From an uncultured Prevotellaceae bacterium (GTDB lineage: Bacteria > Bacteroidota > Bacteroidia > Bacteroidales > Bacteroidaceae): a stretch of DNA of 64,000 nt. The notes beneath the pieces are model-generated. The model saw nothing but the letters and a program-made list of their open reading frames with translations, searched no databases and was not told the origin of the DNA. Position numbers and translations under genes: made by a program. Of this stretch, positions 1-64,000 are shown piece after piece; the first letter of the stretch is position 1; every line of letters begins with the position of its first letter. Where the stretch lies: NCBI GenBank assembly GCA_900315095.1, contig OMXS01000015.1, positions 79,018-143,017 of the forward strand, given 5' to 3'.

Positions 1-1065
1 GGTGTGCTGATGGGTCTCGGACTCTATGCCACGGGAGCGCTGCTCTTCTTCCCGGCCAAGATGGTGGGCGTGTATGGCTGTTTCCTTATTGCCTATTTCA
101 TAATGACCTGCGGGCTCTCTTTCCTCGAGACTTCCTGCAATCCCTACATCCTAACGATGGGCTCCGAGGAAACCTCCACGCGACGATTGAACATGGCCCA
201 GTGCTTCAATCCCTGCGGTTCCATCATAGGCATGTACGTTGCCATGAACTTCATCCAGGCGCGGCTTAATCCCATGTCGTCGGACGAGCGTGCCAATCTG
301 TCTGGTGAACAGTTTGATGCGATGAAGGAAGCCGACCTCTCGGTACTCATCTCGCCCTATCTGGCCATCGGACTGGTCATCGTGGCCTTATTCATCATCA
401 TCTTGCTCACCAAGATGCCGAAGAACGGCGACCAGAACAAGGAGATTCATTTCTTGCCTACGCTGAAGCGCATCTTCTCGTTGAAATACTATCGTGAAGG
501 AGTCATTGCCCAGTTCTTCTACGTCGGCGCCCAGATTATGTGCTGGACGTTCATCATCCAGTACGGTACTCGCGTGTTCATGGCCGAAGGCATGGGCGAG
601 CAGGCTGCTGAAGTACTCTCCCAGCGCTTTAACATTGTCGCCATGCTGATTTTCATCTGCTCGCGCTTTGTGGCCACCTACCTGATGAAATACGTCAATC
701 CTGCACGTCTTTTGGCAGCCTTTGCCATCGGCGGCATGATCTGCACGCTGGGCGTCATTGTCTTCCAGAATCGTCTCGGTATGTATTGCCTGGTGGCCAC
801 CAGCGGTTGTATGTCGCTCATGTTCCCCACCATCTACGGCATTGCTCTGAAGGGTCTCGGCGATGATGCTAAGTTCGGTGCTGCCGGACTCATCATGGCC
901 ATCCTCGGCGGAAGCGTGTTGCCTCCGTTCCAGGCCGCCATCATCGACATGGGCACGGTGTTCGGTTCATTCCCCGCCACCAACGCCTCGTTCATCCTGC
1001 CATTCATCTGCTTTGCAATCATCGCTATCTATGGATGGCGTACCTTCGTCAGACTGAAGGTTTGA
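1..1065 (+). CDS. FucP-like sugar:H+ symporter (MFS), N-terminus cut off by window
   Basis: The frame is open from base 1 to the TGA at 1063, so only the C-terminal ~354 residues are present; FucP proteins are usually about 410-440 residues, so roughly the first two membrane helices are missing. The segment LETSCNPYIL, followed by NMAQCFNPCG, is the signature region of the FucP family, which imports L-fucose or, in Bacteroidetes relatives, glucose/galactose with protons across the inner membrane. About ten hydrophobic helices can be counted and the protein ends in a short polar tail. The exact sugar cannot be told. A strong bidirectional terminator follows at 1168-1202. The sugar-use operon it belongs to would lie to the left of the window. 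Confidence 0.85.
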   Translation, partial: GVLMGLGLYATGALLFFPAKMVGVYGCFLIAYFIMTCGLSFLETSCNPYILTMGSEETSTRRLNMAQCFNPCGSIIGMYVAMNFIQARLNPMSSDERANLSGEQFDAMKEADLSVLISPYLAIGLVIVALFIIILLTKMPKNGDQNKEIHFLPTLKRIFSLKYYREGVIAQFFYVGAQIMCWTFIIQYGTRVFMAEGMGEQAAEVLSQRFNIVAMLIFICSRFVATYLMKYVNPARLLAAFAIGGMICTLGVIVFQNRLGMYCLVATSGCMSLMFPTIYGIALKGLGDDAKFGAAGLIMAILGGSVLPPFQAAIIDMGTVFGSFPATNASFILPFICFAIIAIYGWRTFVRLKV

Positions 1066-1167
1066 TGTGTATTTGCCCGAAAGTCCTTTATTCAATTTGC
1101 GAAAGGTGCTTGTTTGAGTTGCAAAATATGGCTAATCGCACGGTAAAAGACGGCTAATTAGATAATG

Positions 1168-1202
1168 AAAGATGCCCTTTCAGAATGTGAAAGGGCATCT
1201 TT
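1168..1202. terminator. Bidirectional intrinsic terminator between convergent genes
   Basis: Perfect 15-bp arms (AAAGATGCCCTTTCA and its complement) flank a 5-base loop. A-rich and T-rich flanks on both sides suit termination of the permease (plus) and the YfhO-type gene (minus). Confidence 0.85.
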
Positions 1203-1230
1203 CGTATTATTATCAGATATCTATTGTCTG

Positions 1231-3744
1231 TCAGGCCTTTGCTTCTTGCGGTGCTGACTTACGTTTTCTATACTCCAAAAAGATGCCGACGGCAATGACG
1301 ATGAAGAGCACCGCGTATGCGATGTATGCCACCGTTTCGGTATTGTTCACGGACTTCGGCTCGAACACCAGTTCCACCTTATGGTTGCCAGCAGGCATCT
1401 GGAGAGCGCGGAGAATGTAGTCGGCACGTCCAACCTCAGCAGGCTTGCCGTCGATTGTTGCAGTCCAACCAGGATAATAAACCTCGGAGAACACCACAAT
1501 ACCGCCCGTTTCCGACTTCACATCGTATGTCAGACGATTCGGCTTGTATGAGGTGATAGTCACCGTTGCTTCGCCTGTCTGTTCCTTCGATTGTCCCAGC
1601 GCTTGCTCGAACTTCTTGTCGGCCACTGCTTCATGGCGAAGGTTGAGTTTTCCTATGCCTTCCATCTCGCCGTTAGCATTGTCGGCGTATGTTATTTTGT
1701 CAACAAACCATCCGTTGCCGTATCCGTATGGATTCTTTACAGGTGCCGTCTGACCGCCCTGAACAGGCATGATGAAATAGCGAGTATTCAGCATGTTGAG
1801 CACCGGGAACAGGCTGTCGCCGTTCAGTTTAGTCATGTCGCCCATAGCATCGGCTATCGCTGGCATTGTGGCTTGCATCTGCGGAGCGATGTAGTTCTCA
1901 ATCAACTCCTGATAACGGCGCAATTTTGCGGCGTGATAACCACCGATGCTCTTATGATAATAAGATGTGTTGTTCTCGTTGAACGTGTTTGTAGCGAAGT
2001 TCAGCACACGGAAATTGCCCAGCGAAGTCTTGTCGCTCAGTATCTGCTCGTCGGTTTGTGTCATTTCTATTGGCGCCTCGCGCTCCGACTCACTCACAAA
2101 CATGTCGTTGTTAAGGTAGCGCTTGTCCACCTGCCAAAGGTCGAAGAGACAGAGCACAAGCAATGCGATTGTCATCACGGTGGCATTGAGTTTCTTTGCT
2201 TTGAACAACAAGAGAATCAGCGTTCCCACAACAATGATGAAGAACGAGCGCCAGCAGTCGGCCGTGAACATTGCCATTCGCATCTCGCGGAGGTTAGGAA
2301 GCAGAGCGTCGAGAGCCTCCTTCGGGAAACTGGCCAGCGCCTTGTATTCTGCCGATGATATGAAGTCGCTGAAGAAGAGGGTTGGAGCGAGTGCGAAGAG
2401 GAGGCATGCTCCTGCTGTCAGAGCGAAGCTCACGATTACCCATTTCATTTTCTTGCTCAGCGTCTCCGGCTCGTCTACGAGTTTCTTCAATGCCAACATT
2501 GCGAGCAACGGAATGGTAAACTCGGCGATAACGAGTATCGAAGCCACCGTTCGGAACTTGGAGTACATCGGGAAGTGGTCAATGAAGAAATCGGTGAACG
2601 GCATGAAATTATGTCCCCACGACAACAATATAGAGAGAATAGTGGCTGCCAGCAACGCCCATTTCACGGGACCTTTCACGATGAAAAGCCCGAGAATGAA
2701 TAGCATCAGCACAAAAGCGCCCACATAGACAGGTCCGCTTGTGCCTGGCTGTTCGCCCCAGTACTGCGGTATTTGCTGGTAAAGTTCATAGAACTGGCTG
2801 TCGGCGTGGTCCATTGCCGTTTGGTTGTGTGACAAAGGAATGCTTGCGCCGCCCTTTGTGTTCGGTATCAGCAAGGTCCATGTCTCATCGATTCCGTAAC
2901 TCCATTGCGTGATATAGTCGCGGCCCAGTCCGCTATCAGTTTGGTCGGCTGATTGTGTTTTCGCCAGTTCGCTCTTTCCACGCATCGACTCGTTTTGATA
3001 CTGCCATGTGTGGTAAAGGTTGGAGAGGTTGATGCATATGCCAATCAATGCAGCCACAAGGCATATTCCCGTGGCCTTCAGGAATCGGCTCAGTTGTTTC
3101 TCGCGTATGGCTTCCACGAGGAAAGCTATGACGAGGAAGGCGATGATGAACAGATAGTAGTAGGTCATCTGCACATGGTTTGCCTTCACCTCGAATGCCG
3201 TGAATATCGCCGTGACGATGAAACCCCAAAGGAATTTGCCACGATAGGCGAGCACGATGCCCGCAATCATCGGCGGCAGATAGGCCAATGCCATCACTTT
3301 CCAAAGGTGGCCGGCGGCTATGATGATGAGGAAATAACTGCTGAAAGCCCATATCACGGCTCCCAGTGCTGCCATCCACTGGCGGAAATCGAACGCGCGC
3401 AGAAGGATATAGAATCCCAGCAGGTAGGCGAAGATGAGCCACACGTTCTCGGGCAGCCACAGGTGGTAGGCATTAATCGCCTGGTTCAGTCCGTCGGTAC
3501 TGTTGTATGACGGTGCAATCTGATATGTTGGCATTCCGCTGAAGGCCGAGTTTGTCCATCGCGAATGCTCTCCCGTTTGCTCGTAATACTCCGTCAGTTC
3601 GTGTCCAAGTCCCTTTCCCGCCGATGAGTCGTGGCGGTAGAGAATCTTTCCCTCGATGTCTGCGGGGAAGAAATATGCGAACGAGATTATCACAAACAAC
3701 ACCAGGACGATGATGTCTAGCAAATATTTTTTCAGTATTTTCAT
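1231..3744 (-). CDS. YfhO-family multi-pass membrane protein
   Basis: A large integral membrane protein of about 837 residues matching the YfhO family, which in Firmicutes is linked to glycosylation of lipoteichoic acid and in Bacteroidetes has no settled role; a lipid-linked-sugar transferase of the GT-C type is the usual inference. The N-terminal two thirds carries a dozen or more hydrophobic helices, starting with IIVLVLFVIISFAYFFPAD, and early loops hold the conserved-looking YRHDSSAGKG and GMPTYQ. The last ~200 residues form a soluble region followed by a final helix (residues ~803-823) and a basic tail. GTG at 3747 and ATG at 3744 are adjacent; ATG is chosen, with AAAGAGAG just upstream. 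A TAATTTTG -7 box lies at 3779-3786 on the minus strand, with no clear -33 element. It stands alone and is divergent from the nucleosidase gene. Confidence 0.8.
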   Translation of the reverse strand: MKILKKYLLDIIVLVLFVIISFAYFFPADIEGKILYRHDSSAGKGLGHELTEYYEQTGEHSRWTNSAFSGMPTYQIAPSYNSTDGLNQAINAYHLWLPENVWLIFAYLLGFYILLRAFDFRQWMAALGAVIWAFSSYFLIIIAAGHLWKVMALAYLPPMIAGIVLAYRGKFLWGFIVTAIFTAFEVKANHVQMTYYYLFIIAFLVIAFLVEAIREKQLSRFLKATGICLVAALIGICINLSNLYHTWQYQNESMRGKSELAKTQSADQTDSGLGRDYITQWSYGIDETWTLLIPNTKGGASIPLSHNQTAMDHADSQFYELYQQIPQYWGEQPGTSGPVYVGAFVLMLFILGLFIVKGPVKWALLAATILSILLSWGHNFMPFTDFFIDHFPMYSKFRTVASILVIAEFTIPLLAMLALKKLVDEPETLSKKMKWVIVSFALTAGACLLFALAPTLFFSDFISSAEYKALASFPKEALDALLPNLREMRMAMFTADCWRSFFIIVVGTLILLLFKAKKLNATVMTIALLVLCLFDLWQVDKRYLNNDMFVSESEREAPIEMTQTDEQILSDKTSLGNFRVLNFATNTFNENNTSYYHKSIGGYHAAKLRRYQELIENYIAPQMQATMPAIADAMGDMTKLNGDSLFPVLNMLNTRYFIMPVQGGQTAPVKNPYGYGNGWFVDKITYADNANGEMEGIGKLNLRHEAVADKKFEQALGQSKEQTGEATVTITSYKPNRLTYDVKSETGGIVVFSEVYYPGWTATIDGKPAEVGRADYILRALQMPAGNHKVELVFEPKSVNNTETVAYIAYAVLFIVIAVGIFLEYRKRKSAPQEAKA

Positions 3745-3893
3745 CACTCTCTTTTTGATAAATATGTCTTTTCGACCGCAAAATTAAACATTTTTCCCGA
3801 GATAATGGCCCTGTAGTGGAAAAAATAACTATCTTTGAGATGTTTTCTCGATGATAGGCTGCACCTTATCAATAAAAATAAATCGTTATTTAT

Positions 3894-3924
3894 TTTGTAT
3901 TGTATTCGGTTTGCACTATCTTTG
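3894..3924 (+). promoter_or_regulatory. Upstream copy of the tandem mtnN promoter
   Basis: TTTG at 3894-3897, a 19-base spacer and TATCTTTG at 3917-3924 match the Bacteroidetes sigma-ABfr form. It lies exactly 87 bp upstream of the proximal copy. A still earlier TATCTTTG (3830-3837) lacks a -33 element. Confidence 0.7.
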
Positions 3925-3980
3925 AGCCACTTACTCGAAGATAGGCTGCACCTCAACAATAAAAATAAATCGTTATTTAT

Positions 3981-4011
3981 TTTGTATTGTATTCGGTTTG
4001 CACTATCTTTG
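3981..4011 (+). promoter_or_regulatory. Proximal copy of the tandem mtnN promoter
   Basis: TTTG at 3981-3984, a 19-base spacer and TATCTTTG at 4004-4011. The predicted start of transcription near 4017 leaves only about a dozen untranslated bases before the ATG at 4029. Confidence 0.8.
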
Positions 4012-4028
4012 CAGCAAACTTTTATGTT

Positions 4029-4724
4029 ATGAGAATAGGTGTAATAGTTGCAATGGAGAAGGAACTGGTGCAATTGCGCGGTCTTCTCAAAGATGAAAGA
4101 ATAGAGAAGAGGGGTGTTATGGACTTCTTCCTTGGCACCATCGGAAACAACGAGATTGTCTTGGAACAGTGCGGAATAGGCAAGGTGAACTCTGCCATCG
4201 GTGCTGTCGAGATGATAGATGAGTACCATCCAGAGCTCATCATATCTACAGGTGTAGCAGGAGGAGCATCCACCGAGCTTAACATAACTGAGGTTGTGGT
4301 TGCTCGCGAGTGTGTTTATCACGATGCATATTGCGGAAAGGATTGCGAGTACGGGCAGCTTCTGGGCATGCCTGCACGCTTTGCCGCTCCGTCGGAACTT
4401 GTTGGCAAGGCGTTGTCGCTGAACGATTTAGACAGTGGCTTGCCTCATATTCACGCTGGACTTACGGTTAGCGGCGAGTGGTTTGTAGACACCAAGGAGA
4501 AGATGCGCAGCATTCTCGACCACTTCCCCGAGGCAATGGCGGTTGACATGGAGAGTTGCTCCATCGCCCAGACCTGTCACATATATGGCGTGCCGTTCAT
4601 CTCGTTCCGCATCATTAGCGACATTCCGCTGAAGGATGTCGATGCTGCTATGTATTTCCATTTCTGGGAGCGCATTGCGAATGGCTCCTTTGGAGTTACA
4701 AAAGCATTCTTGGAGAGAATTTGA
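4029..4724 (+). CDS. mtnN: 5'-methylthioadenosine/S-adenosylhomocysteine nucleosidase
   Basis: Cleaves adenine from methylthioadenosine and S-adenosylhomocysteine, a cytoplasmic step in methionine salvage and methyl-cycle detoxification. The 231-residue length matches the family (E. coli Pfs 232). MRIGVIVAMEKE puts the catalytic Glu at residue 12; VDMES supplies the second Glu that holds the ribose, and FRIISD the catalytic Asp. The glycine-rich ISTGVAGG segment of the nucleoside phosphorylase fold is also present. The frame extends upstream to 3987, but those residues fall over the promoter box, so MRIGV at 4029 is taken as the start. Transcribed alone from duplicated promoters and ended by the hairpin at 4730-4760. 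Confidence 0.95.
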   Translation: MRIGVIVAMEKELVQLRGLLKDERIEKRGVMDFFLGTIGNNEIVLEQCGIGKVNSAIGAVEMIDEYHPELIISTGVAGGASTELNITEVVVARECVYHDAYCGKDCEYGQLLGMPARFAAPSELVGKALSLNDLDSGLPHIHAGLTVSGEWFVDTKEKMRSILDHFPEAMAVDMESCSIAQTCHIYGVPFISFRIISDIPLKDVDAAMYFHFWERIANGSFGVTKAFLERI

Positions 4725-4729
4725 GTATT

Positions 4730-4760
4730 GAGGAGTTAGGGATTAACTCCTCTTTTTTTT
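4730..4760 (+). terminator. Intrinsic terminator of mtnN
   Basis: GAGGAGTTA and TAACTCCTC arms around GGGAT, followed by eight T. It overlaps the stop codon of the convergent MATE gene. Confidence 0.85.
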
Positions 4761-6173
4761 TATAATAGAAGGGTAAAGGAAAGTCTGAATAACGCCTCGA
4801 ATGAACATGTAACACATGAAGGCGAACCACAATCCGTGATTGCCGAGAGGTTTCGCGGCGATGAAATATACTATGAAAAATGTTGCGGCGGCAACGAACA
4901 TCGACAGAAGCATCTGACGAGAGGCGGTGAGTCCGATGAAAATGCCGTCCCACATGAATGCCGCAACACTACAGAAAGGCACAAGATAAGCCCACCACAC
5001 ATAACTTGTGGAGGCTTCCACCACCGAGGGTTCGTCGGTGAGGAGTCGCAGGAAGTGCTTACCGCCCGCGATGTAAGTCACGGTGAATGCCACCGCTGTA
5101 ATCATTCCCCAGAAGAAGATGCGGCGAACCGTTGTTCGCAAGGCATCGTTATCGCCTGCGCCATAGAATTTTCCGCTCAATGCCTCGCCAGCATTGGCAA
5201 AGCCGTCCATGATATAACTCACGAGAAGATACAGCTGCATGAGCAATGTGTTCACCGCCAGCACCACCTCGCCTTGCCAAGAGCCTGCACTGGTGAAGAA
5301 CATCATGACACACACCATGCACAACGTGCGAAGGAAAATGTCGCGGTTGATGCGGAAAAAGGCTTTGTAGGTGATGGGGGAGAGGGGAGGTTTGAGGGTT
5401 GATGGTTGAGGGTTGATGGTTGAGGGTTGATGGTTGAGGGTTGAGGGTTGATGGTTGATGGTTGAGCGATGGGTGTAGAGGGGTGATGGCGATAGGTAGT
5501 ATCTTAACGGTTGTATGTCCTCGGTGATTGGGTTTTTGCCGAAATAGTTGTGCCAGCATAGGAAGCAGCCCATGAGGAATCCGCACCATTGTGCAATGAG
5601 CGTACCTGATGCAACGCCTTCAACGCGCATGCCTAAGCCGAAGACCAGCACCAGCGAAACGAGAATGTTAACCACGTTCTGCGTTATGGCAATCATCATA
5701 GGTATCTTGGAGTTTTGCATGCCGATGAACCATCCCGTCAGGGCGAAGAGGCCGAGCGTGGCGGGCGCTCCCCATATACATATATTATAATAGGTGACTG
5801 TCAGCTGGCGTACCTCTTCGGTGGGCTGCATTATCAGCAAACCAAGTTCGCGCAGGGGAATCTGCAACACCAGCAACATCACGGCAATGGCAAAGGCGAT
5901 GGCAATGCTCCGTGCCAGCATGCGAATGATGTTGTCGGAGTCTCCGCGTCCTAACGATTGCGATGTTAGTCCGCTCGTTCCCATGCGAAGGAATGCGAAG
6001 ATCCAGTAGATGATGTTAAACAGCATACCTCCCAAGGCGATTGCCCCGATGTACGAGGCGGCGCCCAGGTGCCCTGTGATGGCAACGTCGACAAGTCCCA
6101 GCAGGGGCACGGTGATGTTGCTCACGATGCTGGGCACGGCGATGTCGAGAATCTGCTTGTCTGTCTTCTTCAT
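4743..6173 (-). CDS. MATE-family efflux transporter (DinF/NorM type) with repeat insertion
   Basis: Multidrug/metabolite exporter that uses an ion gradient across the inner membrane. Twelve hydrophobic helices in two halves; the N-terminus reads DKQILDIAVPSIVSNI and is followed by the MATE-typical VDVAITGHLG. The start has AAAGGAAC directly upstream. The cytoplasmic loop joining the two halves (residues ~231-268) is stretched by a low-complexity segment of repeating STINHQP/STLNHQP units, encoded by ten 7-bp units at 5392-5461; the family sequence resumes at FFRINRDIFLRT. Because 7 is not a multiple of 3, gain or loss of one unit would frameshift the second half. The frame is intact here. Substrate unknown. 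Total length 476 residues versus about 440-450 for relatives. Confidence 0.88.
   Translation of the reverse strand: MKKTDKQILDIAVPSIVSNITVPLLGLVDVAITGHLGAASYIGAIALGGMLFNIIYWIFAFLRMGTSGLTSQSLGRGDSDNIIRMLARSIAIAFAIAVMLLVLQIPLRELGLLIMQPTEEVRQLTVTYYNICIWGAPATLGLFALTGWFIGMQNSKIPMMIAITQNVVNILVSLVLVFGLGMRVEGVASGTLIAQWCGFLMGCFLCWHNYFGKNPITEDIQPLRYYLSPSPLYTHRSTINHQPSTLNHQPSTINPQPSTLKPPLSPITYKAFFRINRDIFLRTLCMVCVMMFFTSAGSWQGEVVLAVNTLLMQLYLLVSYIMDGFANAGEALSGKFYGAGDNDALRTTVRRIFFWGMITAVAFTVTYIAGGKHFLRLLTDEPSVVEASTSYVWWAYLVPFCSVAAFMWDGIFIGLTASRQMLLSMFVAAATFFIVYFIAAKPLGNHGLWFAFMCYMFIRGVIQTFLYPSIIKKKRS
5392..5461. repeat. Heptamer tandem repeat inside the MATE gene
   Basis: Ten consecutive 7-bp units TTGA[G/T]GG, with a degenerate eleventh at 5462. 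They lie in frame inside the exporter gene and code (minus strand) for Ser/Thr-Ile/Leu-Asn-His/Pro-Gln-Pro repeats. Confidence 0.95.
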
Positions 6174-6185
6174 GTTCCTTTAAAA

Positions 6186-6216
6186 AATCCCCGGGGGCTT
6201 GGTGCTCTCGGGGATT
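6186..6216 (-). terminator. Intrinsic terminator of typA
   Basis: AATCCCCG (6186-6193) pairs with CGGGGATT (6209-6216). Read on the minus strand it is followed by a run of T, 15 bases past the typA stop. Confidence 0.75.
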
Positions 6217-6230
6217 ATCATTTATCTTGT

Positions 6231-8036
6231 CTATGCGTCTTTCATCGCTTTCTTTCTCTGGTCGTGGTCGAGTATAATCTTGCGCATGCGCATCGATTTT
6301 GGCGTCACTTCGACGTACTCGTCTTCCTTGATGTACTCCAGACATTCCTCAAGGCTCATCACCGTCTTCGGTATCACACGTGCTTTTTCATCGCTTCCCG
6401 ATGCACGCACGTTGGTGAGTTGCTTGGTCTTTGTGACGTTGATTACGAGGTCGTTGTCATGAACATGCTCGCCAACCACCTGACCAGCATACACCTCCTC
6501 GCCCGGGTCGATGAAGAACTTGCCGCGGTCTTGCAGCTTGTCGATAGAGTAGGCCACTGCCGTTCCTGTCTCCATTGCAATCATCGAGCCGTTGATGCGG
6601 CGTGTGATGTCGCCTTTGTACGGCTGGTATTCCTTGTATCGGTGAGCCATTATCGCCTCTCCCTGGCTTGCGGTGAGCACGTTGGTGCGCAGGCCTATGA
6701 TGCCTCTCGAAGGTATGTCGAACTCGATGTTCACGCGTTCTGCCTGACTTTCCATTGAGGTCATCTCGCCCTTGCGCTTTGTCACCATGTCAATCATCTT
6801 CGAGGCGAATTCCTCGGGCACGTTGATTGTTAGCTCCTCGATAGGCTCGCAACGAACACCGTCAATTTCTTTATATATCACTTGCGGCTGGCCCACCTCC
6901 AATTCGTAGCCCTCGCGGCGCATTGTCTCGATGAGAACGGAGAGGTGCAGCACACCGCGGCCGCTGACAATCCACGAGTCGGTGGAGTCTTCGAAAGGCT
7001 CAACCCTCAGCGCGAGGTTCTTCTCCAGTTCCTTCTGCAGGCGGTCGTTGATATGTCTTGATGTGCAGTATTTGCCTTCCTTGCCGAAGAATGGCGAGTC
7101 GTTGATGGTGAAGAGCATCGACATTGTGGGCTCGTCGATGGCTATTGGCGGCAGTGCCTCGGGGTTCTCGAAGTCGCATATGGTGTCGCCAATCTCGAAG
7201 TGCTCCAGTCCTATCACGGCACAGATGTCTCCCGAGCTCACCTCGTCGGTCTTCACATGTCCCATACCCTCGAAGGTGTGCAGTTCCTTAATCTTTGTTT
7301 TCTCTATCGAGCCGTCACGATGAGCGATGCTGATGTTCATTCCGCTCCGCAATGTGCCGCGGTGAACGCGTCCCACGGCGATGCGTCCGGTGTATGAAGA
7401 GTAGTCGAGACTTGTTATCAGCATCTGCGGAGTGCCCTCCAGCCGTTCCGGTCCTGGTATCACCTCAATGATTTTGTCCAGCAGGTATGTGATGTCCTCG
7501 GTGGGCTTAGAGTAGTCTTCGCCCATCCATCCGTTCTTTGCCGAGCCATAGACAACAGGGAAGTCCAGTTGGTCTTCGGTGGCATCGAGCGAGAACATCA
7601 AGTCGAACACCATCTCGTAAACCTCCTCAGGACGGCAGTTAGGCTTGTCCACCTTGTTCACCACAACGATAGGCTTCAGACCTATCTGCAATGCCTTTTG
7701 CAGCACGAAACGCGTCTGCGGCATCGGTCCCTCGAAAGCATCTACGAGCAGCAGGCAGCCGTCTGCCATGTTGAGCACGCGCTCCACCTCGCCGCCGAAG
7801 TCAGAGTGCCCCGGAGTGTCGATGATGTTAATCTTAACGCCTTTGTAGTTTATCGAAACGTTTTTCGACAGAATTGTTATCCCTCGCTCGCGTTCCAGGT
7901 CATTGCTGTCCAGCACCTGGTCGCTAAGGTTCTGCCCTTCGCGGAACAAGTGTCCTGCCAGCATCATTTTATCTACGAGTGTTGTCTTTCCGTGGTCAAC
8001 GTGAGCGATAATCGCAATGTTCCTAATGTCTTGCAT
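6231..8036 (-). CDS. typA: Ribosome-associated translational GTPase TypA/BipA
   Basis: Translational GTPase of the EF-G superfamily that binds the 70S ribosome and helps 50S assembly and stress or cold adaptation. The usual 601 residues are obtained when the start is the ATG at 8036 ([18 protein letters not shown]); an in-frame extension to 8087 is ignored because it runs across the promoter. GTPase motifs: HVDHGKTT (P-loop), [12 protein letters not shown], and NKVDKPN. The central beta barrel, EF-G-like domain V and the BipA-specific C-terminus ending in [14 protein letters not shown] follow in order. AAAGAGAAAGAAGA lies before the start. Single gene with its own promoter and terminator. Confidence 0.97.
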
Positions 8037-8062
8037 TCTTCTCTTTCTCTTTAAATCGGGTG

Positions 8063-8093
8063 CAAAGTTACGGAAAGTCGAGAGCATAACAAA
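8063..8093 (-). promoter_or_regulatory. typA promoter
   Basis: On the minus strand, TTTG (8090-8093), a 19-base spacer and TAACTTTG (8063-8070). About 37 bases around it are nearly identical to the promoter of the MFS gene at 13154. Confidence 0.85.
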
Positions 8094-8239
8094 AGAAATT
8101 CTTTCTTTTTTTTGCCGAGATGCAGAATTCGAACATGTTTCGCTTGCTCAGAGCAAGAAGTTCGCCATTTTAACGGCAAAGTTTACGGAAAACTGGAAAC
8201 AACGCCGAATTGCGGCATCGTATATTTCCTCGCATGTCA

Positions 8240-9036
8240 ATGAACGCTTTTTCGCCTGTCGGGCGATTGATGCACCTCTCTCGGTGCCGTATGTATACCA
8301 TTGGGCGATGAATGGTATATGTTTGAGGGGGCGGAAGGTATATGTTTCGAGCGCCGGCCGGTATATTATAAGGCGGCGAAAGGTATATGTTTCGGGGAGT
8401 ATGGCCGGGAGCGGTTCGGCATCTCCTCGCGGGAGGCATGGTGGGGGATTTGCTTTTACAAAGTTACAAAATAATTTTCATTTCTCCAAATTTCGCTTGG
8501 CTGAAACTGGCGAAAATCCACCAAGGAACCGCCCTTGAACTCTTAAAAAATATTAAATTTGCGATGACTCACACGATGCCAGTACATTGCGCGATTACGT
8601 ATCGTAGAGTTTCAAGAAAATTGCGAGGCGGAGTGTTACGCTGTTACGGTGTTACAGTTGTCGGAAAGAGTATTCCTATACCCAAATTCCTCTTTATATT
8701 TATATATATTATAATATATATAAATATAAGTATTACTTTTGATTTTTGTGCCATCTTTTTTGGAACTGTAACACTGCAACACTGCAACACATCGTGTGCT
8801 ATTCTGCCGAATTGCACGTTTTACTGGATGAGTGTTTATGTCAAAAATGGTTTGAGTTATGTGCTTCATCCTCTGATTCTTGCTAACTCGCTAACAACAT
8901 GGGAGTTATAAGAAAATTAAAAATATTTAACAATTATACTATGGTTTCTTAACGGATTTTCACAAGTTGCGGATGGGTGTTTTTTGGCAATCTAGAAAAT
9001 ATTTTGTATCTTTGCAATACAAACGTCGGGATGACG
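8240..9036. repeat. Noncoding element, copy A (inverted partner at 40442-41245)
   Basis: About 800 bp with no convincing gene, homologous over its length to the reverse complement of 40442-41245. Left to right: a CGCC-TGTC-GGCG-like hairpin block (8241-8280); four 22-23-bp units beginning GGTATATG (8314, 8337, 8360, 8382; the third degenerate); a CCTCGCGGGAGG hairpin region; a leftward promoter (CAAA at 8487-8490 and CAAAGTTA at 8459-8466, read on the minus strand); the block ACACGATGCCAG...TTGCGCGATTA; iteron-like arms around an A/T palindrome; the block GCTAAC-CGCTAA-GGGAGTTATA; and a rightward promoter TTTG (8983) N20 TATCTTTG (9007-9014) inside the inverted repeat TTTGTAT-N7-ATACAAA. It ends with the hairpin CGTC-GGGAT-GACG. 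A minus-strand reading frame (8439-8170) shares about 85% of residues with the B copy. Confidence 0.85.
8633..8790. repeat. Iteron arms around a 36-bp A/T palindrome (element A)
   Basis: The left arm (8633-8657) is built of GTGTTAC-type units; the right arm (8766-8790) is built of the complementary TGCAACAC/TGTAACAC units, matching at 20 of 25 positions. Between them 8694-8729 is a perfect 36-bp palindrome of A and T only. Confidence 0.85.
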
Positions 9037-9206
9037 CAAAGGGGGCGGAAACTTGCTGGGACAGCGGGGACAATCTGGGGGCGAATAGATTTTGTGGCCA
9101 ATGCGGCCCCTTAAGGCTCTACGTGATTTGTCGAAACAAAAATCATGGTTATTGCAGAAACAATGAAATCTTTTTCTTATCTTTGCAACGAGAAAAACAA
9201 CAGATT

Positions 9207-9668
9207 ATGTTTACATACAAATACCCACGGCCTGCCGTGACTGCCGATTGCGTGGTGTTCGCGCAGGTGAAAGACCAAGTGAAAGTGTTGCTCATAGAGC
9301 GCGGCGACGAGCCGTGCAAGGGAATGTGGGCCATTCCCGGAGGGTTCATGAATATGGACGAGACGGCCGAAGAGGCTGCTGTCAGAGAACTCAAGGAGGA
9401 AACCGGAATAGAACTGACGAAGGTGGAGCAGATAGGCGCTTTCAGCAAGGTCGACCGCGACCCGCGAGGCAGGGTGATAACGGTGGCGTTCTACGCCGTT
9501 ATAGGCAAGGCGGTGAAAGCGGTTGGACAGGACGATGCAAGGCGAGCCAAGTGGTTCCCCCTGACCAAACTGCCTGCCCTTGCCTTCGACCATGCAGAGA
9601 TTCTGGCCTCCGCCAAGCGTCTGGCATTCAAGACCGAAGCGCCCAACGCCAATGTGTTCTATCACTAA
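9207..9668 (+). CDS. NUDIX hydrolase
   Basis: A 153-residue pyrophosphohydrolase of the NUDIX superfamily, probably acting on a nucleotide-sugar, ADP-ribose or a related nucleoside-diphosphate compound. The Nudix box is complete: GGFMNMDETAEEAAV followed by RELKEETG, with the metal-binding REx2EE core. MFTYKYPRPAVTAD at the start resembles bacterial ADP-ribose pyrophosphatase/NrtR-like catalytic domains. The frame extends upstream to 8967, but those residues read through a promoter-like TATCTTTG (9178-9185), so ATG at 9207 is chosen. First of three closely spaced genes; the following GSCFA gene starts 21 bases on. Substrate not assignable. Confidence 0.9.
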   Translation: MFTYKYPRPAVTADCVVFAQVKDQVKVLLIERGDEPCKGMWAIPGGFMNMDETAEEAAVRELKEETGIELTKVEQIGAFSKVDRDPRGRVITVAFYAVIGKAVKAVGQDDARRAKWFPLTKLPALAFDHAEILASAKRLAFKTEAPNANVFYH

Positions 9669-9689
9669 ATTACTTGCCATCCCCAAATA

Positions 9690-10529
9690 ATGAATATGGA
9701 ATTCAGGACAAAGATAGACATCGAGCGTTCGGCAAGTCAGATAGCGCCCTGTGCGAGGATGCTGTTCGTGGGCAGTTGCTTTGCCGACAGCATTGGCAAG
9801 CGCTTCGAGGAAGAGCGGTTTCCGGTGACGGTGAACCCCTTCGGCACTATGTATAACCCTGTGAGCGTGTGGCACACGGTGGAGAAGGTGCTGGCGAACG
9901 GCGATGCCGGAGAGAAGACGGAATGGGTGTTCATAACCCTTGGCACCAACCACATATATATATTAAAGGAGACGGGCGAGGTGGTGGACAACTGTCAGAA
10001 ACGCCCGCAGCGGCTGTTCGAGGAGCGCGCTATGACGGTTGATGAGTGTGCCCAGTGGCTGCAGCGCTCGGTGGATGCGCTGACGGCACGAGATGCCGAG
10101 ACACACATCGTTTTCACCGTGAGCCCCATCCGCTATCGCAAGTACGGCTACCACGAGAGCCAGTTGTCCAAGGCGACGTTGCTGCTGGCGGTGGACAAGG
10201 TTCTCGAGCAGAACAAGCAGAAGGGCACGCTAAGTTATTTCCCCGCCTACGAGATTGTGAACGACGAACTACGCGACTACCGGTTCTATGCCGAAGACAT
10301 GATTCACCCCTCCGGCCAGGCGGTGGAGTATATCTGGGAACGCCTTGTTGACACCTATTTCTCTGACGATGCGAAGCATTATCTCGAGGAGTGGCGACCG
10401 CTGAAAGAGGCACTTGGCCATCGCCCTTTCAATGCCGAGAGTGAGGAATATCGACTTTTTATGCAAAAAACACGGGAAAAGATAGCGGCGTTATCAAAAA
10501 AATATCCTAATTTTGCAGAACTTATATAA
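9690..10529 (+). CDS. GSCFA domain-containing protein
   Basis: A 279-residue protein of the GSCFA family, named after its N-terminal motif; here LFVGSCFADSIG sits near residue 27. The family has the flavour of SGNH/GDSL hydrolases: the Ser in GSC(F)ADSIG is the likely nucleophile and DMIHPS near the C-terminus offers the Asp and His. Function is unknown; an envelope ester hydrolase is an inference. No signal peptide is evident. ATG codons at 9690 and 9696 both fit. It lies between the NUDIX and MurF-Alr genes with short gaps (21 and 38 bases), a neighbourhood that suggests a cell-wall connection. Confidence 0.85.
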   Translation: MNMEFRTKIDIERSASQIAPCARMLFVGSCFADSIGKRFEEERFPVTVNPFGTMYNPVSVWHTVEKVLANGDAGEKTEWVFITLGTNHIYILKETGEVVDNCQKRPQRLFEERAMTVDECAQWLQRSVDALTARDAETHIVFTVSPIRYRKYGYHESQLSKATLLLAVDKVLEQNKQKGTLSYFPAYEIVNDELRDYRFYAEDMIHPSGQAVEYIWERLVDTYFSDDAKHYLEEWRPLKEALGHRPFNAESEEYRLFMQKTREKIAALSKKYPNFAELI

Positions 10530-10567
10530 GATAGGTTTTAGGAGTTAGCTCCAAAAATTAGAAGAAA

Positions 10568-12955
10568 ATGTATTCAATAGTAAAAGTAACGACTCTCATA
10601 GGAGCCCGCAGATATGGAGAGGCAGATGCAAACATCGGGTGGCTGCTGACCGACAGCCGAAGCCTGTGTTTCCCCGAGGCAACGCTGTTCTTCGCCATCA
10701 AGACAGACAGAAACGACGGTCATAAATACATTGACGACCTGTATCGTAGCGGAGTGCGCAACTTCGTGATAGAGAAGCTGCCCGAGGAATATGCCGTGAT
10801 TTATCCCGACGCCAATTTCCTCATGGTGCCCTCAACGCTGAAAGCATTGCAACGGCTGGCCGAGAGACACCGCGACGAGTTCGACATCCCCATCATAGGC
10901 ATCACGGGAAGCAACGGAAAGACCATCGTGAAGGAGTGGCTCTACCAACTGCTGATGCCCACGCGAGTGGTGACACGAAGCCCTCGCTCGTACAACTCAC
11001 AGATAGGCGTGCCCCTGTCGGTGTGGCTTCTTGACGAGCGCACCGAGATAGGACTCTTCGAGGCTGGCATAAGCATGCCGGGAGAGATGGCAGCGCTAAG
11101 CGGCATCATTCAGCCAACGATAGGCATCATCACGAACATCGGCCAGGCACATCAGGAGAATTTCGGCTCGATGGACGAGAAATGCCGAGAGAAGATGCGG
11201 CTATTCCATGATGCTAAGGTGGTGTTCTATAATGCCGACGACGAGACGATAAAGGCGAACATCGGAATGCTGAAGTGCGAGAAGGTGCCTTTCCATCCAT
11301 ACGAGGGCGAGATGCCTTTCATCGACCGCGCATCGAAAGAGAATGCCGGAGCTTGTGCCGCGGTGGCTCGTTACTTGGGACTCACCGACAAGGAGATTGC
11401 CGACGGCATGCGGAGACTTGAGCCAGTAGCAATGAGACTTGAGGTGAAGCAGGGACAGCACGGGTGCATCCTGATTAACGACTCGTACAACTCAGACATC
11501 AACTCGCTCGACATCGCTCTCGACTTCATGCAACGCCGCCAGGACACCAGTCACGGAGGACAATTGCCAGAGACGCTGATTCTGAGTGATATCTACCAGA
11601 GCGGAGTGGCGCAAGAGACATTATACGGAGAGGTGTCAACACTCGTCAAGGAGCGCGGAGTGCAGAAGATTATAGGCATCGGAGAGCAGATAAGCCAGCA
11701 GAAAGACGTTTTCGACATCGCCGAGAAATACTTCTTCGAGAGCACTTCCGACTTCATCGACAGCGAGGTGTTCGATAATCTGCATGACGAGATAATACTC
11801 ATCAAGGGTGCCAGAAAGTTCGGTTTCGACCATATCACCGAACTCCTGGAGCAGAAAGTGCACGAGACAATACTTGAAGTGAACCTCAATGCCGTGGTGG
11901 ACAATCTGAATTTCTACCGCTCGTTCCTGCGTCCGGAGACAAAGATGGTCTGCATGATAAAGGCCGACGGATACGGAAGCGGGGCGGTGGAGATAGCGAA
12001 GACATTGCAGGATCATCGCGTCGATTACCTTGCCGTTGCCGTTGCCGACGAGGGAGTGACTCTGCGCAAGGCGGGAATCACATCGAACATCATGATTATG
12101 AACCCCGAGATGACCTCTTTCAAGACGATGTTCGACTATGAACTTGAGCCTGAGGTCTATTCGTTCCGACTGCTCGAAGCACTCATACGTGCCGCACGCA
12201 AGGAGGGAATCACGGGCTATCCCGTTCACATAAAACTCGACACAGGCATGCACCGGTTGGGATTCAACCCCAAGGAAGACATGCCGCGGCTCATCGACCG
12301 CCTGCAACATCAGAAGGCACTGACCCCTCGCTCGGTGTTCAGCCATTTCGTCGGGTCAGATAGCGATGACTTCGACAACTTCTCCGCCATGCAGTTCCGC
12401 CTCTTCGATGAGGCAAGCAGCCAGTTGCAGGCAGCCTTCACACACAAGATTCTCCGACATATAGACAATTCGGCAGGCATAGAGCATTTCCCCGAACGCC
12501 AGCTCGACATGTGCCGTCTGGGCATCGGACTCTATGGAGTGGACAGCCGTGACAACCGCATTCTGCATAATGTATGCACCCTGAAGACCACAATACTTCA
12601 GTTGCGCAAGGTTCCGAAGGAAGAGACCGTAGGCTATAGCCGCCGCGGAGTGCTCACACGCGATAGTGTGATAGCAGCCATTCCTATAGGATATGCTGAC
12701 GGCCTGAACCGCCATCTCGGGCGTGGAAAATGCTATTGCCTGGTGAATGGCAAACCGGCACCCTACATAGGCAATATCTGCATGGATGTGGCGATGATAG
12801 ATGTAACAGAAATTGATTGCCGCGAGGGCGATACCGTGGAGATTTTCGGCGACCATCTGCCCGTGACGGTGCTCAGCGATGCCATCGACACCATCCCATA
12901 CGAGGTGCTGACAGGCATCAGCAACCGCGTCAAGCGCGTTTACTTTCAAGACTGA
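10568..12955 (+). CDS. Bifunctional UDP-MurNAc-tripeptide:D-Ala-D-Ala ligase / alanine racemase
   Basis: A fusion of MurF (adds D-Ala-D-Ala to the peptidoglycan precursor) with alanine racemase (makes D-alanine), joining two steps of cytoplasmic cell-wall synthesis; this fusion is characteristic of Bacteroidetes. The MurF half spans residues 1 to ~430, with the ATP-binding GITGSNGKT at 111-119 and NDSYNSD in the C-terminal ligase domain. The racemase half begins near residue 437; its PLP lysine is K465 in MIKADGYGSG, and the catalytic Tyr is in VGYSRRG near residue 690. Length 795, normal for the fusion. GAAGAAA precedes the ATG. Last gene of the NUDIX-GSCFA-MurF-Alr run, ended by the hairpin at 12988-13024. 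Confidence 0.95.
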   Translation: MYSIVKVTTLIGARRYGEADANIGWLLTDSRSLCFPEATLFFAIKTDRNDGHKYIDDLYRSGVRNFVIEKLPEEYAVIYPDANFLMVPSTLKALQRLAERHRDEFDIPIIGITGSNGKTIVKEWLYQLLMPTRVVTRSPRSYNSQIGVPLSVWLLDERTEIGLFEAGISMPGEMAALSGIIQPTIGIITNIGQAHQENFGSMDEKCREKMRLFHDAKVVFYNADDETIKANIGMLKCEKVPFHPYEGEMPFIDRASKENAGACAAVARYLGLTDKEIADGMRRLEPVAMRLEVKQGQHGCILINDSYNSDINSLDIALDFMQRRQDTSHGGQLPETLILSDIYQSGVAQETLYGEVSTLVKERGVQKIIGIGEQISQQKDVFDIAEKYFFESTSDFIDSEVFDNLHDEIILIKGARKFGFDHITELLEQKVHETILEVNLNAVVDNLNFYRSFLRPETKMVCMIKADGYGSGAVEIAKTLQDHRVDYLAVAVADEGVTLRKAGITSNIMIMNPEMTSFKTMFDYELEPEVYSFRLLEALIRAARKEGITGYPVHIKLDTGMHRLGFNPKEDMPRLIDRLQHQKALTPRSVFSHFVGSDSDDFDNFSAMQFRLFDEASSQLQAAFTHKILRHIDNSAGIEHFPERQLDMCRLGIGLYGVDSRDNRILHNVCTLKTTILQLRKVPKEETVGYSRRGVLTRDSVIAAIPIGYADGLNRHLGRGKCYCLVNGKPAPYIGNICMDVAMIDVTEIDCREGDTVEIFGDHLPVTVLSDAIDTIPYEVLTGISNRVKRVYFQD

Positions 12956-12987
12956 TTAACGCTTTTACGTTAACGTTTTCAGAGAAA

Positions 12988-13025
12988 AATATCGGTAGCT
13001 TTAGACAAGTTACCGATATTTTTTG
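12988..13025 (+). terminator. Intrinsic terminator after the MurF-Alr gene
   Basis: AATATCGGTA (12988-12997) pairs with TACCGATATT (13011-13020), followed by T-rich sequence. A TATCTTTG box (13026-13033) directly adjoins it but has no -33 partner. Confidence 0.8.
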
Positions 13026-13085
13026 TATCTTTGCTGAAAATTTCAGCGAAGTTACTTTGTCCAGGCTAAAAAAAGAATGAATTCT

Positions 13086-13116
13086 TTTGTTTTGCTCTCG
13101 ACTTTTCGTAACTTTG
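13086..13116 (+). promoter_or_regulatory. Promoter of the MFS hexuronate-type transporter
   Basis: TTTG (13086-13089), a 19-base spacer and TAACTTTG (13109-13116). The core from TTCTTTTG to CGTAACTTTGC matches the typA promoter except for two positions. Confidence 0.85.
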
Positions 13117-13153
13117 CCGTCAAAATCTAAATCATAAAACAAATCAAAGTAAA

Positions 13154-14620
13154 ATGGCATCACTACAAACTGCTAAAATGTCCAATTTCCGTTGGATTAT
13201 CTGTGCGTTGCTTTTCCTTGCAACCACTATTAATTACATGGACCGTCAGGTGCTTTCACTCACATGGAAAGACTTCATCGCCCCAGAATTCCACTGGACC
13301 GACGCCAATTATGGTAAGATAACGGCCTATTTCTCAATTTTCTATGCCATAGCAAACCTCTTTGCAGGTAAGTTCATCGACTGGATGGGCACCAAGAAGG
13401 GTTATCTCATCGCCATCTTCGTATGGTCGCTGGGCGCATGTATGCATGCCGGATGCGGATGGGTGGCAATGAATATGGAGGGCTACAACTCTATCGCAGA
13501 GTTAGGTCAGCTCACCGGCGATGCCGCTGTGGCGCTTGCAACCGTCTCGATGTACCTCTTCCTCGGTTGCCGTATGATTCTTGCACTTGGTGAGGCAGGC
13601 AACTTCCCTGCTGCCATCAAGGTGACGGCAGAGTATTTCCCCAAGAAAGACCGTGCTTTCTCTACCTCTATATTCAATAGCGGTGCTTCTGTCGGAGCAT
13701 TGGCGGCACCTGCCACCATTCCATTGCTCGCCCGTGCATGGGGTTGGGAGATGGCATTCATCATCATTGGTGTGCTCGGTTTCATTTGGATGGGCCTTTG
13801 GATGTGGCTCTACGAGAAACCTCACAAGAGCAGCCGCGTAAATCAGGCAGAGTTGAACTATATCGAGCAAGACACCGATATCGCTGACGTACAGGACAAG
13901 CAGGAGGCAAAGGAAGAGAAGACCATCTCTTTCTGGAAATGCTTCACATACAAGCAGACATGGTCGTTCATCGTAGGCAAGCTGCTCACCGATGGCGTGT
14001 GGTGGTTCTTCCTCTTCTGGGCGCCGGCATATTTCTCTGACCAGTTCGGCTACACCAGCGACTCTACAATGGGTATTCTCCTCATCTTCACACTCTATGC
14101 AATCGTTACTCTGCTCAGTATCGGTGGTGGTTACCTGCCAACATACTTTGTTGAGAAGAAGGGAATGAACCCTTATCAGGGACGTATGCGTGCTATGCTC
14201 ATCTTCGCTTGCTTCCCGTTGCTCGGCTTGTTGGCACAACCGATGGGCGCATACAGCGCATGGTGGCCCGCAATAATCATCGGTCTGCTCGGTGCTGGTC
14301 ACCAGGCATGGTCGGCCAACCTCTTCTCAACCATCGGTGACATGTTCCCGAAGAGCACAATCGCCACTATCACAGGTATCGGTGCTATGGCAGGAGGTGT
14401 TGGTTCTTATCTCATCAATCTTGGTTCGGGTAACTTCTTCGACTGGGCTTCAAAGCACAGCCTTGCACTTGACCCGCAGGGAGCATTCCAGTTCTTCGGT
14501 TTCGACGGCAAGCCGGCAGCCTACATGGTGGTGTTCTGCATCTGCGCCGTTGCATATCTCGTAGGATGGTGCATCATGAAGGCTCTCGTTCCTAAGTACA
14601 AGCCAATCGTGGTGGAGTAA
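13154..14620 (+). CDS. MFS transporter, ACS family, hexuronate (ExuT)-like
   Basis: Inner-membrane importer resembling ExuT-type anion:cation symporters for glucuronate/galacturonate. Seen: RWIICALLFLATTINYMDRQ, the typical opening of the ACS family (first helix and the Asn-Tyr-x-Asp-Arg motif), about twelve hydrophobic helices, and a central charged loop rich in Glu/Lys/Asp (residues ~238-258). At 488 residues it is slightly longer than the usual ~430-470. ATG at 13154 is taken; MSNFRW at 13178 is an alternative start. It is a lone gene between a Bacteroidetes promoter and a terminator, so substrate cannot be inferred from neighbours. Confidence 0.88.
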   Translation: MASLQTAKMSNFRWIICALLFLATTINYMDRQVLSLTWKDFIAPEFHWTDANYGKITAYFSIFYAIANLFAGKFIDWMGTKKGYLIAIFVWSLGACMHAGCGWVAMNMEGYNSIAELGQLTGDAAVALATVSMYLFLGCRMILALGEAGNFPAAIKVTAEYFPKKDRAFSTSIFNSGASVGALAAPATIPLLARAWGWEMAFIIIGVLGFIWMGLWMWLYEKPHKSSRVNQAELNYIEQDTDIADVQDKQEAKEEKTISFWKCFTYKQTWSFIVGKLLTDGVWWFFLFWAPAYFSDQFGYTSDSTMGILLIFTLYAIVTLLSIGGGYLPTYFVEKKGMNPYQGRMRAMLIFACFPLLGLLAQPMGAYSAWWPAIIIGLLGAGHQAWSANLFSTIGDMFPKSTIATITGIGAMAGGVGSYLINLGSGNFFDWASKHSLALDPQGAFQFFGFDGKPAAYMVVFCICAVAYLVGWCIMKALVPKYKPIVVE

Positions 14621-14660
14621 AAAACATGAAAAAGTTTTCTTATATATAATAAGGTGATTG

Positions 14661-14698
14661 ATAATCCCTTCCTCGTCATTGGGGAAGGGATTATTTTT
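14661..14698 (+). terminator. Intrinsic terminator of the MFS gene
   Basis: Perfect 12-bp arms ATAATCCCTTCC / GGAAGGGATTAT with a 10-base loop and a T run. Confidence 0.9.
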
Positions 14699-14838
14699 GT
14701 TCTTTTCATTCGTGTTGCGACAGATTTCAAGTGTGTTTCCCCTTATTGTCGCAAATAAGGTTGATTGTCGCAACAAACGAGGCACAAAAACATGAAAATG
14801 TTATGAGCATGGCAAAAATCAATCTATCTTTGCAATGT

Positions 14839-15012
14839 CAAAAGTAACAAACAGCATTCAACAGATAAGAGATTAATAATATAAAGATACATTTTACGTT
14901 TTTTTTAGGTTAGTAATAATATAGAGTTTAGTTTTTTTCGGCATCATACTTAATTACAAAGACAAGATGCAAAATCCCTTCCCCTGAGGATTCAGAGGGA
15001 GGGATTACTTTT
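14839..15012 (+). ncRNA. Candidate small RNA, ~170 nt
   Basis: The ~400-bp gap between the MFS terminator and the membrane-protein gene holds a TATCTTTG box (14825-14832), weakly supported by TTATG at 14801-14805, and a terminator-like hairpin (AATCCC at 14973-14978 with GGGATT at 15001-15006, then TACTTTTTG). No reading frame of useful length lies between. The hairpin reuses the AATCCCTTCC stem sequence of the terminator at 14661 and could instead end the convergent minus-strand gene. Confidence 0.25.
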
Positions 15013-15100
15013 TGTTGTTATTCTGCTTTCTTTTCTTGTAGTTGGAAATGGGTGTCGCAAATCGCAACGGTGGTTTTGCCTTCCTTGTTTACATGGGCAA

Positions 15101-15724
15101 TCAACTCATTCTCTTTTTCTCTTGCTTGTATGTATTCAATGTCCTGTTGATTGTCTTGCTGACACGCCTTGCCAAATCAATGTCGTCGTAGAACTGGAAC
15201 TTTTTAGTTGGATGTTGATTTAGTGTGGTTTCGATAATTAAGCAATAGTTGTTTGCTATGCTATCGGGTACCATTTGCACGGTTTTCTTTCGTTTCGCGG
15301 ACAATCCCCCTATCAACATCCCGACATTGCCGCCGAGAAATGAGCCAATGGCCGACCTTGTGAGAAGACTTGTCATATCTACATCTGATGTCTCAACAGA
15401 CTTTGCGGCATATTGCACAGAGGTGTGGTCGAGTTCTACCTTGCTGCTGATGATATCAGCAAATCTGAGGGCTTTCTCGTTTATTACAAAGACCTCAGAT
15501 TCTTTGTATACACGCAGAGTGTCATACTCGTATTCTGTGGGATTCTTTATGATTTCAGAGCATGTTCCGTATTTCTTGTCGAACCGTGCGATAAAAGACC
15601 TGTAACGATTCTTCCTCGTTTCCAGGATTTCTGCTTCTCGTTTCTTCTCGAGAATGCTTGCCCATACATATATAATCACACAAAGAGCGACTATAATCAA
15701 TAATACTATTACGAATACTTTCAT
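15101..15724 (-). CDS. Uncharacterised single-pass membrane protein with glycine-zipper segment
   Basis: Not recognised. 207 residues: one strongly hydrophobic N-terminal helix (residues ~2-24, KVFVIVLLIIVALCVIIYVW), then a charged EKKREAE linker and a soluble domain. In the middle is a glycine-zipper-like stretch, AIGSFLGGNVGMLIGGLSAK, which could be a second hairpin-forming membrane segment. The C-terminus is polar and basic. The frame runs back to 15883, but that part overlaps the nitroreductase gene and is unlike protein, so the ATG at 15724 is used; AGAAGG lies before it. It starts 61 bases after the nitroreductase stop on the same strand, so it may be the third gene of the NRPS run. No function is proposed. 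Confidence 0.7.
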   Translation of the reverse strand: MKVFVIVLLIIVALCVIIYVWASILEKKREAEILETRKNRYRSFIARFDKKYGTCSEIIKNPTEYEYDTLRVYKESEVFVINEKALRFADIISSKVELDHTSVQYAAKSVETSDVDMTSLLTRSAIGSFLGGNVGMLIGGLSAKRKKTVQMVPDSIANNYCLIIETTLNQHPTKKFQFYDDIDLARRVSKTINRTLNTYKQEKKRMS

Positions 15725-15785
15725 CCTTCTTGTGCTCGAAATAATGTTTTTACATCGGTGAGATGGATAACAACAGGAATGTACT

Positions 15786-16523
15786 TTACATGAATCCTTG
15801 GTGGCGCAGGGCCTCGAGGAATCCTTCAGACATCGCTTCGTTGTCCTTCTTCGTATATCGGATGTCGGTGAAAATCTGTGCAAGAGTTTCCTTGTTGTTT
15901 ATCTTCACGAACTCCTCGTTCTCTGCCAGCGATTCCTTTGCGTTGTAGAAGCGGTCGATGAGTTCTGGAGTGTAGTCGTGATATGTCTCCTCGTGGATTA
16001 TTGACTCAATGGGCAGACGGTCGGAGAGCGGTGGATTCTCGTCGGGCCAACCTAGTGTTATCGTTGCTATCGGCATCACGAGGCGAGGCAGTTCGAGCAC
16101 ATCGATAATCTGCTGAGGCATGTAAACCGTAGTTCCGAGATAGCAGTAGCCAAGTCCTTCCTCATCTGCGAGATTGCAGAAGGTTTGGGTGTAGAGCAGA
16201 GCATCAGATGCGGCGTTGATGAAAGACAGGAAGTTGTCGTATCCAGGCACGGCTTTCCGTTCCTCCGCCCATCGTGATGTGCGGCGAAAGTCGGCGCAGA
16301 ATGTGAGCACAACGGGTGCCTCGGTCACCATCGGTTGATTGAAATGAGCGGGTGCTAGTTGGCGTTTCTTCTCTTCAGAACGTGTCACCACGACGCTGTA
16401 TAGTTGCAGGTTGCCCATCGTCTGTGTGCGTTCTGCCTCTCGGAGAAGTCTTGTGAGCAGTTCGTTACTTACATCCTTATCGGCGTATTTTCTTATACTT
16501 CTTCTTTTGTTTAATGATTCCAT
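15786..16523 (-). CDS. Nitroreductase-family FMN-dependent oxidoreductase
   Basis: A 245-residue flavoprotein of the NfsA/NfrA branch, which transfers electrons from NAD(P)H through FMN to nitro compounds, quinones or thioester/heterocycle substrates. The FMN-phosphate-binding RRSIRKYADKDVS is at residues 7-19; TMGNLQLYSVVV follows, and DEEGLGYCYLGT is the family helix that contacts FMN. It begins 57 bases downstream of the NRPS gene on the same strand with no terminator visible between. That placement makes a tailoring role (oxidation or reduction of the NRPS product) an attractive inference; a general detoxifying reductase is the alternative. Confidence 0.88.
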   Translation of the reverse strand: MESLNKRRSIRKYADKDVSNELLTRLLREAERTQTMGNLQLYSVVVTRSEEKKRQLAPAHFNQPMVTEAPVVLTFCADFRRTSRWAEERKAVPGYDNFLSFINAASDALLYTQTFCNLADEEGLGYCYLGTTVYMPQQIIDVLELPRLVMPIATITLGWPDENPPLSDRLPIESIIHEETYHDYTPELIDRFYNAKESLAENEEFVKINNKETLAQIFTDIRYTKKDNEAMSEGFLEALRHQGFM

Positions 16524-16580
16524 ATTTTTGAATGATGAATGTTGAGTTTTTGATTATGAGTTGTTGCGCGATGCTTCATA

Positions 16581-19500
16581 TTAAAAGAATCTGTTGCCCG
16601 CAAGTTGCTTGATTATCCCTTTGATATAGTCGGGCGGCAAATTCGGCATGCTGTGATCGAGATTAGCGATAACCTTAAGTGTGAAGTCGTTGTTCCAGCA
16701 GAACGAAGGAGCACCGAACGATTGTGTCTCTCTTGCCACCGCCAGCGACTGTCCTGCTCTTTCGTCGTTGAGAAGGTCATGAAGTCGTTGGGCAAATGCC
16801 TCTTCTGATGTCGTCTCCACGTTGATTCCGCATTGTTTCATGGCACTTATGACATCGGCGACACTAAGTTTCGGCGGACAGAACACATGAAAAACATTGC
16901 CGCTTGCGGGTGTTTCGGAGAGCAAGACAACGGTTTGTGCCGCCACATCCACGGGAGTGAACTCTACTGGAACATCCATATATGATTGTGGACAGCAACG
17001 TGTGAGTGCAATGATACGCATCCAGTTGAGTGCGGCATTTTGCTCGAAACCCTTCTGCAACATTCCGTCGGAGAGGCGAGGGGAGAGGTTTCCCATGCGC
17101 ATAATCTTCACTTTCGCGCCTCTGCCGGCATCATTCAGCAACAGCCGCTCGGCTTCCCATTTCGTCGTTGTGTAGGGATTGGCGGTTGAGGGCAGAGGAG
17201 TGAATGTGGCTTCCGTAATGTGTTGTCCTTCAGGATGTTGCTTTCCCGTTGTCGGCATGATTGTGTTTAGCGTGGAGATGTGTGTCATCCTTGCATTATG
17301 TCGAGAGCAGAAGTCGGCGAGTCGTCTCACCGCATCAACGTTGATGCGCTCCATCATGCCCTTCGGGGCGAAATGCTTCACTATTGCGGCACAGTTGATG
17401 ACGGTCAAGTCGCGGCTCTCGATTGTTTCAAGCCGCTGGAATGTCGCCGCCATCGTCAAGTCTCCCTCCACCGTTTCCACACATTCGGCAAAGCGGGTGT
17501 CATGCTTCGTGCCGAAATAATGATGCAAAACACCGAGCAACTTCTCGTTGGCCGTCTCCTCGCCCGTGCGTCTTACCACGCACCATACTTTATTAATATT
17601 TCGCGTGAGGAGTTCCGCGAGAATGTGAATGCCAAGAAAGCCCGTCGCTCCTGTTAGCAAAACATCGTGCAAGGGCACATTCTCGTTGCTGCCAAGGCAT
17701 GCGGAATTGCCTTCCGCGATGGCCTTTTGAAGTGTTGTGAAGTCATCATCCGCAATGTCGTGACTTTCTTCTTTATTCTCAGAATCAACCCATTTAGCTA
17801 GTTGTCGGGCAGTAGGATGACCATAGATGTCGGCATATTGCACATCTATTCCATGCTTCTCCAGTTGCATCAAAACATGGACGGCGGTGATGCTGGTGCC
17901 GCCTGTCGCGAAGAAATCGGTCTCGGCACCCACGCGTTCCTTTCCAAGCACGTTGGCGAACACCTCGCAGATGATACTTTCCGTTATGTTCTGAGGTTCG
18001 GTGTAATCGTCATCAACGGCAATCTCAGGTTTCGGTAAAGCCTTGCGGTCAACCTTCCCAGTTGTCGTAAGCGGCAGAGTGTCAATTTGTTGCATCGTCA
18101 ACGGAACCATCGCAGAAGGCACCCGAGCGAGCATCTCCTGTCTAATCGCGGCGAAGTCGAGAGGCTCTTGAGCAACGAGGAATGCCGCTATTTGCATCGT
18201 TCCGTTTGCATCGGCGAATATTGTTGCCGCGGCTTCCTCCACACCAGAGCAATTGCGTAGAGCCGCTTCCACGGCACCGAGTTCCACGCGGAAACCGCGA
18301 ATCTTCACCATTCCGTCCTTGCGACCAAGAAACTCCAGCGTTCCGTCAATACGATAGCGAACGATGTCTCCAGTACGGAACACACGGTCGAATGGCCGTT
18401 CCTTGCAGAAAGGATTCTCGATGAATGCCTCCGTCGTCTCCTTTGGACGCTTGTGATAGCCTTCAGCCACCTGACTTCCCGCAATCCAGAGTTCACCTGG
18501 CGCTCCTATAGGCGCTCGTCTGCCGTGAGAATCGACAACATAGAGTCGCGTACCCGTTATCGCCTTGCCGATGGGGATATATTTCTCATTGCCTTGCAAG
18601 TGATATGCGGTTACGGCAACGGTGGTCTCCGTAGGTCCGTATTGGTTGTAAATGTTATAATCGTGACAAGCCTTGAATGGTGTTACCGCCTCGCCTCCCA
18701 GCACAATATGGCGCAACGTGTTGCATCGCTCGTGCATCGCGAAGAGCCGTCCTATCTGCGTTGGCAGGTCGATTATCTCAATCTGCTGATTGTCAACATA
18801 TTCCGCCACCGCTCGGATGTCGTTTTTCAGCCGTTCGGGAACTATCGCAAGTGTTGCGCCCGACGATAGGGTAGTGAACATGTCCGTTACGGAAGCATCG
18901 AATGCGAAGGCGTTATATGCCCCGATTACGGTGCCCTCGTGCGGTTGGAAATATTCGCGATACCAATGGCAGTAGGCCGCCACGTTGCCATGAGTTATCC
19001 TCACGGCTTTCGACTTGCCCGTAGAGCCGGAGGTATAGAACAATGCGAAGAGGTCGTTCGGGCAGATTTCAACGTTTGAAAGAGCCTCTTCCGAAAGATG
19101 TTCTATGTGATAATCGTTCTCATCGAGAGTCAAAATGGTGCCTTTGAACTGCCCGGTACGATGCTTTAAGTTGCTCGTTGTCACAAGGATTTCGGCCTCG
19201 GCGTCAAGCCATTGCTCACTAATCACGGCATCGGGAGAGGCCGCAGAACAGGGCAGATATGCCGCACCCGACTTCAGAACGGCAAGGGTGCATAGAGGCA
19301 TAGAGACGTCTCGCGGCAGAAGTAAGGCCACCACGCTCCCCCTGCCTGCACCCGACGATTTCAGCAATGCCGCCAGGCGGTCGCTCTGCAGGTTGAGTTC
19401 GGCGTAAGAAAGTCTGTTTCTTTCGTCGCATACGGCTATCGCATCGGGTGCCACTTTTGCCCAATGGCGGAACAATTCTATAATATTCTTCGGAGAACTA

Positions 19501-20822
19501 GGCGCGTTCTTCGTGTCGTTGAATGTGTCGAGCAAGGCCATCGTTTCATTGTCGGCAAAGCGAATGTCGCCAACCGTCTCTGCCTCTGCTATGTTACAAA
19601 GCACATGCTCGAAGCATTTTGCCATCCCGACAACCATTTCTCGCGAGTAGATGGCGGCGTTATACTCCACATAAAGGTCAAGTCGCCCGCACTCGAACCA
19701 TAGTTCCATAGCGAGTGCCGAGCCCGACATGTTGGGCATTATGAACTTCTTCTTCAGCGGATAGCCGCAGAACTGCTGTTGCGGTTGGGTGTTCCCTTGG
19801 TATATGAAGTTCACTTCGCCGAAGCCGCCGCATAGTTTTCGCACCTCGCTGAACGGGTGGATGTCGTTCACCATGCATCTAGCCTGTTGCCAGCGTATGT
19901 CGTGCATCAGGTCGGAAACGCGTGTCTCGCCGTTCCATCGGGCAGCAACGGGAATCGTCTGCACCAGCATGCCTACCGTGCGTTGCATGCTCTTGCCGTG
20001 ACGACCATGAAAAACGGTGGAGAAACGCACCTCGTCCTCGCCCGTGAAACATCCAAGGAATAGCGCGAAAGCGGTGAGACTCACGACGTTAGCGCTTTGT
20101 CCTGCCTTCTGGCAGATGGCGTTCCATTGCTCTGTAGTTATGCTTGTGGGGAATATCTCGAACGTTGGCATCGGCTCGCTGGCATCATATTTGTCGGCGG
20201 GCGGCATGCTTCTTAGTGCTGTTTTCGGGAAAGTGGTCTCGTGCCATTGGCGTGCAGCCTCGTAGTCGGCGGTCGTTCGACGTTCACTTTCCTTGCGTGC
20301 AACATCAAAGAGGTCGTCGGTTTCGGGTTGCAACGGCATTCCTGCATAGGCATCTGTAATGTCGCCGAGCAGTATGTTCATCGAGATGCCGTCGAAAACG
20401 GTATGGTGGAAGTTGGCGAGCAACGACACCCCGCTCTCCGTTTTCAGGATGAGCAAACGGTAAAGTCGGCCTCCATCGTAGTCGAGTGGAACGCAAAAGC
20501 GGCTCACCGTCTCGTTTTCCTTGTTATCTGTTGTCACTACGGTTTCCACGAAGGGCGGTTCCTCGTCGTGCCTCACCATAAGAGGCTCGCCGTCGTTGTC
20601 GGTTGTCAACCTCGCTTTCACTATAGGGTGATTGTTCACGGCGAGTTCCGTTGCAGCCTTAAGTCTCTGGATGTCAAGGTCGGGGAATGGTCCGAAACGC
20701 ATGCAGATATGGTAAGCGGGAGTGCCGCGATGCACATGACAGTAGGTCCATACTGCCTTCTGCGTCTCGCTGAGCCTGCTCGTTGCTGTCTTGCTGTTGC
20801 CGTTTTGGATGTTCGTCTGCAT
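16581..20822 (-). CDS. Single-module nonribosomal peptide synthetase (C-A-T-R)
   Basis: A 1413-residue megasynthetase, cytoplasmic. Condensation domain ~15-430 with an intact HHTVFDG (139-145). Adenylation domain ~445-930: FYTSGSTGKSK (595-605), NQYGPTE (726-732), RTGDIVRYRIDG (816-827), TTTGKVDRK (919-927). Carrier domain with the phosphopantetheine Ser977 in GGTSI. Reductase domain ~1050-1410: LLTGATGFLG (1055-1064, NADPH fold), Ser1183 and YTTTK (1217-1221). A terminal reductase releases the chain as an aldehyde or alcohol. Specificity positions aligned by eye to GrsA read D642, A643, T646, D685, V707, G709, Q727, V735, A736, K923; D/V/G at 278/299/301 resembles basic-residue codes but no substrate is claimed. 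The leading C domain implies an acyl or peptidyl partner not in the window; no phosphopantetheinyl transferase is seen. AAAGGGGAAAC precedes the ATG and TAAATTTG lies at 20858-20865. Confidence 0.93.
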   Translation of the reverse strand: MQTNIQNGNSKTATSRLSETQKAVWTYCHVHRGTPAYHICMRFGPFPDLDIQRLKAATELAVNNHPIVKARLTTDNDGEPLMVRHDEEPPFVETVVTTDNKENETVSRFCVPLDYDGGRLYRLLILKTESGVSLLANFHHTVFDGISMNILLGDITDAYAGMPLQPETDDLFDVARKESERRTTADYEAARQWHETTFPKTALRSMPPADKYDASEPMPTFEIFPTSITTEQWNAICQKAGQSANVVSLTAFALFLGCFTGEDEVRFSTVFHGRHGKSMQRTVGMLVQTIPVAARWNGETRVSDLMHDIRWQQARCMVNDIHPFSEVRKLCGGFGEVNFIYQGNTQPQQQFCGYPLKKKFIMPNMSGSALAMELWFECGRLDLYVEYNAAIYSREMVVGMAKCFEHVLCNIAEAETVGDIRFADNETMALLDTFNDTKNAPSSPKNIIELFRHWAKVAPDAIAVCDERNRLSYAELNLQSDRLAALLKSSGAGRGSVVALLLPRDVSMPLCTLAVLKSGAAYLPCSAASPDAVISEQWLDAEAEILVTTSNLKHRTGQFKGTILTLDENDYHIEHLSEEALSNVEICPNDLFALFYTSGSTGKSKAVRITHGNVAAYCHWYREYFQPHEGTVIGAYNAFAFDASVTDMFTTLSSGATLAIVPERLKNDIRAVAEYVDNQQIEIIDLPTQIGRLFAMHERCNTLRHIVLGGEAVTPFKACHDYNIYNQYGPTETTVAVTAYHLQGNEKYIPIGKAITGTRLYVVDSHGRRAPIGAPGELWIAGSQVAEGYHKRPKETTEAFIENPFCKERPFDRVFRTGDIVRYRIDGTLEFLGRKDGMVKIRGFRVELGAVEAALRNCSGVEEAAATIFADANGTMQIAAFLVAQEPLDFAAIRQEMLARVPSAMVPLTMQQIDTLPLTTTGKVDRKALPKPEIAVDDDYTEPQNITESIICEVFANVLGKERVGAETDFFATGGTSITAVHVLMQLEKHGIDVQYADIYGHPTARQLAKWVDSENKEESHDIADDDFTTLQKAIAEGNSACLGSNENVPLHDVLLTGATGFLGIHILAELLTRNINKVWCVVRRTGEETANEKLLGVLHHYFGTKHDTRFAECVETVEGDLTMAATFQRLETIESRDLTVINCAAIVKHFAPKGMMERINVDAVRRLADFCSRHNARMTHISTLNTIMPTTGKQHPEGQHITEATFTPLPSTANPYTTTKWEAERLLLNDAGRGAKVKIMRMGNLSPRLSDGMLQKGFEQNAALNWMRIIALTRCCPQSYMDVPVEFTPVDVAAQTVVLLSETPASGNVFHVFCPPKLSVADVISAMKQCGINVETTSEEAFAQRLHDLLNDERAGQSLAVARETQSFGAPSFCWNNDFTLKVIANLDHSMPNLPPDYIKGIIKQLAGNRFF

Positions 20823-20927
20823 GTTTCCCCTTTCGTTCGTTGTGTGGGTTTTGCTTGCAAATTTAATATTTTATTTTGAATAATCGTCCTATTTGAAGCA
20901 AAAAACATAACCCCCTGTTTTCTCATT

Positions 20928-21059
20928 GATGCCTTTTCGTCTTGCGATTGATGGCTTTTGAGGATGTCAGAGATGGCTTTTGAGGATGTCAGAGATGGCT
21001 TTTGAGGATGTCAGAGATGGCTTTTGAGGATGCCAAAGATGGCTTTTGAGGATGCCAAA
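20928..21059. repeat. 22-bp tandem repeats, locus 1
   Basis: Six 22-bp units: one degenerate (20928-20949), three beginning GATGGCTTTTGAGG and ending GTCAGA, and two ending GCCAAA. The unit resembles those at 51086-51173 (GATGCCTTCTGACAT..., ...CATTGCCAAA), and both arrays are followed by a related TATA-TGGGAAAC segment. Confidence 0.92.
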
Positions 21060-21295
21060 GGTATATCATTGGGAAACCGATAATGTCATTCCACGCTTGT
21101 CTTGCATTTTATAGGGAAACAAGACGAACAAAAATGACGGGCATAATCTTACTTCTTGTCCAATAAGTAAAGCCTTTTCTGCGGACGATGTTTCCCGTTT
21201 TGGGAAACTTTTGAAAAGTAGCGAAGGAAAAAGTTTTCTGTTTTGGAAAACCGAAAAGTAAATTTTTTATATGTAAATAATCTATAAAGTATTTC

Positions 21296-21323
21296 TTTGT
21301 TTCAGAAAAAAACTTTATCTTTG
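21296..21323 (+). promoter_or_regulatory. Probable nrdJ promoter
   Basis: TATCTTTG at 21316-21323 followed by GCACC. The nearest TTTG (21296-21299) is spaced by 16 rather than 19-20 bases, so the -33 element is uncertain. Confidence 0.55.
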
Positions 21324-21395
21324 CACCATAATTTAATACACATGTAGGGAAGACTTTACCCGCGAATTACTGAAATCAACATCTTAAAAGCAATT

Positions 21396-23954
21396 ATGGA
21401 ACATCAGAAAACCTACTCTCAAGAGGAAGCATTCAATGAGTCCTTGAAATATTTTAATGGCGACGAACTCGCCGCTCGCGTATGGGTGAACAAATATGCG
21501 ATGAAGGACAGTTTCGGAAACATATACGAAAAGAGTCCTGAGGACATGCATTGGAGAATAGCAAACGAGGTGGCTCGCATAGAGAAAAAATATCCCAACC
21601 CTATTAAGGCGGAAGATATCTTTGAGTTGCTCGACCACTTCCGCTATATCGTTCCTGCTGGTTCGCCGATGACGGGAATAGGTAACAACTTCCAGGTTGC
21701 TTCGCTTAGCAACTGCTTTGTTATCGGGCTTGACGGCAATGCCGACTCTTATGGCGCCGTGATGCGCATCGATGAGGAGCAGGTTCAGTTGATGAAACGT
21801 CGCGGAGGAGTAGGTCACGACCTCAGTCAGATACGTCCTAAGGGAACGCCTGTGAACAATTCGGCACTCACTTCTACAGGACTTGTACCTTTCATGGAGC
21901 GTTACAGCAACTCCACTCGTGAGGTGGCTCAGGACGGAAGACGCGGTGCGCTGATGCTCTCGGTAAGCATCAAGCACCCCGACAGCGAGGCTTTCATAGA
22001 TGCTAAGATGACCGAAGGCAAGGTGACTGGTGCCAATGTGTCGGTGAAAATCGACGATGAGTTCATGCAGGCAGCCACCGAAGACAAGGAGTATGTTCAG
22101 CAGTTCCCCATTGATAGCAAAGAGCCGATGGTGAAGAAGACCATCAGCGCAAAGGCGCTTTGGGAGAAAATTGTTCACAATGCATGGAAAAGTGCCGAGC
22201 CAGGAGTGCTCTTCTGGGACACTATTCTTCGCGAGAGCATCCCCGACTGCTATGCCGACCTCGGCTTCCGTACCGTCTCTACCAACCCATGTGGTGAGAT
22301 TCCGCTCTGTCCTTACGACTCATGCCGACTGCTGTCGATAAACCTTTTCAGTTACGTTAAGAATCCTTTCACCAAGGATGCGTACTTCGACTACGACTTG
22401 TTCCGCAAGCATGTGGCTCTGGCTCAGCGCATAATGGACGACATTGTGGACCTTGAGATGGAGAAGATAGACCTCATTATGGCTAAGATAAAGAAAGACC
22501 CGCAGAGCGAGGAGGTGAAAGGCGCCGAGTATCATCTATGGGAGAAGATTCAGGACAAGAGCTCTAAGGGACGCCGAACGGGCGTGGGCATCACAGCCGA
22601 AGGCGACATGATAGCCGCTATGGGACTTCGTTACGGCACTCAGGAGGCTACAGACTTCTCTGTGAATGTTCACAAAACGCTTGCCCTCGCGGCATACGGC
22701 TCGTCGGTGGAGATGGCAAAGGAGCGCGGCGCATTTGAGATTTTCGATGCCAAACGCGAAGAAAAGAATCCGTTCATCATGCGTATCAAGGACGCCGATC
22801 CTAAACTCTACGAGGAAATGAAGAAATACGGCCGCCGCAACATCGCATGTCTTACTATAGCACCAACTGGCACTACATCGCTCATGACACAGACAACGAG
22901 CGGCATCGAGCCCGTGTTCCTGCCTGTATATAAGCGCCGCCGCAAAGTGAATCCTGGTGACCAGGGCGCTCATGTCGATTTCGTTGACGAGGTGGGCGAC
23001 TCTTTCGAGGAGTACATTGTTTATCACAAGAAGTTCCTCGACTGGATGAAGATAAACGGAATAGACACCGAGAAACGATACACTCAGGAGGAAATAGACG
23101 CGCTGGTGGAGCAGTCGCCATACTATAAAGCAACTGCTAACGATGTCGACTGGCTGATGAAGGTGCGCATGCAAGGTGCAATACAGAAGTGGGTAGACCA
23201 CTCTATCAGCGTCACCGTTAACCTTCCGAACGATGTTGATGAAGAACTCGTTAACCGACTCTATGTTGAGGCTTGGCGTAGCGGGTGCAAGGGATGCACC
23301 ATCTATCGTGACGGCTCGCGCTCGGGAGTGATGATTCAGGTGAACGAAAAGAAGAAGAAAACCGAGGAGAAGCCTGCGGAACCTGTTCCATGCAAGCATC
23401 CTGAGGTGACAGAAGTGCGTCCGCAGACACTCGAGTGCGATGTGGTACGATTCCAAAACAACAAAGAGAAGTGGGTGGCTTTTGTCGGATTGCTCGACGG
23501 TTATCCATACGAGATATTCACAGGTCTTCAAGACGACGAAGAGGGCATTATGCTCCCGAAGTCGGTTACCAAAGGAAAGATTATCAAGCAGGTGAACGAG
23601 AACGGCACGAAACGATATGACTTCCAGTTCGAGAACAAACGAGGATACAAGACAACTGTGGAAGGATTGTCGGAGAAGTTCAACCCCGAGTACTGGAACT
23701 ACGCGAAACTCATTTCGGGAGTGCTGCGCTATCGTATGCCTATCGACCACGTTATCCGTCTCGTAAGTTCGTTGCAACTGAAGAGCGAGAGCATCAACAC
23801 ATGGAAGAACGGCGTGGAGCGCGCCTTGAAGAAGTATGTTTCTGATGGAACAGAAGCCAAGGGACAGCGCTGCCCTAACTGTGGTCAGGAGACTTTGGTA
23901 TATCAAGAGGGATGTCTCATCTGCACCAACTGCGGCGCCTCACGTTGCGGATAA
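21396..23954 (+). CDS. nrdJ: Adenosylcobalamin-dependent (class II) ribonucleotide reductase
   Basis: Makes deoxyribonucleotides from ribonucleotides using vitamin B12 to start the thiyl radical, in the presence or absence of oxygen. 852 residues. The substrate/active-site region carries LSNCFV, the finger-loop NPCGEIPLC and APTGTTSLMTQTTSGIEP. The C-terminus ends with a zinc-ribbon-like CPNCGQ...CLICTNCGASRCG, as in the long class II enzymes, where the Cys pairs deliver reducing power. The leader is short and shows no B12 riboswitch. The gene is followed after 55 bases by folB. Single polypeptide with no separate small subunit nearby, as expected for class II. Confidence 0.95.
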   Translation: MEHQKTYSQEEAFNESLKYFNGDELAARVWVNKYAMKDSFGNIYEKSPEDMHWRIANEVARIEKKYPNPIKAEDIFELLDHFRYIVPAGSPMTGIGNNFQVASLSNCFVIGLDGNADSYGAVMRIDEEQVQLMKRRGGVGHDLSQIRPKGTPVNNSALTSTGLVPFMERYSNSTREVAQDGRRGALMLSVSIKHPDSEAFIDAKMTEGKVTGANVSVKIDDEFMQAATEDKEYVQQFPIDSKEPMVKKTISAKALWEKIVHNAWKSAEPGVLFWDTILRESIPDCYADLGFRTVSTNPCGEIPLCPYDSCRLLSINLFSYVKNPFTKDAYFDYDLFRKHVALAQRIMDDIVDLEMEKIDLIMAKIKKDPQSEEVKGAEYHLWEKIQDKSSKGRRTGVGITAEGDMIAAMGLRYGTQEATDFSVNVHKTLALAAYGSSVEMAKERGAFEIFDAKREEKNPFIMRIKDADPKLYEEMKKYGRRNIACLTIAPTGTTSLMTQTTSGIEPVFLPVYKRRRKVNPGDQGAHVDFVDEVGDSFEEYIVYHKKFLDWMKINGIDTEKRYTQEEIDALVEQSPYYKATANDVDWLMKVRMQGAIQKWVDHSISVTVNLPNDVDEELVNRLYVEAWRSGCKGCTIYRDGSRSGVMIQVNEKKKKTEEKPAEPVPCKHPEVTEVRPQTLECDVVRFQNNKEKWVAFVGLLDGYPYEIFTGLQDDEEGIMLPKSVTKGKIIKQVNENGTKRYDFQFENKRGYKTTVEGLSEKFNPEYWNYAKLISGVLRYRMPIDHVIRLVSSLQLKSESINTWKNGVERALKKYVSDGTEAKGQRCPNCGQETLVYQEGCLICTNCGASRCG

Positions 23955-24009
23955 GAGTTGACTTCTCATATAAAACATAGCGCTTCCGAACCCCTAAAGT
24001 CCTAAGATA

Positions 24010-24390
24010 ATGACAATAAAAGAGTGTTGGATATCGATAGACAAGATGAGGTTTCACGCCTGTCACGGCGTGATGCCTCAGGAGAGAGTCACGGGGGGCG
24101 AGTTTGTCGTTTCACTCGACGTGAAATGCGACATCTCAGGTGCCGTCTTGTCCGACGATGTCAATGATACCGTTAACTATGCTGAAATATTCAAAATCGT
24201 AAATAGAGAGATGCAACAGCCTTCCTGCTTGCTGGAACACCTGGCAGGCAGGATTGGCAAATGCATTTTCAGCGAGATTGAAGGCATCAGCGAGATGTGT
24301 ATCAAAGTGCAGAAAGTGAATCCTCCGATGGGCGGACAATGTGAGGGAGCCGCCGTTTCGCTTTACTTAATAAATGATAAAACTTTTTGA
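24010..24390 (+). CDS. folB: Dihydroneopterin aldolase
   Basis: 126-residue enzyme of folate synthesis that cleaves dihydroneopterin to hydroxymethyl-dihydropterin and glycolaldehyde. Family features: FHACHGVMPQERVTGGEFVVSL near the N-terminus (the HGV/ER motif binds substrate), the conserved DTVNYAEI (DTxxY), LLEHLAGRI, and the closing VKVxKxxPP-like VQKVNPPMGG with the catalytic Lys. Length is normal (about 120). It sits 55 bases after nrdJ and 53 before the amidase gene, so the three may be partly cotranscribed, but a TAATTTTG box (24419-24426) near the end of the gap suggests a separate start for the amidase gene. Confidence 0.93.
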   Translation: MTIKECWISIDKMRFHACHGVMPQERVTGGEFVVSLDVKCDISGAVLSDDVNDTVNYAEIFKIVNREMQQPSCLLEHLAGRIGKCIFSEIEGISEMCIKVQKVNPPMGGQCEGAAVSLYLINDKTF

Positions 24391-24443
24391 AAGTTATCGG
24401 TTTTTCGCTTATAATATATAATTTTGCACACAATTAATAAGGT

Positions 24444-25637
24444 ATGCGCAAGAAATTGACATTTGTGATGGTGCTTTTGTTCGGCATATTGGTTAATGTT
24501 ACCGGTGCCGGAAAGAAGACTTTCACTCTTGTCATTGATGCTGGTCACGGCGGACACGATGCCGGTGCGGTGGGCGCAATATCCAAGGAGAAGAACATCA
24601 ACCTTAATGTGGCGCTGGCGTTTGGCCGACTTGTTGAGGCCAACTGCCCAGATGTGAACGTTGTATATACACGAAAGACTGATATCTTCATCCCGCTCAA
24701 CGAGCGCGCTAACATCGCAAACCGCCACAAGGCCGACCTTTTCATCTCGGTGCACACCAACGCCCTGCCGAAGGGTAGGATAGCGCGAGGCTTCGAGGTG
24801 TATACCTTGGGAATGCACCGTGCGGCAGACAACCTCGCCGTTGCTAAACGCGAGAATGCCGTGATATCGCTCGAGAAAAACTACAAGCAGCGCTATCAGG
24901 GCTTCGACCCTAACAGTAGCGAGAGTTACATCATGTTCGAGTTCATTCAGGACCGCAACATGTCGAAGAGCGTGGAACTTGCGAAGATGATTCAGAAGGA
25001 GGCATGTGCCTCTGCAGGGCGCAACAACATGGGCGTTCATCAGGCCGGATTCCTCGTGCTGAGAGCTACATCAATGCCGAGTTGTCTTATCGAGTTGGGT
25101 TTCATTACCACCCCCGACGAGGAACGATACCTTAACTCTAAGGACGGCATCAACCGCCTGGCTCGTGGCATTTACAACGCTTTTGCAAAATATAAAAATA
25201 AGTATAACACAGGACTCTCGGTTCCTTACATCGAAGAAACGGAACAGGTGATGCCGGATATGGCACAGACGGTGGAAGAACCTCAGCCAGTCAAAGTAGT
25301 GCAAGAGGTGGAGGAGACTCCCGCTCCGGCACCTGTGCAGGACGAAACACAAGGAATGCCGGTGTTCAAGGTGCAGGTTCTGGCAAGCAGCAGGCCGCTC
25401 CCTGCTGGCAACAGTCAATTTAAGGGAATGACAGGTTTTGAAAGTTATGTTGAGGATAACCTCGTGAAATACACCTACGGGGAATCTACCGACTACAATA
25501 AGATAAGCCGTATGCGACAGCATCTTCTCGACAAGTTCCCTCAGGCCTTTATCATCGCATTCCGCGATGGCGTGAAAATGGATGTCAGGGAGGCGGTCAG
25601 AGAGTTCAAGGCAAATAAAAACAAGAAGCAGTTATGA
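24444..25637 (+). CDS. N-acetylmuramoyl-L-alanine amidase (Amidase_3) with C-terminal SPOR-like domain
   Basis: Periplasmic zinc amidase that cuts the bond between MurNAc and the peptide stem during septum splitting. Signal peptide at residues 1-22 (LTFVMVLLFGILVNVTGAG). Catalytic domain ~27-255: VIDAGHGGHDAGA (zinc His), the Glu in the segment after it, SVHTNA (second His), and CLIELGFITTPDEE with the catalytic Glu. A proline/glutamate-rich linker (~258-305) leads to a C-terminal ~90-residue domain beginning FKVQVLASSRPLP that looks like a SPOR domain, which binds denuded septal glycan. AmiA/C-type in E. coli terms. Its stop overlaps the next start by four bases (ATGA). Confidence 0.92.
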   Translation: MRKKLTFVMVLLFGILVNVTGAGKKTFTLVIDAGHGGHDAGAVGAISKEKNINLNVALAFGRLVEANCPDVNVVYTRKTDIFIPLNERANIANRHKADLFISVHTNALPKGRIARGFEVYTLGMHRAADNLAVAKRENAVISLEKNYKQRYQGFDPNSSESYIMFEFIQDRNMSKSVELAKMIQKEACASAGRNNMGVHQAGFLVLRATSMPSCLIELGFITTPDEERYLNSKDGINRLARGIYNAFAKYKNKYNTGLSVPYIEETEQVMPDMAQTVEEPQPVKVVQEVEETPAPAPVQDETQGMPVFKVQVLASSRPLPAGNSQFKGMTGFESYVEDNLVKYTYGESTDYNKISRMRQHLLDKFPQAFIIAFRDGVKMDVREAVREFKANKNKKQL

Positions 25638-26536
25638 AGTTTTTTACAAAGGAAGTGAAGATAGCCATCGTGGCTATTATAGGGCTCGTAGTTCTTTTCT
25701 ACGGTCTTAATTTTCTTAAAGGACTGAGTCTTTTCTCTCAAGAAAACATCTATTATATAAAGTTTAATGACGTCAGCGGACTCGGACAATCAAGTCCTAT
25801 CTATGCAAATGGCTTCCGCGTGGGAGTGGTCAAGGAAGTCTTGTTCGACTATAAAAAGCCCGACGACGTGAAGGTGGCTGTGGATATAGAAGAGGAACTT
25901 CAGATTCCTAACGGCTCGACGGCAGAGATTGTCAGCGATATGCTGGGCAATGTGCAGGTAAATCTTTTGCTCGGAGACGACAGAACACACTTTATGCAGC
26001 CTGGCTCAACATTGCAGGGAGAGACCAGCGAGGGCGCTCTCGGTCAGGTGAAGAAGATGATTCCCACCATTGAAAATATGCTGCCGAAACTCGATTCCAT
26101 AATGGTAAGTGTCAACACTCTGCTTGCTGACCCAGCCATAGCACAGTCGTTGCATAACGTGGAGCATGTTACGGCAAACCTAAATACATCCACTCGTGAG
26201 CTGAACAAATTGATGGCACAACTCAATCATGATGTTCCAGGCATGACACAACGTGCCAACAAACTGATGGACAACGCCAATGAAATGGTGACAAATCTGA
26301 ACAAGGTGGATGTGGACCAGACAATGCGCAAGGTGAACGCCACACTTGATAACGTGGAGCAGTTTACCGCACAGCTCAACAGCAACAATGGCTCGCTCGG
26401 ATTGCTCATGCGCGACAAGTCGCTCTACAACAATCTGAACGCCACGATGTTGTCTGCCGACTCGCTGCTCACCAACCTTCGTGAGCATCCGAAGCGTTAT
26501 GTTCACTTCTCTTTGTTCGGGAAGAAGGATAAGTAA
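25634..26536 (+). CDS. MlaD/MCE-family lipid transport protein
   Basis: 300-residue protein with one N-terminal membrane anchor (residues ~9-29, IAIVAIIGLVVLFYGLNFLKG) and an MCE domain (~38-115, VSGLGQSSPIYANGFRVGVV). The MCE domain forms rings that carry phospholipids between the inner and outer membranes. The remainder is a long amphipathic helical region with repeated Asn/Leu spacing (NLNTSTRELNKLMAQLN, and similar), as in needle-type MCE proteins. It starts inside the amidase stop (ATGA overlap), an arrangement common in Bacteroidetes. The partner ATPase and permease (MlaF/E-like) are not in the window, so they must be encoded elsewhere. Confidence 0.9.
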   Translation: MKFFTKEVKIAIVAIIGLVVLFYGLNFLKGLSLFSQENIYYIKFNDVSGLGQSSPIYANGFRVGVVKEVLFDYKKPDDVKVAVDIEEELQIPNGSTAEIVSDMLGNVQVNLLLGDDRTHFMQPGSTLQGETSEGALGQVKKMIPTIENMLPKLDSIMVSVNTLLADPAIAQSLHNVEHVTANLNTSTRELNKLMAQLNHDVPGMTQRANKLMDNANEMVTNLNKVDVDQTMRKVNATLDNVEQFTAQLNSNNGSLGLLMRDKSLYNNLNATMLSADSLLTNLREHPKRYVHFSLFGKKDK

Positions 26537-27019
26537 TGACTTGTTTCATACGAGAATTGTATTTATGCGTTTTTTATCTATAATATTTTAGGGCAAAAAA
26601 TAGCGTTAATTAAAATTGGTCTAAATAGAAAATTCGTCATTGATACACTTTAGGAAAATTCTCTCAAGCATTATAAATCAGCCATTTTCGTCACCTTAAG
26701 TGAACTTTAACATCACGTTTGGCAATTAGTGTTAGTATGATATAAATCTCACTAAATCAAAGACTTTGAAATATGCAAGCGTTTTTTGTGGAGACAAAAA
26801 CGTCAAATTTCATAAAGGCAATAAATTAAACGATTTATGGCAATATTCAAAATAAATTATAAAAACACACATTTGCCCAATTCGATTAAAATTGCGAAAT
26901 TTGCACTCGTAAAACTTCTACATGCCTTTTGAGCGATGTATCATTAACGACATCGCATCAACGAGAGAAACAGAAGACTAACCGCGGAGGCCAACCTCCA
27001 ACATTTAAAAAAATTATTA
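26537..27019. other. A/T-rich region upstream of dnaA
   Basis: 483 bp, strongly A/T rich, without a gene or an array of TTATNCACA boxes, so no origin of replication is called. It contains the dnaA promoter (26872-26903) and, in the leader, a GGAGG-CCAA-CCTCC hairpin (26986-26999) which hides a Shine-Dalgarno-like sequence 29 bases ahead of the ATG. Confidence 0.6.
26872..26903 (+). promoter_or_regulatory. dnaA promoter
   Basis: TTTG (26872-26875), a 20-base spacer and GAAATTTG (26896-26903; first base off consensus). The predicted leader is about 110 bases. Confidence 0.6.
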
Positions 27020-28429
27020 ATGACAAAGAGAACCCAAGCTCTCTGGGACGAAACGCTCCGATTAATAAAGGAGAATGTCTCGGAACAGCAATTCAGCGCA
27101 CTGTTTAAGCCGATGATTCTCGAGAGTTTCGATGAAAACTCGAGAAGAATCTTGGTGAAGCTGCCCAGCATGTTCGTCTATGAATATGTTGAGGAGCACT
27201 ATGCTGACTTGTTGTTTAAGGTTCTCACGCGTACATTCGGCCCTGGATTCCAGCTCAACTACCGCATTCTTGCCGATAAAGAGCACGGCAAGACAAATGT
27301 CATTGAGTCTGAACCAGTAGCTAATATCGACCAGCAGCGCCAGCGTTCGGGCGTCAATCAGTCTCCGACAATTCTCGATGCTGTGCAACCGCAGCAGATA
27401 GATTCGCAACTGAATCCTCGTCTCACGTTTGCCAATTTCGTAGAAGGTGCAAGCAATAAACTGCCACGTACTGTCGGACTTTCCATTGCTGAGCACCCGC
27501 GCACCACGTCATTCAACCCGATGTTCATATTCGGTCCGAGTGGTTGTGGCAAAACACACCTTATTAATGCTATAGGTGTGCGCACGAAGGAACTGTATCC
27601 TCAGAAGCGCGTTCTTTATGTTTCGGCACGTCTTTTCCAAGTGCAGTACACCAATGCTGTGCTGAAAAACTCGCTCAACGATTTCATCCGCTTCTACCAG
27701 ACCATAGACATGCTCATCGTGGATGATATCCAGGAGTGGATGAGTGCAACGAAAACACAGGACACTTTCTTCCACATCTTCAACCATCTCTTCCGCAACG
27801 GCAAGCGCATAATACTTGCATCTGACCGTCCGCCGGTTGACCTTAAGGGAATGCATGAGCGTCTGCTAACTCGTTTCTCATGTGGACTTACAGCCGAACT
27901 GGAGAAACCTAACGAGCAACTTTGCATTGACATACTCAACCGCAAGATTAAGCATGACGGACTGAACATCCCTGAAGATGTGGTGCGTTTCATCGCGCAG
28001 ACAGCCAACGGCAGTGTCCGCGACCTCGAAGGAGTGGTGAATTCGCTGATGGCATACAGCATCGTGTATAACCGCGACATTGACATGACTTTGGCAGAGC
28101 GTGTTATCAAGCGTGCTGTTAAGGTGGATGACCGTCCTCTTACTGTTGATGAAATCGTAGAGACGGTATGCGGCCATTTCAACGTCTCTACCACCGCTGT
28201 GAGCAGCCGTAGCCGTAAGCGCGAGCATGTAATGGCTCGTCAGGTGGCGATGTACCTCACTCAGAAATACACCAAGATGCCAGCTTCGCGTATCGGGCAG
28301 CTCGTTGGAGGCCGTGATCATAGCACTGTTATCCACAGTTGCTCTCAGGTGGAGAAGCGACTCACCACTGACCGCAATTTCAGCGATGAGATTTCAGAGA
28401 TAGAAAAATCATTCAAACTTAAGAAATAA
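27020..28429 (+). CDS. dnaA: Chromosomal replication initiator DnaA
   Basis: AAA+ ATPase that opens the origin and loads the replicative helicase; also a transcription regulator. 469 residues in the classic four-part layout: N-terminal interaction domain (ALWDETLRLIKENVSEQQF), variable Gln-rich linker (~95-135), AAA+ domain starting LTFANFVEGASN with Walker A FGPSGCGKTH (~170-179) and Walker B MLIVDDIQ, and a C-terminal DNA-binding domain with the signature GGRDHSTVIHSC (~430-441). As in other Bacteroidetes, it is not followed by dnaN. The codons for VIHS create a TTATCCACA inside the gene, which is a by-product of the motif. A hairpin terminator follows at 28465. Confidence 0.97.
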   Translation: MTKRTQALWDETLRLIKENVSEQQFSALFKPMILESFDENSRRILVKLPSMFVYEYVEEHYADLLFKVLTRTFGPGFQLNYRILADKEHGKTNVIESEPVANIDQQRQRSGVNQSPTILDAVQPQQIDSQLNPRLTFANFVEGASNKLPRTVGLSIAEHPRTTSFNPMFIFGPSGCGKTHLINAIGVRTKELYPQKRVLYVSARLFQVQYTNAVLKNSLNDFIRFYQTIDMLIVDDIQEWMSATKTQDTFFHIFNHLFRNGKRIILASDRPPVDLKGMHERLLTRFSCGLTAELEKPNEQLCIDILNRKIKHDGLNIPEDVVRFIAQTANGSVRDLEGVVNSLMAYSIVYNRDIDMTLAERVIKRAVKVDDRPLTVDEIVETVCGHFNVSTTAVSSRSRKREHVMARQVAMYLTQKYTKMPASRIGQLVGGRDHSTVIHSCSQVEKRLTTDRNFSDEISEIEKSFKLKK

Positions 28430-28464
28430 TACTCATCCCTTACTTTACATTCCAATCTTTTGGA

Positions 28465-28498
28465 GGAGGTTAGCAGTTGATGCCAGCCTCCCCTTTTT
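28465..28498 (+). terminator. Probable intrinsic terminator of dnaA
   Basis: GGAGGTTAGCA pairs (two wobbles) with TGCCAGCCTCC around GTTGA, followed by CCTTTTTG. Confidence 0.7.
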
Positions 28499-28593
28499 GT
28501 TATGTATTTCTTGATGCTATTCTTGCCAACCGTAAGTATCTCCTCTACGTACTCGACGTGTTAGCCTACTTGCGGGGTATTTGCGAGAATAGA

Positions 28594-29265
28594 CTATGAA
28601 AACTTAGAAGATTCCATCATCCTTCGCCACTTCCTGTATCCTAGTATGGCGATGATGACATAAAGTGCATAGAGCGAAGCCTTGAAAGGAATGTCCTTGT
28701 AAAAATAAAGTGCGCATGTCACCACGTCAACTACAATCCAGATGATCCATTGCTCGAGATATTTGCGTGCCAAAGCCCAGATTCCTACGAAACTAAGTGC
28801 CGTGGTGAAGGAGTCGGCAACGGGTACTCGGGAGTCGGTGCAATAGGCAAGGAAGAGGTAGAGTGCACCCCAGATGACGAGTGTTGCGACGCCCCATATT
28901 ATCGCCAGTCGCCTGGGGAAATGAGTTATAGACTTTCCTTCTTGTTCATCCTTGTGAAGTAGGGTAGCGGAGTCACTTTCTTCTTTAGAATTATCACTCC
29001 TCTCATTCGCTGGGATGGGTTGAGTGAGAGTCTTTTTTTTCTTTATCCAATGGAAGTACCCATAGATTGTCATTGCCAGATAATAGAACTCCATTCCGCA
29101 ATCGGCGTAGAGTCCTTTCTGGAAGTAAAGCACGATGCCGAGACTCTGCATTACGAAACCCACAGCCCACAGCCAGATGCTCGCCTTATATTCCAGGAGG
29201 ATATAAGCGAGGCCTAATGCTGTGGTAAGCATATCAAGCCAGTGGGCGTAGAGAAATTCGGTCAT
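28594..29265 (-). CDS. PnuC-family transporter, probably thiamine (PnuT)
   Basis: Inner-membrane facilitator of the PnuC family, whose members import nicotinamide riboside, riboflavin or thiamine. 223 residues, about seven hydrophobic helices, with the family segments WLWAVGFVMQSLGIVLYFQKGLYAD and QWIIWIVVDVVTCALYFYKD. Between helices 3 and 4 is an unusually long hydrophilic loop (residues ~76-112: Lys/Ser/Glu rich). Because it is the second gene after a TPP riboswitch and a TonB receptor, thiamine is the likely cargo (PnuT rather than PnuC). The thiamine kinase gene often found in this Bacteroidetes operon is absent; the next gene is dnaA, convergent. Confidence 0.88.
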   Translation of the reverse strand: MTEFLYAHWLDMLTTALGLAYILLEYKASIWLWAVGFVMQSLGIVLYFQKGLYADCGMEFYYLAMTIYGYFHWIKKKKTLTQPIPANERSDNSKEESDSATLLHKDEQEGKSITHFPRRLAIIWGVATLVIWGALYLFLAYCTDSRVPVADSFTTALSFVGIWALARKYLEQWIIWIVVDVVTCALYFYKDIPFKASLYALYVIIAILGYRKWRRMMESSKFS

Positions 29266-29279
29266 GATGTTTTTTTCAA

Positions 29280-29347
29280 TTATTCGTTATAACGCTATCC
29301 CGAAATAGCGGTATGTCGGAACAACGGTATAACGTTATAACGAATAA
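29280..29347. repeat. Inverted repeat between the TonB receptor and PnuT genes
   Basis: Perfect 15-bp arms TTATTCGTTATAACG (29280-29294) and its complement (29333-29347), enclosing a second small hairpin CGCTAT/ATAGCG (29293-29310). It fills most of the 92-bp gap inside the riboswitch operon. No T run follows; a stability or processing structure is possible. Confidence 0.8.
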
Positions 29348-29357
29348 CTTTTGAATG

Positions 29358-31757
29358 TTAGAACTTCAACGAAACGCTTCCCATTGCCGTGAAACCAGCG
29401 GCAGGGATGAATCCTATCTGATAGTAGCGGTTGTCGTTGGGATGACCGCCGCTCTCGCACAATGCGCTGTAAACCCATCCGCTCTGAGCGTAACGCTTGT
29501 TGAAGATATTGTTCAGATGAGCGCCGAACACCACCTCTTTAAGTCCGAGGAACTTGCGGTCAACATTCAGGGTGTATGTTATGTTGGCATTCATCACCTC
29601 ATAAGAAGGCAGCGAGCGGTCTTTGTTCTTCGAGTTGTCGAGATACATGCGGCTTACATATTGTGAGTGGAACACAGCCTGCAGTCCTTTGTAATGGAAG
29701 TTGATGAAGGCATTGCTGATGTTCGACGGCGAGAAGGCGAGAGTTGAGTTGTCATAGTGTATGGTTGTTCTAGCATTCTTGCCTTTGTCCCAGTCTTCAA
29801 TCATCTCATCGAAGTCCTTTATCTTGTTGATGCTCAGCGCCGAGTTTACCTCCAAGGACAGCCATGATGTGATGTCGCATCCCAATGACAGTTCTGCTCC
29901 CATGCGGTAAGAGTCCTTGATGTTTGTGGTTAGGTTCTCGCCTATGTCACTCTGCTCACCAGTCTGCACGAACTGGTTCTTGTAATCCATATAATAGAGG
30001 TTGATGCCCAAATGATAGTCAGCCTCGTTGAAGGTGTATCCCATTTCGAAGTCGGTTAGGCTTTCAGCCTTTGGTGCTGGATAACTGCCGTTGTCGGTGA
30101 AGTTGTTGCGCTCTGGCTCGCGATGACTCAAAGCCACAGATGCGTAAGCGCTGTGTGGCCCTTTGTGGAAACTAACTCCAGCCTTCGGGTTAAAGAAATC
30201 GTATTTCTCGTCGATGTTGAGTTCTTGGTTATAGTATCCGCTGCCTTCCTCATAGAACTTGTCGTTGATGCCGTCAATCTTGTATCCCACATGGCGGTAT
30301 TGCATGTCAGCGAAGACATTGAACATCTCGTTGATGCGGTAAGAAGCCTTCAGGAAAACGTTGCCGTCAAATTTCTTTGCGTCAGAGTCGTAGTATTTAT
30401 AATTACCGTCCTTCATGATTGCGTTGTTCAGTTCGTTGTCAGCAATATAGGTAAGATAACCGAAGTGATTGCCATCGAACTGCTGTGCCGAAAGACCTCC
30501 AATGATGTCCCAGTCGCGGTCCTTGTAGTTGATGTTCCAAACCGCTCCGTAAGTGTCTTGCGAAAGTCCCTTCTGTCTTACGAAGTCGGTTCTTCCCAGT
30601 TCGGTGCCGTCAGCCTTTGTGAATGAAAGGCCGAACTTCTTAAGTTTGTTGTTCGGACGGAACTCGTTGTAGTAACCATATCCGTGAGTGTAGTGTAGCG
30701 AGCCGCTCATTACCCAGTTGTCGCTGATGTCCCATGCCGCTGACAGTATGTTGTGGTTCTGCCAGAAGTTATCGGTTGTCTTGCGCCATGTCGAGCCGTC
30801 GTTCAATGTGTATCTCTTAGTGATGTAGTTGCCGTTGGCATCTTTCGCGAAGTTGCCGCTTTCGTCATACACAAGACCTTCGTAGAGCGAGTTGAAACGG
30901 CCGAGCCCCACATTATACATATCCTTGTAGGTTTTGATGCCCGTGTTTGCGCCCCATGTTCCGTCCATCAGACTTAGGTCATCGTCGCCTGCTGTCACTC
31001 CGTTCCATGCCTGACCTGTCTTCTCGAAGTTTCCGATGTTCTTGTATCGGATAACGAAGTTGCGGTCATACCAAGCAAGTCCGCCGTAGTATGATCCCGA
31101 GCGTCCTTGAGTTCCGTGAATGAAGCCGTCGGTGTTGGTCTCGCTATAGGCGCCGTCGAAGATGAAGTGGTTCCATAGCATGCCTGTAGAGAACGAGGCA
31201 CCAACGTTGAATGTGTTGTAAGAGCCGTATGAACCTTTCAGTTCGAACGACGGTGTCTGCGCAGGAGTTTTAGATGATAGCGCAATCGTTCCGCCGAAAG
31301 CGCCGTCGCCGTTTGTCGATGTTCCCACGCCGCGTTGTATCTGCACCGAGCCGAGGAGCGAAGCATAAGAGTTCATGTTTGCCCAGAACACGCACTGGTC
31401 TTCAGGAGAGTTGAGTGGCACACCGTCGAGAGTGACGTTGATGCGCGAGTCGCCAGCACCGCGGATGCGCATATATGTTGTGCCTGTTCCCACTCCGTTC
31501 TCGCTCCATGCCAGCACGCCTGGTGTTTGTGCAAAGAGGAACGGTAGTTCCTTGCCAGTCTTGGCGAAGTCGGTGAGTTCCTTGCGCTTGATGTTCTCAA
31601 CAGCAAACGGTGCGCCTTTCTGTGCCTTCACGCCGCGCACCACCACCTCTTGCAGTTCTTCCATTCTCAGCGAGTCGGTGTCGGTTTGTGCCTGTGCCTT
31701 CTGCGTACCAAGAGCAATTGCTGCAAGTGATGCAGTCATAAAAATAATCCTTTTCAT
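29358..31757 (-). CDS. TonB-dependent outer-membrane receptor, thiamine uptake
   Basis: 799-residue outer-membrane receptor that uses TonB energy to bring a nutrient into the periplasm. Signal peptide at residues 1-23 ending AQAQ; TonB-box-like ELQEVVVRGVK follows at ~34-44. The plug domain has TPGVLAW, MRIRGAGDSRINVTLDGVPLN and VQIQRGVGTSTNGDGAFGG. The barrel runs to the C-terminal GSVSLKF with terminal Phe. It lacks the CarboxypepD_reg N-terminal extension of SusC-type receptors. The TPP riboswitch directly upstream and the PnuC homolog downstream point to thiamine or a thiamine precursor as ligand (established association in Bacteroidetes; here an inference from context). Confidence 0.92.
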   Translation of the reverse strand: MKRIIFMTASLAAIALGTQKAQAQTDTDSLRMEELQEVVVRGVKAQKGAPFAVENIKRKELTDFAKTGKELPFLFAQTPGVLAWSENGVGTGTTYMRIRGAGDSRINVTLDGVPLNSPEDQCVFWANMNSYASLLGSVQIQRGVGTSTNGDGAFGGTIALSSKTPAQTPSFELKGSYGSYNTFNVGASFSTGMLWNHFIFDGAYSETNTDGFIHGTQGRSGSYYGGLAWYDRNFVIRYKNIGNFEKTGQAWNGVTAGDDDLSLMDGTWGANTGIKTYKDMYNVGLGRFNSLYEGLVYDESGNFAKDANGNYITKRYTLNDGSTWRKTTDNFWQNHNILSAAWDISDNWVMSGSLHYTHGYGYYNEFRPNNKLKKFGLSFTKADGTELGRTDFVRQKGLSQDTYGAVWNINYKDRDWDIIGGLSAQQFDGNHFGYLTYIADNELNNAIMKDGNYKYYDSDAKKFDGNVFLKASYRINEMFNVFADMQYRHVGYKIDGINDKFYEEGSGYYNQELNIDEKYDFFNPKAGVSFHKGPHSAYASVALSHREPERNNFTDNGSYPAPKAESLTDFEMGYTFNEADYHLGINLYYMDYKNQFVQTGEQSDIGENLTTNIKDSYRMGAELSLGCDITSWLSLEVNSALSINKIKDFDEMIEDWDKGKNARTTIHYDNSTLAFSPSNISNAFINFHYKGLQAVFHSQYVSRMYLDNSKNKDRSLPSYEVMNANITYTLNVDRKFLGLKEVVFGAHLNNIFNKRYAQSGWVYSALCESGGHPNDNRYYQIGFIPAAGFTAMGSVSLKF

Positions 31758-31825
31758 TTTTACCTTAAACTAGAATAATTAATGTTTAAAGGGGAGTGTC
31801 AATTGTGATACCAATTGAGTCTGTC

Positions 31826-31903
31826 GTTCATCCCTACGCCGGCATTACCCGGATCAGGTTTGAGGGTCTAATCTCAGCCCGCCCACGGCGGACACCCCTT
31901 AAC
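31826..31903 (-). promoter_or_regulatory. TPP riboswitch (THI element)
   Basis: On the minus strand the leader contains GGGGTGTCC, GGGCTGAGA, ACCCTCAAACCTGATCC and GGTAATGCCGGCGTAGGGA in the fixed THI-box order, including the strictly conserved CUGAGA and CUGAUC...AUGCCGGCGUAGGGA segments. It represses the downstream receptor and PnuT genes when thiamine pyrophosphate is plentiful. About 70 bases separate it from the receptor ATG. Confidence 0.97.
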
Positions 31904-31924
31904 TTACATTTTGTAAATCGGGTG

Positions 31925-31956
31925 CAAAAGTATATAAAAATCTTAATATATCCAAA
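31925..31956 (-). promoter_or_regulatory. Promoter of the riboswitch-controlled thiamine operon
   Basis: On the minus strand TTTG (31953-31956), a 20-base spacer and TACTTTTG (31925-31932), followed by CACCCGATTTA, as also follows the typA -7 box. Confidence 0.85.
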
Positions 31957-32015
31957 TCCTGACACATAAAGATTTTGTGCATTTCATCAAGGCAATAAAA
32001 ATCTTATACAAATAA

Positions 32016-32047
32016 TTTGTTTTATATGGCGAAATGATGTATTTTTG
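32016..32047 (+). promoter_or_regulatory. Promoter of the Kelch/AraC regulator gene
   Basis: TTTG (32016-32019), a 20-base spacer and TATTTTTG (32040-32047). Transcription would start near 32053, which excludes the longest frame start at 32045. Confidence 0.75.
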
Positions 32048-32077
32048 CAAAACGTAATGAAAACTGTTGTTTTACGA

Positions 32078-33793
32078 ATGAAATTAAATCTCCTGCATCA
32101 TAGAAGGCTGTTGCTCTCGAAAAGCATGTTGCTTTTCTTCTTCCTCATGGCTGTTTTGCCCATGATGGCGCAAAAGCTGTCTGTGACTGCATGTCCTCAG
32201 CAGAAGATTGAAGCGGTGCGCCTGCCCGACCTTAATGTTCCGCGAGGCGGCCATTGTGCTTTCTTTGTGAATGGCGAGGTGGTTCTCGTAGGCGGTCACA
32301 CCACAGGCTTCGTGCCAACCGCCACTGCCGAGTATCTGAAAGACGGCAAATGGCACCTGGTAAAGACAGCATACGAACACGACGACGGTTTCGGTGTCGT
32401 TTTGAAGTCGGGCAAAGTGCTCATAGCGGGTGGTCACGAGAAGAGCCTAGGCATCGGCCAAACCTTCCCTACAGAGTATTACAACCCTGCAGACCATAGT
32501 TTCGAGGGCTTCGGTTGTCTTGACAAGAAGCGTGCGTTGGCTCAGGTGCTGGAGATGGACAACGGCAATGTGGTCATTGCAGGCAACTGGTATCATACCG
32601 ACGGCATAGAGATTTTCGACGGGAAGGCATCATTCACTCTTGTCAACGACATAGACTCGGGCATGGTGAGGCCGTACATCTTCCAGACTTCTGCAGACGA
32701 CGTAGTGGTCTTCGGCGACCAGAACAATTACGGCAAACGCAGGCAGAATCTTGCATACCGTATTAAGGGCGAGTCTTTCAGCGTGCCTCTTTTCGACGAG
32801 TGGCATCCTTATATGTGTTTTGAAAGGAAGAGCGACAGCGAGAGTTTTGTTGGTGACAGGCAAAAGGACGTTTATGCCTATCTCTTCCCTGTGAAGAATG
32901 ATGACGGACAATATGCAATAGCCAAGATGAATAGCGTGAAAGGCCAGTCTGCGCCAGACTTCTCGCTTCTTCCTGCAAAGCATTCGATACCTACGAAAAG
33001 CCAGTGGGGCAAGGAGATATTCTATTCCAGTTCGATAATGGTTGACAAGAACACCGGCAAGGGGTATCTAACGGGAATTGATAAAGACAGTCGCTTCTAT
33101 GTGCTATGTATTAATAATGTACGCGCTGAGAAAGACATTACCTACACACTTTATTATACCGACCCGCTCGAAGATGCCGGTTGTGCGACGCCAGTGCTTA
33201 CCGATGACGGTAACATCGTTATTGCTGGCGGCATCACCGATTCCAATTTCTATCCCAAGTCATCTGCATACATGCTCTGCTTGAGTGGCAAGAATGCGGC
33301 GTTCACAAGGTCGGCAGGATATTTGCCCTGGATTGTTCTGGGGGCTCTGTTGCTCTTGTCCGCCGTGCTTTATAAAGTTCTATTCCGCAAGAAGCAAGAG
33401 GAGGCTCCCGTAGAGGAACCGTCCGATGCATCCGATGGCAACGAGACGGAGAAACATCTTGTTCAGCGCATCTGCACATTGATGGACACCGAACAGCCAT
33501 ATCTGCTTAGTGACCTTAAACTCTCGGATGTCTCGGCGATGCTCTCCACCAACAGCCGCTATGTATCCGAGGCCATCAAGAACCAGCGCGGATGCTCGTT
33601 CACACAGTTCGTCAACGGCTATCGTGTGGAGTATGCCAAGAAGATGCTCCTCAGCCAGCCCGACCGCAAGATGACCGAAGTGATTTCTGCATCCGGATTC
33701 TCTGGCGAGTCTTCATTCTTCCGCATTTTCAAGAGTTTCACGGGTCTTACACCAGGCGAATGGATAGCGCAGAACAATAAAGGCGAGGCATGA
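32078..33793 (+). CDS. Membrane-bound Kelch/beta-propeller sensor with AraC-type DNA-binding domain
   Basis: One-piece transmembrane regulator. Residues ~1-32 form a signal or anchor helix (LLLSKSMLLFFFLMAVLPMM). The next ~380 residues are periplasmic and carry Kelch/galactose-oxidase-like blades: GGHCAFFVNGEVVLVGGHT, GFGVVLKSGKVLIAGGHE, NGNVVIAGN, DGNIVIAGGIT. A transmembrane helix (~417-439, LPWIVLGALLLLSAVLYKVLF) leads to a basic KKQEE linker and a cytoplasmic AraC/XylS helix-turn-helix domain (~480-565: LSDVSAMLSTNSRYVSEAI, MTEVISASGFSGESSFFRIF, GLTPGEW). It resembles the one-component relatives of Bacteroides hybrid two-component regulators, without histidine kinase parts. ATG at 32078 gives a ~25-base leader; ATG at 32057 is possible. 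The beta-helix operon downstream is an obvious candidate target. Confidence 0.85.
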   Translation: MKLNLLHHRRLLLSKSMLLFFFLMAVLPMMAQKLSVTACPQQKIEAVRLPDLNVPRGGHCAFFVNGEVVLVGGHTTGFVPTATAEYLKDGKWHLVKTAYEHDDGFGVVLKSGKVLIAGGHEKSLGIGQTFPTEYYNPADHSFEGFGCLDKKRALAQVLEMDNGNVVIAGNWYHTDGIEIFDGKASFTLVNDIDSGMVRPYIFQTSADDVVVFGDQNNYGKRRQNLAYRIKGESFSVPLFDEWHPYMCFERKSDSESFVGDRQKDVYAYLFPVKNDDGQYAIAKMNSVKGQSAPDFSLLPAKHSIPTKSQWGKEIFYSSSIMVDKNTGKGYLTGIDKDSRFYVLCINNVRAEKDITYTLYYTDPLEDAGCATPVLTDDGNIVIAGGITDSNFYPKSSAYMLCLSGKNAAFTRSAGYLPWIVLGALLLLSAVLYKVLFRKKQEEAPVEEPSDASDGNETEKHLVQRICTLMDTEQPYLLSDLKLSDVSAMLSTNSRYVSEAIKNQRGCSFTQFVNGYRVEYAKKMLLSQPDRKMTEVISASGFSGESSFFRIFKSFTGLTPGEWIAQNNKGEA

Positions 33794-33834
33794 CAATGTC
33801 TTGAATATCTCCTATTTTAGGGCGTTTTATATAG

Positions 33835-33874
33835 AAAACGACTACCAAAACATGAATTGGTAGTCGTTTTTCGT
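33835..33874 (+). terminator. Intrinsic terminator after the Kelch/AraC gene
   Basis: Perfect 14-bp arms AAAACGACTACCAA / TTGGTAGTCGTTTT with an 8-base loop and a T run. It separates the regulator from the following operon. Confidence 0.9.
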
Positions 33875-33948
33875 ATTATGGGAGTGGCCTAATGGCGTTT
33901 TGTGTTTACCTTTGTAAAAATAACATAACTAATTCTTACTAACACTCT

Positions 33949-34938
33949 ATGAAAAAGATTCTATTATCTATCATCGCACTATGTTGCACGCTTATGGCGG
34001 GTGCACAGGACTCCGACCAAATCAGTGCCGTACTTCAGGTAGAAGACCAAACGCCACAAGTCTTTTTTGGCGCCAGTGCTCTGAAGAGCGCTATTGAGGC
34101 AGCCCCTGATCATGGTGGTGTCATCACGCTCACCTCAGGGCAGTTTAATGCAGCCGATATCACCAAGGACGTTATTATCTACGGTGCCGGTTTCGAGACC
34201 GATGCCGAGAAAGGTGTCTTCACGACCAGTATCCGTGGCGATATCAATGTTAACCTGCCAGAAGGCATTTCCGCACCCCATGGAATTTTTGTTGAGGGCA
34301 TCTGGGTAACAGGAAACATCAATGTTAAGTCAGCCGTAGACGGCTTCACGCTGTCAAAGAGCAGTTTCAACAACATTGATTTCGATGCTCCTGCCACCCG
34401 TTGCGTGATAACGCAGTCGTATGTCAGGGCTGAGATTATCGACGGTTTTGACCTTTATGTGCAAAACAGTTATGTAAAAGAACGTGTTATGGTTATGGAT
34501 GACGCGAGTTACATACGGCTTGACCATTGTATTTTAACAAGAAATTATGATGATACCTATATGAGTTATACAAATAGAATGCGTTACAATTGCTCCAACT
34601 GCATTGTAACTAACACCAGACCTATGAATATTCAGACATACAACTACTGCATAATGACCGGTGTCAGCAATCTTAATGGTTATTCAGCAACTGCCAATAA
34701 TTATTTCATAAGTATTGCAGACGTTTTTGACGACGGCATAAACAACGCCACCTATAGTGAAGAACGCACATTTGAATTGAAAAACCCAACTACCTACATA
34801 GGCAGCGACGGCAAGCCTATCGGACCATCGGGAGGAATAGGATGGAACAAGATTCCGAGCACGCCGATAGTCAAGAACCTCGACGCAACTGTCAATGGCG
34901 CCAGCCTTGAAGTTGACTACGATGCAGAGGTTAGATAA
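33949..34938 (+). CDS. Secreted right-handed beta-helix-like protein, paralogue 1
   Basis: 329 residues; no precise family recognised. Signal peptide MKKILLSIIALCCTLMAGAQ (cleavage after GAQ), nearly identical in the next three genes. The opening GVITLTSGQFNAADITKDVIIYGAGFE reads like the first turns of a pectate-lyase-fold parallel beta-helix (the form used to set out a list of rungs: threshold, ITL.G.F, IYGAG). The following ~200 residues alternate short strands with polar turns (NINVKSAVDGFTLSKSSF, VRAEIIDGFDLYVQNSYVKE), with buried Cys/Asn positions (HCILT, NCSNCIV). The C-terminal ~60 residues are conserved among paralogues: YIGSDGKPIGPSGGIGW...VKNLDATVNGASLEVDYDAEVR. No catalytic site can be picked out. 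A TACCTTTG box at 33907-33914 precedes it. Confidence 0.75.
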   Translation: MKKILLSIIALCCTLMAGAQDSDQISAVLQVEDQTPQVFFGASALKSAIEAAPDHGGVITLTSGQFNAADITKDVIIYGAGFETDAEKGVFTTSIRGDINVNLPEGISAPHGIFVEGIWVTGNINVKSAVDGFTLSKSSFNNIDFDAPATRCVITQSYVRAEIIDGFDLYVQNSYVKERVMVMDDASYIRLDHCILTRNYDDTYMSYTNRMRYNCSNCIVTNTRPMNIQTYNYCIMTGVSNLNGYSATANNYFISIADVFDDGINNATYSEERTFELKNPTTYIGSDGKPIGPSGGIGWNKIPSTPIVKNLDATVNGASLEVDYDAEVR

Positions 34939-34961
34939 GAATAATATAAAAAAACAACAAT

Positions 34962-35948
34962 ATGAAAAAGATTCTATTATCAATCATCGCATTATGCTGC
35001 ACATTGGTAGCGGGAGCACAGAACGAGATTATGACCGTTGTGCTTCAGCATGGCAACGATGTGAGCACTTTCACGGGTGCAAATGCCTTTATCAATGCAA
35101 ATGCCCAGGCAGTTGACGGTGATGTTATTACACTTTCAGCAGGTGCATTTAATGTTTCTGATATCACGAAATCCATCTCCGTCTATGGCGCAGGGTTTGA
35201 AAAGGACGCGAACACCAGTACTGAGGTGTCAAAAATCAACGGTCAGTTGAATTTGGGAGTCTCAGGAGGCGAAACCCTCGCCAATATCCACTTGGAAGGG
35301 ATAAGTTTCGGTGCCGCTGTCAACACTAATGTGCCGCTGGAGGGGTTCTTTATGGAAAAGTGCTACGTTAACGGCAACGTCAACGTAGGTGAAAACTCGA
35401 ACACGATGATAAGGAACTGTGTCATTACAGGGGCTATCGCTGGAGGCGACAAAATGGCCAACAACTGTATCATACAAAACTGCTATGTAGGAGGTGCCAT
35501 AAACACATTTAACGTGAGCAGCAGCGTCAAGATAGACCATTGCATCACTTGCAATTTCGTGGGGCCTTACTTCTGTACTAACAGCATCTTCACGTATTAT
35601 TGGGTCGGTGCATATTATGACCGTGCGGCATTTGCCAACACAGAAGGAGCGGTTGTTCACAACTGTATCTTCAGGAATTTCGATTATAACAATCAGGACA
35701 AGAATGATTTCCAAAATTGCTTTGCTGTTGACATAAAGAGCATTTTCTCTGATGCGCAAAATGCCACCTATTCTGCTGCACGAACCTTCGAAATCCAGCA
35801 GCCTGCAACATGGATAGGCAACGACGGCCAGGAGATAGGCATTCGCTATGGATGGAGCAAGGTGCCGAAAATTCCTGCCGTGAAGAACTTGACCACCACG
35901 GTTAGCGGTGAAAACCTTGAAGTAGACTACGATACAGTAGTAAGATAA
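34962..35948 (+). CDS. Secreted right-handed beta-helix-like protein, paralogue 2
   Basis: 328 residues, 23 bases after paralogue 1. Same signal peptide (MKKILLSIIALCCTLVAGAQ), same first rungs (VITLSAGAFNVSDITKSISVYGAGFEKD), then strand-turn repeats such as MEKCYVNGNVNVGENSNTMIRNCVITG and NCIIQNCYVGGAINTF, where Asn/Cys pairs recur at rung spacing. C-terminal block TWIGNDGQEIGIRYGWSKVPKIPAVKNL then VSGENLEVDYDTVVR. The centre has diverged strongly from paralogue 1 while both ends are kept. AAAAACAACAAT precedes the ATG. Function unknown; a surface or secreted glycan-binding or structural role is inferred from the fold only. Confidence 0.75.
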   Translation: MKKILLSIIALCCTLVAGAQNEIMTVVLQHGNDVSTFTGANAFINANAQAVDGDVITLSAGAFNVSDITKSISVYGAGFEKDANTSTEVSKINGQLNLGVSGGETLANIHLEGISFGAAVNTNVPLEGFFMEKCYVNGNVNVGENSNTMIRNCVITGAIAGGDKMANNCIIQNCYVGGAINTFNVSSSVKIDHCITCNFVGPYFCTNSIFTYYWVGAYYDRAAFANTEGAVVHNCIFRNFDYNNQDKNDFQNCFAVDIKSIFSDAQNATYSAARTFEIQQPATWIGNDGQEIGIRYGWSKVPKIPAVKNLTTTVSGENLEVDYDTVVR

Positions 35949-35973
35949 GAATAAAAATAAAAACTAAAATAAT

Positions 35974-36993
35974 ATGAAAAAGATTCTGTTATCAATCATC
36001 GCGCTCTGCTGCACAATGGCGGTGAGTGCGCAAGGCACAGACGAAATCAGTGCCGTTCTTCAGCATGGGGAAGAAGTGAGTGTATACAAAGGCAGCACTG
36101 GCCTCCAGCAGGCTTATGCCGCTGCATCCGATGGCGACGTGATAACCCTGAGCAAAGGCACGTTTTACGCAGTAAACATAGAAAAGTCTCTGACCATTTA
36201 CGGCGCGGGTTTCGAGGCTAACGAAGAAACGAAAACAGACATAACCACCATCAACGCGACATTAAACGTGGGTAAGGCCGACGATGTCATCGAAGGTTTT
36301 CACATTGAGGGCGTTAAAATTAACGGCAATCTGGCGTTCACTCAAAAACTGAAGAACTCCACGGTACAGAGATGCTACATTACGAGCCACTTGACTTTCG
36401 CGAAAGACATAGAGAGCGTGAGAGTGAAGCAATGCCGTGTTGGAGGTGACTTGTCTGGTTCGAAGACCGTTTTGGCCAATGGTTTGCTAATCACTAATTG
36501 CTATGTGTGGGGACTGATAAATTATTTCAGCAACGAGAGCATTGTGAACATAGACCATTCTTTCATAGGGTATCAATACAATACTTACTATGATTATAAT
36601 GATTATAACAATTATGCGCAGTTCTTATGGACGAACAGCATCATCTTCAACCGCGGTCCAAACTATCGTATGGCAACAGGTAACTGCGCTACGGTGAAAA
36701 ACTGCATCGTTGTCAATGGCGGCGGAGGAATTCGCGACAATAATATAATCGAGAACTGCTATTATGTAGACCTCGCCAATCTTTTTGCCGATGGCACAGA
36801 TGCCGCCTATGCAGAGGACCGCACATGGAAACTGCAAGACGAAACCACCTATAAAGGCACAGACGGCACTCCTATCGGTCCGTCGGGCGGTTTTGGCTGG
36901 TACAAGGTGCCCTCAACACCTTACGTCAAGGACCTGAACGCTACAGTCAACGGCACCAACCTCGATGTTGACTACGAAGCAGATGTAAGATAA
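35974..36993 (+). CDS. Secreted right-handed beta-helix-like protein, paralogue 3
   Basis: 339 residues, 25 bases after paralogue 2. Signal peptide MKKILLSIIALCCTMAVSAQ. First rungs DVITLSKGTFYAVNIEKSLTIYGAGFEAN; middle with Tyr/Asn-rich turns (NTYYDYNDYNNYAQF) and rung-like RVKQCRVGGDLSGSKTV, NGLLITNCYVWG. The C-terminal block TYKGTDGTPIGPSGGFGWYKVPSTPYVKDLNATVNGTNLDVDYEADVR is closest to those of paralogues 1 and 4. No membrane segment beyond the signal. The shared ends and variable middles suggest tandem duplication followed by divergence of the exposed face of the helix. Confidence 0.75.
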   Translation: MKKILLSIIALCCTMAVSAQGTDEISAVLQHGEEVSVYKGSTGLQQAYAAASDGDVITLSKGTFYAVNIEKSLTIYGAGFEANEETKTDITTINATLNVGKADDVIEGFHIEGVKINGNLAFTQKLKNSTVQRCYITSHLTFAKDIESVRVKQCRVGGDLSGSKTVLANGLLITNCYVWGLINYFSNESIVNIDHSFIGYQYNTYYDYNDYNNYAQFLWTNSIIFNRGPNYRMATGNCATVKNCIVVNGGGGIRDNNIIENCYYVDLANLFADGTDAAYAEDRTWKLQDETTYKGTDGTPIGPSGGFGWYKVPSTPYVKDLNATVNGTNLDVDYEADVR

Positions 36994-37014
36994 TAATATA
37001 AAAACTATAATGAC

Positions 37015-38043
37015 ATGAAAAAGATTCTATTATCAATCATCGCGCTTTGCTGCACAGTTGTGGCAGGGGCGCAGAACTCGTCGCAGATTGTCAGTGCAAT
37101 ACTCCAGACTGATGATGAAACTACACAGTTTTATGGAGCAGATGCTTTGAAGAGCGCATATAATGCCGCTGCACAAACCGGTAGCGTGATAACACTGACT
37201 TCAGGACAGTTTAACTTTTCTGTGGATATCAAGAAATCGGTGGCAATATATGGTGTTGGATTTGAGAACGATGCCACACCAGGAGTGCAAAGAACTATTA
37301 TAAATGGAATGGTAGGCTTTAAGGCAGATGCAGATGGCAACACTGTGCAGAATGCTAGGTTGGAAGGTGTTTATGTGAATAGCAGTATTTATGTGAACCA
37401 TTCTGAAAATCTCACTATTGCCAAATGCCAGTTCACTGATTTGGTAATCGAAGGAACCGGTGTTGGAGGCATGCTAGTGCGTCAGTGTTATTTCAGAAAT
37501 TTCGATGGAAGTAATTACCAGATAGAGGGTATTACTTTAAAGAACAACTATATTTCTGGAGAGATAGGGAGAATATCGGCAGATAGCCAAGTGTTGTTTG
37601 ATCATAACATTCTTTCTTATGGCGGCCGTGATAGATATGCACATGCTTGCGCGTCTTATACTAATAATATTATACTAAGTCAAGGATGGTATGGTTCGGG
37701 AGTAGCAGATAACTCTTATGCTGCCAATAATGCATTTGCTATAGGCACTATCCCAGAAAGTGTTACTTCTGAAAACAACAAGTTCGGTGTTAATTTCTCT
37801 ACCTTTTTTAGTGATGGTGCTACAAATGCCAATTATACCACCGATCGGACATTTACCATAGCAGATCCAGATACTTACAAGGGAACTGACGGAACGCCAA
37901 TTGGAGTTGTTGGCGGTACCTATCCCTGGTATAAGCAGCCTGAAATACCATACGTGAAGGATCTGAATGCAACAGTCAGCGGCACTGATCTCAACGTTTC
38001 ATACGAGGCTGGCGTAAGAACTACTAATCCTCCAACAGAATAA
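37015..38043 (+). CDS. Secreted right-handed beta-helix-like protein, paralogue 4
   Basis: 342 residues, 21 bases after paralogue 3. Signal peptide MKKILLSIIALCCTVVAGAQ, then SVITLTSGQFNFSVDIKKSVAIYGVGFEND, closest here to paralogue 1. The C-terminal block TYKGTDGTPIGVVGGTYPWYKQPEIPYVKDLNATVSGTDLNVSYEAGVR is extended by a short TTNPPTE tail absent from the others. Base composition of the middle is more A/T rich than its neighbours. Only 5 bases separate it from the repeat-protein gene, so the two are very likely cotranscribed. Confidence 0.75.
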   Translation: MKKILLSIIALCCTVVAGAQNSSQIVSAILQTDDETTQFYGADALKSAYNAAAQTGSVITLTSGQFNFSVDIKKSVAIYGVGFENDATPGVQRTIINGMVGFKADADGNTVQNARLEGVYVNSSIYVNHSENLTIAKCQFTDLVIEGTGVGGMLVRQCYFRNFDGSNYQIEGITLKNNYISGEIGRISADSQVLFDHNILSYGGRDRYAHACASYTNNIILSQGWYGSGVADNSYAANNAFAIGTIPESVTSENNKFGVNFSTFFSDGATNANYTTDRTFTIADPDTYKGTDGTPIGVVGGTYPWYKQPEIPYVKDLNATVSGTDLNVSYEAGVRTTNPPTE

Positions 38044-38048
38044 GACTT

Positions 38049-39956
38049 ATGAAAAGGATAAGATATTTGCTGATAGCGGCGGCAGCCTTGATAAGCACCG
38101 CGGCGGCAGCACAGACAAACGACATTGTAGAACGGAAATACTGGCTGGACGGAGACATCACCCAAGCACAGGACTTGGCACCTGACCACGCCAGCATAGA
38201 CATCTCGGCGCTGAAGCCGGGAATACACTCGCTTTCCGTTCGTGTGAAGGACGCTGGGGGCTTGTGGAGCTCACAGGTGGCAAGGTACTTCATCAAGCCA
38301 TATGCCGACAACAGCGCAAGCACCAATAGCATAGTGCAACACCAGTACTGGATTGACGGTAATCTGCAAGCAGCGGTCACTTCGGGCTCGAAGCCACAGC
38401 CCATCTCTGTCTCTTCGCTGAACGCAGGCCTCCACACGTTCACAGTGCGCGTGCAGGACCAGACAGGCACATGGAGCTCGCAAGTGGCAAAATGCTTCAT
38501 AAAGCCGTATACCGAAATCAGCGTTGGCGACAAGGAGATAGTGAAGCACCAGTACTGGATTGACGGCAAACTGGAGGCGCAGGTGACTCAGGGCGACCCG
38601 ATAAGGCTCATCGGCATCGAAGGGCTGAACCCCGGTCTGCACTCGCTTACCGTGCGCGTGAAGGACAACACCGGAGTGTGGAGTTCGCAGGTGGCCAAGT
38701 ACTTCATCAAGCCTTATACCGAAATCAGCGTTGGCGACAAGGAAATAGTGAAGCACCAGTACTGGATTGACGGCAAACTGGAGGCACAGGTGACTCAGGG
38801 CGACCCGATAAGACTCATCGACATCGAAGGACTGAAGTCTGGTCTGCACTCGCTCACCGTGCGCGTGCAGGACAACACCGGAGTGTGGAGTTCGCAGGTG
38901 GCCAAGTACTTCATCAAGCCGTATACCGAAATCAGCGTGGAAGACAAGGAGATAGTTCAACACCAGTACTGGATTGACGGCAACGTGGATGCCATAGTGA
39001 CTCTGAATCAGAAGGACCCGATAGACGTCATCGACATCGAAGGACTGAAGCAAGGACTGCATTCGCTCACCGTACGCGTGAAGGACAACACCGGAGTGTG
39101 GAGTTCGCAGGTGGCGAAATATTTCATCGTGAAGGGTGATGAGACGGTGGAGGAGGCCACCATCACACGTTACATGTACTGGTTCGACGATGATACGGAC
39201 GGCTTCAAGACTGGCCCGCTCACCTCGGTCACAGGCACGATGGACATCGATATCAGCGACGTGGAGGCAGGCACGCACACTCTGTGGTGGCGTTGCGGCG
39301 ACTCCAAGGGCGCGTGGAGCGAGGCTCGTTCGGTGACTTTCGAGAGCCGTAGTTTCTACGACTACACCGTACCGGAATCGGGAGTAGGCACATTCTCTGC
39401 CGATGTCAACCTCGAACTGCCCGACGGACTGCAGGCTCATTTCTGCACCTACTTGAAGGAGGTGGACGAGGGACTGGCCATCAAGATTATCGGCATCGAC
39501 GGCAACGTGATTTCTGCCAATACAGGTATGCTGATGAGCGGAACAGGCGGCGAGACCTACCGACTGAAGTACACCGCAGAGCCGGGAGCAACCAACGAGA
39601 GCAACAAACTGGTGGCCGTGGTTGAGTCGGAGCATATACCAGCCACCAACGGACTCTACACCAACTTCATGATGAAGGGCGGAAGGTTCGTCAAGATTCT
39701 TGAGGAGGACGAGTCGGTAATGATGCCCGCACACCGCGCTTACCTGCCGCTGCTCACCGCAGAGGTGGCTAATGCCAATGCCATTGGCATCATCTGGGAC
39801 GACGACACCGTGACAGGACTCGACGGCGTTGCTGCAGACGACAACCGCACCAATCCTAACCTCGATGGCACCATCTACAACCTGCAGGGACAGAAGGTTG
39901 ACCACCCGACACGAGGAATCTATATCATAAACGGAAAGAAAGTTGTAATAAAATAA
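38049..39956 (+). CDS. Exported protein with six ~69-residue repeats and a Prevotella-type C-terminal tail
   Basis: 635 residues. Signal peptide at 1-21 (LLIAAAALISTAAAA). Six tandem units of about 69 residues (~24-437), each with EIV-HQYWIDG at the start, G-HSLTVRVKD in the middle and GVWSSQVAKYFI at the end; the spacing suggests an Ig- or fibronectin-like beta sandwich. Units 3 and 4 are almost identical in DNA (207-bp period, 38508-38921), implying recent duplication or conversion. A further beta-rich domain follows, and the protein ends with IYNLQGQKV...GIYIINGKKVVIK, a C-terminal tail seen on many Prevotella exported proteins and thought to act in surface sorting (inference). Probably a surface adhesin or scaffold working with the four beta-helix proteins encoded upstream. 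Confidence 0.8.
   Translation: MKRIRYLLIAAAALISTAAAAQTNDIVERKYWLDGDITQAQDLAPDHASIDISALKPGIHSLSVRVKDAGGLWSSQVARYFIKPYADNSASTNSIVQHQYWIDGNLQAAVTSGSKPQPISVSSLNAGLHTFTVRVQDQTGTWSSQVAKCFIKPYTEISVGDKEIVKHQYWIDGKLEAQVTQGDPIRLIGIEGLNPGLHSLTVRVKDNTGVWSSQVAKYFIKPYTEISVGDKEIVKHQYWIDGKLEAQVTQGDPIRLIDIEGLKSGLHSLTVRVQDNTGVWSSQVAKYFIKPYTEISVEDKEIVQHQYWIDGNVDAIVTLNQKDPIDVIDIEGLKQGLHSLTVRVKDNTGVWSSQVAKYFIVKGDETVEEATITRYMYWFDDDTDGFKTGPLTSVTGTMDIDISDVEAGTHTLWWRCGDSKGAWSEARSVTFESRSFYDYTVPESGVGTFSADVNLELPDGLQAHFCTYLKEVDEGLAIKIIGIDGNVISANTGMLMSGTGGETYRLKYTAEPGATNESNKLVAVVESEHIPATNGLYTNFMMKGGRFVKILEEDESVMMPAHRAYLPLLTAEVANANAIGIIWDDDTVTGLDGVAADDNRTNPNLDGTIYNLQGQKVDHPTRGIYIINGKKVVIK
38508..39134. repeat. 207-bp coding repeats inside the six-repeat protein gene
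   Basis: Period 207 bp: copies start at 38508, 38715 and 38922, the last slightly longer. The first two differ at only a few bases. Confidence 0.92.
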
Positions 39957-39959
39957 GCA

Positions 39960-40205
39960 ATGAAAAAGAAATATATTTCACCGGAAATAATAGAGGTAAC
40001 CGACTTTGGCAATCCGCTGCTAGACATCGGAACCACCATCCCAGTGGATACTGGCGGCAGCGGAGAAAGCCAGTCGGGCGCCGAGGGCAAGCGGCACAAC
40101 GATGTTGTTGACGAGGATGAAGAACCAACCGACAGCATCATCAAGTACCGCCGCGACCCGATGGACTTCATCCCCAAATCGTTCACAAAGGTGTGGGAAG
40201 ACTGA
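39960..40205 (+). CDS. Small KKKYISPEI-type acidic peptide, last gene of the beta-helix operon
   Basis: 81 residues, starting 3 bases after the previous stop, so certainly in the same transcript. The opening MKKKYISPEIIEV belongs to a type of short Bacteroidetes proteins that begin K-K-x-Y-x-S-P-x-(I/L); their function is not established and a leader-peptide (precursor) role has been suspected for some. After it comes DTGGSGESQSGAEG, with a GG that could be a processing site, then an acidic DVVDEDEEPTDS stretch and a basic tail. No signal peptide and no membrane segment. No modification enzyme or peptidase transporter is encoded nearby, so a modified-peptide role is only a possibility. Confidence 0.75.
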   Translation: MKKKYISPEIIEVTDFGNPLLDIGTTIPVDTGGSGESQSGAEGKRHNDVVDEDEEPTDSIIKYRRDPMDFIPKSFTKVWED

Positions 40206-40219
40206 TTCCCGAACTTGTC

Positions 40220-40254
40220 AGACGGGCTGAATCATTCAGCCCGTCTTTTTTTTG
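40220..40254 (+). terminator. Intrinsic terminator of the beta-helix operon
   Basis: Perfect 11-bp arms AGACGGGCTGA / TCAGCCCGTCT around ATCAT, followed by eight T. Confidence 0.93.
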
Positions 40255-40441
40255 TAATTATATATTGTTTTACCCTACTATGGATTGTTTTCCGTAAAAT
40301 GCCCTGCCGGCAGTCGTTTTCCCCTTCAGCCAGCGACCGTTGGTTCCCCGCCCCTTTAGGGGAGTCGTTTGCACCTCCCTTGTCTTGCTCTCCTGTCAGG
40401 GTCTGCCCCGCGTCCCCTCTTTTCTCCTTTGTTGCCCCCAA

Positions 40442-41245
40442 CGTCATCCCGACGCTTTTGTATTGCAAAGATACAACACAAAACGCCAAGTGCCAAAAAT
40501 CGGGAGTCTGCAACTTGTAAAAATCTGTTAACAAACCACCTATAATTCGATAAATATTGTTAAATCCCATATAACTCCCACGTTATTAGCAAGTTAGCGA
40601 AGTGTCAAGGAACACACTCCAGTTAGTGAAATCAATCTAGGCATGGATTTACAACATTGTAACATTACAACATTACAACATTAAGGATTTCGATGTAGCA
40701 TGTCAGAGTAAAAATCAGGTCATGGGTCAGAGAATAGGTTACAAATTATAAGTATTATAATTTAATAATAATATATATTATAATATATATTATTATTAAC
40801 CATTGTAGGCAACCCTTCTCTCTGCATGTCTGTAATTTCTTAATGTTGTAATGTTGTAAAGTTGCATTTCTTGAAACGCGACAACGCATAATCGCGCAAC
40901 TCTCTGGCATCGTGTTAGTTATGGCAGATTTTGCAATCTTTAAGAAAGTTGTATTATTTCTTTAACATATTTTTACGAGTTATGGATGCTCGAAATTTCG
41001 CATACTGGAGAAAAAGTTGTATCTTTGTAACAGCAAATCCCCCACCATACCTCCCGCGAGGAGATGCCGAACCGCCCCCGGCCACACTCCTCGAAACATA
41101 TACCATTCGCCGCCCAGTCATATACCGGCCGGCACCCGGAACATATACCTTCCGTCCCCTCAAACATATACCGTTCGCTCCCCAATGGTATACATACGGC
41201 ACCATGAGAGGTGCATCAATCGCCCGACAGGCGAAAAAGCGTTCA
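40442..41245. repeat. Noncoding element, copy B (inverted partner at 8240-9036)
   Basis: Reverse-complement homologue of element A and almost the same length (804 against 797 bp). From left: hairpin CGTC-ATCCC-GACG; leftward promoter (minus strand TTTG at 40494-40497, N20, TATCTTTG at 40466-40473) with the same ATACAAA partner; the GGGAGTTATA/TAGC block (40569-40600); iteron arms and A/T palindrome; CGCGCAA...TGGCATCGTGTTAGT; a rightward TATCTTTG (41020-41027); a CTCCCGCGAGGAG hairpin; CATATACC repeats (41096-41172); and the CGCCCGACAGGCG block. Sequence to its left (40260-40440) is C-rich on the plus strand, and no gene is seen there. To its right, 41246-41424 holds only the terminator of the metal-binding gene. 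A reading frame equivalent to the one in A is open here too (41041-41280) but has ATA where A has ATG. Confidence 0.85.
40648..40860. repeat. Iteron arms around a 38-bp A/T palindrome (element B)
   Basis: Left arm 40648-40685 consists of ACAACATT-type units and right arm 40839-40860 of their complement (21 of 22 bases pair with 40664-40685). Between them 40762-40799 is a perfect 38-bp A/T palindrome. The unit sequence differs completely from that of element A, but the layout is the same. Confidence 0.85.
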
Positions 41246-41330
41246 TGGGCTTGCCGAATAAGCACCCGGAATGTACATAGAAAGCACTCTGAAGAGGATG
41301 CGACAAATGCTCAACCGCAGGCGTGTACAT

Positions 41331-41361
41331 AATAAAACCGCACCTAGGACAGATGCGGTTT
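41331..41361 (-). terminator. Intrinsic terminator of the metal-binding protein gene
   Basis: AAACCGCA (41335-41342) and TGCGGTTT (41354-41361); on the minus strand TTTTATT follows. Confidence 0.75.
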
Positions 41362-41424
41362 CAAAATACTCATATGTGTTGTGAATTCGATTCCTCTCAA
41401 AAGAGAGCAGGGTAGAGGCCCCGC

Positions 41425-41757
41425 TTAGTCCTTGCAGTCTTCCTTGCCGCAGTTGGGGTCGTGCTTCTTCTCCTTGCCTGCCTCGGGCTTCATCTTGCCT
41501 GCGGTGAATCCGAGTGCAACGATGGCTCGCTGGATGTCCTTCTTCGAGGTTTTCTTGGTGTCGAAGGTCACCACCATGTCCTTGGTCACCTCGTCCCACT
41601 GAGCCGTTTTCACGCCGTCGATGGCCTTGGCTGTTGTGGTGATGCGCTGTCCGCAGCGTTCGCAACGTCCGTTCACCTTGAATTTGATTGTCTTGTCTTT
41701 TGCCTGTGCCGCGCCGCAGACGATGATTGCGAGGGCAGCGATGATGATTTTCTTCAT
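41425..41757 (-). CDS. Exported heavy-metal-associated (HMA) domain protein
   Basis: 110 residues. Signal peptide at 1-19 (KKIIIAALAIIVCGAAQA). The HMA fold spans ~22-88 with the metal-binding motif NGRCERCGQRI (CxxC), followed by TAKAIDGVKTAQWDEVTKDMVVTFD and IQRAIVALGF, the usual beta-alpha-beta spacing of copper/mercury-binding MerP- and Atx1-like proteins. The C-terminal tail KHDPNCGKEDCKD adds two more Cys and a His that could also bind metal. As an exported single domain it probably binds or buffers copper in the periplasm; no P-type ATPase or other metal gene is next to it. Confidence 0.85.
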   Translation of the reverse strand: MKKIIIAALAIIVCGAAQAKDKTIKFKVNGRCERCGQRITTTAKAIDGVKTAQWDEVTKDMVVTFDTKKTSKKDIQRAIVALGFTAGKMKPEAGKEKKHDPNCGKEDCKD

Positions 41758-41796
41758 TTCTATAAGTTATTGAGTTTTATTAATGTATTAAGTAGA

Positions 41797-41840
41797 CAAG
41801 TTAACAAGTCGACTTGTTTGCTCGTCTACTTGTTAACTTG
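41797..41840. repeat. Inverted repeat between the fumarase and HMA genes
   Basis: 13-bp arms CAAGTTAACAAGT and ACTTGTTAACTTG, with the palindrome CAAGTCGACTTG overlapping the left arm. No T run follows on the minus strand, so it is a hairpin of unknown role rather than a clear terminator. Confidence 0.75.
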
Positions 41841-41852
41841 CCGGTTAGTCAG

Positions 41853-43499
41853 TTATGAGTTGCACTTCCAGGGCTTCAGTTGCTTGAAGAAGTCGTTGCC
41901 CTTGTCGTCAACGAGGATGAATGCGGGGAAGTCCTCAACGGTAATCTTCCATATCGCCTCCATGCCTAGTTCGGGATACTCGACGCACTCGATGCTCTTG
42001 ATGCTCGACTGCGAGAGCACAGCAGCCACGCCTCCGATGGTGCCGAGATAGAATCCGCCGTGCTTCTTGCAGGCGTCGGTAACCTCTTGTGTGCGGTTGC
42101 CCTTGGCAATCATCACGAGAGATGCGCCGTGATCCTGGAACTCGTCAACATACGGGTCCATGCGGTTGGCTGTGGTAGGTCCCATAGAGCCGCAAGGATA
42201 GCCTTCTGGAGTCTTTGCCGGTCCTGCGTAGAGGATGGGGTGGTCCTTGAAGTATGCCGGCATCTCCTCGCCTGCGTCGAGACGTGCCTTGAGTTTTGCA
42301 TGTGCGATGTCGCGAGCCACAATGATTGTTCCCTTGAGGTTTACTCGTGTTGAAACAGGGTACTTGGTGAGTTCAGCGCGTACGGCGTCGATGCCCTTGT
42401 CGAGGTCAATCTCGATGCCCTTGCCGCCCTCGCCCGGCTTGCGGAACTCCTCGGGGATGAGTTCTGTTGGGTTGTCGTCCATCTTCTCAAGCCATATACC
42501 GTCGGCGTTGATTTTTGCCTTGATGTTGCGGTCGGCAGAGCAGCTTACGCCCATGCCGATGGGGCATGATGCTCCGTGACGAGGCAGTCGAACCACGCGG
42601 ATGTCGTGAGCGAGTGCCTTGCCTCCGAACTGTGCTCCGAGCCCAATCTTGTGAGCCTCTGCGAGCAGTTTGTTCTCAAGGTCGATGTCGCGGAATGCGC
42701 GTCCTGTCTCGTCGCCTGTTGTAGGCAGGTTGTCGTAGTATTTTATTGAAGCGAGCTTCACGGTGAGCAGGTTCTTCTCTGCCGAGGTGCCGCCGATGAC
42801 GAAAGCGATGTGATATGGAGGACAAGCCGCTGTTCCGAGGCTCTTCATTTTCTCCACGAGGAACGGCAGCAGGGTGCCTTCGTTCTGGATTGTTGCCTTT
42901 GTCATGGGGTAGAAGTATGTCTTGTTGGCCGAGCCGCCGCCCTTAGCCACCATTACGAAGCGGTACTCGTCGCCCTCCACGGCCTCGATGTCAATCTGTG
43001 CAGGCAGGTTGCAACGGGTGTTCACCTCATCGTACATGTTCAGCGGAGCGTTCTGCGAGTAGCGCAGGTTGTCCTCGGTGAAGGTGTTGTAGACGCCGAG
43101 CGAGAGAGCCTCCTCGTCCTCGAATCCTGTCCACACCTGCTGTCCCTTCTCGCCGTGTATGATGGCGGTGCCGGTGTCCTGGCAGAACGGGAGGATGCCC
43201 TTGCATGCTGTCTCAGCGTTGCGGAGGAACTGGAGAGCAACATACTTGTCGTTCTCGCTAGCCTCTGGGTCGCTGAGTATAGCAGCCACCTGTAGGTTGT
43301 GTTCGCGGCGGAGCATGAACTCCACGTCGTGGAACGCCTGCTGTGCGAGCAGCGTGAGTGCTTCCTTTGATACTTTCAGAATCTTGTGTCCTTCAAATTC
43401 GCCTGTGCTTACTCCTTCTTTTGAGAGCAGGCGATACTCCGTCTTGTCCTCGCCGAGCTGGAACATCGGAGCGTACTTAAATTCAGGTTTGTTTGCCAT
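41853..43499 (-). CDS. Class I (iron-sulfur) fumarate hydratase
   Basis: Interconverts fumarate and malate in the branched TCA/fumarate-reduction pathway of anaerobes. 548 residues with both halves (alpha and beta, as in E. coli FumA/FumB) in one chain. Cysteines expected to hold the oxygen-sensitive 4Fe-4S cluster lie in LPFCQDTGT (near residue 105), [16 protein letters not shown] and, in the second half, [30 protein letters not shown] is the family's substrate-region signature. AAACATTATGG gives a plain start. Lies between the M16 protease gene upstream (104-base gap filled by 9-bp repeats) and the HMA gene. Confidence 0.95.
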
Positions 43500-43536
43500 A
43501 ATGTTTCTTTTTATTTGGTTTGTTTGTAGGTGTTAT

Positions 43537-43599
43537 TTCTAGCCTTTCTAGTCTTTCTAGAATATCTAGTTTTTCTAGCCAATCTAGATTATCTATAAT
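43537..43599. repeat. 9-bp tandem repeats (TCTAG type)
   Basis: Seven consecutive 9-bp units of the form [T/A]TCTAGnnn, the last one degenerate (ATCTATAAT), between the start of the fumarase gene and the stop of the protease gene. Confidence 0.92.
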
Positions 43600-43603
43600 C
43601 CTT

Positions 43604-46516
43604 TTAATATCCGAACACCTCTTCTGTGGTGAGGCGTTTCACGGGTGCAATCTTCTCGAGAGCATCCATGTCGAGGTTGTTCTCATCGCCAAGGATGATG
43701 TACCGGTACTGCTTGTTGGCCATGAGATTCTTCTCGTAGTCGACAATGTCCTTTAGCGTCACCTTCGACAGGTCTTGATAAATCTTGCCGTTAAGGTCGT
43801 AGTCGATGCCCAGACGCTTGGCGTTTAGGTAACTGTAGATGATGCTCATCTTAGTGGTGCGCATGCTGGCCAGCTGCTTTGTCAGGGCGTCCTTGGCAAT
43901 GTTGAAGCCGTTCTCGCTGGCAGGCATCTCGTTGAGAATCTCGTTGTAGTGGTTGATGCAGTCCATCATCTTGTCGTTCTGCGTGATAATATGTGTCATG
44001 AACGACTCCTTGCGTCCCTTCACGCTGGGGCGAGAGTAGAAGGCGTAGGCATTGTATGCAAGTCCGCGTGTCTCGCGCATCTCCTGGAACACTATGCCGT
44101 TCATGCCGCCACCGAAATATTCGTTGAAGAGTGCGCGTATGGCTGCCTCGTCGGGGTTCCAGTCGCGCCCCTCGTTGTGATACATGCGCATGTAGATGTT
44201 CTTGGCGTCGTATGGAGCAAGCAGCACCTCGTTCTTGTCGGCCCTCTGGTCGAGATACGGGTTGTTCTGCGGAACGCTGGCGAGTTGTTTCGCCGTGCTG
44301 TGCAGTTTCTTGACGTTGTCTGCAACGGTCTTCTCGTCTGCAGGTCCGTAGTAGAGTACGCTATGTTCATACTGAGACAGATTCTTCAGCAGGTCGATGA
44401 ACGCCTGTGGGTTTGCGCTCTTCAGTTCCTGTTCCGTCACGAGGTCGCGGTAGGCGTTGTGAGCGCCTTGTGTGCCGTAGGCATAGAGGTATGCGAAATA
44501 AGACTGCTGGCTCTTCTTTGCATCGTCGCGTTTCTTCAATGTCATGTCCACCAGCTGGTCGTATGCCTCCTTGTCGGCCTTTGCATGCATGAACAGGTCG
44601 TCAAGCAATGTCATGGCCTGTGTCATGTTCTCGCTAAGTCCTGAAAGGCTTACGGTGAGGTTTTCCTCTCCCACGTTGATGCTCCAGTCGCATCCCAGTT
44701 CATAGAACTTCTGCTTGATGTCGGTGGCTGTCATGCGGTCGGTGCCGAGGTATTGTATGTAGTCGGCTGCAATGTCATACCGCTTGTCTGCGCTCTGTCC
44801 GAACTCATATCGGTAGGCAAGGTTGAACAATCCGTTGGTGGTATTCTTAACATAGTAGAGCGGCATGCCTTTCTTCATCTGCGAGGAAGAGAAGTCTGTC
44901 TTGTAATCTACGAACTTTGGTTGTATGGGTTCCACCTGCGAGTCTTGTATGTCCTTCACGAACTGGCTCATCTGGTCGCGGTTTGCCTGGATAGGAGTGA
45001 TTATTGGCTTGTCGATTTTCTTCTGCAGAGAGTCGATGCCTTGTTTCTTGAACACGGTGACATAGCCGTCGGTGAAGAAATTGTTGGCAAAGGCCACCAA
45101 CTCAGGCTTGGTGATGCGTTCGATGCGTTCGATGCGGCCCACCATCTGTTTCCAGTCAATCTCGTTGATGAAGGCATCGACGAACTGGTCGGCACGTCCG
45201 CCGTTGCTCTCCAGCAACTGGTAGTAACTTCGTTTCTTGTTGTTGATGATGCTTGGCAGCAGGTTGTCGGGGAAGTCGCCCTTCTTCAGTTTGTCAATCT
45301 CGGCAAGCATCAGGCTTCTCACCTCTTCGAGGCTTTGTCCCTGCTTTGGCGTTCCCATAAGGAAGAAGCCGCCGTGGTCGTGCATCAGTTCGCTGGTGCC
45401 TATAGCACGCTGCACCTTCATTGTCTGGTTGAGGTTGAGGTCGAAGAGTCCTGCGCGTCCGTTGCTCAGCACGTCCTCCAGCAGTTGGAGGGTGTCGGCC
45501 TGCAACGCGTTGGCCTCCTTTGTTCGCCATGCCATCCACACCTGTTCTGCCTCTTGTCCGATAACGGTTGAGTCCTTCGGTGTCGTCAGCGGTGTCAGCG
45601 GAGCGAATGTGGGTTGTGTTACATCGTCTCCCGGTTTCCAGTCGCCGAAATACTTGTCGATAAGGGCAATGGTCTTTTCGGGGTCTAGGTCGCCCGCCAT
45701 GCAGATGGCAACATTGTTAGGAACATACCATTTGTTGAAATAGTTCTTGATGTTCACTATCGACGGGTTCTTCAGGTGCTCCTGAGTGCCGATGGTGGTC
45801 TGTGTTCCGTAAGGGTGGTTGGGCCACAGCATCTTGCTTATGGTGTAGAAGAGTTTGCGTTGGTCGCTGCTGAGTCCGATGTTATACTCCTCATAGACAG
45901 CCTCCAGTTCGGTGTGAAAGCCGCGAATCACCATGTTCTTGAAACGGTCTGACTGTATTTTTGCCCAGTTCTCCACCTCGTTCGACGGGATGTCCTCGGT
46001 GTAGCAAGTCACATCGTTGCTGGTGTATGCGTTAGAGCCTTCTGCACCGATGGCTGCCATCAGTTTGTCATACTCGTTGGGTATGAAGTACTGTGCAGCC
46101 AGTTGCGAGATGCTGTCAATCTCGTGGTATTTCTGACGGCGCAGTTCGGGGTCGGTTACGAGGCGGTATTCTTCATATCGCTTCTCAATCTCGTCGAGAA
46201 GCGGTGCCTCTGCTTGTGGGTTGTTCGTGCCGAATTGCTTGGTGCCCTTGAACATCAGGTGTTCCAAATAATGCGCCAAGCCTGTTGTCTCTGAAGGGTC
46301 GTTCTTAGAGCCTGTGCGAACGGCAATGAACGTCTGAATGCGCGGTTTCTCCTGATTGACAGAGATGTACACTTTCAAGCCGTTGTCGAGGGTGTAGATG
46401 CGAGTCTGCATCAGGTCGCCCGGCACGGTTGCATACTTGTAATCCTTTGCTGATAAGGACAAAGGTAAAAAAGTAAGAAGGTAGAAAAGCAGTATCCTAC
46501 CGAATGTCTTTTTCAT
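43604..46516 (-). CDS. M16-family zinc protease (insulinase/pitrilysin type)
   Basis: 970-residue exported protease. Signal peptide at 1-23 (ILLFYLLTFLPLSLSA). The active-site HYLEH at residues 82-86 (HxxEH: two zinc His and the catalytic Glu) is followed about 75 residues on by the third zinc ligand region, HTELEAVYEEYN. The second half is a paired M16 domain without zinc residues, ending with the substrate-clamp-like GGMNGIVFQEMRETRGLAYNAYAFYS. Such proteins degrade peptides in the periplasm or at the surface. It begins 17 bases after the stop of the DUF4954 gene, so the two are probably cotranscribed. Confidence 0.93.
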   Translation of the reverse strand: MKKTFGRILLFYLLTFLPLSLSAKDYKYATVPGDLMQTRIYTLDNGLKVYISVNQEKPRIQTFIAVRTGSKNDPSETTGLAHYLEHLMFKGTKQFGTNNPQAEAPLLDEIEKRYEEYRLVTDPELRRQKYHEIDSISQLAAQYFIPNEYDKLMAAIGAEGSNAYTSNDVTCYTEDIPSNEVENWAKIQSDRFKNMVIRGFHTELEAVYEEYNIGLSSDQRKLFYTISKMLWPNHPYGTQTTIGTQEHLKNPSIVNIKNYFNKWYVPNNVAICMAGDLDPEKTIALIDKYFGDWKPGDDVTQPTFAPLTPLTTPKDSTVIGQEAEQVWMAWRTKEANALQADTLQLLEDVLSNGRAGLFDLNLNQTMKVQRAIGTSELMHDHGGFFLMGTPKQGQSLEEVRSLMLAEIDKLKKGDFPDNLLPSIINNKKRSYYQLLESNGGRADQFVDAFINEIDWKQMVGRIERIERITKPELVAFANNFFTDGYVTVFKKQGIDSLQKKIDKPIITPIQANRDQMSQFVKDIQDSQVEPIQPKFVDYKTDFSSSQMKKGMPLYYVKNTTNGLFNLAYRYEFGQSADKRYDIAADYIQYLGTDRMTATDIKQKFYELGCDWSINVGEENLTVSLSGLSENMTQAMTLLDDLFMHAKADKEAYDQLVDMTLKKRDDAKKSQQSYFAYLYAYGTQGAHNAYRDLVTEQELKSANPQAFIDLLKNLSQYEHSVLYYGPADEKTVADNVKKLHSTAKQLASVPQNNPYLDQRADKNEVLLAPYDAKNIYMRMYHNEGRDWNPDEAAIRALFNEYFGGGMNGIVFQEMRETRGLAYNAYAFYSRPSVKGRKESFMTHIITQNDKMMDCINHYNEILNEMPASENGFNIAKDALTKQLASMRTTKMSIIYSYLNAKRLGIDYDLNGKIYQDLSKVTLKDIVDYEKNLMANKQYRYIILGDENNLDMDALEKIAPVKRLTTEEVFGY

Positions 46517-46533
46517 TAGTCTATTTATTTGTT

Positions 46534-48387
46534 TTATTTTTCGTAGTCTATTTCGTGGTCGAGGCTGTTGATGAAGTTCTCATAAACCTCCTCCTCGACG
46601 TCGCCCATCTCAAACTCCTTGCCTGCATCCTTGCGTATCTCGGCAATCCATGCGCGGCGCGCCTTGATATAATCCTCTCGGATGCGCTCGATGTCGGCCT
46701 CTGTGATGTGGTCGAGACCATAGTAATCGAGAATCATGCGGTAGGTCCAAGCCCATTGATATTCGCGGTAGTTGTTGTCAATCTCGGTGAAACGGTCGAT
46801 TACCTGCTGGATGTCTGACAGCGTGCCGTTCTTGATGTCGTCGATGAGACGCTGTTCCTCGCTCTCGGGGAGAAGCAGACCTGAAAGGTCGTTCCACTTG
46901 CCGATACCAACGGTTGTCGTTGGGATTCCGAAAGCGCCGCGCTTCAGCACGCGTTTCATCACCGCTCCCATGTAAATGCGCAAGGCGATGTCATAGTATT
47001 TGATACCCTTGCGGAGCGAAGAGCCTTTAATGAGATACTCGTGATAGATGTATTCTGACACATCCTTTCCTGTTGATTCCTGTAGGTTCTCCAAGATTTT
47101 CTTTCCTCTGAGGATTCCTCCAACGGAGAACGGAGAGAGCCAGTCGAAGTTAACGATGCTCTTCTGGCAGTCCTTTGGACGCATGTCACGCTTCGGCCAT
47201 TTGCGGATGTCGCGGTAGAGACCCACAGTTGTTATGTTTCGGCCAGGCACTAGATACATGTCGTCGTTGTATGAAATGAGATATGAGAACGGCAGGTCGC
47301 GGGTGTCGGGGTGGTGCATCAGCTTACCCATACATACGGAGAAAGTACCGATGTTGGCCGGCATCAAGAGGTAGGCGCCACTTGCGGTTTTTGTTCCGCG
47401 CTCGAGTATTCCGTAGTGCATCGGCCCCATCTTGTAAGCGTGGTTAGAGAAGTTGGTGTTAGAGCCAGCATTGTAGAATGAGAACTGTCCGCCGATGAGC
47501 AGGCTCGACTTGTGGTGACTTGCCGAGAACGGTCCGCAGAAGGCTGCGCATGCCTCGCCGTTTGACATGTATGAGTTGGCGAAGAATACACTTGCCGAGG
47601 CTGTGAAGCCGTTGCTTATCTGGCACGCCTCGCCCACGAAACAGTCTTGCATTTTCACGCTGTTGATGATGCTTGAGCCGTCGCTGATGATGGAGTTCTC
47701 GCAGATAACACCCGTTCCGATGTACACGCTGTTGTTAGGCGAACTCATGATAGAGCAGTCGCTGAGGCGTGAAGCGCCGTCAATCTCCGCCGCGTCTCTC
47801 ACGATGGTGTTTGTGATTTCCTTGGTGTTCACAATCTTGACACCGTTTCCAATCATTCCTCGCTCGGGCATATTGAGTTTGATGTCCTCGTCAACAAGAC
47901 GGCGGATGGCGTCCTTCACCTCCTTGTCGCGGAAGTGTTTCACCATGAATGCCGCGAACTGAGAGTTCAGATTGCTGAAAATCACCACGTTGCCGTCGCC
48001 CACCTCGTTGAGCACCGACACGAGGTTGCCCTCGCCGTAGGTTGCGCCCTCGGTGGTCTCCATAGTGCACACGTTAGAGATGTAGCACTCGTTGCCGATG
48101 GTGTAGTTGTTTATGAAGTTGCCGATGTTCTCTATCAGGCAGTTGTCTCCTACTGAAACGTTGCGAAGAGTGGCGTTATATACGCCCGAGTGCTTGAAGA
48201 AGTCCTTGCTCACCTCTATGTTTTTCTCGAACGTTCCCAGCCTAATCTCGCCGTAGAATGTCGTTCTCTTGACATACTTGGGGATGAAGTCGTCTGCCAC
48301 CTCAATGGCCGACCAGTCTTCCGCCCAGCAATTGTTATTCTCCAGGATCTCAATCTCTTCCTCAGTTAGTTTGCGGTAATCAATCAT
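46534..48387 (-). CDS. DUF4954-type left-handed beta-helix protein
   Basis: 617 residues, matching the Bacteroidetes DUF4954 family. Its middle (~75-330) consists of hexapeptide-like repeats as in sugar-nucleotide acyl/uridylyl transferases: NATLRNVSVGDNCLIENIG, IVRDAAEIDGASRLSDCSI, SVYIGTGVICENSIISDGSSI. The flanks are unlike known transferases; the C-terminal third is alpha-helical and charged. Function not established: a nucleotidyl- or acyl-transferase-like role is an inference from the fold. No signal peptide, so cytoplasmic. It lies 118 bases downstream of hflX on the same strand and directly ahead of the protease gene. Confidence 0.85.
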   Translation of the reverse strand: MIDYRKLTEEEIEILENNNCWAEDWSAIEVADDFIPKYVKRTTFYGEIRLGTFEKNIEVSKDFFKHSGVYNATLRNVSVGDNCLIENIGNFINNYTIGNECYISNVCTMETTEGATYGEGNLVSVLNEVGDGNVVIFSNLNSQFAAFMVKHFRDKEVKDAIRRLVDEDIKLNMPERGMIGNGVKIVNTKEITNTIVRDAAEIDGASRLSDCSIMSSPNNSVYIGTGVICENSIISDGSSIINSVKMQDCFVGEACQISNGFTASASVFFANSYMSNGEACAAFCGPFSASHHKSSLLIGGQFSFYNAGSNTNFSNHAYKMGPMHYGILERGTKTASGAYLLMPANIGTFSVCMGKLMHHPDTRDLPFSYLISYNDDMYLVPGRNITTVGLYRDIRKWPKRDMRPKDCQKSIVNFDWLSPFSVGGILRGKKILENLQESTGKDVSEYIYHEYLIKGSSLRKGIKYYDIALRIYMGAVMKRVLKRGAFGIPTTTVGIGKWNDLSGLLLPESEEQRLIDDIKNGTLSDIQQVIDRFTEIDNNYREYQWAWTYRMILDYYGLDHITEADIERIREDYIKARRAWIAEIRKDAGKEFEMGDVEEEVYENFINSLDHEIDYEK

Positions 48388-48505
48388 ATTTGTTATTTTT
48401 TTAGTTAATTTCTTTTTTAATGGGTGCAGGAGTACGGAATTGCAGAACTTAAGTTGTTTTTACGGCATCCTATGGTAATTCCGATTAATCCTCATCTCTC
48501 GACCT

Positions 48506-49822
48506 TCAACCCTCATATTGTTCATAAAGGAAATCGTTGTAGGGATACTTCTGGACGTGCAGTTGCTTCACCTTTTTATATAATGTGTCGCGAAGCAAGT
48601 CGATGTTTTGCTTCTCTTTTGCCGAAATGAACAGACAGTCATCGTTCATCTTAGCCATCCAAGTCTTCTGCAGTTCGTCGAGTGTGATGTTCTCTTTTGT
48701 TGGTGGTGTTAGGTCGTCGGGCTCTTTCTCCACCCAAGTGTACGCGTCTATTTTGTTGAAGACAATCATCTGGGGCTTGTCAGCGGCGCCGAGGTCCTTC
48801 AGGGTGTTGTTCACCACCTCTATCTGTTCTTCAAAATCAGGGTGCGAGATGTCCACCACATGCACCAGAAGGTCGGCCTCGCGCACCTCGTCGAGTGTCG
48901 ATTTGAAGGAGTCGACAAGGTCGGTGGGCAGTTTGCGGATGAAGCCTACGGTGTCTGCAAGCAAGAACGGAAGGTTCTCCACAACCACCTTGCGCACCGT
49001 GGTGTCGAGAGTGGCGAAGAGCTTGTTCTCTGCGAACACCTCGCTTTTTGCGAGCAGGTTCATCATAGTGGATTTTCCAACGTTGGTATATCCCACGAGA
49101 GCCACGCGGATTAGTCGTCCGCGGTTCTTCCGTTGCGTGGTTTTTTGCTTGTCAATCTCCACGAGTCGCTGTTTCAGAAGTGTGATGCGCTGAAGTATGA
49201 TACGGCGGTCCATCTCCAACTGAGTCTCTCCAGGTCCGCGAAGGCCCACGCTTCCCTTGCCTCCACCCGAGCCGGAACCACCGCCCTGACGCTCGAGGTG
49301 AGTCCACAATCGTTGCAGACGGGGCAGCATGTAACGGTATTGCGCCAGTTCTACTTGTGTCTTAGCGTTTGCCGTCTGCGCCCTCATGGCGAAGATGTCG
49401 AGAATGAGAGACGTGCGGTCGAGTATTTTCACCTTCAGTTCCTGCTCGATGTTGCGTATCTGCTTCGCCGAAAGTTCATCGTCGAAAATCACCATTCCCA
49501 CAGGTTGCGGAATCTCGGTGTCCTCGGGCATCTGTGAAATCTCAGAGAACTCCGACTGTTCCATAAACTCGTCGTAGGCATCCTGCTGTTCCTTGATATA
49601 TTGTTTTATCTCCTCGAGCTTGCCCTTCCCGACGTAAGTTGTCTGACTTGGCCCGTTCACTTTTTGTGTGAAACGCTTCACGGTGACGGCGCCTGCCGTG
49701 TCGGCGAGAAATTCCAGCTCGTCAAGATATTCCTTAGTCTTCGCCTCGTCTTGTTCTTTCGTTATAAGACCAACAAGTACTGCGGTTTCGGCTTTGACCT
49801 CGGAGATGACAAATTCCTTCAT
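48506..49822 (-). CDS. hflX: Ribosome-associated GTPase HflX
   Basis: GTPase that binds the 50S subunit and splits stalled or stressed ribosomes. 438 residues from the ATG at 49822 (MKEFVISEVKAETAVLVGL); the frame extends nine residues further but into the promoter. The N-terminal HflX domain has TYVGKGKLEEI and FDDELSAKQIRNIEQEL; a coiled region and a glycine-rich GGSGSGGGKGSVGLRGPGE linker with ETQLEMDRR lead to the G domain: ALVGYTNVGKSTMMN (P-loop), DTVGFIRKLP (switch II), NKID and the SAKE-type G5 motif. Own promoter at 49847-49878, divergent from the nagB region. Confidence 0.95.
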   Translation of the reverse strand: MKEFVISEVKAETAVLVGLITKEQDEAKTKEYLDELEFLADTAGAVTVKRFTQKVNGPSQTTYVGKGKLEEIKQYIKEQQDAYDEFMEQSEFSEISQMPEDTEIPQPVGMVIFDDELSAKQIRNIEQELKVKILDRTSLILDIFAMRAQTANAKTQVELAQYRYMLPRLQRLWTHLERQGGGSGSGGGKGSVGLRGPGETQLEMDRRIILQRITLLKQRLVEIDKQKTTQRKNRGRLIRVALVGYTNVGKSTMMNLLAKSEVFAENKLFATLDTTVRKVVVENLPFLLADTVGFIRKLPTDLVDSFKSTLDEVREADLLVHVVDISHPDFEEQIEVVNNTLKDLGAADKPQMIVFNKIDAYTWVEKEPDDLTPPTKENITLDELQKTWMAKMNDDCLFISAKEKQNIDLLRDTLYKKVKQLHVQKYPYNDFLYEQYEG

Positions 49823-49846
49823 TAATAATATATTATAATTACGCCA

Positions 49847-49878
49847 CAAAAGTAATAATAAATATCCTAAGTGCCAAA
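49847..49878 (-). promoter_or_regulatory. hflX promoter
   Basis: On the minus strand TTTG (49875-49878), a 20-base spacer and TACTTTTG (49847-49854). Confidence 0.8.
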
Positions 49879-49970
49879 AAATGCCGTGTTTTTCTTGTCA
49901 AAATTACTGCTTTGAACGCCGTAATCTTGTAAACGTTTGCGTAACTTTTTTCAATTTTTTCGCATCTTTA

Positions 49971-50002
49971 TTTGACTTATGTCAATAAATCTATTACCTT
50001 TG
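49971..50002 (+). promoter_or_regulatory. Promoter of a candidate small RNA upstream of nagB
   Basis: TTTG (49971-49974), a 20-base spacer and TACCTTTG (49995-50002), then GCACTCG, the same form as the strong rRNA promoter at 63717. Confidence 0.75.
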
Positions 50003-50008
50003 CACTCG

Positions 50009-50112
50009 TGAAATCCGAATTTTCAGATTACATGCTACATAATAAAACAGACTGCTAAGACATTCAAAAATGCAAGGGAATTGCTTCGACGAGAGGTCGA
50101 AGCAATTTTTTT
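50009..50112 (+). ncRNA. Candidate small RNA (~100 nt) or nagB attenuator leader
   Basis: Between the promoter at 49971-50002 and an intrinsic terminator (AATTGCTTCGAC / GTCG(A)AAGCAATT with one bulge, loop GAGAG, 50079-50104, then eight T) there is no reading frame of useful size. A second complete promoter (50134-50165) follows before nagB, so the first transcript appears to be a separate short RNA. Readthrough past the terminator would make it a nagB leader. Its first ~25 bases can fold (AATC...GATT). Confidence 0.45.
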
Positions 50113-50133
50113 TATAAAAAAATGTTCAAATTA

Positions 50134-50165
50134 TTGCGAGTTTTTTACAGAAATATTACTTTTGC
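50134..50165 (+). promoter_or_regulatory. nagB promoter
   Basis: ATTG (50134-50137), a 20-base spacer and TACTTTTG (50158-50165); the ATG lies 25 bases beyond. Confidence 0.75.
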
Positions 50166-50189
50166 ACCGAATTTTAAAATGAAATTGTT

Positions 50190-50981
50190 ATGAGACTTAT
50201 CATCGAATCGGATTACAAGAGATTGTCAGAATGGGCTGCCAATCATGTTATTGAAAGAATTAACGCATTCAAACCTACTCCAGAGAAACCTTTCGTTCTT
50301 GGACTTCCTACTGGCTCTTCGCCCGAAGGAATGTACGCAGAACTTGTAAAAGCTTATAAAGAGGGACGTGTTTCGTTCAAGAATGTGCTTACATTCAACA
50401 TGGACGAATACGTGGGATTGCCTGAAAGCCACCCAGAGAGCTACCACTCTTTCATGGCTCGCAACCTCTTCGACCACATCGACTGCCCGAAGGAGAACAT
50501 CCATATTCTTAACGGAAACGCTGCCGACCTCGAGGCAGAATGCGCTCACTATGAGGAGATGATTGCTGAGGCAGGCGGAATCCACCTGTTCATCGGCGGT
50601 ATCGGTCCTGACGGACACATCGCTTTCAATGAACCTTATTCGTCATTGGCATCTCGCACTCGTGTGAAGACTCTTACTTCAGACACCATTATCGCCAACT
50701 CACGTTTCTTCGACAATGACGTGAACAAGGTGCCAACACGCGCCTTGACAGTAGGAGTTGCAACAGTTATGGACGCTGACGAGGTTATGATTCTCGTTAA
50801 CGGTCACCACAAGGCACGCGCCCTGCAGGCAGCTGTTGAAGGACCAGTTACACACGCCTGGACAATAAGCGCGCTCCAGACACACCGTCACGGCATCATC
50901 GTTTGCGACGAGCCAGCAACCGACGAACTGAAGGTGAGCACATACAAGTACTTTAAGGACATCGAGAAGGACAATCTCTAA
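50190..50981 (+). CDS. nagB: Glucosamine-6-phosphate deaminase
   Basis: Converts glucosamine-6-phosphate to fructose-6-phosphate and ammonia, the entry of amino sugars into glycolysis. 263 residues, like E. coli NagB (266). Seen: [11 protein letters not shown] (phosphate site), [10 protein letters not shown] with the catalytic Asp, [14 protein letters not shown] with the Asp-x-His pair of the ring-opening site, and GHHKARAL for the second phosphate contact. Length and motifs fit the hexameric enzyme rather than the SIS-domain fusion. The gene has its own promoter plus an upstream RNA (50009-50112) and ends in the terminator at 51004-51045. No nagA or transporter is adjacent. Confidence 0.97.
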
Positions 50982-51003
50982 ACTCCTTCCCCGAAAAATA
51001 TGG

Positions 51004-51045
51004 CAAGCGCCTTATCGCAGACAATGTGGTAAGGTGCTTGTTTTT
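51004..51045 (+). terminator. Intrinsic terminator of nagB
   Basis: CAAGCGCCTTA (51004-51014) and TAAGGTGCTTG (51030-51040), one wobble, followed by five T. Confidence 0.85.
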
Positions 51046-51085
51046 ATGATGCGATGAGCGATAATCTATGCCTTGAAACGCAAAA

Positions 51086-51173
51086 CATGCCTGTTGACAT
51101 TGCCAAAGATGCCTTCTGACATCGTCACTTGTGCTTAATGGCATTGCCAAATGTGCCTAATGGGAATGCGATT
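51086..51173. repeat. 22-bp tandem repeats, locus 2
   Basis: Four diverged 22-bp units (51086, 51108, 51130, 51152) with the shared parts TGCC/TGCT-T and CATTGCCAAA, after a partial unit (CTATGCCTTGAAACGC). They belong to the same family as 20928-21059; the segment after the array (TATACAACTGGGAAACGA) also resembles the one after that array. Confidence 0.85.
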
Positions 51174-52839
<1,666 letters not shown>

Positions 52840-52863
52840 GAATAGAATATAGAATAACAAATA

Positions 52864-54342
52864 ATGAAGAAGGTTTTTCTTTTGGCAACCATGCTCCTCG
52901 GATGGGGCGTGACTTTTGCACAGAGCGACGATCCCGTGATAATGACCATCGCGGGGACACCCGTAAACCGCTCAGAGTTCGAGTATTCATACAACAAGAA
53001 TAATGCAGAGGGCGTCATCGACAAGAAGTCGGTGAAGGAATATGTTGACCTCTTCGTGAACTACAAGCTGAAGGTGCAGGCGGCTCTTGATGCTCACCTC
53101 GACACTCTCAGCTCGTTCAAGGAAGAGTTCCTTACATATCGCGACCAGCAGGTACGTCCGTCGTTCGCCACCGATGAAGCGATGGAGAAGGAAGCGCGTA
53201 ATGTATACGATGCCACATACAATCAAATAGGTCCTGACGGACAAGCACAGGCATCGATAATCCTGCTCAGTCTTAGTCCTGATGCATCGTTGGCAGAGCA
53301 GAATAGGCAGAAAACACGCATTGATTCTATCTACAGCGCGTTGCTCGCAGGTGCCGATTTCGCAGAGTTGGCACGCAAGCATTCTGAAGACCAAGGTACC
53401 GCTCAGCGTGGCGGCATGATGCCTCCTGTCACTCGCTCTCAGTTGCAGGAAGATATGGCAAGTCAGGTGTTCGCTCTTAAAGACGGCGAGATGAGCAAGC
53501 CGTTCCTTCTTCCTATGGGTTATCTCATTGTGAAGATGAACCAGCATCGCTTCCTCCGCCCGTACGAGGAGGAACGTGTTGATATCATGAAATGGATGGA
53601 AAGCCACAACCTTCGCGATGCCGTTGCAGAACGACGCGTAAAGGAACTTGCAGCCGAGAAGTTGGGATTGAAGGACAGCATCGAAAATCTCAATGCTTCA
53701 CAAAAGGCACAGGTCGACGCAGAGGTTAAGAACCTACTCGACCAGCGCACAAAAGAGCTTTCGGCAACCGACTCTGACATGAGAAACCTCATCCGCGAAT
53801 ATCACGACGGATTGCTGCTTTATGAAATCAGTAACCGCAACGTATGGGAGAAAGCTTCTAATGATGAGGCAGGCCTTCGCAACTTCTTCAATAAGAACAA
53901 GAAACGCTACAACTGGGACAAGCCTCGCTATAAAGGCATGGCTTATCATGTTAAGAATGAAGCAGACAAGAAGGCTGTGGCTAAGTGTGTCAAGGGATTG
54001 GCGTTCGACCAATGGGCAGACAAGCTGCGCACCACTTTCAATGCCGACTCAGTTATACGCATCCGCGTGGAGAAGGGCATATTCAAGGAGGGCGACAATG
54101 CAGTTATAGACAAGATGGTGTTCAAGAAAGACACCACGCTGACTCCAATGAAGGACTATCCTATCGATGCAGTCTTTGGCAAACTGCTAAAGAAAGGCCC
54201 CGAGAGTTATGAGGATGTTCGAGGCCTGGTGACTGCCGACTATCAGGAAGAAATGGAGAAGGCATGGGTCAACGAACTCCGCAAACGATATACAGTTGTG
54301 GTGAACAATGACGTTTTGGACACCGTAAACAAACATAATTGA
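52864..54342 (+). CDS. Periplasmic parvulin-type peptidyl-prolyl isomerase
   Basis: 492 residues. Signal peptide at 1-19 (FLLATMLLGWGVTFAQ). After an N-terminal chaperone-like helical part (NRSEFEYSYNKN, VKEYVDLFVNYKLKVQAALD) comes a parvulin domain (~120-230: ASIILLSLSPDA, FAELARKHSEDQGTAQRGGMM, QVFALKDGEMSKPFLLPMGYLIVKM). The C-terminal 250 residues are helical and lack a clear second parvulin domain, the PpiD/PrsA-like plan. It probably helps fold outer-membrane proteins together with the SurA-like protein encoded next; the two overlap (TGATG). Confidence 0.9.
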   Translation: MKKVFLLATMLLGWGVTFAQSDDPVIMTIAGTPVNRSEFEYSYNKNNAEGVIDKKSVKEYVDLFVNYKLKVQAALDAHLDTLSSFKEEFLTYRDQQVRPSFATDEAMEKEARNVYDATYNQIGPDGQAQASIILLSLSPDASLAEQNRQKTRIDSIYSALLAGADFAELARKHSEDQGTAQRGGMMPPVTRSQLQEDMASQVFALKDGEMSKPFLLPMGYLIVKMNQHRFLRPYEEERVDIMKWMESHNLRDAVAERRVKELAAEKLGLKDSIENLNASQKAQVDAEVKNLLDQRTKELSATDSDMRNLIREYHDGLLLYEISNRNVWEKASNDEAGLRNFFNKNKKRYNWDKPRYKGMAYHVKNEADKKAVAKCVKGLAFDQWADKLRTTFNADSVIRIRVEKGIFKEGDNAVIDKMVFKKDTTLTPMKDYPIDAVFGKLLKKGPESYEDVRGLVTADYQEEMEKAWVNELRKRYTVVVNNDVLDTVNKHN

Positions 54343-55805
54343 TGAGAACATCACAAAGAATAACACTTGCTGTAATGGGGCTTATGGCTCTTTCGGCAAG
54401 CATCACGGCGAGCACCGGATTGTTCATGACAGGCAACCGCGGCGATGTTAGCGTAGCAGATACTGCTGCGAAAGATACCGTTGCTGTTCAGCAAAAGGAA
54501 CAACCGCTCTACGAACCATCTGTGGTTGACGAGGTGATATGGGTTGTTGGCGATGAGCCGATATTGAAGTCAGACGTTGAGGTGATGCGTTTGCAGGCCG
54601 AGATGGAAGGCGTGAAACTCAATGGTGACCCTGATTGTGCCATTCCGGAGATGATTGCCGTGCAGAAACTTTATCTGCATCAGGCGGCTATCGATAGTGT
54701 CGAGGTGACGGAAAGCGAGATAACACAGGGAGTCGAGCAGCAACTGAATTATATGATTAATGCTGCCGGTGGACAAGAGAAACTGGAGGAGTACCGCAAT
54801 CAGACTCTGACTCAGATGAGAGTGCAGATGCGTGACGAGTTCCGCGACCGCCAGTTGATAGAGAAAATGAAAGACAAACTCGTGAGTAATGTCTCTGTTT
54901 CTCCTGCCGATGTGCGTGCATACTTCAAGAACATTCCTGAAGATAGCTTGCCATTTGTGCCTACTGAGGTGGAGGTGCAGATCATAACGAAACAACCGAA
55001 GATAGAAACGGAAGAGCTGAACCGAGTGAAGGACCAACTGCGTTCTTACACAGACCGTGTAACCAAGGGCGAAACAACGTTTGCAACACTTGCTCGCCTC
55101 TACTCAGAGGACCCCGGTTCTGCTCGTCAAGGTGGCGAAATGGACTATGTGGGACGAGGAATGCTCGACCCGGCTTTCGCTTCCGTGGCGTTCAACCTCA
55201 CCGATCCTAAGAAGATATCCAAGATTGTGGAGACGGAGTTCGGATTCCATATCATACAACTTATTGACAAGAGAGGCGACAAGGTGAAATGCCGACACAT
55301 CTTACTTAAGCCGCATGTGAGCCGCGAAGCTATTAACAAGGCAATGGAGAGACTCGATTCTCTTGCTACAGACATCCGTGCCGAGAAGTTCACCTTTGAT
55401 GAGGCAGCTTCTTATATTTCCGATGACAAGGACACGAAGAACAATCACGGTCTTATGGCTAATTTCTCTGAGTCGGGACGTACATCGCGTTTCCGCATGC
55501 AGGACCTGCCTACTGAGGTGGCGCGTGCTGTAGAGGGAATGCAAGTGGGCGACATTTCTAAACCATTCCAGATGGTGAACGATAAGGGCAAGACGGTGTG
55601 TGCTATAGTGAAACTCAAGTCAAGAGTGGAGGGACACCGTGCTGCTATCACCGAGGATTTCCAGGTAATGAAGGACGTGGTGCTTGCAAAGCGCAAGGAG
55701 GAGTTCCTCAAGTCGTGGGTGAAAGACAAGTTGAAAAACACCTATGTCAGGATGAACGACCGTTACCGCGGCTGTAAGTTTGAATATGAAGGTTGGATAA
55801 AATGA
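54342..55805 (+). CDS. SurA-like periplasmic chaperone/peptidyl-prolyl isomerase
   Basis: 487 residues from the ATG at 54342, which overlaps the previous stop. N-terminal signal segment (TLAVMGLMALSASITAS), then the SurA N-domain (VVDEVIWVVGDEPILKSDVE, LYLHQAAIDSVEVTESEI). First parvulin domain ~190-290 (TTFATLARLYSEDPGSARQGGEMDYVGRGMLDPAFASVAF, HIIQLIDKRGDKVK) and a second ~300-410 (RHILLKPHVSREAINKAMERLDSLA, FDEAASYISDDKDTKNNHGL). This two-domain plan is that of SurA, which escorts beta-barrel proteins to the Bam machine. It ends in the ATGA overlap with the OstA-like gene. Confidence 0.92.
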   Translation: MRTSQRITLAVMGLMALSASITASTGLFMTGNRGDVSVADTAAKDTVAVQQKEQPLYEPSVVDEVIWVVGDEPILKSDVEVMRLQAEMEGVKLNGDPDCAIPEMIAVQKLYLHQAAIDSVEVTESEITQGVEQQLNYMINAAGGQEKLEEYRNQTLTQMRVQMRDEFRDRQLIEKMKDKLVSNVSVSPADVRAYFKNIPEDSLPFVPTEVEVQIITKQPKIETEELNRVKDQLRSYTDRVTKGETTFATLARLYSEDPGSARQGGEMDYVGRGMLDPAFASVAFNLTDPKKISKIVETEFGFHIIQLIDKRGDKVKCRHILLKPHVSREAINKAMERLDSLATDIRAEKFTFDEAASYISDDKDTKNNHGLMANFSESGRTSRFRMQDLPTEVARAVEGMQVGDISKPFQMVNDKGKTVCAIVKLKSRVEGHRAAITEDFQVMKDVVLAKRKEEFLKSWVKDKLKNTYVRMNDRYRGCKFEYEGWIK

Positions 55806-57496
55806 CCGCATTGAATAAGATACGACAGATGTTCGGCGGGCATAGAATCATTTTCGTTGTGATTCTATGCCTGTTCGGTCTTTGCGCTATGAGCAAGGGA
55901 CCGAAGAAGCATAAGAGGCGCAAGACCACCGATGAGAGGGTCTATCTTATCCATGCCGATGTTCTCCATTATGACCAATACGGTTCAACTGCTCCTGGTG
56001 CCCAGGTGCTTAACGGCAATGTGAAATTCCGACACAAGGGTGCCACACTCTCATGTGACAGCGCTTTCTACTATGAGAAGGATAATTCCTTTGAGGCTTA
56101 CGGCCATGTGAGGATGACACAGGGCGACACTCTCACACTAACAAGCGAGGAGGCTTATTATGACGGGAACGACCAGATGGCAGAGGCTCGTTATAATGTG
56201 GTACTGAAGCATCGTGGTACAACTCTTTACACAGACAGCTTGAATTTCGACCGACTGTATAATGTGGGCTATTTCTTTGAGGGCGGACGAATGGTTGACA
56301 AGAAGAACACGCTCGTGGCCGACTGGGGAGAGTATAACACACAAACTCACGAGGCGATATTCAATTATGAAGTAACGCTTCGTAATGACCAGTTTACCAT
56401 ATATACTGACACTCTTCACTACGACACTCGCACCTCGCTGGCTCATGTAGTAGGCCCTTCGCGTATCGTTTCGGGACAGAACACAATCAACACGGAGTCT
56501 GGTTACTATAACAGCAACACTGGCCAGACACAACTTTACGGCAGAAGCAAGGTGGTGAACGACCAAAAGGAGATGACTGCTGACAGCCTTTTCTATAACG
56601 AGAAAACGGGTGTTAGCGAGGGGTATAATAATGTGGTATATGTGGACAAGGAGAACAAAAACTCTCTCGACTGTGATTATTTCTGGTATAACGATAGCAC
56701 GGGCGAGGCGCTGGCAACTGACAGGGCATTGCTGAAGGAGTTTTCACAGAAAGACACATTGTATGTACACTCCGACACGATACGCATGTATAGTTATAAC
56801 CTGAACACCGATAGCGTTTATCGTATTGCCCATTGTTATAATAAGGTACGCGCGTATAGAACAGATATCCAAGCTGTGTGCGACTCGCTGGTGTATAACA
56901 CAAAAGACTCGTGCATGACAATGTATAAGGATCCGATTGTGTGGAACATGGGCAGACAAATGGTGGGCGAGAAAATGGAGGTTTTCATGAAGGACTCCAC
57001 TGTTGAGCGTGCCCATGTCATAGGACAGGCGTTCTCCATCGAGATGCTTCACGACAGCATTCATTATAATCAGGTGTCTTCACGAGAAATGTTTGCTTAT
57101 TTTAATGAAGGCGAACTCAGGAAAACCGAGGCAATAGGCAATGTGCGCACCATATTTTATCCTGTTGAGGAGAAAGATAGTTCGCTGATACTTCTCAACT
57201 ATCTAGAGACAGATACTATGAGAATGTTCCTTGTGAACAAACAATTGGATAAGATATGGACTTCAAAGGCAGAGGCGACTGCCTATCCGATGTCCCAAAT
57301 CCCACCGAGGATGGAGAAACTCGACGGATTTGCTTGGTTCGAACGTATCCGTCCTGTTGACAAATATGATATATTCAACTGGCGGGGCAAGACTGCCGAG
57401 GAGGTGCTGAAACCGCAAACAAGACATGCCGCACCTTTGCAACAGATAAGAGACGGTAAGATGGAGACAATGAAAGGCGAGGAGATAAAACTATGA
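55802..57496 (+). CDS. OstA-like protein (LptA/LptD N-terminal fold)
   Basis: 564 residues from the ATG at 55802 (ATGA overlap with the surA-like stop). One N-terminal membrane/signal segment (IIFVVILCLFGLCAMSKG), a basic patch, then OstA-type beta-jellyroll repeats: VYLIHADVLHYDQ, LNGNVKFRHKGATLSCDSAFYYEKDNSFEAYGHVRMTQGDTLTLTSEE, and repeats of YNxxTGxTxxYGRSKVV up to about residue 450. The fold carries lipopolysaccharide across the periplasm (LptA) or receives it (LptD N-domain). The absence of a C-terminal barrel means it is not LptD itself. Its place beside SurA-like chaperones supports an envelope-assembly role. Confidence 0.88.
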   Translation: MTALNKIRQMFGGHRIIFVVILCLFGLCAMSKGPKKHKRRKTTDERVYLIHADVLHYDQYGSTAPGAQVLNGNVKFRHKGATLSCDSAFYYEKDNSFEAYGHVRMTQGDTLTLTSEEAYYDGNDQMAEARYNVVLKHRGTTLYTDSLNFDRLYNVGYFFEGGRMVDKKNTLVADWGEYNTQTHEAIFNYEVTLRNDQFTIYTDTLHYDTRTSLAHVVGPSRIVSGQNTINTESGYYNSNTGQTQLYGRSKVVNDQKEMTADSLFYNEKTGVSEGYNNVVYVDKENKNSLDCDYFWYNDSTGEALATDRALLKEFSQKDTLYVHSDTIRMYSYNLNTDSVYRIAHCYNKVRAYRTDIQAVCDSLVYNTKDSCMTMYKDPIVWNMGRQMVGEKMEVFMKDSTVERAHVIGQAFSIEMLHDSIHYNQVSSREMFAYFNEGELRKTEAIGNVRTIFYPVEEKDSSLILLNYLETDTMRMFLVNKQLDKIWTSKAEATAYPMSQIPPRMEKLDGFAWFERIRPVDKYDIFNWRGKTAEEVLKPQTRHAAPLQQIRDGKMETMKGEEIKL

Positions 57497-57768
57497 TGTG
57501 GTTCCGTCAGCGCAAGCCTCGTCGCTTTGAGCATCGTATGATTTATGCGGATGACAGGAAGAAATTCCTAAGCGAACTTGAACAAAGAGCAAAAGGAGAA
57601 CTTGGAATGAGCGAGAAGAAAACAACTGCTCCTGATTTTCATGCAGCATTCACCAGTGAGACATCGCATTTGCGCCGCAAAGAGACGGGGCAGGCACACA
57701 GTTTCATGTTCATGGGAATTGTATTGTTGGCGTTAATTGCCGTCATTCTCTACCTTCTAAACTCTTAA
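57493..57768 (+). CDS. Small conserved-position membrane protein
   Basis: 91 residues, not recognised. The ATG lies inside the previous stop (ATGATG overlap) and the gene is followed 20 bases later by mutL, so it is firmly within the operon. Basic, charged N-terminal 65 residues (WFRQRKPRRFEHRMIYADDRKKFL, LEQRAKGELG) face the cytoplasm, then one C-terminal membrane helix (~71-89, FMFMGIVLLALIAVILYLL) ends the protein, a tail-anchored layout. A role in envelope biogenesis is suggested only by its neighbours. Confidence 0.8.
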   Translation: MMWFRQRKPRRFEHRMIYADDRKKFLSELEQRAKGELGMSEKKTTAPDFHAAFTSETSHLRRKETGQAHSFMFMGIVLLALIAVILYLLNS

Positions 57769-57788
57769 CCCCATAATTTCTAACTCCA

Positions 57789-59603
57789 ATGAGTGATATA
57801 ATTCAGTTACTTCCAGATAGCGTGGCAAATCAGATTGCTGCAGGCGAGGTGATTCAGCGACCCGCTTCGGTGGTCAAGGAATTGGTGGAGAATGCCATCG
57901 ACGCCGGAGCGACAGCGATAAATGTCGTTGTGGTTGATGCTGGACGCACTTCAATACAGGTTATTGATAACGGACGTGGAATGTCGGAGACTGACGCACG
58001 TCTTGCTTTTGAGCGCCATGCTACATCTAAGATACGCAAGGCAGATGACCTTTTTGCATTGCAAACGATGGGATTTCGTGGCGAGGCTTTGGCTTCTATT
58101 GCTGCCGTTGCTCAGGTAGAACTGAAAACGAGGATGGAAGGTGATGACATTGGCACGCACCTCTCAATCAGTGGTTCGAGAGTGGTAGCACAGGAGCCGG
58201 TTTCGTGTCCTGTGGGAAGCAATTTTTCTGTTGAGAACCTTTTTTTCAACGTGCCAGTTAGAAGGAAATTCCTTAAGTCGAACACCACAGAGTTGAATAA
58301 TATTCTCTGTGCTTTCGAGCGCATTGTGCTTGTCTACCCTGAGGTTAGTTTCACGTTCCATAACAATGGGGTGGAGGTGTTTAACCTTAAAGCAAGTAAC
58401 ACACATCAGCGAATAATAGATGTCTTCGGAAAAAAAATCAATCAAGAACTGTTACCGTTAAGTGTTGATACTACCGTTTGTCGCATATCAGGATTTGTTG
58501 GCAAGCCAGAGTCGGCACGTAAGAAGGGAGCTCATCAGTATTTCTTTGTCAACGGCAGATATATGAAACATGGCTTCTTTCACAAGGGGGTGATGCAGGC
58601 TTACGAACGTCTTATCACCACAGGTGATCAGGTACCGTATTTCATCTATTTCAATGTGGAACCAGAGAATATAGATGTGAATATTCATCCAACAAAGACT
58701 GAGATAAAGTTTGAGAATGAGGTGGCCATATGGCAGATTCTGACAGCAGCTGTGAAAGATGCGTTGGGACGTTTCAGCGATGTAACTGCTATTGATTTCG
58801 ATGTTGAGGGAAGACCTGACATTCCTGTGTTCACACCCACGAGTAGCGGATTCAATGCTCCCAAAGTGGATTATAATCCTCAGTACAATCCGTTCAAGGA
58901 AGGCGACCAGCAGGTATACCGTCGTAATGAAGTGCCCAAAGACTGGGAAAGTGTATATCAAGGACTTAAACCAGACACTTCAGAACAAAAAGCGATTTTT
59001 GAAGAGGTCCCGTCCGATACAGAAGGGATAATAGAGGAAAAAGCGCCAACTCATTATCAGTATAAGGGTCGTTATATTATGACCGCTGTGAAGTCTGGTC
59101 TTATGATAATAGATCAAGAACGCGCGCACGTGCGTATATTATATGATAGGTATATGCAGCAAATGTCAACCAACGGCCATTGCTCACAGAAGATGCTGTT
59201 CCCAGAAGTGGTGCAGTTCCCTCCGTCGGATATCGTGATGTTGCAGAAGGTGATGCCTGAGATGGAACATCTTGGATTCGATCTTTCCGATCTTGGGGGC
59301 GGAAGTTATGCTGTTAACGGAATACCTTCTGGCATCGAGGGCGTGAAAATTGACACTCTGATTAAGGACATGGTAACTTCAGCAATGGAGAGTGGATCGC
59401 TTAACACCGACGGAATAAATCATTCACTTGCCTTGAGTTTGGCACGCAGTGCGGCAATACCGCCAGGTCAAGTGCTAAGCAATGACGAAATGGAGTCGAT
59501 TGTTAACGAACTTTTCACAACATCTAATGTGAATTACACTCCAGATGGTAAATCTATCCTATGCATTCTAAAACAACAAGAAATAGAACAAATGCTTGGA
59601 TAA
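57789..59603 (+). CDS. mutL: DNA mismatch repair protein MutL
   Basis: 604 residues. N-terminal GHKL ATPase (~1-330) with the classic motifs: [52 protein letters not shown] and [14 protein letters not shown] mark the following domain. The C-terminal dimerisation domain (~410-604) carries a changed nuclease motif: where endonuclease MutL proteins have DQHAxxE, this one reads [12 protein letters not shown] (near residue 442), and near the end [11 protein letters not shown] replaces the C(P/N)HGRP metal site. So this MutL is predicted not to nick DNA itself, despite no MutH being known from this group. Last gene of the guaB operon; an A/T hairpin (59606-59651) follows. Confidence 0.95.
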
Positions 59604-59605
59604 TT

Positions 59606-59651
59606 ACTAAAAAAACACTCAAAAAATACATATAGATTATGTTTTTTTAGT
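59606..59651. terminator. A/T-rich hairpin after mutL
   Basis: Perfect 12-bp arms ACTAAAAAAACA (59606-59617) / TGTTTTTTTAGT (59640-59651) with a 22-base A/T-rich loop. Weak as a terminator because it lacks G/C in the stem. Confidence 0.45.
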
Positions 59652-59680
59652 TAAAAAGTGAAATTTCTACAAAAAATGTA

Positions 59681-59709
59681 TTGCAGTTTAAAAATAATTA
59701 CTAACTTTG
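59681..59709 (+). promoter_or_regulatory. Promoter of the OmpA-family gene
   Basis: TTG (59681-59683), an 18-base spacer and TAACTTTG (59702-59709). The leader is about 65 bases and A/T rich. Confidence 0.75.
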
Positions 59710-59780
59710 TACCCAAAATTGGAAGAGAGGAATCCTTACGAGGACTTAATGTTATTATCTATAATAATTTTTAATTAGTT

Positions 59781-60968
59781 ATGAAAAAGTTTTTAATTGC
59801 ACTGGCATTTGCCACAGTTTCTGTAGCAGGTTATGCACAGGACACAGACGCTAACCTTAAGTACAGCGTTGCAACAAACTCATTCTGGAGCAACTGGTTC
59901 ATCCAGCTTGGCGGTCAGTATGACGTATTCTACTCAGGACAGGAGCATGGTAGCAACCTTAACTCTGCTCTCTTTAAGAACTTCCGTGGTAACTTCGAGG
60001 CTTCTGCAGCTATCGGTAAGTGGTTCACACCGGGTCTCGGACTCCGTGTTAAGGCTTCTGGTATCTGGGGTCGCGCCGTAGGTCTTCCTTATGCTTATGC
60101 ACAGCGCGTTGCTGGTCAGCTTCCTGATGAGGAGCAGAGCCATGGCTTCAAGTTCTGGACTGGTCAGGGTCAGGTATTGTTCAACCTGAGCAACATGTTG
60201 CTGGGCTACAATCCTAACCGTGTTTGGAATTTCATTCCATTCGCTGGTGGTGGTATCGCTCGTAACTGCAGCGCTAACCGTTACTCAATGGGTCTCGGCG
60301 TTGGTATCTTGAACGAGTTCAACATCTCTAAGCGCGTAGCTCTTAACCTCGAACTTGGTTGGAACCGTTGGGAGTCTGACTTTGATGGTGTTTACCAGAA
60401 CCTTGACGAGGGTCGTCGTGGTTGGGATTCTCACGATAACGTACTCTATGCTGAAGTTGGTTTGACAATCAACGTTGGTAAGGTAGGTTGGGATCCAGTA
60501 CCCGATGTTGACGCTATCCGCCGTGGTTATGAGGCTCGTATCGCTGACCTCAACAACATCATCCGCGACCGTGACGCTGAAATCGACAGCTTGAAGAAGA
60601 TCAAGCCTGAGACAATCACAATTCACGATCCAGCATCAGAGCGCTTCGTTGCTACTCCTATTTCAGTATTCTTCAACCTCGACAAGACCGAGATTGCTGA
60701 GCTGAAGGACCTCGTAAACGTACGTGCACTTGCTGACTACGCTAAGGAAACTGACAGCAACCTCCTCGTTACAGGTTATGCTGACAGCGCAACAGGTACT
60801 CCAAAGCACAACCAGTGGCTGTCTGAGAAGCGTGCTGACCGCGTAGCTGGTGAGCTCGTTAAAATGGGTATCGCTGAGAGCAAGATCCGCAAGGAAGCTA
60901 AGGGTGGTGTGAAGATTCTGTCACCTATCAGCTACGACCGTCGTGCAACTGTTCAGGTTACAAAGTAA
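59781..60968 (+). CDS. OmpA-family outer-membrane porin/structural protein
   Basis: 395 residues, likely one of the most abundant envelope proteins of the cell. Signal peptide at 1-19 (FLIALAFATVSVAGYAQ). N-terminal beta barrel (~20-240) with alternating strands rich in aromatic residues (FWSNWFIQLGGQYDVFYSG, FKFWTGQGQVLFNLSNMLLGY). A helical linker (NNIIRDRDAEIDSLKK, ~260-280) leads to a C-terminal OmpA peptidoglycan-binding domain: FFNLDKTEI, VTGYADSATGTPKHNQWLSEKRADRVAGEL, IRKEAKGG. Codon use is more uniform (GGT, GCT, CGT, TTC rich) than that of its neighbours, as expected of a highly expressed gene. Ended by a strong terminator. Confidence 0.95.
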   Translation: MKKFLIALAFATVSVAGYAQDTDANLKYSVATNSFWSNWFIQLGGQYDVFYSGQEHGSNLNSALFKNFRGNFEASAAIGKWFTPGLGLRVKASGIWGRAVGLPYAYAQRVAGQLPDEEQSHGFKFWTGQGQVLFNLSNMLLGYNPNRVWNFIPFAGGGIARNCSANRYSMGLGVGILNEFNISKRVALNLELGWNRWESDFDGVYQNLDEGRRGWDSHDNVLYAEVGLTINVGKVGWDPVPDVDAIRRGYEARIADLNNIIRDRDAEIDSLKKIKPETITIHDPASERFVATPISVFFNLDKTEIAELKDLVNVRALADYAKETDSNLLVTGYADSATGTPKHNQWLSEKRADRVAGELVKMGIAESKIRKEAKGGVKILSPISYDRRATVQVTK

Positions 60969-60999
60969 TCACTTGACTACATTTAGTTAAACAATAATT

Positions 61000-61034
61000 G
61001 AAGTGCTTCCTTGCATGAGGAAGCACTTCTTTTG
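61000..61034 (+). terminator. Intrinsic terminator of the OmpA-family gene
   Basis: GAAGTGCTTCC (61000-61010) and GGAAGCACTTC (61019-61029) with an 8-base loop and a T run. Confidence 0.92.
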
Positions 61035-61078
61035 TTTGTTATTCTTTTTTGAATCAAAGAAAATAATGCGCTAAAAGT

Positions 61079-61109
61079 TTTGTGATTACAAAAAAAGATA
61101 GTACCTTTG
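61079..61109 (+). promoter_or_regulatory. tRNA-Val promoter
   Basis: TTTG (61079-61082), a 19-base spacer and TACCTTTG (61102-61109). The tRNA begins about 13 bases after the expected start of transcription. Confidence 0.85.
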
Positions 61110-61128
61110 CACCGCTTTACAGGGAAGA

Positions 61129-61203
61129 GGGCGTTTAGCTCAGCTGGTTTAGAGCATCTGCCTTACAAGCAGAGGGTCGGCGGTTCGAATCCGTCAACGC
61201 CCA
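61129..61203 (+). tRNA. tRNA-Val (anticodon TAC)
   Basis: 75 bases without an encoded CCA. Acceptor stem GGGCGTT / AACGCCC with discriminator A; D arm GCTC...GAGC; anticodon stem TCTGC / GCAGA around the loop CTTACAA, giving anticodon TAC (reads GTA and other Val codons); T arm with TTCGAAT. Preceded by its own promoter and followed by a terminator at 61211-61247, so it is a single-tRNA unit. Confidence 0.97.
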
Positions 61204-61210
61204 CGAAGAA

Positions 61211-61247
61211 AGGATTTCTCATCCATTATGATGTGAAATCCTTTTTC
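61211..61247 (+). terminator. Intrinsic terminator of tRNA-Val
   Basis: AGGATTTC (61211-61218) and GAAATCCT (61235-61242), then TTTTC. Confidence 0.8.
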
Positions 61248-61371
61248 TGTTTGTTATTCTTATAATCTCAGGAATGGAATCATATTCTATCTGTATTGTG
61301 TTTTCATGGCCATTGTTTCTGACTGTTGGAATTCCCTTTATGTTATGTTGATAGATAATGAGCTATATCTG

Positions 61372-61415
61372 GTTGAACAAAGTTAATAAGATTGTTCAAC
61401 AATGTTAATAACATA
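61372..61415. repeat. Paired 22-bp imperfect direct repeats upstream of the helix-hairpin-helix gene
   Basis: GTTGAACAAAGTTAATAAG... (61372-61393) and GTTCAACAATGTTAATAAC... (61394-61415), 16 of 22 positions alike, with TTGAAC and GTTCAA also forming an inverted pair. GTTGAAC recurs once more at 61424-61430. An operator is possible. The rest of the 357-base gap holds the tRNA terminator and the gene's promoter. Confidence 0.55.
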
Positions 61416-61478
61416 GTTCCCTCGTTGAACACGTTTGGTAATTCAAATGTGCGCTTTTGATTATTAACCTTATTTTCT

Positions 61479-61509
61479 TTTGCATTTTAATTTATCTTTT
61501 GTATCTTTG
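61479..61509 (+). promoter_or_regulatory. Promoter of the helix-hairpin-helix gene
   Basis: TTTG (61479-61482), a 19-base spacer and TATCTTTG (61502-61509); the leader is about 45 bases. Confidence 0.8.
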
Positions 61510-61560
61510 CATTGTATTTGTAATTAATAACATATCCCGAATTCCCATACTGGAAAGCAC

Positions 61561-63582
61561 ATGAAAGACTCTATTATTCATATACTTCAAACAAGGTTTT
61601 TGCTTGTGTTGTCTTTTGTTCTGTGTGTGTCGATGACATACGCACAGGAGTCTCAGCATTCATGGGAGTTGTTGCTAAACGATGTTATGGCTTTAGAGGA
61701 TGGGGAAAGTCTTTCATGGCAAGAGACATATGACATTCTTTGCGAATTGGAGCAACATCCAATAGACCTTAACAATGCCACACGCGAGGATCTTGAGGCA
61801 ATACCGTTCCTTACGGCGCAACAGGTTATGGATATATGTGAATATCTTTACAAGTACGCTCCTATGAGGTCGCTTGGAGAACTTGCAATGATTGAATCGC
61901 TTGATTATTACCAGTGTGAGTTGCTACGACATTTTGTCGTGCTTGGTGAGGTTAAACAACCAGGTTTCCCTTCCGTAAAGAACATTTTGAAATATGGTGG
62001 ACATGAAGTGGTTGCAACGGCAAAACTACCTTTCTATAAGCGGAAAGGTGATGATGATGGTTATTTGGGTTCGCCATACAAGCATTCTCTGAAATATACT
62101 TTCACTTACGGGCAGTATGTTAAAGCTGGTATTCTTGGGTCTCAAGATGCAGGTGAACCTTTCTTCACTAAAGGCAATACGCTTGGCTACGATTTCTATT
62201 CCTTTTATTTGCAACTACGCAAGATGGGACGGTTAAAGAATCTTGTGGTGGGGCGATATAAAGCGAAGTTTGGTATGGGACTTGTACTCAACAACGACTT
62301 TATGCTTGGAAAGATAGCATCATTGCAACAACTGGGAAGCACAGAATATAATGTCAGGGCACATTCTTCGCGTATGGAAAGCAACTATCTGCAAGGTGCG
62401 GCAGCTACGATAAACGTTGCTCATGGACTTGATGTTACGGCTTTCGTCTCGTACAGATATATAGATGCCACTCTGAACAAGGATTCCACCATAGCCACAA
62501 TTCTTGATGACGGCTATCATCGTACCCAAACAGAAATGGATAAGAAGAATAATTCTTCGGTGACAATGGGTGGAATGAATATTAACTATAGGTATGGTGG
62601 GTTCCACGTTGGTGCCACCGGCATATTCTCCCATCTCTCGCGTGATATTCATCCGAATACTTCCGCTATATATAGAATGTACTATGCTGCAGGCAATAAT
62701 CTGTGGAATGTAAGTATGAATTATGGTTATGTCTCCAAAAAACTGCAGTTGTCAGGTGAAACGGCGACGGGTGATTGCGGTGCGCTGGCTACAATTAACA
62801 CACTCTCTTACCGAGCCACGGGTGATCTTGATCTCTGTGCACTCCAACGATTCTATTCTAAGAAATATTATTCTCTCTATTCTGAGAGTTTCAGCGAGGG
62901 TGGGAGAGTGCAGGATGAAAGTGGGTTCTATGTAGGAATGAATTGGCATCCGTCTGAAAAATTCCGTCTGCTTGGATATTTCGATTTCGCGTTCTTCCCA
63001 TGGCCAAAGTATCAGGCTGCCATTGCCTCGCATGCCTATGATGGATTCTTGCAGGCAACATACAAACGTGGAGGGTGGAGTATGTTGGCCCGATATAGAT
63101 TAAAAATTCGGGAGAAAGATAACGAAGAAAAGACTGCTCTAATCAATAGGGCTGAGCAACGGGGAAGAATGGCGATAGGATACGATGGAGGAGTGTGGAG
63201 CACAACCACACAGGCCGATGTCGTTTATGTGTCATACAAGGAAAAAGATTTCGGATGGATGGTGAGCGAGAGAGTTTCTGTAAGGCCATTGGAGTGGCTC
63301 TCAATAGTCGGAAACATTGGTTATTTCAATACCGATAGTTATGAGGCTCGCATTTACGCCTATGAGAAAGGACCTCTTTATACGTTCAATTTCCCGTCAT
63401 TCTATGGTGAAGGCATTCGTTATTCACTCTTTGCCCGTGCCGATTTCTCAAGAAAGGTGATGATGATAGCCAGGATTGCAACCACAAATTATTTCGACAG
63501 AAATACTATTGGCACCTCACATCAAAAGATTAGTCACTCATCAATGACTGATCTTGAATTGCAATTACGTCTAAAATTCTAA
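61561..63582 (+). CDS. Outer-membrane beta-barrel protein with N-terminal helix-hairpin-helix domain
   Basis: 673 residues. Signal peptide at 1-28 (FLLVLSFVLCVSMTYAQ). A ComEA-like helix-hairpin-helix module spans ~73-125: HPIDLNNATREDLEAIPFLTAQQVMDICEYLYKY and MRSLGELAMIESLDYY. The remainder (~170-673) is a string of amphipathic strands ending in LELQLRLKF with terminal Phe, the sign of an outer-membrane barrel. This combination occurs across Bacteroidetes and is sometimes annotated ComEA-like; DNA binding at the surface or uptake is a guess from the module only. In this family the module might instead serve protein contacts. Confidence 0.85.
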   Translation: MKDSIIHILQTRFLLVLSFVLCVSMTYAQESQHSWELLLNDVMALEDGESLSWQETYDILCELEQHPIDLNNATREDLEAIPFLTAQQVMDICEYLYKYAPMRSLGELAMIESLDYYQCELLRHFVVLGEVKQPGFPSVKNILKYGGHEVVATAKLPFYKRKGDDDGYLGSPYKHSLKYTFTYGQYVKAGILGSQDAGEPFFTKGNTLGYDFYSFYLQLRKMGRLKNLVVGRYKAKFGMGLVLNNDFMLGKIASLQQLGSTEYNVRAHSSRMESNYLQGAAATINVAHGLDVTAFVSYRYIDATLNKDSTIATILDDGYHRTQTEMDKKNNSSVTMGGMNINYRYGGFHVGATGIFSHLSRDIHPNTSAIYRMYYAAGNNLWNVSMNYGYVSKKLQLSGETATGDCGALATINTLSYRATGDLDLCALQRFYSKKYYSLYSESFSEGGRVQDESGFYVGMNWHPSEKFRLLGYFDFAFFPWPKYQAAIASHAYDGFLQATYKRGGWSMLARYRLKIREKDNEEKTALINRAEQRGRMAIGYDGGVWSTTTQADVVYVSYKEKDFGWMVSERVSVRPLEWLSIVGNIGYFNTDSYEARIYAYEKGPLYTFNFPSFYGEGIRYSLFARADFSRKVMMIARIATTNYFDRNTIGTSHQKISHSSMTDLELQLRLKF

Positions 63583-63716
63583 ACATTATATTAATGTACA
63601 CGCGTACATTATATATTATTATAGCTAAAGTCGTAAAGAGTTTTTACGTATGCAAAACTCTTCTATTATGACGAAATGAAAAAAAATGTTATTTTTGAAA
63701 ATTTCCCTTCAAAATA

Positions 63717-63748
63717 TTTGGAGCGTATTGTTATTTGTTGTACCTTTG
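63717..63748 (+). promoter_or_regulatory. rRNA operon promoter
   Basis: TTTG (63717-63720), a 20-base spacer and TACCTTTG (63741-63748), followed by GCACTCG. Confidence 0.88.
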
Positions 63749-63754
63749 CACTCG

Positions 63755-64000
63755 CTTCGCTCCTAAAAATGGTGTCGAGGCAAACATAAAAGAAAGAGTT
63801 CTTTGACAGATTTCATAAGACAGAGAAGTAGTACAAGAAGCGGGGTGTCGGGCTTTTTGCCTGATGTCCCTGGTGTATAGGAAACCGTCGACCCGGCTGG
63901 TGCCGGGATATGATTGTACAGGTGCCTTTACAGCCTGATAATGTTGATTGTACCGGATAGGCGTTCTGAGAACAGACAGATTAAAGATTGGTTTTCACAA
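63755..64000 (+). other. Leader of a 16S-23S-5S rRNA operon (16S begins at or just past the window end)
   Basis: The ~245 bases after the promoter contain no reading frame but show rRNA-leader features: AGTTCTTTGACA (63797-63808), resembling the boxA antitermination signal and typical of Bacteroidales rRNA leaders; the hairpin GGGGTGTCGGGC / GCCTGATGTCCC; and CCCGGC-TGGT-GCCGGG (63892-63907). The final bases TTTTCACAA lead directly into the place where Bacteroidales 16S genes start (ACAATGGAGAGTTTGATC in relatives). The mature 16S itself is not in view. Confidence 0.75.

Follow-up and report, generated by a model that had tools for sequence, protein, structure and literature searches.

Two inverted, hairpin-centered loci in a Prevotella genome as candidate copies of a mobile promoter cassette

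Two loci that lie in inverted orientation within a 64,000-nucleotide stretch of a Prevotella genome (the window, corresponding to positions 79018-143017 of contig C22 in genome G000) are homologous and share an unusual symmetrical plan. Its putative working part consists of imperfect inverted ends of about 75 bp, each with an outward-facing predicted promoter, that enclose a palindrome and mirrored arrays of a short repeated word. We favor, at about even confidence, the interpretation that the loci are copies of a non-autonomous promoter cassette that spreads by copying and is built on a DNA hairpin, the arms of which are matched by fold-back template switching. Limited searches of the open-access literature turned up no published description of such an element.

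Results

The segment from 8240 to 9036 on the plus strand is homologous to the reverse complement of 40442-41245, with the parts in a fixed order. When copy 1 was used as the query against its own genome, copy 2 was recovered at 71% identity across bases 33-837 of the 901-base query (E 1.3e-90). The preliminary description had claimed homology along the whole length, and the homology and the order of parts hold, but conservation is uneven, being 0.90 in 8253-8456 and 0.44-0.77 in the six other modules. The genome search placed a third copy, 88% identical to copy 1, at G000:C22:71206-72082, which is 7 kb to the left of the window, and gave a copy number for the composite of three, all on contig C22 and within about 49 kb. 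An orthologue of copy 1 is present in Prevotella sp. UBA4330 (G028), also between typA and a NUDIX gene. The third copy, the orthologue and the further relatives described below speak against the earlier proviso that there might be only these two loci. The copies and their side modules are located as follows.

8240..9036, plus strand: copy 1 of the composite cassette, between typA (minus strand) and a NUDIX gene (plus strand)
40442..41245, minus strand: copy 2, between two convergent genes
8253..8456, no strand assigned: side module with a 23-bp minisatellite (at 8314-8392), identity 0.90 to copy 2 and 0.93 to copy 3
41030..41233, no strand assigned: minisatellite module of copy 2, edges approximate

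Outside the minisatellite module, copies 1 and 2 are less alike, with identities of 0.54 (left promoter region), 0.65 (left spacer), 0.58 (center), 0.44 (stretch to the right of the center), 0.72 (right spacer) and 0.77 (right end); copies 1 and 3 share 0.90-0.98 across all seven modules, and in the UBA4330 copy the minisatellite module is mostly replaced (0.65). Identities this uneven indicate that the composite is an assembly of parts with different histories. The GGTATATG repeats that had been reported were confirmed and form a minisatellite, with a period of 23 bp and 3.5 copies at 8314-8392, and this is a separate module joined on one side. The CTCCTCGCGGGAG motif, described earlier as a CGCGAGG hairpin, is present in both copies as judged by eye alone.

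Some match to the cassette, with few candidates scored per genome, was found in 54 of the 151 genomes of the genus, and long matches were confined to G000 and UBA4330. An exact-pattern search for two minisatellite units hit one of 399 genomes, G000 itself, and the exact pattern of promoter plus CGTC hairpin (CGTCGGGATGACG) hit three of 399, namely G000 (three sites), UBA4330 (one) and G383 (one, outside a TTTGCAATACAAA context). Because long matches and exact patterns are confined to so few genomes, the full composite looks lineage-specific. Contigs of UBA4330 (C20, C25) and of G044 (C14, C31) end at palindromic elements or hold Ns within them, and since the assemblies of relatives break off or are gapped at such sites, metagenome-assembled genomes probably understate the number of element copies.

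The ends of both copies carry promoter-like sites of the Bacteroidetes type, at the following positions.

8459..8490, minus strand: left outward promoter-like site of copy 1, TTTG-N20-TAACTTTG
8983..9014, plus strand: right outward promoter-like site of copy 1, TTTG-N20-TATCTTTG
9024..9036, plus strand: CGTC-GGGAT-GACG inverted repeat of copy 1, just beyond the predicted start
40442..40454, minus strand: CGTC-GGGAT-GACG inverted repeat of copy 2
40466..40497, minus strand: outward promoter-like site of copy 2, TTTG-N20-TATCTTTG
40996..41027, plus strand: other outward promoter-like site of copy 2, TTTC-N20-TATCTTTG

Two features of the preliminary description, a shared CGTC hairpin end and two diverging promoter-like sites with 20-base spacing, were confirmed here: CGTCGGGATGACG is present at 9024-9036 and at 40442-40454, and the spacing is exactly 20 bp at all four ends. 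The promoter-like pattern is TTTG (once TTTC)-N20-TAnnTTTG, and a lenient form of it, written after the ends had been seen, occurs 0.035 times per 900 bp in shuffled copy 1. Outward sites with the exact 20-bp spacing are found at both ends of copies 1-3 and of a related element, C41b. Both ends of the UBA4330 copy also have an outward site, the left one with an altered -7 box, and a site at one end only was found in C37, in a G094 element and in a G044 element, the other end of which lies beyond its contig. The promoter-bearing ends are imperfect inverted repeats of about 75 bp. Copy 2 shows this on both sides: its right end aligns to the left end of C41b (79% over 71 nt, E 2.9e-11), and its left end aligns to the right ends of copies 1 and 3 (70-73% over 74 nt). 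These inverted matches, at 70-79% over 71-74 nt, suggest that the ends are inverted relatives, although they define no sharp termini.

The earlier reading that neither locus holds a recognized gene agrees with a hexamer gene finder, which called none in 40442-41245 and, in 8240-9036, only a TTG extension (from 8967) of the NUDIX ORF. An ATG ACG does sit at the same spot of the end hairpin in both copies, as had been claimed, but the peptides of copies 1, 2 and 3 and of the UBA4330 copy diverge within a few residues, and we rejected a protein from the ATGACG frames on the grounds that the peptides are unrelated between copies. We likewise rejected the minisatellite module as coding sequence, since no frame stays open in the copies and also shows a clear excess of synonymous changes; the best frame has eight synonymous versus nine other codons and contains stops.

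The most unusual part of the cassette, which the preliminary description did not mention, lies at its center (8633-8790 and 40658-40866), where a perfect AT palindrome of 36 bp in copy 1 and 38 bp in copy 2 is positioned between inverted tandem arrays of a word of about 8 bp.

8633..8659, plus strand: left arm of copy 1, a tandem array of TGTTACGG-like words
8694..8729, no strand assigned: perfect AT palindrome of copy 1, 36 bp
8764..8790, plus strand: right arm of copy 1, the left array inverted
40658..40690, minus strand: arm of copy 2, ACAACATT words
40762..40799, no strand assigned: perfect AT palindrome of copy 2, 38 bp
40834..40866, minus strand: opposite arm of copy 2, inverted, 88% complementary over 33 nt

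As single-stranded DNA, the center is predicted to fold into two storeys, an arm stem and a palindrome stem (z -4.9 for copy 1 and -8.4 for copy 2). The exact palindrome core, TATATATTATAATATATA, occurs at 16 sites in G000; with up to two mismatches allowed there are 30 sites versus 44 for a reversed control, which is no excess, and such counts alone are meaningless. Mirrored arms were found by a detector at 13 of the 16 core sites and by alignment at the remaining three (C13, copy 3 and C49), with copy 3 the weakest. The 16 exact-core sites together with C37, C41b and C26b, which have other or looser palindromes, make up a set of 19 elements. In 20 of 20 folded elements, the one from UBA4330 included, the left flank pairs with the right flank (z -2.2 to -12.9), and the weakest predicted folds are those of copy 3 (z -2.7) and C41b (z -2.2). 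The same plan with further words recurs in other species of the genus, at loci found by similarity and thus not a random sample.

Strong predicted stems that are conserved despite sequence change are also what favors a structured RNA, suggested in the preliminary description, in which a transcribed hairpin would have its arms held alike through selection on base pairing. We consider this improbable and transcription of the hairpin unsupported, given that the promoter-like sites are outside the hairpin and face away from it and that Rfam covariance models gave no match up to E 1 in 8200-9120 and none at gathering scores at 40442-41245. Moreover, some of the mismatches between arms (in C20 and C46, by inspection of the alignment) are A/T transversions, which count against RNA pairing because G-U pairing does not rescue them. 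Elsewhere in the window, an ordinary TPP riboswitch is present on the minus strand at 31814-31909.

Ten repeat words of 7-9 bp occur among the 19 G000 elements, and both arms of each element share its word. The mean match of an arm is 0.86 to its own partner (lowest 0.46), 0.79 to arms of other elements with the same word and 0.22 to arms with another word (highest 0.70). The own arm beats the best arm with another word in 19 of 19 elements, in a comparison for which arms were excised by their own best alignment, a procedure that favors the own match; copies 1 and 3 have lower normalized own-arm matches (0.54 and 0.46). A cross-arm test with 200-nt flanks, in which the own arm came first in 3 of 19 elements and the observed sum was reached by 125 of 20,000 permutations, was set aside as confounded by the core homology that oppositely oriented elements share.

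Three loci (C34, C7 and C41) are common to G000 and UBA4330, with flanking identity of 84-96%, and the word differs between the species at all three. At C34, both arms have GTCAACAA in G000 and both have ATCAACAA/TTCAACAA in UBA4330, where there is one element with Ns in the middle in place of the two tandem elements of G000. At C7 and C41, one UBA4330 arm is readable at each locus and carries a different word (mostly ATCAACAA, and TTTTGTCG). These differences at shared loci point to words that turn over and a plan that persists. C34 is the one locus at which both arms were seen to carry a replaced word, an outcome that selection on pairing, or exchange of the entire element, would equally produce.

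Tandem words of 7-9 bp, one of which (GTCAACAA) is common to 5 of the 19 loci, could also be read as iteron-like sites for word-specific proteins that act on the flanking promoters, making the cassette a DNA-binding platform, another of the possibilities raised in the preliminary description. Gene context bears on this reading in both directions. It was scored with our own hexamer gene finder, among related elements that are not independent. Of 49 AT-palindrome elements, 41 could be scored and 16 of these have divergent neighboring genes; of 29 mirrored arrays that lack a palindrome, 28 could be scored and 1 has divergent neighbors, a difference (p 0.0006) that favors such a platform. Against it, the excess over the background of 16/64 does not reach significance (p 0.14), the neighbors of copy 1 are divergent but those of copy 2 convergent and those of copy 3 in tandem, and ten words in one genome would require many specificities. 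We regard a binding platform as improbable. The same comparison with background led us to reject a cruciform sink between divergent promoters. Three AT-palindrome elements have neighbors of note, as judged by eye: L041 (G138:C52) adjoins an IS200-type (RAYT-like) transposase-like gene with long inverted repeats, and L040 and L047 adjoin short ORFs resembling Rha-type antirepressor genes.

The preliminary description had raised a non-autonomous mobile element, with many copies and sharp common ends as its mark. Dispersal by copying is supported by three copies in about 49 kb, by the lack of copies 2 and 3 in UBA4330 and by relatives elsewhere in the genome, and the ends are related as promoter-bearing inverted repeats, but for the composite we found neither a target duplication nor a clean empty site. 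When the 143-kb contig was compared with syntenic UBA4330 DNA, copies 2 and 3 had no counterpart there; about 350 bp and about 210 bp of other DNA, respectively, occupy their sites and make junctions and duplications unreadable for these two copies. A related element at C26 is absent from UBA4330 and G044. At C32, UBA4330 has a near-empty site, 34 bp versus 303 bp in G000, at which gain and loss look alike. A different repeat of about 140 bp, L214:1380-1518 (G000:C20), has several dozen matches in UBA4330.

A true MITE, the inverted promoter-bearing ends of which are sites for a transposase encoded elsewhere that moves the cassette, would account for inverted ends, for several copies that lack coding capacity, and for presence and absence between species. 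We nevertheless think it unlikely, since the ends are only 70-79% alike where they can be aligned, no target duplication was seen at C32, where the junction is ambiguous, or at the occupied sites of copies 2 and 3, and the composite is limited to three copies on one contig.

Mirrored arrays are not confined to the cassette. The counts were 15 for G000 and 7 for G117 (400 kb each), 10 for G045 and none for G016 (200 kb each), and 7 for UBA4330 (206 kb). These densities are biased, as known hits guided the choice of the G000 contigs, the UBA4330 contig and a single stretch from both G117 and G045. None was found in 50 kb of E. coli or in three shuffles of each sequence. Of the ten G000 genes that scored over the cut-off for PF05635 (23S rRNA intervening-sequence protein), six lie between mirrored arrays, a count made at looser thresholds than the densities and without a shuffle control, and the words of these arrays (L186-L191) are locus-specific. 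A gene-carrying mirrored array in UBA4330 (L169, G028:C35:5646-6069) is absent at the matching G000 site; its gene, named from its sequence, is presumably of the four-helix-bundle/PF05635 kind. The same contig has a second block, about 170 bp long (G028:C35:2181-2348), in which GGAGTTA arrays are mirrored and the outer ends are related; G000 lacks it at a well-aligned site.

Discussion

Our preferred interpretation is that of a copied promoter cassette on a DNA hairpin. The center would fold into the predicted two-storey hairpin when single-stranded, or, in supercoiled DNA, might be extruded as a cruciform. One arm would then be copied onto the other by fold-back template switching, published as a way of making and keeping stems in the account of PMC8794818, such that the arms match while the word changes. 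Presence and absence between species suggests that the cassette spreads within the chromosome by copying, which would place promoters beside its neighbors. If active, they would be directed toward the NUDIX gene in copy 1 and would run antisense into both neighboring genes in copy 2.

More tentatively, the cassette may belong to an undescribed Prevotella class of chromosomal hairpin elements defined by a perfect AT palindrome, mirrored arrays and a locus-specific word of 7-9 bp that is replaced on both arms at once, with the related PF05635 arrays as a possible autonomous form and with some elements, the present ones among them, acting as movable pairs of outward promoters. As part of the same doubtful reading, the class would be self-mirroring DNA, in which the structure is inherited and the sequence is not. 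If true, these elements would be natural, many-copy inverted repeats whose arms change together, the evolution of long stems (by selection on pairing versus arm-to-arm copying) would become testable in bacteria, and rumen and gut bacteria would have an overlooked source of promoters and antisense transcription. The association of PF05635 genes with mirrored arrays could account for the spread of these orphan genes. The PF05635 elements of G000 resemble the cassette in having mirrored arrays with locus-specific words; the cassette differs in having an AT palindrome in the middle and no PF05635 gene, and the own-genome search lists no PF05635 match in contig C22.

Several known systems share some of these features. 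The BrickBuilt MITE of Porphyromonas gingivalis, as described in PMC4596501, is composed of a 23-nt minisatellite, leader and tail parts and small inverted ends, has outward promoters by lacZ tests in E. coli, and is present in 19 copies in ATCC 33277. By that description, the cassette is like BrickBuilt in being an intergenic Bacteroidales repeat with a period-23 minisatellite and outward promoter-like sites, and is unlike it in having an AT palindrome with mirrored arrays and three copies rather than 19. CGTC-tagged REPs, some of them in Bacteroidetes, are described in PMC3733652 as 20-40 bp long and of high copy number, with an unpaired CGTC tag at one end. Like them, the cassette is palindromic intergenic DNA, but its CGTC pairs with GACG in a stem and the element is about 800 bp long; with CGTC paired and the pattern found three times in G000 and once each in UBA4330 and G383, we rejected its assignment to the CGTC REPs. 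Intergenic heptamer direct repeats such as TAACTGA, found also in a few Bacteroidetes, are likewise tandem sets of a short word between genes, yet in the account of PMC4679880 the word is fixed and there is one inverted case, whereas the word of the cassette varies by locus and its arrays are mirrored about a center. Finally, in the template-switch hairpins described in PMC8794818, as in our proposal, stem arms are made alike by copying one from the other; there it is a mechanism of mutation in RNA genes, and here we propose it for a dispersed DNA cassette.
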